From: an uncultured Bacteroidota bacterium | GTDB taxonomy: Bacteria > Bacteroidota > Bacteroidia > Bacteroidales > WCHB1-69 | Reading direction: 5' to 3' | DNA length: 37,311 nucleotides | NCBI GenBank assembly: GCA_902797625.1 | Contig: CADBTU010000078.1 | Coordinates: 1-37,311 of the forward strand | Shown: piece by piece, positions 1 through 37,311 of the stretch | Layout: the number at the start of each line of letters is the position of its first letter | Position numbering within the stretch: position 1 is the first letter of the stretch | Notes under the pieces: generated by a model | Told to the model about the DNA's origin: nothing | Seen by the model: the letters and a program-made list of their open reading frames with translations, nothing else | The model's database searches: none | Translations under genes and position numbers: made by a program

Positions 1-28
1 ATCACGGCAAGGGTACCCTTGCCGTGAT
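1..28. terminator. Perfect 28-base palindrome, probable terminator at the window edge
   Basis: The arm ATCACGGCAAGGG is followed by TA and then its exact reverse complement, so the element folds as a strong G+C-rich hairpin. It lies 70 bases past the stop codon of the minus-strand gcvP gene and could end that transcript. It could equally end a plus-strand gene lying before the window. The sequence before base 1 is not visible, so a following T tract cannot be checked on the minus strand, and on the plus strand the hairpin is not followed by one. Confidence 0.5.
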
Positions 29-40
29 TCGATAAAATTG

Positions 41-48
41 TATTTTTG
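41..48 (+). promoter_or_regulatory. Orphan TAnnTTTG promoter-like element
   Basis: TATTTTTG, followed by CA, matches the Bacteroidota -7 element seen before many genes in this window. It points along the plus strand, but no convincing plus-strand gene follows; it would transcribe antisense to the 3' end of gcvP. It may drive a small or antisense RNA, or be chance in AT-rich DNA. Confidence 0.25.
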
Positions 49-97
49 CATCCCGAAAAACCTGTAACGGTTATTTAGGACTAGTCAGTTGATTTGT

Positions 98-2956
98 TTA
101 TTCACAAAGTGTGCATACAAGGTTTCTATCACCGTAGGCGTCGTCAATTTTTCCAACAGTAGGCCAATATTTTTCGGTGTGCGCAAGAGGGAACGCTGCC
201 TGTTGACGAGTATATGGTCGGTTCCATTCATCAGAGCATACAACACCCATAGTATGAGGAGCATTTTTAATAAGATTGTTAGTGCGATCAGCTTTTCCTT
301 CTTCAATGTTGCGAATTTCTTGACGAATAGAAATCATAGCATCACAAAATCTATCTAATTCGCTAAGAGGTTCACTCTCTGTAGGTTCAACCATTAAAGT
401 TCCGTGAACAGGAAAAGCAACGGTAGGAGCATGGAAACCATAATCCATTAAACGTTTTGCAATATCTCCAACTTGAACACCTGCATTTTTATCAAAATCG
501 TTACAATCGAGGATCATCTCGTGAGCGCACATTCCTTTATCTCCAGTATAGAGTATCTTGTAATGATCTTGTAAACGTACTCGCATATAATTAGCATTGA
601 GGATAGCCATTTTAGTCGTGTATGTTAAACCAGTGCCGCCTAACATTTTAAGGTATCCATACGTAATAGGAATAAGATAAGCACTTCCATAAGGAGCTGT
701 AGCAACTTGATTGCCATTTTCGCCACCAACTTTTACTGATATATGATTGGGTAAAAATTGAACTAACTCTTTGCTAACGCAGATAGGCCCAACTCCTGGA
801 CCGCCGCCACCGTGAGGCATTGCAAAAGTCTTATGAAGGTTAAGGTGACAAACATCTGCTCCCATTGTTCCTGGAGATGTTAAACCTACTTGAGCGTTCA
901 TATTTGCTCCATCCATATATACCAAACCGCCATTTTCGTGAATTATGTTAATAATTTCAAGAATAGCTTCTTCAAAAACACCGTGGGTAGAAGGATAAGT
1001 TATCATAAGGCATGACAAGTTATCTTTATATTGTTCAGCTTTAGCGCGGAGGTCGTCAATGTCAACTTCTCCGTTAGCAGTTGATTTTACCACCACAATT
1101 TTATTGCCAGCTTTAGCTGAAGATGCTGGATTAGTACCGTGTGCTGAAGCGGGAATGAGGCAAATATTGCGATGCTCTTCGCCACGACTGATATGGTAAT
1201 TTCTAATAACTGTTAGGCCTGCATATTCGCCAGCGGCACCAGAGTTAGGTTGCAATGACACACCAGCGAATCCAGTAATTTCACATAGCCACTCACAAAC
1301 TTCTTGTAACATTTCGCGGAAACCTTCAGCTTGGTCTGCAGGAGCGTATGGATGTATTTGACAAGTTTCAGCCCAGCTTAAAGGAAGCATCTCAGCGGCA
1401 GCATTAAGTTTCATTGTACAAGAACCGAGAGGAATCATTGCGCGATTTAGCGAGAGGTCTTTAACTTCTAACATCTTCATATAACGCATCATCTCGGTTT
1501 CAGAGTGATATTGATTGAAGATCTTGTGTTGCATGAAAGTGGATTTACGAGCCAATTCTGTAGGAATGTGTAGTTCTGGAACACCACACTTGCCGTCGCA
1601 AACGTGCGGAGTGAAAGGTTTTCCAGCAGCGATGGCCAGCACTTTGAGTATGTTGTTGATATCGTTGTGGGTTACTGTCTCGTCCAAAGAAATCGTGAAG
1701 CAACGCTCGCAGTGGTAGCATAGATTGATACCGTTTTCGAGAGCAACTTTTTCAACATCTTTACATGTCAAACCTTCAGGAGTTTCTAAACAAATAGTAT
1801 CGAAGTAGTTTTCATTATATTGTTTAAATCCATATTTTGCAGCTTCAACGGCTAAAATACCAGTCAATACGTTGATTTTTGTAGCTTTATTGCGTAGGCC
1901 TTCGGCACCGTGCCACATTCCATAGAAACCTGCCATAATAGCTGTAAGTGCACTTGCTGTGCATATATTAGAGGTAGCGCGTTCACGTTTGATGTGTTGC
2001 TCGCGTGTTTGCAAAGCCATACGCACAGCTCGATTTCCTTGAGCATCAACGGTGATACCTATAACACGACCTGGCATTTGACGCAGAAATTCATCTTTAC
2101 AAGCAAAAAAACCAGCTGCAGGGCTACCATAGCCCATAGGTATGCCAAATCTTTGTGTTGAACCTGTTACGCAGTCGGCTCCCCATTCACCAGGAGGTGT
2201 TAATAATGTTAATGCCAATAGATCAGTAGCAACGCCTACAAAAATATTCTTACTATGTGCATTTTCTACCCATTTACTATAATCGTGAATACTTCCCCAG
2301 TAAGTCGGGTATTGAACCATTGCACCAAAGAAAGTTTCATCTAATTCTATTTTATCAGATTTTCCAATAACGAGCTCAATGCCTTGAGGTGCAGCATTTG
2401 TTTTCATAACAGCAACAGAATGAGGGAAAACTCCTTCGTCAACAAAATATTTTACAACATTGTTTTTTTGTTGCTCGCGACTGCGACTGCGAAAGAACAT
2501 GAGCATCATTTCAGCCGCAGCTGTTGCATCATCTAACATAGAAGCGTTAGAAAGCGGCATTGATGTTAGGCTGCTAACCATAGTTTGATAGTTTAGCAAT
2601 GCCTCAATACGACCTTGTGAAATTTCAGCTTGGTATGGAGTGTAAGAGGTGTACCAACCTGGGTTTTCAAATATATTGCGAAGGATTACGGAAGGTGTAA
2701 ATGTATTATAACTTCCCATACCTATAAAGGAGCGGAATAATTTATTCTTACTCATCACATGATGAATGTGATTCAAATATTCGCCTTCGGTCATTCCTTC
2801 TGGAAGATTTAATGGATTTTTCAAACGGATAGAATTGGGAACTGTTTTTTCGATAAGTTCATCCAATGAATTGACACCAATGACTTTCAACATTTTTTGT
2901 TGTTCGTCTGCGGTTGGTCCGTTGTGTCTTTGTACGAAATCGTCTTTTATTATCAT
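98..2956 (-). CDS. gcvP: Glycine dehydrogenase (decarboxylating), P protein of the glycine cleavage system
   Basis: This 952-residue protein has the full length of the fused P protein. It decarboxylates glycine with pyridoxal phosphate and passes the aminomethyl group to the lipoyl arm of GcvH. The N-terminal segment (FVQRHNGPT) is typical of the family. The cofactor lysine is Lys709 in LHKTFAMPHGGGGPG, followed by the glycine-rich loop. Both the N-terminal and C-terminal halves are intact, so it is the single-chain form rather than the split GcvPA/GcvPB form. It lies 24 bases downstream of alaS with no TAnnTTTG element between them, so it is probably transcribed with alaS. The gcvT and gcvH genes are not in the window. 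Confidence 0.97.
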   Translation of the reverse strand: MIIKDDFVQRHNGPTADEQQKMLKVIGVNSLDELIEKTVPNSIRLKNPLNLPEGMTEGEYLNHIHHVMSKNKLFRSFIGMGSYNTFTPSVILRNIFENPGWYTSYTPYQAEISQGRIEALLNYQTMVSSLTSMPLSNASMLDDATAAAEMMLMFFRSRSREQQKNNVVKYFVDEGVFPHSVAVMKTNAAPQGIELVIGKSDKIELDETFFGAMVQYPTYWGSIHDYSKWVENAHSKNIFVGVATDLLALTLLTPPGEWGADCVTGSTQRFGIPMGYGSPAAGFFACKDEFLRQMPGRVIGITVDAQGNRAVRMALQTREQHIKRERATSNICTASALTAIMAGFYGMWHGAEGLRNKATKINVLTGILAVEAAKYGFKQYNENYFDTICLETPEGLTCKDVEKVALENGINLCYHCERCFTISLDETVTHNDINNILKVLAIAAGKPFTPHVCDGKCGVPELHIPTELARKSTFMQHKIFNQYHSETEMMRYMKMLEVKDLSLNRAMIPLGSCTMKLNAAAEMLPLSWAETCQIHPYAPADQAEGFREMLQEVCEWLCEITGFAGVSLQPNSGAAGEYAGLTVIRNYHISRGEEHRNICLIPASAHGTNPASSAKAGNKIVVVKSTANGEVDIDDLRAKAEQYKDNLSCLMITYPSTHGVFEEAILEIINIIHENGGLVYMDGANMNAQVGLTSPGTMGADVCHLNLHKTFAMPHGGGGPGVGPICVSKELVQFLPNHISVKVGGENGNQVATAPYGSAYLIPITYGYLKMLGGTGLTYTTKMAILNANYMRVRLQDHYKILYTGDKGMCAHEMILDCNDFDKNAGVQVGDIAKRLMDYGFHAPTVAFPVHGTLMVEPTESEPLSELDRFCDAMISIRQEIRNIEEGKADRTNNLIKNAPHTMGVVCSDEWNRPYTRQQAAFPLAHTEKYWPTVGKIDDAYGDRNLVCTLCE

Positions 2957-2980
2957 ATTGACTATTTATTTTGTTATTTA

Positions 2981-5590
2981 TTACTTTAAGATATTGTTTA
3001 TCTCTTTTTTTATTTCTGTTAAAGCACTATCAATACCGTCAGGATTTTTACCACCAGCCATTGCTAAAGTAGGTTGCCCTCCGCCACCGCCTTGAATTAT
3101 TTTACCACCAAATTTCACTAAAGAGGGAGCATTAAACCTATCTGTTAGATTTTCACTTATTGCAACAATCAAATTAGGTTTTCCCTCGAAAATACTTCCA
3201 AGAACGATTATTCTGTTGTCATCTTCTCGCAGTTGAAGAGCTATTTGGCGCAATAAATCAGGGGAAAAAGATGTTTTTTTACAGAGAAGATTGATATTAT
3301 TTAATATCTCAGGATTTTCAACTAACGATTTAGCAAACTCTGTAGCTTGTTGTTTTTCAAAATTTTCGATTTTCTTCTTCAGAATAGAATTATCATCTTG
3401 AAGTTTCTGAACAGATTGAATCAAATTTGAAGCATTTAATAAGCTCTTTAGTTGTGAAATAAGTCCTTCTTCTTCGTAAATGATTTTTTCGGCAATTTCT
3501 CCAGTAACGGCTTCGATACGACGTATTCCTGCGGCTATTGCACCTTCTGATACTATCTTAAAAAGACCGATATTTCCAGTTGCGGCGGTATGGGTGCCAC
3601 CACACAGTTCCACAGAATCACCAAATTGAACAACGCGCACGAAGTTTCCATATTTTTCACCAAAAAGTGCTATTGCACCGCGCGCACGAGCTTCATCAAT
3701 AGGGACGTTATTGAAAATTTGTGCAGGAATATTATTGCGAATCAATGAATTTACAATCTTTTCTACAGCTTTGATCTCTTCTTCGCTAACTTTTGCAAAA
3801 TGTGAGAAATCGAAACGCAATCTTTCACTTGTTACTAATGAACCTTTCTGTTCAACGTGAGTTCCTAAAACTTTCCTTAAAGCAAAATCAAGAAGATGCG
3901 TTGCACTATGATTATTGGCCGTCATTTTTCTTTTCACAACATCTATAGCCGCTGTGAATTGAGAATCAGCTCTTTCGGGAATTTTGTTAGCATGATGAAT
4001 TGTGAGGTTATTCTCTTTTGTCGTATTGTAGATTTCAATTTTTTCAGAATCATTGTAAATACAACCTACATCTCCAATCTGACCACCTGCTTCAGCATAA
4101 AATGGAGTTTTGTCTAAAACTATCTGATAAAAAGTTTTATTTTTAGCTGTAACTTGGCGATATTTTAGGATTTTACACGAACATTCTGTATTTTCATATC
4201 CAATAAATTCAGTATTTATGTTAGAAGATAGTTCAACCCAATCACCAGCTGATATAGCTGTGGCAGCGCGTGAGCGAGCTTTTTGCTGTTCTAATCCGTG
4301 AGTAAACCCTTCCATATCAACTTGCAACCCTTTTTCAGAAGCCATCAGACAAGTTAAATCTATAGGAAAACCGTATGTATCAAACAATTCAAAAGAAAAA
4401 TCTCCGTCAATAACTCTATTTTCATTCATTTTAGATACATAATTCTCAAACTTTTGAATACCTGAGTCTAAGGTTTTTAGGAAAGAGGTCTCTTCTTCGC
4501 GGATAACATTTTCTATAAGTTGTTTTTGGCGAGTTAATTCTTGATATTGGTGTCCCATCTGTGTTACAAGATCTTTCACAAGATTACAGATAAAAGGTTT
4601 ATTGAAATTTAAGAAAGTAAATCCATAACGGATTGCGCGGCGAAGAATTCTGCGGATTACGTATCCAGCACCAGTATTAGATGGTAATTGACCATCGGCA
4701 ATTGCAAATGAAACCGCCCTGAGATGGTCTGCAACAACACGCAATGCAATATCTACTTCACGACTTTCACCGTATTTAACATTTGCATCTTTTGCTATTT
4801 TTTGAATGATAGGTTGAAAAATGTCAGTATCATAGTTGGATTTTTTATTTTGAACAGCCATACATAGGCGCTCAAATCCCATTCCAGTGTCAACGTGTTT
4901 TGCAGCTAATGGCTGTAATTCTCCATTCGATAATCTATTATACTGCATAAACACAAGGTTCCAAATTTCTATTACTAAAGGGTTATCTTTGTTAACTAAT
5001 AAAGTTCCTGAAGTTTGGTTTCGTTCACTATCATCACGAAGGTCTATATGGATTTCTGAACAAGGTCCACAAGGACCTGTATCACCCATCTCCCAAAAAT
5101 TATCTTTTTTGTTACCTTTCAAAATTCTATCCTCAGGAAGATGTTCTTTCCAAAATTCATACGCCTCGTTGTCGAATAATGTACCATCTTTTTCATCACC
5201 AGCAAAAACAGTAGCATAAAGACGATTTTTGTCAAGTTTCATAATCTCAGTAAGAAACTCCCAAGCATAAGCTATAGCTTCTTTTTTGAAGTAGTCGCCA
5301 AACGACCAATTGCCGAGCATCTCAAACATTGTATGATGGTAAGTATCGCGACCAACTTCCTCTAAATCATTATGTTTACCAGATACTCTCAAACATTTTT
5401 GGGAATCAGCAACGCGAGAAAATTCTGTATCTGTATTGCCAAGAAAGATGTCTTTAAATTGATTCATTCCAGCATTTGTAAACATAAGGGTGGGGTCATT
5501 TTTAACCACCATTGGTGCTGAATTTACTATATGATGATTTTTAGATTGAAAAAAATCTAAAAAAGCTTTGCGGATTTCATTAGATGTCAT
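2981..5590 (-). CDS. alaS: Alanine--tRNA ligase
   Basis: This 869-residue protein is a full-length class II alanyl-tRNA synthetase, which charges tRNA-Ala. The N-terminal catalytic domain starts with the family pattern IRKAFLDFFQSKNH. The editing domain has the zinc or editing residues His561 and His565 (HSATH) and Cys663 and His667 (CGGTH). The C-terminal C-Ala domain ends in the glycine-rich stretch GGGGGQPTLAMAGG. A good -7 element sits just upstream, in the 30-base gap after the glycosyltransferase gene, so alaS probably has its own promoter and carries gcvP as a second gene. Nothing in the gene looks degraded. Confidence 0.98.
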   Translation of the reverse strand: MTSNEIRKAFLDFFQSKNHHIVNSAPMVVKNDPTLMFTNAGMNQFKDIFLGNTDTEFSRVADSQKCLRVSGKHNDLEEVGRDTYHHTMFEMLGNWSFGDYFKKEAIAYAWEFLTEIMKLDKNRLYATVFAGDEKDGTLFDNEAYEFWKEHLPEDRILKGNKKDNFWEMGDTGPCGPCSEIHIDLRDDSERNQTSGTLLVNKDNPLVIEIWNLVFMQYNRLSNGELQPLAAKHVDTGMGFERLCMAVQNKKSNYDTDIFQPIIQKIAKDANVKYGESREVDIALRVVADHLRAVSFAIADGQLPSNTGAGYVIRRILRRAIRYGFTFLNFNKPFICNLVKDLVTQMGHQYQELTRQKQLIENVIREEETSFLKTLDSGIQKFENYVSKMNENRVIDGDFSFELFDTYGFPIDLTCLMASEKGLQVDMEGFTHGLEQQKARSRAATAISAGDWVELSSNINTEFIGYENTECSCKILKYRQVTAKNKTFYQIVLDKTPFYAEAGGQIGDVGCIYNDSEKIEIYNTTKENNLTIHHANKIPERADSQFTAAIDVVKRKMTANNHSATHLLDFALRKVLGTHVEQKGSLVTSERLRFDFSHFAKVSEEEIKAVEKIVNSLIRNNIPAQIFNNVPIDEARARGAIALFGEKYGNFVRVVQFGDSVELCGGTHTAATGNIGLFKIVSEGAIAAGIRRIEAVTGEIAEKIIYEEEGLISQLKSLLNASNLIQSVQKLQDDNSILKKKIENFEKQQATEFAKSLVENPEILNNINLLCKKTSFSPDLLRQIALQLREDDNRIIVLGSIFEGKPNLIVAISENLTDRFNAPSLVKFGGKIIQGGGGGQPTLAMAGGKNPDGIDSALTEIKKEINNILK

Positions 5591-5610
5591 ATTATTATGT
5601 TCTTATTGTG

Positions 5611-5618
5611 CAAAATTA
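5611..5618 (-). promoter_or_regulatory. alaS promoter -7 element
   Basis: On the minus strand the sequence reads TAATTTTG, followed by CA, matching TAnnTTTG. It is about 20 bases before the alaS start codon, giving a short leader. The -33 element would fall inside the end of the glycosyltransferase gene and is not clear. Confidence 0.6.
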
Positions 5619-5620
5619 AA

Positions 5621-6736
5621 TTATGTATTTGAACTGCAATATACTTTTTCTAAAACTAATTCTTCGTTTTCCCAAGTTAAATCTTTAGCTGCTTTCTTAC
5701 AATTTTCAGTGCATTGTTGTAGTTTTTCAGGGTTCGAGAGTTCTGTAATAGCTTTAGCTATCGCTTCTGGCGAAACTTCTGTGGATACCACGCCAACATT
5801 GTATTGCTTCACTATTTTAGCACGCTCTACTAAATTGGAAACCACGAGTGGAGTTTCAGCTTTTATATATTCGAAAATTTTGTTGGGAAGACTAAATCTT
5901 AAATTAGGACTTAAATCAGTATCAATTGCCAATCCTATATCTGCTAAAGATGTGTAGTTAAAGAGTGTTTCTGGAGTTTGACGAGGTATAAAAGATATTC
6001 TATCATTCAGTTGTAATTCGGATGCTATGGATTTGAGCTTAGGTAAGACTGTACCTTCTCCAACAACAAAAAGGTGGCAGTTTGGAAGAAATTTCATAGA
6101 AGTAATGATTTCTTCGCCACCTCTTCCTTCGTTGATACCAGCACCTTGTAAAATCACTACAGTTTTATCTTTAGGCATTCCAAGAGATTCGCGAGTAGCA
6201 GTAATATCTGGTTTTGAAGAAATTGGAATGTTTCTTACCAAATAGGGGCGAATGCCATACTCTTTTTCGTATTGTTCAACTATAGATTGGCTCACTGTGA
6301 TTACTTTTTTTAATTTTGGGAAGCAGAAACGTTCAATACTACTCCAAACTTTGTAGGATATTGGCTTGTTTATTATGGAAAGTTCACCGCAAAAGTATTC
6401 ATGACTATCATACACAAGTTCTTTTTTTCTTAATCTACTTATCAAAAAATTAGGTAAAAGAGTGTCTAAGTCATTAGGTACTAACAAATCACATCTTTTA
6501 AAAAGTAAATAGAAGAAAAGTCTAATTTGATATTCTGCATAAAAAAGGAAGCTACGTCTAAATAGAAGACGTAGGCGTTTTGTTTTATAAGGGCGTTTAT
6601 CTATAGCTGGTGAATTAGCATAGCATCTTCCTACGAGCGTAACATCGAAACCCTTATTATAGAGGAAACGCGCGACTTTATCAACGCGTGGGTCAGTATA
6701 AAGGTCGGTAGTAACAGAAAGGATAACCCGTTTCAT
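5621..6736 (-). CDS. Glycosyltransferase family 4 (GT-B fold)
   Basis: This 371-residue protein looks like a GT4-type glycosyltransferase that would move a sugar from an activated donor onto a cell-surface glycan or lipid. The N-terminal domain starts with RVILSVTTDLYTDPRV. The C-terminal donor-binding half has the hydrophobic strand HLFVVGEG and the acidic motif LPNKIFEYIKAETPLVV, which resembles the family's E-x7-E signature. I chose the ATG at 6736 because it overlaps the secA stop codon by one base (TAATG); a start nine codons earlier, at 6763, would overlap secA by 28 bases. The close junction suggests translational coupling to secA. Neither donor nor acceptor can be told from the sequence. 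Confidence 0.85.
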   Translation of the reverse strand: MKRVILSVTTDLYTDPRVDKVARFLYNKGFDVTLVGRCYANSPAIDKRPYKTKRLRLLFRRSFLFYAEYQIRLFFYLLFKRCDLLVPNDLDTLLPNFLISRLRKKELVYDSHEYFCGELSIINKPISYKVWSSIERFCFPKLKKVITVSQSIVEQYEKEYGIRPYLVRNIPISSKPDITATRESLGMPKDKTVVILQGAGINEGRGGEEIITSMKFLPNCHLFVVGEGTVLPKLKSIASELQLNDRISFIPRQTPETLFNYTSLADIGLAIDTDLSPNLRFSLPNKIFEYIKAETPLVVSNLVERAKIVKQYNVGVVSTEVSPEAIAKAITELSNPEKLQQCTENCKKAAKDLTWENEELVLEKVYCSSNT

Positions 6737-9700
6737 TATTCTGTTTCGGCTCTTCCGTGACAATTTTTATATTTTTTGCCGCTTCCGCAAGGACAAGGGT
6801 CGTTACGTCCAACTTTTTTCTCAGCACGGAAAGGTTCGTTAGCTGGTTTACCTGGAGCCATTTGTCGTCCACGTCCCATTTCTTGTCGCCCAGTTTGAAG
6901 TCTTTTTGCATCCGATTCAGGAAGTTTTGCTTCTTTTAATTCTGTCTCTTCAGCAATAGGGAGTTTTCCAACATTCAGAAATGCAATAATTTCTTCACTA
7001 ATGCGAACCAAAAGTTGGTCGAACAAGTTGAAAGATTCAAGTTTATAGATTAAAAGAGGATCTTTTTGTTCATAAGAAGCATTTTGTACACTCTCTTTAA
7101 GGTCGTCCATTGCACGGAGGTGTTCTTTCCATGCATTGTCAATGACTGCAAGAGTAATACCTTTTTCGAAAGAGAGACCAACCTCGCGACCTTTGGTTTC
7201 GTAGCATTTTTTCAAAGGAGCTACAATGTTGATAGTTTTTATACCGTCTGTAAAAGGAATCGCGATATTTTGAAATTTTTCACCATGTTCTAAATAAACG
7301 CGCTCAATAACAGGAAAGGCTTGTTCACTTATTTTATTAAGCTTATCTTTATAATGGTCATAAACTATTGGAAATAATTTATCCACCAATGTGCTTTGTC
7401 TTTCTTGGAGGAAATAGTTCTCTTCAAAAGGAGATTCGCAGCCAAAAGTTTTAATCATTCCCATCTTAAAACCTTCAAAATCTTTAGTTTCCCACATGTC
7501 TGCTACTAAAGTTTCACAAACATCATGAAACATTTGAGAGATGTCAATGGCGAGACGGTCGCCGAATAGAGCATTGCGGCGGCGGCGATAAATAGTAGAT
7601 CGCTGTTTATTCATCACATCATCGTATTCCAAAAGTCGTTTACGAATACCGAAGTTGTTTTCTTCTACTTTTTTTTGCGCTCTTTCAATGGATTTAGAAA
7701 TCATACTATGTTGAATAACTTCACCATCTTTATGTCCCATACTATCCATAACTTTCGCTATTCTGTCAGAACCGAATAGTCGCATAAGGTCATCTTCGAG
7801 TGAAACGTAGAATTGCGAACTACCAGGGTCTCCTTGACGTCCAGAGCGCCCGCGCAACTGGCGGTCAACTCGGCGTGAGTCGTGGCGCTCGGTACCGATT
7901 ATCGCTAAACCACCTTTTTCACGAACTTCAGGAGTTAGTTTAATATCTGTACCACGACCAGCCATGTTGGTAGCGATAGTTACAGTACCAGGTCGTCCAG
8001 CTTCTGCAACTATATCAGCTTCTCGTTTATGTAACTTAGCATTCAAAACGTTATGTTGAATGTGACGTCGTGTGAGAATATTAGATAATAATTCAGAAAT
8101 TTCAACAGAAGTGGTACCAACCAAAACAGGTCTGCCTTCATCGTGGAGACGTAAAATTTCGTCAACCACTGCGGCGTATTTCTCACGTTTTGTTTTGTAA
8201 ACGAGGTCGTCAGCATCTTTTCTAACAACAGGTTTGTTAGTAGGGATAACTACAACATCAAGTTTATATATATTCCAAAATTCTCCAGCTTCAGTTTCGG
8301 CTGTACCAGTCATACCTGCCAACTTCTTGTACATTCTGAAATAATTTTGCAAAGTGATTGTGGCATAGGTTTGTGTAGCGGCTTCGACTTTCACATTTTC
8401 TTTAGCTTCAATAGCTTGGTGCAGACCGTCAGAATAACGGCGCCCCTCCATAATACGACCTGTCTGTTCATCTACAATTTTTACTTTATTATCAATAATC
8501 ACATATTCAACATCTCTGTCGAACATAGTATATGCTTTGAGAAGTTGATGAACAGTGTGAATACGGTCTGAGGCTACAGCATAGTTGTTGTAAATTTCTT
8601 CTTTTAATGCTAACTTTTCTTCTGGAGTAAGATTCTCTTTTTCTAATTCAGCAATTTGTGCCCCCACATCTGGCATAATGAAAAGTTTTGCTTCGTCGGC
8701 GTCTTTACTGATAACATCAATACCTTTATCCATAATATCAACGGTATTGAGTTTTTCTTCGATGACAAAATAAAGTTCATCATCAATGAGGTGCATATTG
8801 CGGTTTTGGTCTTGCATAAAGAAAGACTCTGTGCGTTGAAGTACCTGTTTTATTCCAGGCTCGCTCAAAAATTTGATAAGTGCTTTGTTCTTTGGAAGTC
8901 CACGGTGTGCACGAAGCAGAAGCATTGCACTTTCGTCTTGAGGTTTAGGATCAGGATTCTCAGCGAGCATTTTTTTAGCTTGTGTCAGTATTTGTGATAC
9001 GTATGTGCGTTGAGCCTCGTATAATTTTTGTACGATAGGTTTATAAAGGTCAAATGCTTGTTGGTCGCCGCGTGGTGTTGGACCAGAAATGATGAGCGGT
9101 GTACGAGCATCATCAATCAAGACGGAGTCAACCTCATCTACGATAGCATAGTTGTGAGGACGTTGAACGAGTTCGCCAATGTTACGAGCCATATTATCAC
9201 GGAGGTAGTCGAAACCAAATTCGTTGTTTGTTCCGTAGGTAATGTCAGCATTGTAAGCACGGCGTCTTTCGTCAGAGTTGGGCTCATATTTATCAATACA
9301 ATCTACGGTTAAACCAAGAAATTCATACAAAAGTCCCATCCATTCAGAGTCACGTTTTGCAAGGTAGTCGTTCACGGTAACCACGTGAACGCCTTTACCT
9401 GAAAGTGCGTTAAGGTAAACAGGAAGAGTAGCAACGAGTGTTTTTCCTTCACCAGTAGCCATCTCAGCAATCTTTCCTTGATGGAGTACTATGCCGCCAA
9501 TGAGCTGAACATCGTAATGACACATATCCCATTGTATCATATTTCCACCAGCCATCCAACTACTTTGATAAATTGCTTTGTCTCCTTCTATGGTTACACA
9601 TTCTCGTCTTGCAGCTAAATCTCGATCTTGCTGCGTTGCGGTTACAGTAATTGCCTTGTTTTCCTTAAATCTGCGTGCTGTTTCTTTTATTACTGAGAAT

Positions 9701-10032
9701 GCCTCAGGCAATATCTCGTCAAGAATATCCTGTGTTGTAGAATAAACTTTCTCCTCTAATTTCTCAATTTCTTTATATTTATCCTGTTTTTCGTTTATTG
9801 ATAAATCATAGTTTTCTTCCAAATATTGACGCAACTCTTTTAATCTATCTTCTTCAATTTTTGTTGCCTCACTTATTTTGTTACGAAATTCTACTGTTTT
9901 ATGTCTTAAATCATCTATTGAAAGATTCTTTATGTTTTCATAAGCAGCAAGTGTCTTTTTAAGCAATGGCTGAAGTTCTTTCATATCTCTATCAGCCTTT
10001 GTACCAAATAGTTTAGTTAAAAAATTTGCCAT
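6736..10032 (-). CDS. secA: Preprotein translocase ATPase subunit SecA
   Basis: This 1098-residue ATPase drives proteins through the SecYEG channel of the inner membrane. It is longer than the roughly 900-residue E. coli protein, as is usual in Bacteroidota. The Walker A lysine is Lys197 in ATGEGKT. The DEAD-box equivalent [17 protein letters not shown], the helicase motif [12 protein letters not shown] and the [13 protein letters not shown] block are all present. The C-terminus has a SEC-C zinc-binding tail with Cys1080, Cys1082, Cys1091 and His1092 ([13 protein letters not shown]). A good -7 element lies about 35 bases upstream, and the glycosyltransferase gene follows with a one-base overlap. 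Confidence 0.99.
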
Positions 10033-10066
10033 ATTTAAAATGATATTTTTCTTCTAAAATAAACCG

Positions 10067-10074
10067 CAAATATA
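10067..10074 (-). promoter_or_regulatory. secA promoter -7 element
   Basis: The minus strand reads TATATTTG followed by CGG, matching TAnnTTTG, about 35 bases before the secA start. It lies in the 82-base gap after anmK, so secA is likely a new transcription unit. No strong terminator is visible between them, only a weak A/T hairpin overlapping the anmK stop codon. Confidence 0.6.
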
Positions 10075-10114
10075 CAATTTTTAGCGATGAGTTATAAACA
10101 GTTTTTTAGATTCC

Positions 10115-11179
10115 CTAAAAACTATAAACGCAACCCCCTATAGAATTTTTTATTGCACCAGTAACGCTACTTAAAGTGTTATTTTCTTTTTCTAATCTTA
10201 ATAATCCTAAAAAGGCGAATACTAAGGCCTCCTTATAATCAATAATTTTCTGATCTGGTACAATAATTTGGGTATTAGTGCATTTTTTACGCAGTAGTTG
10301 AACTAAGAATTTATTGTGCGTTCCACCACCCGTAAGTAATAGTGTTTTGCACTCATAAGGAACATTTGAACTTATTTTATCTGTAATGTGTTCCAATATT
10401 GTTCTCATAACATCTTCTATGCGATGGTTTTTAAGACGAAGTAGCAATAAAGGTTTGATATTTTCCTCAAACCACTCTTTACCTAAAGATTTTGGTGGAG
10501 GTAACTTATAGTACGATAAATTGTTAAGTTCATAAAGTAAGCTATCTATAATTTTACCTTGAGTTGCAAGTATTCCATCAGTATCATACTGAAGATTTGC
10601 TTTGTTAGCTATGAAGTTAAGAGCCATGTTGCAAGGTGAAATATCGAAGGCAATCCGCTTGTTTCCATCATTGTATGAGATGTTAGAAAAGCCGCCCAAA
10701 TTAAGACACGCATCATAATTGAAGAAGAGTAATTGGTCGCCAATAGGGACTAACGGTGCGCCCTGTCCACCTAAAGCAACATCTTTAGACCGGAAATCGC
10801 AAACTACTGTTATACCTGTTTTTGCAGCTAATACAGCTCCGCTACCAATTTGAGTCGTAAGTCCCCTCTCAGGTTGATGAAAAATTGTGTGCCCGTGAGA
10901 GGCAATAAAGTCTATAGGGATTTTATTACTTAGCCAACTATTTATAGAATTTGCAAAAAAAGTACCCAACTCAACATCGAGCAATGCGTAGTCAATAGCT
11001 GCCATTTGAGTGGCTGATACGAGTTTTTCTACGATAGTTTTGGGATAGGCAATAGTAATAGCGTCTTCAATATCATAAGTCCAATGGCTATCCTTTTTTA
11101 CAAATTTGCAAACTGCTAAATCAAGTCCATCGAGGGACGTTCCAGACATAACTCCTAAACCATGCCATTCACATTTCAT
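10115..11179 (-). CDS. anmK: Anhydro-N-acetylmuramic acid kinase
   Basis: This 354-residue protein opens with GVMSGTSLDGLDLAVCKF, the hallmark of AnmK. The enzyme hydrolyses and phosphorylates 1,6-anhydro-MurNAc released during cell-wall turnover, giving MurNAc-6-phosphate for recycling. Further family blocks are IASHGHTIFHQPE, the phosphate-binding stretch GGQGAPLVPIGD, NLGGFSNIS, and the C-terminal TGGGTHNKFL. Length and fold elements fit the family. Its ATG overlaps the murF stop codon (ATGA), so the two are probably translationally coupled. This links peptidoglycan recycling directly to a synthesis enzyme. Confidence 0.95.
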   Translation of the reverse strand: MKCEWHGLGVMSGTSLDGLDLAVCKFVKKDSHWTYDIEDAITIAYPKTIVEKLVSATQMAAIDYALLDVELGTFFANSINSWLSNKIPIDFIASHGHTIFHQPERGLTTQIGSGAVLAAKTGITVVCDFRSKDVALGGQGAPLVPIGDQLLFFNYDACLNLGGFSNISYNDGNKRIAFDISPCNMALNFIANKANLQYDTDGILATQGKIIDSLLYELNNLSYYKLPPPKSLGKEWFEENIKPLLLLRLKNHRIEDVMRTILEHITDKISSNVPYECKTLLLTGGGTHNKFLVQLLRKKCTNTQIIVPDQKIIDYKEALVFAFLGLLRLEKENNTLSSVTGAIKNSIGGCVYSF

Positions 11180-12426
11180 TTTCCGAGAATACTTGTTAGT
11201 TTGTTTAGGTGTAAACTATTAGAACCTTTAATTAGGATCAATGAATTTTCAATGAGGTGTTTTTCGAAATAATCGTTAGCAGAGTTAACATCGCTAAAAC
11301 TATTGTTTTTTGTAAGTTTTGAAAATTCTTCTCCTACAAAATATGTTTCTAAATCTAACTTTTTGGTGAGCATTAGTATCTCTTTATGCGCAGATTCACT
11401 AAGATTTCCTAATTCTTTCATATCGCCCAAAATCGCCACTTTTCGAGGGTGTTTTAACATAGCAATATTATTTATGGCAGCAATCATACTCGTTAAATTA
11501 GCATTGTAGTAATCAGAAATTACTGTATTGGTTCCTATTACATTTACTTGTGAACGATGATTTGATGGGATGTACTCAGAAAGTGCTTTGCAGATATATT
11601 CGTTGTTAATGTTAAAGAAGTTGCCAACAGTGGCGGCAGCTAAGAAGTTCATAATATTGTAACTTCCTGTAAGATTTGTTTTTAAAATATTATCCTCAAT
11701 TTTTATTGTAAGGAAAGGATTCATATCAACAATATTTTTTTCAGCATTATCGCCGTAAAAGATCACTTTATCATAATTTAGATTTTCTCGAAGAATACTG
11801 TCAGAATTATTGACAAAAAGAGTACCTTTGTTATTGATAACGTGTTGATATAAAGCTTTTTTGGTTTTTATAATATTCTCTTTCGACCCAAAACCTTCTA
11901 TATGAGCAACTCCTATATTGGTAATCAATCCGAGTGTTGGTTCAGCGATTTTGCAGAGGTCATCAATTTCTCCAACATGGTTGGCACCCATCTCTACAAT
12001 GGCAACTTCATCATCATTAGAAATAGAGAGTAAAGTGAGAGGAACACCTATGTGATTGTTTAGGTTACCTTTAGTGCAGCAAACTTTGTATTTTGTTGAT
12101 AACACAGCATTCAATAGTTCTTTTGTTGTTGTTTTTCCATTAGTTCCAGTTATACCAATTATAGGAATGTTTAGTTGTTTGCGATGAAAATTTGCTAATT
12201 GTTGAAGTGTTTGAAGCGTGTCTTCAACTATTATAGCGCGGTCGTCTTTCAAATTAGTATTTTCGGTAATGACGTATGCGGCTCCTCGTTTTATTACGTC
12301 TTTTGCGAAAATATTTCCATCAAAATTTGCGCCTTTCAAACATACGAACATGCAATTTTGTTCCAAATTTCTACTATCAGTGCAAATTTTCGATGACTGT
12401 AAAAATTTTTTGTACAGCTCTTCCAT
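11176..12426 (-). CDS. murF: UDP-N-acetylmuramoyl-tripeptide--D-alanyl-D-alanine ligase
   Basis: The protein (416 residues from the start chosen here) is a Mur ligase that adds D-Ala-D-Ala to the UDP-MurNAc-tripeptide in the cytoplasm. The ATP-binding loop is GITGTNGKTTTKE with Lys98. The central domain has AIVEMGANHVGEIDDL and ITNIGVAHIEGFGS, and the C-terminal domain has VISDYYNANLTSM and AILGDMKELG, all typical of MurF. I chose the ATG at 12426 because the resulting N-terminus (MEELYKKFLQ, then CTDSRN) looks like other Bacteroidota MurF proteins. The alternative ATG at 12459 would overlap the upstream HAD gene by 20 bases. The downstream neighbour anmK overlaps its stop codon. Confidence 0.96.
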   Translation of the reverse strand: MEELYKKFLQSSKICTDSRNLEQNCMFVCLKGANFDGNIFAKDVIKRGAAYVITENTNLKDDRAIIVEDTLQTLQQLANFHRKQLNIPIIGITGTNGKTTTKELLNAVLSTKYKVCCTKGNLNNHIGVPLTLLSISNDDEVAIVEMGANHVGEIDDLCKIAEPTLGLITNIGVAHIEGFGSKENIIKTKKALYQHVINNKGTLFVNNSDSILRENLNYDKVIFYGDNAEKNIVDMNPFLTIKIEDNILKTNLTGSYNIMNFLAAATVGNFFNINNEYICKALSEYIPSNHRSQVNVIGTNTVISDYYNANLTSMIAAINNIAMLKHPRKVAILGDMKELGNLSESAHKEILMLTKKLDLETYFVGEEFSKLTKNNSFSDVNSANDYFEKHLIENSLILIKGSNSLHLNKLTSILGK

Positions 12427-12439
12427 TTCTTCACGATAT

Positions 12440-13321
12440 TTATTGATTTGTATTTTCAATTTCTTTGTATCTGATATTCAAAAGATCTTGTTCTACAGAT
12501 ATTTTATCAATAACTTTCTTCAAGATAATGTCTAATTCGCCATTTTCAGTATAATTTGCAGGACCAATATAATCAGCACGATTTTGTTTGATGATGTTAA
12601 TGCAGTTTTCCTTAGTACTAATAGGTTTTTCAGGTGTTGGCATAGAGTGAGGGTTATATACAGCGATTGTGGTACCTCCGTAAAGATTTACCATTTTCAT
12701 AGCAGGAACATCAGTTTCTCCATCACCAATATATATCAGATTTGAGAAAGGCACAGCTTTCATGTTTTCTGGCATAGGTTTGTTGATAGATGAATTATCG
12801 TAAGAGTTATATATACCTTTGTTTATTCTGAATAAAAATTGTGTTTTGTTGGTGTAATTTACACCAAGTGCTGGCCAACATGCAATACCGTTTTTATCAT
12901 ATTGAAAGCCAGACGCATATATGGTTTTAAAATGCTTTGCAATAGATGTACCTTTTACAATTTCTCGTAATCCTGATGAAATTATAAAATGCTCTAAATG
13001 AAGGTTTTTAGATTTAGCATAACTGTTTATTCTCTCAAAGTAGGTCTCAACGCCGTCAAAAAAAGTTATCTTTCCTCCATATTTCATAAAAGTCTCTTCG
13101 CGAATATCTAAATTTTGTTCTTTAGCTTTAATAAGCATAAGGTGCATATAGGCTAATACTTCATCCATATCATGTTTGCGGGCAAGTTCGTTGGCTTCTT
13201 TCCAAAACGCTCCCTTGTCCATATTGATATCAGGAATGAAATTATATTCTTGCATATTTCCAGGCGCAAGTGTACCATCAAAATCGTAAGCAATTGCAAT
13301 GTTTCTATTTTCTGTAATCAT
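12440..13321 (-). CDS. HAD-superfamily phosphatase
   Basis: This 293-residue protein has the haloacid dehalogenase-like hydrolase motifs. Motif I is YDFDGTLAPG with the nucleophile Asp13 and partner Asp15, motif II is FIISSGLREI, and motif III/IV is YIGDGETDVPAM. The large cap between motifs I and II resembles the C1 type of the phosphoserine-phosphatase group. The substrate is unknown. It is the first gene of a run with murF and anmK, so a cell-wall role is possible but is an inference from position only. A -7 element lies about 50 bases upstream. Confidence 0.85.
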   Translation of the reverse strand: MITENRNIAIAYDFDGTLAPGNMQEYNFIPDINMDKGAFWKEANELARKHDMDEVLAYMHLMLIKAKEQNLDIREETFMKYGGKITFFDGVETYFERINSYAKSKNLHLEHFIISSGLREIVKGTSIAKHFKTIYASGFQYDKNGIACWPALGVNYTNKTQFLFRINKGIYNSYDNSSINKPMPENMKAVPFSNLIYIGDGETDVPAMKMVNLYGGTTIAVYNPHSMPTPEKPISTKENCINIIKQNRADYIGPANYTENGELDIILKKVIDKISVEQDLLNIRYKEIENTNQ

Positions 13322-13370
13322 TTTATTCTTAGTGCTTTACCTGAATATCTAAGTTTATTTTTTTAACCAA

Positions 13371-13378
13371 CAAAAATA
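13371..13378 (-). promoter_or_regulatory. Promoter -7 element for the HAD-murF-anmK operon
   Basis: On the minus strand TATTTTTG matches TAnnTTTG, about 50 bases before the HAD gene start. It is part of a divergent promoter region with the S46 peptidase gene. Confidence 0.55.
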
Positions 13379-13460
13379 CATAAAAAACCGAAGAAATGTA
13401 AGAGTTTCGATAAGTAATAACGATGGTTAAAATAGCTAACTTTTAAGACCTAAAAAATCT

Positions 13461-13468
13461 TATCTTTG
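13461..13468 (+). promoter_or_regulatory. Promoter -7 element for the S46 peptidase gene
   Basis: TATCTTTG followed by CG matches TAnnTTTG exactly, 24 bases before the start codon. Confidence 0.7.
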
Positions 13469-13492
13469 CGCTTTGCAAAATAATTTAAATTT

Positions 13493-15634
13493 ATGAAAAA
13501 AAAGATTTGTTTTTTGAGTATTATTTTTACGATACTCTTTTCAGTTGCCCGTGCTGATGAGGGCATGTGGTTACCTTATTCGATTAACGGACAGAATTTG
13601 GCGGAGATGCAACGACTTGGTTGCAAGCTTACTGCCGAACAGATTTTTAGTTTCAACAAGCCGAGTCTTAAAGATGCTATTGTGCAATTTGGTGGAGGTT
13701 GCACTGGTGAACTAATTTCACCAGAGGGACTCTTACTTACAAATCATCATTGTGGTCTTGGTCAAGTGCAAGCCCATTCTTCAGTTGAACACGATTATTT
13801 GCAAATAGGTTTCTGGGCAAAAAATAAAAACGAAGAACTTCCTAACGAAGGGCTTACTGTATCTTTTTTATCTTATATTGAAGATGTTACTACAGCAGTT
13901 TTGGTCGGAGTAACCGATAAAATGTCGGAAAATGAACGCAATGAAAAAATAGCAGAAAACGCAAAAAAACTTCAAACTGAACATAAAGGAGAACGTGATG
14001 TTAGAGTGGAAATTGTTCCGTTTTATCACGGGAATCAGTTTATTTTGTTTGTTTATGATGTATATCGCGATGTACGTCTTGTTGCTTGTCCACCCTGGGG
14101 AATTGGTAAATTTGGTGCTGATACCGACAATTGGACATGGCCACGTCATAAAGGTGATTTCTGCATTTTCCGCGTCTATACAGCTCCAGATGGTACACCT
14201 GCAAAATACAGTAAAGACAATGTTCCAATGAAATCCAAACATTTTCTCCCAATATCTTTAAAGGGTGTTAAACCTGGTGATTATGCGATGATTCTCGGTT
14301 ATCCTGGCTCAACAGATCGTTATTCTACATCTGGAATGGTAAAAAATGTAATAGAACAAGAAGGACCTGCTATTATCGCTTGTCGCACAACAAAACTCGA
14401 CCAATATCGTAAACACATGGATGCAGATCCAGCTGTGTTTATTAAATATGCTTCAAAACAAGCAAGCGTTAGCAATTATTGGAAATATTACATAGGACAA
14501 GTTAAGCAACTTCAACGAAACAAAGTGTTTGAAAAACGTTCTGAACAAGAAAAATCTTTTCAAGATTGGGTGAATAAGAATAAAAAACAGGCTGAATATG
14601 GAGATGTTTTCAAAGAAATTGATAAATATTGGAATCATCAGAAAAAATATAAAAAAGCTTTGATTTATCACCGTGAAGCTGGTTGGCGTGGCGGCGAGGC
14701 TGTTGCTTTTGCCTCTCGTTTTTCTCGTATCAATAATGCCATAAATTCAAAATCAGCAACTAAAGATCAAATTGCAACTCTTGTAAACAATATGAAATCT
14801 TCTATTGAGGATTATTTCAAAGATTATGATAAAGAAACTGATAGAGATGTTACCATTGCTCTTCTTAACTTATTTTATAAGGATATTGATGCTTCTCAAT
14901 TGCCTTTAATAATAAAAAATGTGGGAAATAAAAACCACGGTGATTTTGCAGCTTATGTTAATAATGCTTTTGCAAAATCTATTTTTGTTGATGAAAAAAG
15001 AATGCAAATTTGGACCGAAAATCCGAAATCTCTTGATAAAGACCCAATATTTGCCCTGACGAAAGATATTGTGGAATCATATCTAAACCTTGACGAACAA
15101 GCTGAAGCTGTAAACGGTAGCCGCGCAGAAAGACTTTACATGAAAGGTCTTATGGAAATGCAAAAAGATCGCAATTTTTATCCTGATGCAAATTTTACAA
15201 TGCGATTAACATACGGAAGTGTACAAGATTGCAAACCAGCTAATGCTGTTACTTACGATTACAAAACAACATTAGATGGTGTGATGGAGAAATATAAACC
15301 AGGCGACTGGGAGTTTGATGTACCAAAGGATTTAATTGAACTTTGGGAAAATCGTAACTATGGTCGTTATGCTGATGAAAATGGCGATTTAGTGGTAAAC
15401 TTCATAACAACTAACGATATTACTGGAGGTAATTCGGGAAGCCCTGTAATTGATGCTCAAGGAAATCTTATAGGTTTAGCTTTCGATGGCAACTGGGAGG
15501 CTATGAGTGGAGATCTTTCTTTTGAAAATCAAGTTCAACGGACGATATGTATGGACGCTCGTTACTTGTTGTTTATTATCGACAAGATGGCAAATGCTCA
15601 AAATCTAATGAACGAATTGAAAATTGTTGAATAA
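13493..15634 (+). CDS. dpp7: S46-family dipeptidyl-peptidase, DPP7 type
   Basis: This 713-residue exported serine peptidase removes dipeptides from oligopeptide N-termini in the periplasm. A signal peptide (about residues 1-21, ending SVARA) precedes the chymotrypsin-like domain. The catalytic His is in TNHHCG (probably His86), the Asp is in the DNWTWPRHKGDF block, and Ser648 is in GGNSGSPV. The helical cap of the family fills the middle. Gly666 in LAFDGNWEAMSGD occupies the S1 specificity position, 18 residues after the serine. Glycine there marks DPP7, which prefers hydrophobic P1 residues, whereas DPP11 has arginine. It is monocistronic, with its own promoter and a bidirectional terminator. 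Confidence 0.95.
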   Translation: MKKKICFLSIIFTILFSVARADEGMWLPYSINGQNLAEMQRLGCKLTAEQIFSFNKPSLKDAIVQFGGGCTGELISPEGLLLTNHHCGLGQVQAHSSVEHDYLQIGFWAKNKNEELPNEGLTVSFLSYIEDVTTAVLVGVTDKMSENERNEKIAENAKKLQTEHKGERDVRVEIVPFYHGNQFILFVYDVYRDVRLVACPPWGIGKFGADTDNWTWPRHKGDFCIFRVYTAPDGTPAKYSKDNVPMKSKHFLPISLKGVKPGDYAMILGYPGSTDRYSTSGMVKNVIEQEGPAIIACRTTKLDQYRKHMDADPAVFIKYASKQASVSNYWKYYIGQVKQLQRNKVFEKRSEQEKSFQDWVNKNKKQAEYGDVFKEIDKYWNHQKKYKKALIYHREAGWRGGEAVAFASRFSRINNAINSKSATKDQIATLVNNMKSSIEDYFKDYDKETDRDVTIALLNLFYKDIDASQLPLIIKNVGNKNHGDFAAYVNNAFAKSIFVDEKRMQIWTENPKSLDKDPIFALTKDIVESYLNLDEQAEAVNGSRAERLYMKGLMEMQKDRNFYPDANFTMRLTYGSVQDCKPANAVTYDYKTTLDGVMEKYKPGDWEFDVPKDLIELWENRNYGRYADENGDLVVNFITTNDITGGNSGSPVIDAQGNLIGLAFDGNWEAMSGDLSFENQVQRTICMDARYLLFIIDKMANAQNLMNELKIVE

Positions 15635-15653
15635 AGATATTTCGTTAAATTAT

Positions 15654-15692
15654 AAAAAAAGAGCGAATGCCCGCAAGCACTCGCTCTTTTTT
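15654..15692. terminator. Bidirectional intrinsic terminator
   Basis: The stem GAGCGAATGC / GCACTCGCTC (15661-15686) has one A-C mismatch and loop CCGCAA. It is flanked by an A run on the left and a T run on the right. It can end both the S46 peptidase transcript on the plus strand and the folB-aroB-AMP nucleosidase transcript on the minus strand. Confidence 0.9.
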
Positions 15693-16482
15693 ATTGTCCT
15701 TCGTAATAGTCGAAACGTAAATGTTTTACAGAAATACCTTTGTTTTGCAATTCTTGAAGAGATTTTATTCCAATTTTAAGGTGATTGAGTGTGAAATTTT
15801 CTGTAACTTTTTTATCAGATTGTTCTGTCTTTATTCCGTCAGGAAGCATTGGTTGGTCAGAAACAAGCAATAGAGCTCCAGTTGGAATACGATTGAAAAA
15901 TCCCACAGAAAATAGTGTTGCAGTTTCCATATCCACGGCTGTGGCACGAATCTCACGAAGGTAGCTTTTGAAATCTTCATCGTGCTCCCAAACTCGTCTA
16001 TTTGTTGTATAAACTGTTCCAGTCCAATATTCCATCCCAAAATCACATATTGTTGCCGATATAGCTTTCTCAAGGTTAAAAGCTGGTAATGCTGGAACCT
16101 CCTCAGGAAAATAATCAAGAGATGTTCCCTCTCCACGAATACCTGCTATAGGCAGTAGATATGTACCTATGCCTATATATGATTTTAGACTTCCACATTT
16201 CCCAAGAAATAAAACTGCTTTAGGTTTTATTGCTGTAAGCAAATCCATAATAGTGGCCGCATTGGGACTACCCATCATGAAATTTATTATCGTGATATTG
16301 TCGCTCGTTGCGCATTGCATTGCTTTTTCTGCACCATAAATTTTTGCACCTGTCAAAGCAGCAAAGTTGTTTACATAATCTTGAAAATTTGTTAGCAAAA
16401 TATATTGTCCAAAATTTTCAAGTGGCATTCCAGTGTATCGTGGTAGCCAATTTTTTACTATCTCTTCTTTTGTTTTTAGCAT
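15691..16482 (-). CDS. amn: AMP nucleosidase, short Bacteroidota form
   Basis: This 263-residue protein belongs to the nucleoside phosphorylase (PNP/UDP) superfamily. It resembles the short proteins annotated as AMP nucleosidase in Bacteroidota, which split AMP into adenine and ribose-5-phosphate. Recognisable blocks are INFMMGSPNAATIMDLL, AVLFLGKCGSL, PIAGIRGEGTSLDYF and the purine/ribose-binding AVDMETATLFSVGF, followed by LLVSDQPM. It lacks the extra N-terminal domain of the E. coli enzyme. It follows aroB by 12 bases, as the last gene of a folB-aroB operon. The exact nucleotide or nucleoside substrate should be treated as likely rather than certain. Confidence 0.85.
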   Translation of the reverse strand: MLKTKEEIVKNWLPRYTGMPLENFGQYILLTNFQDYVNNFAALTGAKIYGAEKAMQCATSDNITIINFMMGSPNAATIMDLLTAIKPKAVLFLGKCGSLKSYIGIGTYLLPIAGIRGEGTSLDYFPEEVPALPAFNLEKAISATICDFGMEYWTGTVYTTNRRVWEHDEDFKSYLREIRATAVDMETATLFSVGFFNRIPTGALLLVSDQPMLPDGIKTEQSDKKVTENFTLNHLKIGIKSLQELQNKGISVKHLRFDYYEGQ

Positions 16483-16494
16483 ATTCAGTGAATT

Positions 16495-17508
16495 TTATTT
16501 GAGTAATATTTTATTGAGGTCACCTATAGATAATTCAAAGTTTTGTACTGGGTTTCCAATATTGCTTAATAGTGTGAAATTTAATCTTTTAGAGCTGTTT
16601 TTTTTGTCATTTATTAAAAATTGTGATATTTCTTTAAGCAAACATTCAGTTATGAGTGTTATTTCAAAGTGTTTTTTTAAGAAAAAAGCAATGTTTTTCC
16701 AGTTTTCTTCAGGTAATCCTGCAAGTTTGTATGACAAATAACACTCATAATATAAACCTTGTGCAACAGCTAACCCGTGTGCAATAGGTTTCCCTAATTG
16801 TGCATAGTAACTCTCAAAAGCGTGTCCAAGAGTGTGCCCGAAATTTAGAATATGACGAAGATTGATATCTTTGGGGTCTTTCCTAACAATATTTAATTTG
16901 TATTCAATACAGGATTTAATCCAAGTTTTATTTAGTGTATCTGTTTTAAAATTTGAGATCTCTAATAATTCTGAAAAAAAATCTTTAGAAAATAGTAGAG
17001 CATATTTAACTAACTCTCCTACACCGCTCATAATCTCTTTATTTGGAAGAGTTTTTAGAAATGATAAATCAGGCTCTAAAATAATATCAGGGAAGTAAAA
17101 TGTTCCTATTGCATTTTTGATGTTTTTGATGTTGATTGCAGTTTTGCCACCAATAGATGCGTCAATCATAGATAGAAGAGTTGTAGGAAAATTAGCAAAA
17201 TTTAAACCTCTTTTGAAAGTAGAAGCTACAAAACCGCCGATATCGCAAACCATACCGCCCCCAAAATTTACTAAAAAAGTATCTCTGTTGTAATGCTCCT
17301 TAGCAAGAAAGTTCCAAATTTCAATAACTGTTTCTATTGATTTTGATGCTTCAACAGCTGGCAAAATATAGGTTCTAACTTCAAAATCATTTCGCAAAAA
17401 ATCAAAATAATTATGGTAAAGTTTATTCACATTCTCATCGGTAATGATAACAACACGGTGAAAATTGTGATCTAAAAGGTGTTTGCGCAAATACTCAGCT
17501 GTAGTCAT
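16495..17508 (-). CDS. aroB: 3-Dehydroquinate synthase
   Basis: This 337-residue enzyme makes 3-dehydroquinate from DAHP, the second step of the shikimate pathway. The NAD- and substrate-binding core GGGMVCDIGGFVASTFKRG, the block TTLLSMIDASIGGKTAIN, the metal-ligand Glu in GVGELVKYALL and the histidine pair in ILNFGHTLGHAFES are all in place. It is slightly shorter than the roughly 360-residue E. coli enzyme. It lies six bases after folB and 12 bases before the AMP nucleosidase gene, so the three form one operon. Pairing with folB fits, because chorismate feeds folate synthesis. Confidence 0.96.
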   Translation of the reverse strand: MTTAEYLRKHLLDHNFHRVVIITDENVNKLYHNYFDFLRNDFEVRTYILPAVEASKSIETVIEIWNFLAKEHYNRDTFLVNFGGGMVCDIGGFVASTFKRGLNFANFPTTLLSMIDASIGGKTAINIKNIKNAIGTFYFPDIILEPDLSFLKTLPNKEIMSGVGELVKYALLFSKDFFSELLEISNFKTDTLNKTWIKSCIEYKLNIVRKDPKDINLRHILNFGHTLGHAFESYYAQLGKPIAHGLAVAQGLYYECYLSYKLAGLPEENWKNIAFFLKKHFEITLITECLLKEISQFLINDKKNSSKRLNFTLLSNIGNPVQNFELSIGDLNKILLK

Positions 17509-17514
17509 CTCTTG

Positions 17515-17871
17515 TTAATCTTCAATTTCTACAGAAACGGATTCTGTTTTTCCTTCTAATGGCGGATTCAGTTTGCAGAGGCGAATTTTTATATCCAAAA
17601 TATTCGGAAATTCTCTTCTGACAGCTGAGATTATATCACTGGCAACAGTTTCTATAAGATGACGAGGTTGATCCATAATCTGTTTAACTACATTATACAC
17701 AGATGGATAATTGATAGCATTATTAACATCGTCGCTTTTTATTGCTCTTTCTGCATCGTATGACAAAGAAAGATCTACAGTAAAATATGTGCCGATGGTT
17801 TGCTCTTCCTCAAAACAACCATGATAGGCATAAAACTCCATTTTTGAAAGTGAGACAGTAACTTTATTCAT
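17515..17871 (-). CDS. folB: Dihydroneopterin aldolase
   Basis: This 118-residue protein has the size and motifs of FolB, which cleaves 7,8-dihydroneopterin in folate synthesis. It shows FYAYHGCFEEEQTIGTYFTV near the N-terminus and HLIETVASDI in the second half. I chose the ATG at 17871 because it begins MNKVTVSL, as in relatives. An upstream in-frame ATG at 17907 would lie before the likely promoter (-7 element 17897-17904), so that longer form could not be made from this promoter. It is the first gene of folB-aroB-amn. Confidence 0.94.
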   Translation of the reverse strand: MNKVTVSLSKMEFYAYHGCFEEEQTIGTYFTVDLSLSYDAERAIKSDDVNNAINYPSVYNVVKQIMDQPRHLIETVASDIISAVRREFPNILDIKIRLCKLNPPLEGKTESVSVEIED

Positions 17872-17896
17872 ATTTTTCCTATTGGGGTTACGGGGG

Positions 17897-17904
17897 CAAA
17901 AATA
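17897..17904 (-). promoter_or_regulatory. folB operon promoter -7 element
   Basis: The minus strand reads TATTTTTG followed by CC, matching TAnnTTTG, 25 bases before the chosen folB start. It is arranged back to back with the rarA promoter only 22 bases away. Confidence 0.65.
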
Positions 17905-17926
17905 CAAAAACGACAGACAAATTTTG

Positions 17927-17934
17927 TATCTTTG
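17927..17934 (+). promoter_or_regulatory. rarA promoter -7 element
   Basis: TATCTTTG followed by CG matches TAnnTTTG, with only 14 bases between it and the rarA ATG. The predicted transcript would have a leader of under about 10 bases. Confidence 0.7.
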
Positions 17935-17948
17935 CGCAAATTTTTAAT

Positions 17949-19220
17949 ATGCAGAAGCAACCGTTAGCCGAAATTCTACGTCCGCACTCAATAGAAGAGT
18001 ATATTGGCCAGGAACACCTTATGGGCGAAGGAGCTGTTTTACGTACAGCGATTGAAAACGGTAATATCCAGTCTATGATTTTTTGGGGTCCTCCAGGGGT
18101 GGGAAAAACAACATTAGCTTTGTTGATAGCACAAGCAATTGACGCTGATTTTTTTACTCTGAGCGCGATCAGTAGCGGCGTTAAAGATATTAGGGAAGTT
18201 ATAGAGAAGGCTAAAAAATCCGAAAAACGTTGTGTTCTGTTTATAGACGAAATACACAGATTCTCAAAATCACAACAAGACTCATTGCTCGGAGCTGTCG
18301 AACAAGGAATTGTAACCTTGATAGGTGCTACTACAGAAAATCCATCTTTTGAAGTAATTTCACCACTTCTTTCAAGATGTCAGGTTTATGTCTTAAAGGT
18401 ACTTTCAAAAGAGAATTTAGAGACATTGTTGAAAACTGCTGTTGATTATCTGCAAAATCATATAGGAAGCAGGATAGAGATAGAAAATACGGAAGCCCTG
18501 TTGCGGATTTCTGGAGGAGATGCTCGTAAACTTCTGAATGCAATAGAGTTAGTAACATGGATGACTCCTACTATCGACGGTGTTATCACTCTCAGCCGCG
18601 AGCAGATTCTGAAGGTGATTCAACAAAACTTGGCTGTATATGATAAAAATGGTGAGCAACATTACGATATAATCTCAGCTTTTATAAAATCATTACGCGG
18701 AAGCGACCCTAACGCTGCGGTGTATTGGATGGCAAGAATGCTCATGGCTGGAGAAGATCCTCTTTTCATAGCCAGACGTATGATTATTCTTGCTTCAGAG
18801 GACATCGGAAATGCTAATCCTAATGCTCTACTTCTGGCAAATAATTGTTTCCAAGCTGTTAATGTCATTGGAATGCCTGAAGCAAGAATTGTTCTTTCAC
18901 AAACTGCAGTATATTTGGCAAGTTCTCCTAAAAGCAATGCATCATATTTAGCGATTGATAATGCTTATGCTCTGATAAAGCAGACAGGAGACCTTCCAGT
19001 ACCGTTGCACATTCGCAACGCTCCCACAAAACTGATGAAAGAGCTGGGTTACCATAAAGGCTATCAGTATGCCCACGATTTTGAAAATAATTTTGTTCAA
19101 CAGGAATTTCTTCCTGAGCAAATTTCGGGTGCAAAACTATATGAACCACAGAATAATGCCCGCGAAAATGAACTGAGGCGATATTTGAAAAATTGTTGGA
19201 ATGATAAGTATAAATATTAA
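17949..19220 (+). CDS. rarA: Replication-associated recombination protein RarA (MgsA), AAA+ ATPase
   Basis: This 423-residue AAA+ ATPase belongs to the RarA/MgsA/WRNIP1 family, related to clamp loaders and acting at stalled replication forks. Walker A is GPPGVGKTT with Lys53, Walker B is VLFIDEIHRF with Asp100 and Glu101, and sensor 1 is LIGATTENPSFEV. The C-terminal tetramerisation part includes HYDIISAFIKSLRGSDPNAA and ASEDIGNANP, strongly diagnostic of the family. Length is normal. It has its own promoter and appears to be alone in its transcription unit. Confidence 0.97.
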   Translation: MQKQPLAEILRPHSIEEYIGQEHLMGEGAVLRTAIENGNIQSMIFWGPPGVGKTTLALLIAQAIDADFFTLSAISSGVKDIREVIEKAKKSEKRCVLFIDEIHRFSKSQQDSLLGAVEQGIVTLIGATTENPSFEVISPLLSRCQVYVLKVLSKENLETLLKTAVDYLQNHIGSRIEIENTEALLRISGGDARKLLNAIELVTWMTPTIDGVITLSREQILKVIQQNLAVYDKNGEQHYDIISAFIKSLRGSDPNAAVYWMARMLMAGEDPLFIARRMIILASEDIGNANPNALLLANNCFQAVNVIGMPEARIVLSQTAVYLASSPKSNASYLAIDNAYALIKQTGDLPVPLHIRNAPTKLMKELGYHKGYQYAHDFENNFVQQEFLPEQISGAKLYEPQNNARENELRRYLKNCWNDKYKY

Positions 19221-19223
19221 AGT

Positions 19224-19247
19224 TAAATCTGATATACTTTAGATTTA
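19224..19247 (+). terminator. Weak A/T-rich hairpin after rarA
   Basis: TAAATCT and AGATTTA form a seven-base stem with a 10-base loop, just after the rarA stop codon. There is no clear T run, so it would be a poor intrinsic terminator. Confidence 0.25.
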
Positions 19248-19273
19248 GTTAGATCCAACATCAAAAAAATGTG

Positions 19274-19281
19274 TATGTTTG
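19274..19281 (+). promoter_or_regulatory. Promoter -7 element for the PorP/SprF-like gene pair
   Basis: TATGTTTG followed by CA matches TAnnTTTG, 29 bases before the GTG start of the PorP/SprF-like gene. Confidence 0.65.
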
Positions 19282-19310
19282 CACAGTCGTAAATCGAACT
19301 TAAGAAAAAC

Positions 19311-20360
19311 GTGATAAAACGATGTGGTTTCTCTATTTTCTGTCTAAAATTGATACTTATTATAGTATCTGTTTTGCTTGTGCGCATCTCTTTTGCTCAG
19401 GATTACCATTTTTCTCAATTCTATAATAACCCAATTGCCGATAACCCATCGTTAACTGCTGCCTTTGATGGCGTTTTCAGGGCATCTGTTATTGGGCGAA
19501 CACAATGGCTTTCTGTTACAACCCCCTTTATGACGATTGGCACTGAAATTGATGGTGCGGTTTATAAAAATAGTCGCCGACAAGAACTTTTTGCTTTAGG
19601 AATAAGTCTCAATGGAGATAAATCTGGTGATTTATCTTACCAATCGGCACAAGCAAGTTTAACAATGTCTTACATAAAAAATATTGGAAGATATAGTCGT
19701 CATAAGATCGGTGTTGGTTTGTGTGGTGGTATTATTAACAACTCTTTAGATTTATCGAAAGGCACTTGGGATAATCAATTTATAGGTGGAATTTTTGATC
19801 CTAATATTTCTTCAGGAGAGGTTCTTCTATCTACAAGTAAAATATTTGCTGATTTCGGAATTGGTGTCTTTTGGAGTTTTTTACCAACAAAAGATATGAT
19901 TTTGAGAGTCTCTGCATCTGCTTTACATATTAATCGACCATTTTATGGTGTGATAGGAAAGGAAGTCCGCCTGCCAATAAGATATTCACTACAACTCTAT
20001 TCTCAAATAGGCATAACTTCGGCAATTTCAATATATCCAATGCTTTATACTTCGTTCCAAAACAATTATACAGAATCTCTTTTGGGTTGTAATGTAGAAT
20101 ATTTCAAAAAGAAGAATAATTATACTACGCTATACACTTTTGGCGGTGGACTATTTTATCGTTGGAGAGATGCTTTGGTAATCAATACATTTGTAAGTTG
20201 TAAGAATCTTAAACTCTCTGTATCTTATGATGTGAATATTTCTCCGTTTGTTGTTGCAACACACGGGCGCGGTGCTTTTGAAATAGCATTGTCTTATATC
20301 TTCAAACGAAAAACCATTACAAGAATAGGAAAGGAACCATGCCCGTATGATATTATGTAA
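19311..20360 (+). CDS. PorP/SprF-family outer-membrane protein
   Basis: This 349-residue protein begins with a signal peptide (about residues 1-30, ending ISFAQ). The family opening DYHFSQFYNNPIADNPSLTA follows directly. The rest is rich in alternating strands with aromatic residues, as expected of the beta-barrel of PorP/SprF proteins, which act with type IX secretion and gliding machinery. The start is GTG; no ATG would include the full signal peptide. The downstream PD40/OmpA-like gene overlaps by 14 bases, an arrangement common for this family. Such genes occur in several copies per genome, so it may not be the core PorP of the secretion channel. Confidence 0.88.
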   Translation: MIKRCGFSIFCLKLILIIVSVLLVRISFAQDYHFSQFYNNPIADNPSLTAAFDGVFRASVIGRTQWLSVTTPFMTIGTEIDGAVYKNSRRQELFALGISLNGDKSGDLSYQSAQASLTMSYIKNIGRYSRHKIGVGLCGGIINNSLDLSKGTWDNQFIGGIFDPNISSGEVLLSTSKIFADFGIGVFWSFLPTKDMILRVSASALHINRPFYGVIGKEVRLPIRYSLQLYSQIGITSAISIYPMLYTSFQNNYTESLLGCNVEYFKKKNNYTTLYTFGGGLFYRWRDALVINTFVSCKNLKLSVSYDVNISPFVVATHGRGAFEIALSYIFKRKTITRIGKEPCPYDIM

Positions 20361-21924
20361 TAAACAACAAAAAATATTACTCTTTCTTGTTGTATATATC
20401 TATTTATCAACGTTATATGCACAAAACTCTTCATTTCCTTTTAAGGATAATGAATTAGACTCATTTTCTATCACAATTAATCCTCTACCTCATGCTATTA
20501 ATTCTCATTTTTCTGAATTTTCAGGAGTTTTACTCTCTGATAGCTCTTTTTGGTTTACCTCTATGCGTAATGATGCTGATGTAGATCGAGAACATTTCTT
20601 CGAAACAAATTGGTATTGTTACATATATAATTCTCAACTGTCAGAAAAATTTTCTTATTCAAATCCGCAAAAATTACCAAATAAAATAAATAATCCTAAA
20701 TATTTTAATAGCAACTTTTTTATTAGTGATGATGGTAAGCAGTTGTATTTTGCACGATGTCAACGTTTTGAAGATGGAGATTTGAAATGTTCTCTTTGGA
20801 AATCAATAAAACAAAAAAATAAGTGGCAAAAACCACAAAAACTCCCCGAACCTATAAATTTAGACAATTTCTCAACACTTCAGCCTTTTTTAGTTGAATA
20901 CAATGACTATAAAGTCATCTATTTCGTTTCTAATCGACCTGGAGGTTATGGAAACCTTGATATTTGGTATTCCATATATAAAGACGGTGTATTTCAAACT
21001 CCTATCAACGTTGGACCTATTATCAATACTGAAGGAAACGAAGTAACTCCTTATTATAACTCTTCATTAGAAACTCTGTTTTTCAGTACAGATGAGCGCA
21101 AAGGTTTTGGTGATTATGATATATGGTATAGTAAAGGAGCACTTTCGCGGTGGCAACCACCAGAACTTCTGAGTAAACCTTTTAACTCTGAATACAACGA
21201 TATATATTTTGTTCTTAATAATGACAATAATAGTGGTTATCTTTCGTCTAATAGGCTCTATTATAATATGATAGAAGATACTTGTTGCAACGATATATAC
21301 TATTTCAATTGGAATAAAATAGAGAGGGATACAATAAAAATAGAAAAAGATTCTACATTATCTAAAAGAATATCATCAATACTACCTATAACTCTATATT
21401 TTCAAAATGATACACCAGACCCTAAGTCTTATTTCGATACAACTGTATCTGATTATCTTGAGTTATATAATTTATATATGTCTGATATTCAGCAGTATAT
21501 TAGGATGTCGGGAGAAGGATTGAATGGCGAGGAACAACGAGAAGCAATGTATTCAGTATCTGCATTCATGCGCGATTCTGTGCAAACAGGATATGATAGA
21601 TTGATGCTTTTAGTAGAATATCTTGTAGATGCTGTGGACAAAGGATATTCTGTATCGTTAAAAGTGCAAGGATTTGCAAGTCCGTTGCATAACGAACAGT
21701 ATAATAAGCTCTTATCAAAACGTAGAATAATTAGTTTGTTGAATTTTTTAAAAAAGATTGAAAATGAAAAATTAAAACCATATTTAGAAGATAAAAAGAA
21801 GGGATTAGAAATAGAAATTCTACCAGAAGGAGCCGTAAAACACACTTTTGAAACAGATAAAATACGTGAAACTGTTTTTGGGTTGCGTGCTGCAAAGGAT
21901 AGGAAAATTGTGATCAGCGAATAA
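20347..21924 (+). CDS. PD40 beta-propeller and OmpA-like periplasmic protein, PorE-like
   Basis: This 525-residue protein has a signal peptide (residues 1-25, ending LYAQ). It then has several PD40/WD40-like blades, with the clearest around 193-207 (FVSNRPGGYGNLDIWYS) and 245-262 (FFSTDERKGFGDYDIWYS). A degenerate blade sits near 140 and another near 290-320. From about 345 there is the segment LYFQNDTPDPKS found in Bacteroidota OmpA-family proteins. The C-terminal 85 residues resemble the OmpA peptidoglycan-binding fold (VQGFASPLHNEQYNKLLSKR). PorE of Porphyromonas has a related blade-plus-OmpA layout. The 14-base overlap with the PorP/SprF-like gene suggests a working pair, with this protein anchoring the barrel to the cell wall. 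Confidence 0.82.
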   Translation: MILCNKQQKILLFLVVYIYLSTLYAQNSSFPFKDNELDSFSITINPLPHAINSHFSEFSGVLLSDSSFWFTSMRNDADVDREHFFETNWYCYIYNSQLSEKFSYSNPQKLPNKINNPKYFNSNFFISDDGKQLYFARCQRFEDGDLKCSLWKSIKQKNKWQKPQKLPEPINLDNFSTLQPFLVEYNDYKVIYFVSNRPGGYGNLDIWYSIYKDGVFQTPINVGPIINTEGNEVTPYYNSSLETLFFSTDERKGFGDYDIWYSKGALSRWQPPELLSKPFNSEYNDIYFVLNNDNNSGYLSSNRLYYNMIEDTCCNDIYYFNWNKIERDTIKIEKDSTLSKRISSILPITLYFQNDTPDPKSYFDTTVSDYLELYNLYMSDIQQYIRMSGEGLNGEEQREAMYSVSAFMRDSVQTGYDRLMLLVEYLVDAVDKGYSVSLKVQGFASPLHNEQYNKLLSKRRIISLLNFLKKIENEKLKPYLEDKKKGLEIEILPEGAVKHTFETDKIRETVFGLRAAKDRKIVISE

Positions 21925-21953
21925 TCATCTTATGATACATAATAAAAAATCCT

Positions 21954-21961
21954 TAATTTTG
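21954..21961 (+). promoter_or_regulatory. Promoter -7 element for the unknown anchored protein
   Basis: TAATTTTG followed by CA matches TAnnTTTG, 70 bases before the next start codon, so the leader would be relatively long. Confidence 0.5.
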
Positions 21962-22031
21962 CACTCGTAAATTTCAACATAAAAAAGTTATACTTATAAA
22001 TTTTAACAAATAAAAATTAGTTATCAATATT

Positions 22032-22544
22032 ATGAATCAATTGGGTTTTTGGCTTTTTTTGGGTATTAGTGTGTTTTCCGCAACATTTTGTTATACCGTT
22101 AAGATAATAATGGAAACAAAGTCTAAGATTGCAGCACTAAGAAGTAGTAAAAGCAGTCAATCTACAATTTTACCACTTCGTCTTCAGGCTTATGAACGAA
22201 TGGCACTCTTTTTAGAACGTATTGATCCAAACCAACTTGTAATGCGTATTCATACTTCGGGATTAACAGTTTCGCAAGAGCAAAATTTACTTTTAACTGC
22301 AATAAGAAGCGAATTTGAGCATAATCTTTCACAACAAATATATATTTCTGACTCGGTTTGGCAAAATGTTTGTGACGCCAAAGCTGATATAGAGGCGATT
22401 ATAAATACAGTTGCTGGAGATTTTGATAAAGATTCTGATAGTCGGGAATATGCCGAGATGATATTGGCGGTAGCTTCTAAAAAACCAATTGTAGAGTTGG
22501 CAATACAAATCTTGAAATCCGATATGCAAAAATGGGCTTATTGA
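22032..22544 (+). CDS. Conserved Bacteroidota protein of unknown function with an N-terminal membrane anchor
   Basis: This 170-residue protein has one N-terminal hydrophobic segment (about residues 5-25, LGFWLFLGISVFSATFCYTV). A basic linker, the block LPLRLQAYERMALFLERIDP, and a mostly helical cytoplasmic or periplasmic body follow. I recall this block from small uncharacterised Bacteroidota proteins, but no function is known to me. It has its own -7 element and sits between the PD40/OmpA-like gene and pruA, each with a separate promoter, so the neighbours say little about its role. Codon use looks like the rest of the window. Confidence 0.75.
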   Translation: MNQLGFWLFLGISVFSATFCYTVKIIMETKSKIAALRSSKSSQSTILPLRLQAYERMALFLERIDPNQLVMRIHTSGLTVSQEQNLLLTAIRSEFEHNLSQQIYISDSVWQNVCDAKADIEAIINTVAGDFDKDSDSREYAEMILAVASKKPIVELAIQILKSDMQKWAY

Positions 22545-22565
22545 GGTGTAATTTTAAGTTTTTTT

Positions 22566-22573
22566 TATCTTTG
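22566..22573 (+). promoter_or_regulatory. pruA promoter -7 element
   Basis: TATCTTTG followed by CA matches TAnnTTTG, 45 bases before the pruA start codon and just past the stop of the preceding gene. Confidence 0.65.
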
Positions 22574-22617
22574 CACCGATTTTATAATAATTTTTTTCAA
22601 AAAATATAAAAAACATT

Positions 22618-24243
22618 ATGAACAACGCTAATTTTGAATTCAGAGAACCTAAAAATGAACCCGTTTTCTCTTATGCTCCTGGAACTCCTGAAAGAGCATT
22701 ATTGCAGAAAGAGTTAGAAAAACAATATAATCAAGAAATAGAAATACCTCTTATTATAGGCGGAAAAGAGATTAAAACTGGAGATATGGGACAAGTTGTT
22801 ATGCCAACTCAACATAATCATGTTTTGGCAAAGTACCATAAAGCCGGGAAAAAAGAGGTTCAAATGGCTATAGATGCAGCAATGGAGGCCAAAAAAGATT
22901 GGGAAAATACTCCTTGGATTCAGCGTGCTTCTATAATGATGAAGATTGGTGAATTAATGGCTACAAAATATCGCTACGTTGTAAATGCGGCTTCTATGCT
23001 CGGACAAGGTAAAAATCCTTATCAAGCTGAAATAGATTGCCCTTGTGAAGCTATTGATTTTCTTCGTTTTAACACTTATTTCGCATCAAAAATTTATAAC
23101 GAACAACCAATTTCCGATCATACTACTCTTAACCGTTGCGAGTACCGTCCGTTAGAAGGTTTTGTTTATGCGATTACACCTTTCAATTTTACTTCTATAG
23201 CTTTAAACTTAAATATTTCACCAGTTTTGATGGGTAATGTTACAATCTGGAAACCATCGACAACATCAATTCTTTCTAATTATTATTTGATGAAAATATT
23301 CCAAGAAGCAGGTTTGCCAGATGGAGTTATCAATTTCCTTCCAGGTCAAGGCTCTGTAATTAGTGATGTGGCTTTTAAATCTCCAGATTTGGCAGGTATT
23401 CATTTTACAGGAAGTACCTCAACATTCAAAAACTTTTGGCGCCTCATAGGTGAAAATATAGATATATACAAAACTTATCCAAAGATAGTTGGTGAAACTG
23501 GAGGTAAAGATTTTATCTTTGCGCACCATACAGCAGATGCGCGCGAACTTGCTGTTGCTATTCTCAGAGGAGCTTTCGAATATCAAGGTCAGAAATGTTC
23601 TGCTGCTTCAAGAGCATATATTCCTGAATCTCTTTGGGAACCAACTTTTAAACATATTAAAGATATGATGAAAACAGTGAAGATGGGCGACGTGCGCGAC
23701 TTTTCTAATTTTATCAACGCTGTTATAGATGAAGCATCTTTTGATAATATCGCAGGGTATATTGAACGTGCTAAGGTTTCTAATGATGCTGAAATAGTGC
23801 TTGGTGGACACTATGATAAATCTGAAGGTTATTTTGTAGAACCTACTATCATTTTGGCTAAAACCAAAGATTATGAATCAATATGTGAAGAAATTTTTGG
23901 ACCAGTAATTACAGTTTATGTATATGAAGATTCAAAATTTGAAGAAATGTTGCGTGTTTGCGACCAAACGTCTCCTTATGCGCTTACAGGTTCAATTTTT
24001 GCGCGCGACCGTTACGCTATTGAACTCGCAGAGAATGTACTACGCTATTCTGCTGGTAACTTCTATATCAATGATAAACCAACAGGTGCAGTCGTTGGAA
24101 ACCAACCATTTGGTGGTGCACGCGCTTCGGGAACTAATGATAAAGCAGGTAGTGCTTTAAACCTATATCGATGGATTAGCCCTCGTGCTATAAAAGAAAC
24201 TTTTGTTCCAGCAACAGATTATGGATACCCTTTCTTGGGATAA
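22618..24243 (+). CDS. pruA: L-glutamate gamma-semialdehyde dehydrogenase (1-pyrroline-5-carboxylate dehydrogenase)
   Basis: This 541-residue aldehyde dehydrogenase oxidises glutamate semialdehyde from proline (or ornithine) to glutamate with NAD. It is the stand-alone enzyme, not fused to proline dehydrogenase. The general base is Glu293 in VGETGGKDF and the catalytic cysteine is Cys327 in YQGQKCSAASRAY. The cofactor-binding block ITPFNFTSIALNLN and the C-terminal block GNQPFGGARASGTNDKAG are typical of this subfamily. The gene has its own promoter and a strong terminator. No proline dehydrogenase gene is in the window. Confidence 0.95.
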   Translation: MNNANFEFREPKNEPVFSYAPGTPERALLQKELEKQYNQEIEIPLIIGGKEIKTGDMGQVVMPTQHNHVLAKYHKAGKKEVQMAIDAAMEAKKDWENTPWIQRASIMMKIGELMATKYRYVVNAASMLGQGKNPYQAEIDCPCEAIDFLRFNTYFASKIYNEQPISDHTTLNRCEYRPLEGFVYAITPFNFTSIALNLNISPVLMGNVTIWKPSTTSILSNYYLMKIFQEAGLPDGVINFLPGQGSVISDVAFKSPDLAGIHFTGSTSTFKNFWRLIGENIDIYKTYPKIVGETGGKDFIFAHHTADARELAVAILRGAFEYQGQKCSAASRAYIPESLWEPTFKHIKDMMKTVKMGDVRDFSNFINAVIDEASFDNIAGYIERAKVSNDAEIVLGGHYDKSEGYFVEPTIILAKTKDYESICEEIFGPVITVYVYEDSKFEEMLRVCDQTSPYALTGSIFARDRYAIELAENVLRYSAGNFYINDKPTGAVVGNQPFGGARASGTNDKAGSALNLYRWISPRAIKETFVPATDYGYPFLG

Positions 24244-24261
24244 CACATGATATTTGAATAC

Positions 24262-24297
24262 AAAAAATCCCCAAAATCATTGTTTTGGGGATTTTTT
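24262..24297. terminator. Bidirectional intrinsic terminator
   Basis: AAAAAATCCCCAAAA, the loop TCATTG, and the exact complement TTTTGGGGATTTTTT form a perfect hairpin with an A run before and a T run after. It ends pruA on the plus strand and the smpB-merR unit on the minus strand. Confidence 0.92.
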
Positions 24298-24307
24298 ATT
24301 GTATTAT

Positions 24308-24643
24308 TCACAGCATCTCTCGTATTTCAATCAATCTTCGCCTTATGTTTTGAAGGGTATTTACAATGGTAGCAGTCTCAATCTCTTTTATTAGATTATC
24401 TTTCATTGCATTTTTGGCGCCCTGTAAAGTAAAACCTTTTGTTTTTGTAAGGTATAATATGGTTTTTAATAGTGAAATGTCATTTTTTGAATAAAACCGA
24501 TCTCCTTTTTTATTTTTTCTGGGTTTTATACTGTTGAACTCCTTTTCCCAAAAGCGCAGAGTGGAAGCAGGAAGTTCTAACATCGAAGAAACTTCCCCAA
24601 TGCTGTACCACAATTTTTCATCTTGTACACTTTTGAAACCCAT
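24308..24643 (-). CDS. MerR-family transcriptional regulator
   Basis: This 111-residue protein is a small MerR-type DNA-binding protein. The helix-turn-helix is at the N-terminus (YSIGEVSSMLELPASTLRFW), followed by the wing and the MerR helix pattern FYSKNDISLLKTILYL. A short C-terminal dimerisation helix of about 35 residues ends the protein. There is no cysteine cluster or large ligand-binding domain, so no inducer can be proposed. It lies 12 bases after smpB and shares its promoter, an arrangement that suggests a housekeeping role, but its targets are unknown. Confidence 0.88.
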   Translation of the reverse strand: MGFKSVQDEKLWYSIGEVSSMLELPASTLRFWEKEFNSIKPRKNKKGDRFYSKNDISLLKTILYLTKTKGFTLQGAKNAMKDNLIKEIETATIVNTLQNIRRRLIEIREML

Positions 24644-24655
24644 CTGATGTAAAAC

Positions 24656-25114
24656 TTAGTCTTCAAAATTTCCCGCACGACGTTGGTCGCGTTCTTTTAT
24701 TGATTCGCGTTTGTCGAACATTTTTTTACCCTTGGCAAGTGATATATCAAGTTTTGCATATCCGTTATCGTTTATCCAGAGTAGGGTAGGAATAATCGTA
24801 AAACCTCGCTCGTTTAGTTTAGTCATAAGTTTCCTCATCTCTTTTCTGTGAAGCAACAACTTGCGGTCGCGTTTAGGGGTATGGTTGTTGTAGCTTCCTT
24901 GTGCATATTCGCTAATGTGCATATTGTGAACCCACAACTCGTTATTAACAAAAGAACAATAAGCATCGGTTATATTGGCGCGGCCAGACCTAATTGATTT
25001 GATTTCGGTACCAGTGAGTACAATTCCAGCTGTAAATGAGGTCTGAAGGTAGTATAAAAATTCTGCCTTCCTGTTTTTTATTCCAATTTGTGTGTCTTGT
25101 CTTCTCTTTCCCAT
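24656..25114 (-). CDS. smpB: SsrA-binding protein SmpB
   Basis: This 152-residue basic protein binds tmRNA and brings it to stalled ribosomes for trans-translation. The family blocks are GIVLTGTEIKSIRSGRANI, WVHNMHISEY and the C-terminal KGKKMFDKRESIKERDQ. I chose the ATG at 25114, giving MGKRRQDTQI. The longer form starting at 25144 would begin upstream of the -7 element at 25134-25141 and cannot be read from that promoter. merR follows by 12 bases. The tmRNA gene itself is not in the window. Confidence 0.96.
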   Translation of the reverse strand: MGKRRQDTQIGIKNRKAEFLYYLQTSFTAGIVLTGTEIKSIRSGRANITDAYCSFVNNELWVHNMHISEYAQGSYNNHTPKRDRKLLLHRKEMRKLMTKLNERGFTIIPTLLWINDNGYAKLDISLAKGKKMFDKRESIKERDQRRAGNFED

Positions 25115-25133
25115 GTCTAAATTAGATAACGCG

Positions 25134-25141
25134 CAAAAATA
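25134..25141 (-). promoter_or_regulatory. smpB promoter -7 element
   Basis: The minus strand reads TATTTTTG followed by CG, matching TAnnTTTG, 19 bases before the chosen smpB start. It decides between the two possible starts. Confidence 0.65.
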
Positions 25142-25250
25142 CAAAATCTATCGCTATTTGCAAAAATGAGAAAAATATTTGAAGAGATTTTAGTTAATTA
25201 TTTCTTTCAAGATTCTTAAAAAAATGATAGTTACAACTACAGCAGCATAA

Positions 25251-25268
25251 TTATTTTCAAGAAAATAA
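25251..25268 (-). terminator. A/T-rich palindrome after gldD, possible weak terminator
   Basis: TTATTTTC, AA and GAAAATAA form an 18-base near-perfect palindrome 22 bases past the gldD stop codon. It has little G+C and no long T run following on the minus strand, so its terminator role is uncertain. Confidence 0.3.
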
Positions 25269-25290
25269 CATAATTATCTATATTAGATTG

Positions 25291-25905
25291 CTATTTCCAA
25301 GAAAATGTATTGATAATGTGCATTCCGTCTTCTTTAAGGTATTCAATAACTGGTTGCAAGGAATCGTTATTCGGGGCACCATCAAAATATAACGAAGCTC
25401 GCAAGAAATTGTTTGCGCTATCTGTGAGCCAAAATTGAAACGGAGTAGCTACACTTTTTCCGAATATTTCGTAGGTTTGCCCCCAAAGATTTGCAGTAGT
25501 ATCTCTGACTATTGAATATTGTACATCTTCAGCTTTTTGATAATGAAACTTAACCATCTTATCCTCAGAAATCAATAATCTCCTCAAACTATCTGCGTTT
25601 TTGATTTTAAAATAAGTAAATTTGAATGCTGCATTCAAATTCGGGTAGTCAATGTTAATCCACACAGAATTGTCTTTTTGAGGTAGTATCTCAATAGTAG
25701 AATAAATAGATTTTTCGAATGAAAATGGTAATGTAGTATCTAAAGCAGAATATTGATGCTCAGGAAGTTCAATACGAAAATATCCGATGGGTTTAGGTTC
25801 TGACACATGCTTATGACCGCAAGAAGCCGAGAAAATAGAAAACATCAAAGATAACGAAAGTATCAAATATATTTTAACTCTGATAGAAGAACAGAAATTG
25901 AGCAT
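25291..25905 (-). CDS. gldD: Gliding motility lipoprotein GldD
   Basis: This 204-residue lipoprotein matches GldD, needed for gliding and type IX secretion in Bacteroidota such as Flavobacterium. The signal peptide runs to the lipidation Cys29 in FSASC. Family features are PIGYFRIELPEHQY after the anchor, WINIDYPNLNAAF in the middle and the C-terminal blocks TPFQFWLTDSANNFLRASLY and VIEYLKEDGMHIINTFSWK. I chose the ATG at 25905: it gives a normal signal peptide and lies 10 bases after the sigma factor gene. The longer form from 25950 would overlap that gene and add a non-signal N-terminus. It is probably cotranscribed with the sigma factor. Confidence 0.9.
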   Translation of the reverse strand: MLNFCSSIRVKIYLILSLSLMFSIFSASCGHKHVSEPKPIGYFRIELPEHQYSALDTTLPFSFEKSIYSTIEILPQKDNSVWINIDYPNLNAAFKFTYFKIKNADSLRRLLISEDKMVKFHYQKAEDVQYSIVRDTTANLWGQTYEIFGKSVATPFQFWLTDSANNFLRASLYFDGAPNNDSLQPVIEYLKEDGMHIINTFSWK

Positions 25906-25915
25906 TGCTTGAGAC

Positions 25916-26776
25916 TTAAAGATAACTTTTGAGGTTTTTATTTTTACCATTGTGTCTCAAACGCTTTAATGCACGCTCTTTTATTTGGCGCACACGCTCG
26001 CGCGAAAGCCCTAATTCGTCTCCTATTTCATCAAGTGTATATTCGTGAGATGTACCAATTCCGAAAAATAATTTCAAAACTTCGCACTCATTTTCTGGTA
26101 AAGTTTTTAACAAATCACTAATCTCCGTTGATAACGATTCGTGCATTAGGTTTGTGTCTGTTTTTTCATCAGCATCGTGAACAAAAACATCCACAAAACG
26201 AGTCTCTTCATTTGGGGCAATAGGAGAATCAATAGATTGAGGATGATTGTTCATTTTCATAATCTCAGCTACCTTATAAACAGGCATATCAATAGCCTCT
26301 GCAATTTCTTCGGTAGTTGGGAGCCTGTTTAACGTTTGTTCCAATCGTGAAGTCTCTTTCTTAATTTTGTTGATTACACCTACTTGGTTAAGAGGAAGAC
26401 GCACAATTCGAGATTGATCTGCGATAGCTTGTAATATGGCTTGACGAATCCACCATACGGCGTAGGATATAAATTTAAAACCACGTGTTTCGTCAAATCG
26501 CTGTGCGGCTTTTATGAGTCCTAAGTTGCCCTCATTGATAAGGTCTTGTAGTCCAATTCCTTGATTTTGATATTGTTTAGCAACAGAAACCACAAAACGT
26601 AAGTTTGTTGTTACCAATTTGTTGAGAGCGTTTTCGTCTCCAGCTTTTATCCTTCTTGCTAACTCAACTTCTTCCTCTGCGCTAATCATTTGAACTTTAC
26701 TAATGTCGGATAAAAATCGCTCTAATGATGCAGAATCGCGGTTGGTTATCGATTTTGAAATTTTAAGTTGTCTCAT
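25916..26776 (-). CDS. rpoD: Housekeeping sigma factor, RpoD/SigA type
   Basis: This 286-residue protein is the short Bacteroidota primary sigma factor, without region 1.1. It begins MRQLKISKSITNRDSASL. Region 1.2 follows, then region 2 (LRFVVSVAKQYQNQGIGLQD and RGFKFISYAVWWIRQAI), region 3, and the region 4 helix-turn-helix TLDEIGDELGLSRERVRQIK. This class of sigma recognises the TTTG and TAnnTTTG promoters seen across the window. gldD follows by 10 bases. A candidate -7 element lies about 80 bases upstream. Confidence 0.96.
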   Translation of the reverse strand: MRQLKISKSITNRDSASLERFLSDISKVQMISAEEEVELARRIKAGDENALNKLVTTNLRFVVSVAKQYQNQGIGLQDLINEGNLGLIKAAQRFDETRGFKFISYAVWWIRQAILQAIADQSRIVRLPLNQVGVINKIKKETSRLEQTLNRLPTTEEIAEAIDMPVYKVAEIMKMNNHPQSIDSPIAPNEETRFVDVFVHDADEKTDTNLMHESLSTEISDLLKTLPENECEVLKLFFGIGTSHEYTLDEIGDELGLSRERVRQIKERALKRLRHNGKNKNLKSYL

Positions 26777-26853
26777 TTATAAATTTCCCCCTATATGTAA
26801 TGAACTTGTTAATTCTATGATTTATTCTTTGTCAGCAAAAAGAATGCTTAATA

Positions 26854-26861
26854 CAAACTTA
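26854..26861 (-). promoter_or_regulatory. Candidate rpoD promoter -7 element
   Basis: The minus strand reads TAAGTTTG, matching TAnnTTTG, and overlaps the stop codon of the HtrA protease gene. It would give rpoD a leader of about 70 bases. Read-through from the protease gene is also possible. Confidence 0.4.
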
Positions 26862-27983
26862 CTGCTTTTCTATTTTCTCTGTTGTACCTTTATTGTTTAA
26901 TAAAGTTACATTTTTTAATATTTTTTCTTTATTTCTGATAATTTCAACTTTTACGCGGTCGCCAGGAGATTTAGTTTTAAGCACACCACGGACATCTGGA
27001 ATGTTATTGGTAGGTGTGTTGTTAATATGAGTGATAACGTCTCCAACTTGAAATCCGTTTTGAGCAGCAGCTCCATTTTCATCAATTTCCGCAACATAAA
27101 TGCCAGTTGCATTAGGAAGATTAAGTTCTTTTGCTGTAGTCGCATTTAGTTCTATAATTGAAACCCCTAAGAAAGCTTGTTGTGTAGCACCAAAATGTTG
27201 TAAGTCGTAGCATATTTTACTAACAATATTTGATGGAATTGCAAATGAATATCCAGTATAATACCCATTTCCTGAAGCGATAGCAGTGTTGATTCCAACT
27301 AATTGTCCTGCGGCGTTTACTAATGCACCACCACTATTTCCAGAGTTTACAGCAGCGTCAGTTTGCAAATATACCTCATCAGAAAAAGTGTTACGGCCAG
27401 TGTTAAGTTGCCGTGCTTTTGCGCTAATAATTCCAGCTGTTACTGTAGAATTTAGTCCCATAGGATTGCCAATAGCTAAAACCCATTCGCCAATACGCAC
27501 TGAATCGGAGTTGGCAAAAGTAAGATAAGGCAATTTGCGTTCATTAATTTTTAATAATGCAAGGTCTGAAGCAGGATCCGTTCCTATAATCTCACCTTCA
27601 TATTCTCGTTTATCATTCAATGTTATAGTTACTTTTGCAGCATCTTCCACAACGTGATTATTAGTTACTATGTAGCCATCCTGCGAAATTATTACACCAG
27701 AACCTGCCGCTTGAACAGGATAAGTGCTCGGTGCTGAACCGAAAAAATGTTCCCAAATAGTGCCACCAAAAAAATCATCCCAAACTGAATTCTTTTGGGT
27801 GAATTCTGTTTTAATGTACACAACCGAGTTTACAGAAGATTCCGCTGCGTTTGTCAAATCTACATATCTCGAATTATTTGTATTTTTAACTTCAGGTTGA
27901 GCACAACTAACGTTTAATCCAGAAATTGCTATCAAAATAGTGAATAATAGCAAATTAGGTGTTTTTCTTAATTCCATATCCAT
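26859..27983 (-). CDS. HtrA/Deg-family serine protease with a single PDZ domain
   Basis: This 374-residue exported protease has the HtrA trypsin-like domain with His110 (TNNHVV), Asp140 (DPASDLALLKI) and Ser217 (NSGNSGGAL). One PDZ domain follows at about 265-355 (FLGVSIIELNATTAKEL to GDRVKVEI). Members of this family in Bacteroidota usually carry two PDZ domains and are about 500 residues, so this one has the DegS-like layout. The N-terminus has a hydrophobic segment ending NVSC, so it may be a lipoprotein anchored at Cys27; a cleaved signal ending CAQ is the alternative. The start could be Met1 or Met3. The role would be periplasmic quality control or stress signalling. Confidence 0.93.
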   Translation of the reverse strand: MDMELRKTPNLLLFTILIAISGLNVSCAQPEVKNTNNSRYVDLTNAAESSVNSVVYIKTEFTQKNSVWDDFFGGTIWEHFFGSAPSTYPVQAAGSGVIISQDGYIVTNNHVVEDAAKVTITLNDKREYEGEIIGTDPASDLALLKINERKLPYLTFANSDSVRIGEWVLAIGNPMGLNSTVTAGIISAKARQLNTGRNTFSDEVYLQTDAAVNSGNSGGALVNAAGQLVGINTAIASGNGYYTGYSFAIPSNIVSKICYDLQHFGATQQAFLGVSIIELNATTAKELNLPNATGIYVAEIDENGAAAQNGFQVGDVITHINNTPTNNIPDVRGVLKTKSPGDRVKVEIIRNKEKILKNVTLLNNKGTTEKIEKQ

Positions 27984-28076
27984 AGTTTTTTTGTTTTTAC
28001 TCTTTAATTTTATTCATCGTTAACGACCAAACAAAAAAAAAATTGTATAGATGTAAAAATTATTATAAAAAAAATG

Positions 28077-28084
28077 TATTTTTG
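28077..28084 (+). promoter_or_regulatory. rplU-rpmA promoter -7 element
   Basis: TATTTTTG followed by CC matches TAnnTTTG, 36 bases before the rplU start. The protease gene leaves in the opposite direction from the same 137-base gap, but no clear minus-strand -7 element was found for it. Confidence 0.65.
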
Positions 28085-28120
28085 CCGCCCTAAAAAATTA
28101 CAAACTAAACAATATAAAAT

Positions 28121-28432
28121 ATGTACGCAATAGTAGAAATAGCCGGGCAACAATTCAAGGTTGAAAAAGACCGCAGAGTCTATGTTCAACGCCTTAAGGC
28201 TGAAGAAGGTGCGCAAGTCACATTTGACCGCGTGATGTTAGTTGATAATGACGGTTCTGTAAAAGTGGGAACTCCAACTGTTTCTGGGGCTTCAGTAACC
28301 GCTACCGTTCTACAACATCTTAAAGGCGATAAAGTGCTCGTCTTCAAGAAAAAAAGAAGAAAAGGTTACCAAAAACTTAATGGTCATCGCCAATGTCTAA
28401 CTTCTATAAAAATAGACAGTATAACCATCTAA
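28121..28432 (+). CDS. rplU: 50S ribosomal protein L21
   Basis: This 103-residue protein is ribosomal protein L21, a small 23S rRNA-binding protein of the large subunit. It begins MYAIVEIAGQQFKVEKDRRV and ends with the typical basic block KKRRKGYQKLNGHRQ. It is followed after 31 bases by rpmA, the conserved pair. The leader from the predicted promoter is short, and no ribosomal-protein regulatory structure is evident in it. Confidence 0.98.
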   Translation: MYAIVEIAGQQFKVEKDRRVYVQRLKAEEGAQVTFDRVMLVDNDGSVKVGTPTVSGASVTATVLQHLKGDKVLVFKKKRRKGYQKLNGHRQCLTSIKIDSITI

Positions 28433-28463
28433 ATGTTATTATTAACGATTAAAATTTAAATTT

Positions 28464-28724
28464 ATGGCTCATAAAAAAGGTGTCGGTAGTTCACAGAACG
28501 GCCGCGAATCTGCAAGTAAACGATTAGGTTTAAAAATTTTTGGCGGTCAGTTTGCCAAAGCTGGTAATATCATAGTTCGCCAAAGAGGTACCGTTCATAA
28601 CCCTGGTAAAAACGTAGGAATGGGTAAAGACCATACCCTCTATGCGTTAGTTGACGGTACTGTTGAGTTTAGAAAAACTTATAAGAACAGATCTTTTGTG
28701 TCTGTTGTACCTGTACAAGAATAA
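28464..28724 (+). CDS. rpmA: 50S ribosomal protein L27
   Basis: This 86-residue protein is ribosomal protein L27, whose N-terminus reaches the peptidyl-transferase centre. It starts [20 protein letters not shown] and has the block [20 protein letters not shown]. There is no cleavable N-terminal extension of the kind seen in some Firmicutes. It ends the rplU-rpmA unit before a pair of hairpins. Confidence 0.98.
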
Positions 28725-28729
28725 TATTT

Positions 28730-28798
28730 CACTCCTACCTTTGTAGGGGTGTAAGACAAAAATTAGATTTTACTATATTTGTAGAATCTAATTTTTTT
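28730..28798 (+). terminator. Tandem hairpins ending rplU-rpmA
   Basis: The first hairpin, CACTCCTAC / GTAGGGGTG (28730-28751, loop CTTT), has one G-T pair. The second, arms 28758-28773 and 28781-28796 (AAAAATTAGATT on the left), is a 16-base stem with one wobble pair and ends in a run of seven T. The second hairpin is a convincing intrinsic terminator. Confidence 0.8.
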
Positions 28799-28855
28799 AG
28801 CAATAATTTATTTATATTTTCGTTGTTATAATTAAAAAGTATATTTTCACCACTA

Positions 28856-29272
28856 ATGTTTAAAACACGTAAATATGGTTCCATACTGATGCTCATAATT
28901 TTGAGCATCTCTTACGTGTGCCTTACGTTAGACGCTTACTGCGAATCAAGTGATGCTATAGTACAGTGTCAATCTGTGTCAGATTCCCTTATGGTAGATG
29001 ATATAGATTTTGACTGTGTTGATGGTCTTATTTCTCCTATAATGAGACACAATGTTAATTGTGAATGTTTTAGAATATGCCCCACTGAATCTATAGCCTC
29101 GGATTACGTAAAAGCAAAGATGTCTGATGAACTTAAACTTGGTTTAGTGAGGAGATATTTACCTCAAGATGATAATTCTTCATGGGTGAATAGTGTCTTC
29201 ATGTTTCCTATAAAAATTAAAAATAATGGTATTGACTTAAAAACAAGTCTTGCCGTTATTTTTTTTGTATAG
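28856..29272 (+). CDS. Small exported protein of unknown function
   Basis: This 138-residue protein starts with a basic N-terminus and a hydrophobic stretch (about residues 8-27, ILMLIILSISYVCLTLDAY), which reads as a signal peptide. The mature part is acidic at first and holds several cysteines (near residues 38, 54, 70, 72 and 75), with NCECFRIC as the densest cluster. That would suit disulfides or metal binding. I do not recognise a family. It lies just upstream of the two PepSY-like lipoprotein genes on the same strand, but has its own region after the rpmA terminator. It could be a lineage-specific gene. Confidence 0.6.
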   Translation: MFKTRKYGSILMLIILSISYVCLTLDAYCESSDAIVQCQSVSDSLMVDDIDFDCVDGLISPIMRHNVNCECFRICPTESIASDYVKAKMSDELKLGLVRRYLPQDDNSSWVNSVFMFPIKIKNNGIDLKTSLAVIFFV

Positions 29273-29317
29273 CACATAAAAAAATAATAAAAAGTAAAAT
29301 TAGTAAGATGCTTCAAT

Positions 29318-29354
29318 GTCTCCTTGGCATCACTAATAATGTAAAGAAGGAGAC
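29318..29354 (+). promoter_or_regulatory. Leader hairpin before the two-domain PepSY-like gene
   Basis: GTCTCCTT (29318-29325) and AAGGAGAC (29347-29354) are exact complements separated by 21 bases. The right arm holds an AGGAG Shine-Dalgarno-like sequence. It lies 22 bases before the chosen ATG. It could be a leader structure of the lipoprotein mRNA, or remain from an upstream unit; no T run follows. Confidence 0.35.
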
Positions 29355-29376
29355 GAAATTAAAAAAATCAAACAAT

Positions 29377-30165
29377 ATGAAAAAGCAATTTTTTTTGGTA
29401 CTGTTAGCAATTTTAACAGTAGGATTGTTTGCTTCGTGCAACAAGATTTTCTTCCCAGAGGCTGATGAATTACCCGCTAATGCAAAACAATTCATCAACC
29501 AACATTTCCCAAATAGTAATATTCTCTATTTTGAGAAAGATGGTGCTACTTACGACGTGAAACTTTCAGGTAACGTTGAACTTGAATTTGATCTTAATGG
29601 CAATTGGACAGAAGTTGATTGTAATAATAACGCGGTTCCATCTGCTATAGTACCTGCAGAAATTATTGAATTTGTTTTAATAAATCACCCTAATAATTTT
29701 ATTGTCAAAATTTCTCGTCATAATCAACATTATGAAATTGAACTTAATAATGATCTTGATTTACAATTCAATTTAGGCAATAATAATGGCGGAAACAACG
29801 GAGGAAATAATGGAGGCAATACTCAAGTTGTTTTACCAGAAACAGCTCAACAATTTATTAGCCAATATTTTTCTGATGCCACTATTGTAAATGTTGAATT
29901 AGACGATTTTACCTATGAAGTTCTTCTCTCTAATGGTGTTGAACTTGATTTTGATATGAATGGCAATTGGCGTGAAGTGGATTGCAATACTTTCGCAGTT
30001 CCTCAAGGTATTGTGCCAGCTAATATCGCTAACTTTATTTCTGTTAGTTATCCTAATAACTTCATTGTAAAAATTGAAGTGAAAAATCAAAAATATGAGA
30101 TTGAACTCAATAATCACCTTGATCTCGTTTTTGATATGAATGGTAATTTTCTATATATTGATTAA
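29377..30165 (+). CDS. Lipoprotein with two tandem PepSY-like domains (DUF2874 type)
   Basis: This 262-residue protein has a lipoprotein signal peptide ending GLFASC. Two copies of a roughly 105-residue PepSY-like domain follow. Copy one starts LPANAKQFINQHFPNS and copy two LPETAQQFISQYFSDA, and each contains a GNW-EVDC strand and a PNNFIVKI strand. They are joined by a linker of repeated NGGN units. Related proteins are found at the cell surface or in the periplasm of Bacteroidales, with no proven function; a protease- or beta-lactamase-inhibitor-like fold has been suggested for the family. I chose the ATG at 29377 because it starts the signal peptide (MKKQFFLV); an in-frame ATG at 29308 would add 23 unrelated residues. 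Confidence 0.85.
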   Translation: MKKQFFLVLLAILTVGLFASCNKIFFPEADELPANAKQFINQHFPNSNILYFEKDGATYDVKLSGNVELEFDLNGNWTEVDCNNNAVPSAIVPAEIIEFVLINHPNNFIVKISRHNQHYEIELNNDLDLQFNLGNNNGGNNGGNNGGNTQVVLPETAQQFISQYFSDATIVNVELDDFTYEVLLSNGVELDFDMNGNWREVDCNTFAVPQGIVPANIANFISVSYPNNFIVKIEVKNQKYEIELNNHLDLVFDMNGNFLYID

Positions 30166-30231
30166 AAAATTTTAAACATTTATCGTAAAATAGTATCAAG
30201 CTATGCTTTGTAACTAAAAAAATACGTAAAA

Positions 30232-30648
30232 ATGAAAAAAGTATTGATTTTAATTTTAGCTTTATTTACAGTTAATGTTTTTGCTTCTTGCGATAGACCA
30301 GTTACTTTTAGTGATCTTCCATCAAAAGCTCAGCAATTTATCAATCAACATTTTAATGGCATTGAAGTGATTTCTGTAGTTGCTGATGATGGTCATTACG
30401 AAGTATATCTATCAGATGGTACAGAATTAGAATTTGATCGTAAGGGAGAATGGAGAGATGTTGACTGTAAAAGAAAAGCCGTTCCTGCCGCTATAATACC
30501 TACAAATATTACCAACTACGTTAAAAGTAAGTTCCCAAGCAATTTTATTGTTAGAATAGAAAAGAAACATGTTGGTTATGAGGTAGAATTAGATAATGAT
30601 TTAGATTTGAGGTTTGATAAAAACGGAAACTTCCAGAACGTTGATTAG
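30232..30648 (+). CDS. Lipoprotein with one PepSY-like domain, paralogue of the preceding gene
   Basis: This 138-residue lipoprotein has a signal peptide ending NVFASC, then a single PepSY-like domain made of two half-repeats (LPSKAQQFINQHF and VPAAIIPTNITNYV). The GEWRDVDC and SNFIVRIEKK strands match those of both domains of the preceding protein, so the three copies came from duplication. It is separated from that gene by 66 bases, with only a weak promoter-like sequence, so cotranscription is likely. Function is not known. Confidence 0.85.
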   Translation: MKKVLILILALFTVNVFASCDRPVTFSDLPSKAQQFINQHFNGIEVISVVADDGHYEVYLSDGTELEFDRKGEWRDVDCKRKAVPAAIIPTNITNYVKSKFPSNFIVRIEKKHVGYEVELDNDLDLRFDKNGNFQNVD

Positions 30649-30666
30649 CGTTTTTATTTAACATTA

Positions 30667-30725
30667 TTTTTTTGACTAATAAAAAAGGCAACCATGACAG
30701 TTGCCTTTTTTATTAGTCAAAAAAA
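30667..30725. terminator. Very long perfect bidirectional terminator hairpin
   Basis: The 26-base arms (30667-30692 and 30700-30725) are exact complements around the seven-base loop CATGACA, with runs of T and A within and outside a GGCAAC core. It abuts the stop codon of the minus-strand C69 peptidase gene, and lies 18 bases past the stop of the plus-strand lipoprotein gene. Confidence 0.93.
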
Positions 30726-32468
30726 TTATTTCGCTTCAATATTTTTACCACAATCTTTAACGATCATACGATACCAGCTGTCTGGCCATTTTGGATGTTC
30801 AGGAGAAACAACCTGAGGTTTCTCTGTTCCGTTTGTGATAAATTTTCCATTTTCTTCTTTCTTTACATTTCCATCATGATATTTAACAAGTAGATATTCA
30901 AAAAGTTGATTCCACTCTCGACAAACATCTTTGGAAGCTTGTTTTACATATTTATTTAATTCTTTGCGAGCAGCATCAGGATTAGAGTTACATAAATCTT
31001 TCATTTTATCAGACATTTTCTCTATGTCGTTAACAAACTTACCTTCCCATTGATTTTGTTTAACATTTACATGCTTTATCATATCACAATAGCGAGTATA
31101 AACATAGTTACTAACTTTTGTAAAAATCCAGAATGCAGCTGTAGGAGAATATTCAACCATAGAACCATTTCCTTCGGCAAATTCGTGAGGGATTTCAGTG
31201 ATACCGCAAAACATTGGAACGAAGCAATTGGAACCTGCATCGTCAACGCCAAACCAATAAATGCCACCAAAATGATCAGGAAGCCAATTTCTACATTGAG
31301 CAACAAATACGAAGCCTGTTTGTTGGGTTGCGGTGGCGCGCTCATGAATATAATTTTTTCCATCAACGCTCCAAGTCATAGGTCTCCAACGGTAGGGACA
31401 AGCATACGGACCAGCACCAAGATCTTTTGTCATATCCATAGAAGTTCCTTCGTAATGATCGCGCATCATTCGCATCATAAATTGGGCGTCAATTATGTTT
31501 TTATTAGCGGGTTTAATCCATAAAGGAAACCTATTCTTAAGATTGTCGCCTCGCGCATAATCTTCATATTTAGCAACTTCACCACTATTACAATGATTAA
31601 AGAAAGCCCATACGCGAGCTTCGCAGAAGCGAGCACCATCAAAAGTTATTGGATTATAGGTGTCGCAGAAACTAAATTGTGCATCAGGAGCATCTTTTGG
31701 ATATAAACCTTTAAGTTTTGCAAAAGAAATCACATCGTGAGAATAAATTGTCTCTACGCTTGGAAGAAATATTTTATCTAATTCTTTATTAGTGATAGAT
31801 TTTTTGCCATCGCGAAGAGGGAAAGTTGTTATTCTTGACTGATTTGCGTGCCCAGAAATGTATCCATCTGGGATGCGGCGCGCTACCCAAACAGCACCAT
31901 TACTCCATCCTTTTACTATCTTACCTTTAGCATCAACCATCTTCTCACCTTTGCCAATGAGATCCATTACCCAAGCTTCGTTAGGATCAACGATAGAAAA
32001 AGACTCGCCACCACTGGCGTATCCGTATGCATCAAGAAGCTCAGACATAACTTTTATAGCTTCGCGAGCATTCTTTGCACGTTGTAGAGTAATGTAAATT
32101 AGGGAACCATAATCTATAATACCTTGTCCTTGCTCTAAAATTTCAATTCCACCATAAGTGGTTTCGCCAATTGCAAGCTGAAATTCGTTCATATTGCCTA
32201 CAACAGAATAGGTGTGTGCCACCTGTGGAATCTGTCCGAGTTTTTTTCCTGTATCCCATTCTATCACATCTAACATTGTGCCTGCTGGATAATTCTGCGA
32301 CGGACGATAATACAACTCTCCATAAAGTTGGTGAGAATCAGCAGCATAAGTTAAAAAACACGAACCATCTTTACTTGCGCCTTTTGTTACTATGTAGTTG
32401 GTGCAAGCTAATACTGAATTTAATGTCAAAAGACAGCAAATCAGCGTTAAAAAAAATGTCTTTTTCAT
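30726..32468 (-). CDS. C69-family dipeptidase (PepD-like), Ntn hydrolase
   Basis: This 580-residue exported enzyme belongs to peptidase family C69, whose members cleave dipeptides. The signal peptide ends LNSVLA, and cleavage would expose Cys22 (ACTNYIVTKGASKDG), the N-terminal nucleophile of an Ntn hydrolase. Further family blocks are NEFQLAIGETTYGG, SGGESFSIVDPNEAWVMDLI, ANQSRITTF and, near the C-terminus, a helical tail. Length fits the longer Bacteroidales secreted forms. The gene follows the acyltransferase gene by 30 bases without a clear promoter between them, so they may share one transcript. Confidence 0.92.
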   Translation of the reverse strand: MKKTFFLTLICCLLTLNSVLACTNYIVTKGASKDGSCFLTYAADSHQLYGELYYRPSQNYPAGTMLDVIEWDTGKKLGQIPQVAHTYSVVGNMNEFQLAIGETTYGGIEILEQGQGIIDYGSLIYITLQRAKNAREAIKVMSELLDAYGYASGGESFSIVDPNEAWVMDLIGKGEKMVDAKGKIVKGWSNGAVWVARRIPDGYISGHANQSRITTFPLRDGKKSITNKELDKIFLPSVETIYSHDVISFAKLKGLYPKDAPDAQFSFCDTYNPITFDGARFCEARVWAFFNHCNSGEVAKYEDYARGDNLKNRFPLWIKPANKNIIDAQFMMRMMRDHYEGTSMDMTKDLGAGPYACPYRWRPMTWSVDGKNYIHERATATQQTGFVFVAQCRNWLPDHFGGIYWFGVDDAGSNCFVPMFCGITEIPHEFAEGNGSMVEYSPTAAFWIFTKVSNYVYTRYCDMIKHVNVKQNQWEGKFVNDIEKMSDKMKDLCNSNPDAARKELNKYVKQASKDVCREWNQLFEYLLVKYHDGNVKKEENGKFITNGTEKPQVVSPEHPKWPDSWYRMIVKDCGKNIEAK

Positions 32469-32498
32469 AAATATTGATTTTTTAGTATTGGTTTCTAA

Positions 32499-33161
32499 TT
32501 AATGTTTCCAAGTTATATCTTTTTTGATAACAGCAGCTGGATTTCCTACTAATATTGCATTTTTGTCAGAATATTTAGAGCATAATATCGAACCGGCACC
32601 AACAACGCACTCATCAGGTATTTCACATCCTTTTAGAATCAAACATCTACAACCTATCCAAACGCGATTACCAATAATAATAGGTTTGTTTGTGTTAATT
32701 TTTACACATTCGTTATTGTAAATTGGGTGTTCATCAGTGTCTGTGATTAAATTTTCCCAACTCACTAAGCAATCTTTTCCAAAAGCAATCTTTTCGGCAC
32801 AAATAATTGTACTCTCAGCCGTAATGTTAAAATTTTCGCCTAAATGTAACTCTCCACGTATTGATAATTTTGAACCATGTCCAATAGTAGTTTTTCCATA
32901 AAAAAATATATCTCCGCTAACTTGCCAGATTCCTCTATTACGTTTTCTGTCATAGTGTCCAACATCTCCAAAACCAATTCGAATCATAGCTGTGCTAATA
33001 TTTTCTGGAAGATGAACGCGACCGCCTAACTCTCGAATATATGTTTTTTTAGAAATAAAAACAGGTAACTTGATTGCTATTTTCATTGGAAAATAATGAA
33101 AATTGAAACGCAAAGTTTTAGGAATAGAACATAATATGTTAAAAAAATTGTATAATTTCAT
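32499..33161 (-). CDS. Left-handed beta-helix acyltransferase (hexapeptide-repeat, WbbJ/LacA-like)
   Basis: This 220-residue protein has hexapeptide repeats from about residue 75 to 205, including GKTTIGHGSKLSIRGELHLG and PIIIGNRVWIGCRCLILKG, ending VGAGSILCSKYSDKNAIL and VGNPAAVIKK. This is the coenzyme-A-dependent acyltransferase fold that modifies sugars in cell-surface glycans. The N-terminal 60 residues are basic and less conserved. No other glycan gene lies beside it, so the acceptor is unknown. A -7 element is found about 60 bases upstream. Confidence 0.85.
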   Translation of the reverse strand: MKLYNFFNILCSIPKTLRFNFHYFPMKIAIKLPVFISKKTYIRELGGRVHLPENISTAMIRIGFGDVGHYDRKRNRGIWQVSGDIFFYGKTTIGHGSKLSIRGELHLGENFNITAESTIICAEKIAFGKDCLVSWENLITDTDEHPIYNNECVKINTNKPIIIGNRVWIGCRCLILKGCEIPDECVVGAGSILCSKYSDKNAILVGNPAAVIKKDITWKH

Positions 33162-33218
33162 CTCAAGAATCGTTTCTTGTTTGAGTTAATTTTGTTATCT
33201 TAACAGATAATTTGAATG

Positions 33219-33226
33219 CAAAAATA
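33219..33226 (-). promoter_or_regulatory. Promoter -7 element for the acyltransferase-dipeptidase unit
   Basis: The minus strand reads TATTTTTG followed by CA, matching TAnnTTTG, 58 bases before the acyltransferase start. Confidence 0.55.
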
Positions 33227-33359
33227 CATTTTTTTGGTGATGTACATTCAGATTGAAAGCAGGATGTTATTTTTCAATCAGTAGAACGGTTATTGCGATT
33301 TAATTAAAATTATTCTCTTTGCAATAGAAGAGTAAGACATGTCATATTCTCTTGAAATA

Positions 33360-33490
33360 AAAATGCGATGCTTTTCTTAAAACTTGCTACGCACTAACAT
33401 CGCAAACCGTATTTACAAATACCTTTTACCCTGTTGCGATGCCAGAACCGTGTCAATGCCTGCGCGTAACCACAGGCTGTAAAATTCGTA
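33360..33490. repeat. G+C-rich block with repeated TGCGATG/CATCGCA motif, possible interspersed repeat
   Basis: The motif TGCGATG occurs at 33364-33370 and 33435-33441, and its complement CATCGCA at 33399-33405. The stretch 33421-33480 is about 55% G+C, in contrast with the AT-rich intergenic DNA around it. The minus strand can be read as an open frame (ending ASQQGKRYL), but it lacks features of a gene. The composition suggests imported or repeated DNA; this is an inference. Confidence 0.3.
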
Positions 33491-33497
33491 AAAAATT

Positions 33498-33844
33498 ATG
33501 ACTGATAAAGATAAATTCAAAAATATCTTAATATTATCTCTTCTTTTTGTTGCAGGTTTTAATTTTGTGAGTTGCAACAAAGAAAATATAACCTTGAAAA
33601 ATACCACCTTTGACGGTAACCCTCATTTTTTTTTGAGATAGAAAAGCAACTTTTGTCATCGGGTTTGGAAAAAAATAGCGACGGAATATTATCCTTTACA
33701 GATGCAAATCATTTCAAAGATGTGTTGGAAATTTTGGAGATGCAGGCGCAAATTATAAAGTAAAGACAGACAAAATTTGAATATGTCTGTTGGACACAGG
33801 ATTCAGGGCAACGCTTTGATGTTGTGGTTGGGCTACCAGTTTAG
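33498..33844 (+). pseudogene. Broken small lipoprotein gene (frameshift and in-frame stop)
   Basis: From the ATG at 33498 the sequence encodes a lipoprotein signal peptide (FKNILILSLLFVAGFNFVSC) and about 15 further residues, then stops at 33639-33641 just after a run of nine T. Shifting frame in the T run opens a second stretch (33635-33760) reading FEIEKQLLSS and DGILSFTDANHFKDVLEIL. A TAA at 33761 interrupts it, and the same frame then continues to 33844 as KFEYVCWTQDSG and QRFDVVVGLPV. This looks like one gene of about 115 codons damaged by one indel and one nonsense mutation. I cannot name its family. A sequencing error in the T run would explain the first defect but not the stop. Confidence 0.6.
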
Positions 33845-33905
33845 GTAGAAAGGAGAAAACCAACCATCATATATTTTATGATATACGGTTACAGTTTAAT
33901 TTTTG

Positions 33906-33913
33906 TATCTTCG
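33906..33913 (+). promoter_or_regulatory. Probable promoter -7 element for the Rieske-like lipoprotein gene
   Basis: TATCTTCG differs from TAnnTTTG at one base and lies 17 bases before the start codon. The spacing fits the other promoters of the window. Confidence 0.45.
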
Positions 33914-33930
33914 CGCCAAAATATTCAGAT

Positions 33931-34350
33931 ATGCGTAAACTTTTGTTAGTTGTTTTGTTATTGGCTTGCACTTTCTTCGCATGTGATACATATAACCATC
34001 CGAGCATACCTTATAGAAAAGTTGATTTTACCATATATCCTAACGACGTGATGTATTATAATTTGAATACTTACGGTGGGTATGAGTATTTTACGGGCGG
34101 GGTTAACGGTATAGTTGTATATAGGTTGGACGAATGGACTTTCCATGCCTATGACCGTGCTTGTTCCTACGATTGGGAAGATAAAGCTTCGTGGATAAAA
34201 GTGCATCCTAATGGAATAATGTTAATAGATTCTTTATGTGGTTCTGTTTTTAATATACTTGATGGGAATGTTATATCAGGACCAGCAAAATGGCCTCTAA
34301 GGAAATATAATGTTCGTTATGATGGTATGAGTTTAAGAATCTATGGATAA
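33931..34350 (+). CDS. Small lipoprotein with a Rieske-like fold lacking the histidine ligands
   Basis: This 139-residue protein has a lipoprotein signal peptide, with Cys18 (TFFAC) the likely lipidated residue and Cys13 the alternative. The body reads like a Rieske domain: GGVNGIVVYRLDEWTFHAYD, then ACSYDWE at the first ligand loop, SLCGSVF at the second loop, and the closing GPAKWPLRKYNVRYDGMSLRIY. A true Rieske protein has C-x-H and C-x-x-H to hold a 2Fe-2S cluster. Here the loops read C-S-Y and C-G-S-V, so the cysteines remain and the histidines are absent. A normal cluster is unlikely; the cysteines could instead form a disulfide. The gene stands alone with its own promoter and terminator. 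Confidence 0.7.
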   Translation: MRKLLLVVLLLACTFFACDTYNHPSIPYRKVDFTIYPNDVMYYNLNTYGGYEYFTGGVNGIVVYRLDEWTFHAYDRACSYDWEDKASWIKVHPNGIMLIDSLCGSVFNILDGNVISGPAKWPLRKYNVRYDGMSLRIYG

Positions 34351-34379
34351 AAAAAACGTGCCAATCGGCACGTTTTTTT
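34350..34379. terminator. Bidirectional intrinsic terminator
   Basis: AAAAAAACGTGCC, the loop AATC and the exact complement GGCACGTTTTTTT form a 13-base perfect stem. It directly follows the stop codon of the lipoprotein gene and lies one base past the stop codon of minus-strand pnp, serving both. Confidence 0.93.
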
Positions 34380-34380
34380 C

Positions 34381-36681
34381 TTAATCTATATCTGGGATTT
34401 CAGGTAAGTCTTGTTGCGGTTTTTCAGGGTTATGTTGCTTGTTACTTCTGTGATTGCCATTATGCTTACCATGAGTTGGTCGATGCCCCTCATTTTTAGG
34501 TGTACCACTCTGACGAGCAGGACGGTTGCCATTTTGTCCCTTATTTTCCTCAGCGTTTTCAGGCTTTGGTAATAAAGCTTTGTGCGAAAGTCTGAATTTA
34601 CCAGTCTTTTCATCAATTTCAATCAATTTTACTTTAATTTTGTCACCTACATTCAAGACATCTTCAACGTTATCAATACGTCTGTAAGCTATTTCAGAAA
34701 CGTGAAGTAAACCATCTGTGCCAGGAAGGAACTCTACAAAAGCACCGAAAGCAGTAATTGTTTTAATAGTACCTTCGTAAACTTCACCCACTTCAGGGAT
34801 TGTAGTAATTGCTTTAATTCTTGCAACGGCAGCATTGATATTGTCAACATTTGGAGCAGCAATATCGATAACTCCAAAATCACCTACCTCTTCAATATTG
34901 ATAATAGTGTTAGTTTCGCGTTGCATTTCTTGTATAATTTTGCCACCAGGTCCGATAACAGCTCCAATAAATTCGCGTGGAATTTGCATTTGAACTATGC
35001 GAGGAACAAATGGACGGTAATCTTCGCGTGGAGCAGGCATCGCTTCCTTAATTTTATTTAAAATAAACATTCTGCCTCTGTGAGCTTGTGCTAAGGCTTC
35101 TGCCATAACTTCTGATGATAGACCGTTAATCTTAATGTCCATTTGACATGCTGTAATACCATCTTCGGTACCACAAACTTTGAAATCCATATCTCCCAGG
35201 TGGTCTTCGTCTCCTAATATATCCGACAATATGGCATATCTTCCAGTTTTTTCGTCGGTTATCAATCCCATAGCAATACCAGATACAGGTTTTTTCATCT
35301 TTACGCCGCAATCTAATAAAGCTAAAGTACCAGCGCAAACAGTAGCCATTGAAGAACTTCCGTTGGATTCAAGAATATCAGATACCAAGCGAACAGTATA
35401 AGGGAATGTAGGATCATCGAACGGGATCATTGGTTTAAGTGCTCTATTCGCTAGATTTCCGTGTCCAACCTCGCGACGCGAAGTGCTTCCAATACGCTTA
35501 ACTTCACCTACACTATAAGGAGGGAAATTATAGTGCAACATAAAACGATTTGAACCTTCAACTACAGCCCCATCAATAGTCTGTTCGTCAAGTTTTGTAC
35601 CAAGAGTACAAGTTGTAAGAGATTGAGTTTCACCGCGTGTGAAAATTGCTGAGCCATGAGCTGATGGTAAATATCCTGTCTCAATCCATATAGGCCTGAT
35701 ATCTTCTGTGTGGCGTCCATCAAGCCTGATTCTTTCGTCAAGAATCATATTTCTCATTGCATGATAAAGAATATCGTCATAATAACGCTTCATCATTACA
35801 CTCTTCTCTTCACGTTCTTCTTCTGGTAGGGTTTCTGCAAAATCTGTATATATTTGATCAAAATCTTCATTTCGAGCTTGTTTTCCTTTGAAAGATTTAG
35901 CTACAGCATATACTTTATCGTAAAGCTCAGCCTGCATACGTTCGCGGATAGCTTCATCGTCGGTTTCATGACAATATTCTCTTTTAGGATTTGCGGAAGC
36001 AACTTGAGCTGCTAAATCTAATTGTGCTTGACACTGAACCTTTATTGCATCTTTCGCGAAATTTAAAGCAGCAACCATGTCTTCTTCCGAAATCTCTTTC
36101 ATTTCGCCCTCAACCATCATAATATTGTCCATAGACGCTGCAACAATCATGTCTATATCAGAGTTTTCCATTTGTTCAACGGTTGGGTTGACAACTAATT
36201 TTCCATCAATGCGACCGACTCTAACTTCTGATATAGGGCATTCAAATGGAATATTAGAAACAGCTATTGCTGATGATGCTGCCAAACAAGCTAAAGCATC
36301 AGGAAGATTGTTTTTGTCGCCTGAAATCAATGTTACAACTACTTGAGTTTCAGCGTGGAAGTTCTTAGGAAATAGTGGGCGTATAGCTCTGTCAACTAAA
36401 CGTGCAATTAAAATTTCATATTCTGAAGGACGCGCCTCTCTTTTGAAAAATCCGCCAGGAAAACGTCCAACAGCTGCATATTTTTCTTGATATTCCACCT
36501 GTAATGGCATAAAATCTGTACCCTCAACAGCATCCTTTTTACAACAAACAGTAGCCAATAACATAGTGTTTCCCATTGTAACAACAGCAGAGCCATCAGC
36601 CTGTTTTGCCAACTTTCCAGTCTCTATGGTTACCATACGACCGTCTCCAATGTCGAAAGTTGTTCTAACTCCTAAATTCAT
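34381..36681 (-). CDS. pnp: Polyribonucleotide nucleotidyltransferase (PNPase)
   Basis: This 766-residue exoribonuclease degrades RNA 3' to 5' using phosphate. It has two RNase PH domains; the second, catalytic one includes [19 protein letters not shown] and the acidic block [20 protein letters not shown] domain ([17 protein letters not shown]) and an S1 domain ([20 protein letters not shown]) follow. The last 60 or so residues are a hydrophilic tail rich in Asn, Gly, Lys, Pro and His, presumably disordered. Such tails vary between species and may bind RNA or partners. The gene has a leader of about 100 bases containing a hairpin. Confidence 0.98.
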
Positions 36682-36723
36682 AATTAGTAAATTCTTTTGT
36701 TATTAATAATTTTTTAACCGCAA

Positions 36724-36747
36724 ATTATGCTAACCATATAGCATAAT
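36724..36747 (-). promoter_or_regulatory. Hairpin in the pnp leader
   Basis: ATTATGCTA and TAGCATAAT are exact complements around the six-base loop ACCATA. The element lies 43 bases before the pnp start codon, within the predicted leader. In E. coli, pnp mRNA is autoregulated through a leader stem cut by RNase III; a similar role here would be an inference. Confidence 0.45.
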
Positions 36748-36790
36748 CTCTTATTTGATGAAAATTAAACTATGCACCAAAATAAGGCGG

Positions 36791-36798
36791 CAAAGGTA
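36791..36798 (-). promoter_or_regulatory. pnp promoter -7 element
   Basis: The minus strand reads TACCTTTG followed by CC, matching TAnnTTTG, 110 bases before the pnp start codon. It gives pnp the longest predicted leader of the clear promoters in the window. Confidence 0.65.
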
Positions 36799-36995
36799 CA
36801 ATTTTTATTTTTATTCTCATTGCATTATTTTTCTAATAGTGAGTTATGATTTAAATAAAACGATATTGTGTGTTGTTAGTGCTCTCTTTAATGCTTTTTT
36901 CTTTTTGTTTACACCATAATATTATATATACAATTAAAAATATTAGATTACACAATTAGTTATATATACAGGAATGATCCAATGTGAATTCGCAA

Positions 36996-37020
36996 TATGT
37001 AAATCAGATTGATTTACATA
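36996..37020. repeat. Perfect inverted repeat, 11-base arms with 3-base centre
   Basis: TATGTAAATCA, GAT and TGATTTACATA form a perfect dyad. No T run follows, so it is not a terminator. It could be an operator or a protein-binding site for a gene beyond the window. Confidence 0.4.
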
Positions 37021-37311
37021 CGTCTATTCGTTGAACGATTAAAGTTCTTATAATATACCATCCGATACTTATTATATTATTTGTTGTTTAGTAGTAGATA
37101 AGAATAATAGAATCCTGATAGTTCTACTTGATTTGATATGGTTATATGTAAAATCTTAAAAAACAATAAGATAGATATTGTGATATTATATAAATAATTG
37201 ATAGACAATAAAATAATAAATATTTAGACATTTTTAGTATAATTTATAAAGACTCAGAGTTTGATTTTTTTTAATTAATGCAAAAAGTTTCCAAAAGAAG
37301 GCGATAAAAAA

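Follow-up and report, generated by a model that had tools for sequence, protein, structure and literature searches.

A predicted Bacteroidales lipoprotein related to Rieske proteins carries a covarying cysteine pair at two former cluster-ligand positions

The window, meaning the whole stretch of 37,311 nucleotides that was analyzed (contig CADBTU010000078.1 of an uncultured Bacteroidota bacterium), carries near its end a gene for a predicted lipoprotein of 139 residues, which is present in one copy in the genome. The gene, its key codons, and its surroundings are as follows.

32499..33161, minus strand: divergent neighbor encoding a hexapeptide-repeat transferase (PF00132 above its cut-off), about 770 bases upstream
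33931..34350, plus strand: gene of the 139-residue Rieske-fold lipoprotein (open reading frame and homologues)
33931..33981, plus strand: lipoprotein signal peptide, by eye of the Sec type, with MRK followed at once by the hydrophobic stretch
33982..33984, plus strand: Cys18, the lipobox cysteine (TFFAC); this column is Cys in 265/266 noncanonical and 29/29 canonical relatives
34162..34164, plus strand: Cys78, at the first Cys ligand position, in loop 1 of canonical Rieske proteins (alignments)
34168..34170, plus strand: Tyr80, at the first His ligand position (alignments)
34228..34230, plus strand: Asp100, at the second Cys ligand position (alignments and residue counts in 266 relatives)
34237..34239, plus strand: Cys103, at the second His ligand position, covarying with Cys78 (alignments, covariation, and tree)
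34350..34379, no strand assigned: terminator-like hairpin with an A-run and a T-run, between the lipoprotein gene and the convergent gene
34381..36681, minus strand: convergent neighbor gene (open reading frame, clustering with open reading frames from other loci)

The hairpin folds as RNA with −17.1 kcal/mol (z −6.5). Because of the gap of about 770 bases to the divergent transferase gene and this 3′ hairpin, the lipoprotein gene is probably transcribed alone. The convergent gene encodes what we take, judging from its sequence, to be a polynucleotide phosphorylase, and every NCBIfam match of the divergent transferase lies below its cut-off. A sequence-only reading had described a Rieske-like lipoprotein with C-S-Y and C-G-S-V loops and a GPA, PL, and Y ending. 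The open reading frame of 139 residues has all of these, namely a lipoprotein-type signal, the loops C78-S-Y80 and C103-G-S-V, and the ending. At E≤10, neither Pfam nor NCBIfam has a model that matches the protein itself. Further upstream in the window lie two adjacent and mutually related open reading frames with lipoprotein-type signals (29308-30165 and 30232-30648), the first of which is PepSY-like (PF11396) and has an N/G-rich linker between two halves that resemble each other. They are preceded by a cysteine-rich open reading frame of 138 residues without a Pfam match (28856-29272).

Relatives with 60 to 87% identity to the window protein are encoded at 30 loci found by a scan with one genome per species. 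These loci are labeled Bacteroidales or Bacteroidetes, and many come from rumen or other animal-gut samples. The single-sequence query matched 80/395 genomes of the phylum. With the broad profile A3 at E≤0.001, matches occur in 99/104 genomes of the window's family, in 255/295 genomes of its order, and in 251/295 sampled genomes of its class; from the 99 matching family genomes, the 30 loci and 20 further regions were sampled. All loci with a match number 329. Leaving out L061, a TatC locus, yields 328 loci and 296 distinct proteins, comprising 29 canonical relatives with intact Rieske ligand motifs, one odd protein (L326, dropped), and 266 noncanonical relatives. The close relatives comprise 59 distinct sequences, namely L001-L031 (31, assigned by similarity), L063, L079, and 26 from L121-L169. 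In the alignment of 31 close relatives (A1), Cys18, Cys78, Asp100, and Cys103 are invariant in 31/31 proteins, with Cys18 following the signal peptide so that lipidation is predicted throughout; both Cys78 and Cys103 are retained in 59/59 close relatives. The dN/dS ratio is 0.03 to 0.06 in eight of the nine pairs computed, some of which have a member in common and three of which have a dS above 1; in the ninth pair, the window protein and L002, dS is saturated. The gene is thus under purifying selection, and its open reading frame is not a product of chance.

No constant neighbor or partner gene was found across the loci compared, and the neighbors differ by lineage; in the broader comparison, 83 of 86 loci gave a neighbor row and three did not. 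Two arrangements recur among the 31 loci formed by the window and its 30 relatives. At 17 of them (L003-L015, L018, L026, L029, and L031), the gene follows 3 to 51 bp after an open reading frame of about 640 residues, itself preceded by one of about 1000 residues, and a protein of 1250 to 1270 residues is encoded downstream where the locus is complete. In L005, the sole locus scanned of the 17, the protein of about 640 residues has no Pfam match, that of about 1000 residues has TPR repeats, and that of 1250 to 1270 residues has a TonB-plug domain. At ten of the 31 loci, the gene comes directly after that of a 262-residue protein, which is steroid-dehydrogenase-like in L016; in nine of these ten, a glycosyltransferase-type open reading frame lies ahead of it (domains likewise scanned in L016).

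Used as a query, the window protein finds, among others, six proteins with intact C-x-H and C-x-x-H motifs (L048, L050, L052, L055, L057, and L060) at E-values of 1.4e-11 to 2.8e-7 and 32 to 35% identity over nearly the full length. Three of these six were scanned and match PF00355 at 1.1e-13 to 3.6e-13. By hhalign, the close-clade profile A1 (n=31) aligns with the six canonical proteins at 99.3% probability (E 3.9e-20) and profile A3 at 99.5% (E 2.1e-23). Against the PDB, profile A3 finds by hmmsearch the cyanobacterial Rieske protein PetC3 (5cxm) at E 5.2e-6, and the best Rieske chains are weak matches for the window protein alone (E 0.32) and for the close-clade profile (E 0.27). PF00355 does not match the window protein at E≤10, and one of the 31 close-clade members touches it at E 0.057. 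An AF2 model calculated from the 31 sequences is of moderate confidence (mean pLDDT 75.6). With this model, Foldseek lists 389 matches, the best at E 1.4e-3 with a probability of 1.00 and none at E≤0.001. The best 50 of these 389 are Rieske domains, the cluster-free Rieske-fold protein NirD, or chains belonging to complexes with a Rieske subunit, with 9f5x_1C identified by its supercomplex name only. Structural realignment with VIA-align places PetC3 (5cxm) at Z 9.2 (rmsd 2.6, 93 residues), and 19 chains reach Z 8; NirD attains Z 7.4 (3c0d) and Z 7.3 (4aiv), which is not above many Rieske rows. The direct matches to true Rieske proteins show homology of the window protein with canonical Rieske proteins, and the model comparison supports a predicted fold shared with them, in agreement with the fold assignment of the sequence-only reading.

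MAFFT, hhalign, and hmmsearch (A3 against the PDB) agree on the ligand register, placing D100-S-L-C103-G-S on C-P-N-H-G-S or its equivalent. The four ligand positions, which are Cys, His, Cys, and His in Rieske proteins, are herein occupied by Cys78, Tyr80, Asp100, and Cys103, and the window protein has C-x-Y and D-x-x-C in place of the motifs C-x-H and C-x-x-H. The register rules out Cys103 as the second Cys ligand. Hence, the earlier description of a protein that has kept its cysteines but lost its histidines is correct for the first Cys ligand, Cys78, and not for the second, which is Asp100, with Cys103 standing at the second His site. The loss of the histidines extends across the family: His is found at position 103 in 0/266 noncanonical relatives and at position 80 in 31/266. 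Position 80 varies (Y, F, H, N, and others). Position 100 is Asp in 195, Cys in 65, and His in 4 relatives, i.e., in 264/266 together.

Cluster-loaded proteins are exported through the Tat system. An RR/RK motif at least 20 residues ahead of the lipobox cysteine, which is a crude test, occurs in 25/29 canonical and 3/266 other relatives; two of these three motifs are upstream of a later Met and so probably not part of the protein. A looser form of the motif is found in 25/29 canonical proteins versus 13/267, with the MRKLLL start of the window protein among the 13. This contrast fits canonical proteins that leave through Tat and a derived family that leaves through Sec. The window's genome encodes TatC, so that Tat export is possible in principle. 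It contains no PF00355 match at E≤1, which argues that no ordinary Rieske protein stands beside the lipoprotein. The predicted lipid anchor, which had been called unusual among well-studied Rieske proteins, does not set the window protein apart from its canonical relatives, all 29 of which likewise carry Cys in the lipobox column.

Cysteine pairs were scored at six sites: position 78 (a), any loop 1 cysteine between 81 and 91 (m), positions 100 (b), 102 (c), and 103 (d), and Cys77. Among the 15 pairs in the 266 noncanonical relatives, a strong positive association exists for a–d and m–c only. Cys103 is present in 215 of the 234 relatives with Cys78 and in none of the 32 without it (table 215/19/0/32; Fisher p 2e-28). 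All 19 relatives with Cys78 but without Cys103 carry Cys at position 100. For m–c, the table reads 147/14/4/101, with both cysteines in 147/266 relatives; the window protein itself has neither a mid-loop cysteine nor Cys102. Weaker, negative associations in all 266 concern m–d (p 4e-7), c–d (7e-6), a–Cys77 (3e-4), and b–d (4e-4). After clustering at 50% identity, a–d (2e-6) and m–c (9e-11) hold, and none of the four negative pairs stays below 0.05. A correlation over 4778 column pairs ranks m–102 first and 78–103 second, with column 86, itself m, set aside.

The same pairing is seen on a tree of 295 tips that was built without these cysteine columns and in which the included canonical proteins form a split with a support of 0.954. 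Changes were counted with parsimony ties resolved by a fixed rule. Positions 78 and 103 each change 15 times, and 11 of these changes fall on the same branch in the same direction versus 0.74 expected; 0/2000 random placements reach 11. Site m changes 37 times and c 44 times, with 29 shared branches versus 4.75 expected. The crosswise combinations share few branches: none for a–c (1.96 expected) and two for m–d (1.72 expected). Of the 29 canonical relatives, eight carry both m and c, and 21 carry neither. Their positions are those of the known disulfide between the two Rieske loops, and the pair thereby serves as a positive control when covariation of this kind is taken to mark a disulfide. 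The loop 1 cysteine lies eight residues past position 78 in 119/134 family members and five residues past it in 8/8 canonical relatives. The cysteine count of the domain is odd in 73/266.

Two small groups of relatives differ from this scheme. In 18 proteins (including L044, L049, L054, L058, L059, L292, L293, and L296), Cys occurs at 78, at mid-loop, at 100, and at 102, but not at 103, mostly within C-P-N in loop 1 and C-x-C-D in loop 2. Herein both ligand cysteines and the disulfide-type pair stay, and both histidines are replaced. Five of the 266 relatives (L203, L219, L266, L281, and L285) lack Cys at all five loop sites, meaning that the protein also occurs in forms that have no loop bridge.

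We regard it as moderately probable that the window encodes a Rieske-fold lipoprotein of the envelope that holds no [2Fe-2S] cluster and has a Cys78–Cys103 bridge at the old cluster site. The sequences directly show the homology, the register, the ligand changes, the pairwise cysteine covariation, and the purifying selection; the loss of the cluster, the bridge, Sec export, and a docking role are inferred from them. One native cysteine and the first histidine are missing from the window protein, which makes an ordinary cluster very unlikely. The protein descends from iron-sulfur electron carriers and would no longer bind the cluster; it would probably be exported unfolded by Sec instead of being preloaded and passed through Tat. 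A disulfide between Cys78 and the newly placed Cys103, which sit on loops that face each other, would most likely staple these loops together by a covalent bond where the cluster once did so by metal. The stapled tip may then offer a surface to which an envelope partner docks and not serve as an electron carrier. Three fates had been proposed for the remaining cysteines: the disulfide is the best supported, a different metal is possible, and a vestigial state is disfavored by purifying selection. Searches for DsbA, DsbB, and VKOR in the window's genome gave no match at E≤1, and VKOR is above its cut-off in 3/103 genomes of the family. That no such catalyst was found, though the pair is kept in all 59 close relatives, counts against the bridge. 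Further points against this reading are the metal-binding type of residue at position 100 in 264/266 relatives, the odd cysteine counts in 73/266, the weaker negative associations of other pairs, the presence of TatC, the moderate confidence of the model, and the lack of a constant neighbor that would point to a partner.

The same cysteines may instead form a working thiol site and not a static bridge, either by switching reversibly between dithiol and disulfide together with periplasmic thioredoxin-like proteins or by binding Cu(I), Zn, or a single Fe on Cys78 and Cys103, perhaps with residue 100. This is possible, if on the unlikely side. It suits the retention of both cysteines in a genome without DsbA, DsbB, or VKOR matches, and pairwise covariation suits any two-cysteine site. 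A metal site is favored by position 100, where nearly all residues are potential metal ligands, and by an engineered triple mutant of the archaeal Rieske protein ARF, which holds a single Fe with four cysteines in the Rieske scaffold (PMC2946596). However, Asp or Cys at position 100 is not linked to the cysteine pair, because these residues also occupy it in the 32 relatives that have neither Cys78 nor Cys103 (28 Asp, 4 Cys). Furthermore, position 80 drifts, and the other covarying pair, m–c, stands where Rieske proteins have a known structural disulfide.

A bolder form extends the thiol site to the whole group. Herein a thiol pair would have taken the place of the cluster at its very site. 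Throughout the group, the lipoprotein would then work as a redox-active dithiol/disulfide or bind a metal by two thiolates, and natural intermediates would exist, a proposal that is tentative and rather unlikely. Nine of the 266 relatives (L079, L180, L192, L193, L202, L207, L212, L246, and L248) have Cys, His, Cys, and Cys at the four ligand positions, and two of them, L180 and L202, also carry the mid-loop cysteine and Cys102. Judged from these residues, the nine are possible cluster proteins with three Cys and one His. The idea of a cofactor exchange stems from their match with a laboratory His-to-Cys mutant whose [2Fe-2S] cluster has three Cys and one His ligands (PMC2946596). If true, these intermediates, e.g., L207 and L248, would make a cofactor-exchange route readable in living sequences.

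It is quite improbable that the cysteine pair only stabilizes the fold and that another region, such as residues 48-57 (YGGYEYFTGG) or 67-76 (DEW to DR), forms the working surface. These two segments contain 14 of the 43 columns that are invariant in the 31 close relatives, and the residues Gly60, Ala73, Gly112, and Tyr126 are each shared by 93 to 99% of the 266 relatives. However, the 29 canonical relatives also have Ala73 (29/29), Gly112 (29/29), and Tyr126 (25/29), so these may be mere fold residues.

An iron-sulfur cluster that is still bound, by the unusual ligands Cys78, Tyr80, Asp100, and Cys103 or shared between two molecules, is very improbable. The retained Rieske fold and the invariance of Asp100 in 31/31 close relatives are consistent with it, and the laboratory mutant tolerates a His-to-Cys replacement where Cys103 stands. 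That mutant (PMC2946596) retains both essential native cysteines and the other histidine, whereas Asp replaces one cysteine in the window protein. Against this cluster also stand the missing RR/RK motif and the five relatives without Cys at all five loop sites. A purely vestigial, decaying Rieske protein is hardly credible in spite of three changed ligand positions out of four, given the dN/dS values and the matches across 99/104 family and 251/295 class genomes, and a pseudogene is ruled out by purifying selection.

Across the window's class, a protein found in most sampled genomes (251/295) has no assigned function that we found and, in the window's copy, no Pfam or NCBIfam model. In the open-licence literature searched, no paper is recognizable as being about this lipoprotein family. 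The family offers a test case for a cofactor protein outliving its cofactor, with ligand positions reused as a cysteine pair and the export motif gone, and with paired gains and losses of cysteines recurring within one group.

The nearest known systems are the six canonical lipobox proteins of the PF00355 type (L048, L050, L052, L055, L057, and L060). Like the window protein, they have the lipobox cysteine, G-P-A, P-L, and the Y ending. They differ by their C-x-H and C-x-x-H motifs together with the RR/RK motif, where the window protein has C-x-Y, D-x-x-C, and no such motif. NirD, the small subunit of NADH nitrite reductase, is cytoplasmic and contains no cluster. It shares the Rieske fold, with 4aiv, 3c0d, and 2jo6 among the structural matches, whereas the window protein has a lipoprotein signal and a conserved cysteine pair. 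The Pfam model for this cluster-free type is presumably Rieske_2, and the window protein does not match it, as no Pfam family is reached at E≤10.

The disulfide between the two Rieske loops is C144–C160 in bovine numbering. Such a disulfide is described for the respiratory high-potential Rieske proteins (PMC2946596, Figure 3 legend). Like them, the window protein has a cysteine pair across the same two loops, and many family members have the corresponding pair. The window protein does not have that pair and builds its own from ligand positions. In ARF, an archaeal Rieske protein of S. solfataricus, Cys42 and Cys61 are both essential for assembly or stability of the cluster, and exchange of both histidines (H44C/H64C) largely impairs assembly; exchange of the second histidine by Cys (H64C) still gives a [2Fe-2S] cluster held by three Cys and one His (PMC2946596). 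The equivalents of Cys61 and His44 are missing in the window protein. The ARF variants H64C and H44I/K45C/H64C resemble it by the replacement of His64 with Cys, which is the position of Cys103, but they retain Cys42 and Cys61 and bind a [2Fe-2S] cluster or a single Fe. The nine relatives with Cys, His, Cys, and Cys are the natural counterparts of the engineered H64C variant.
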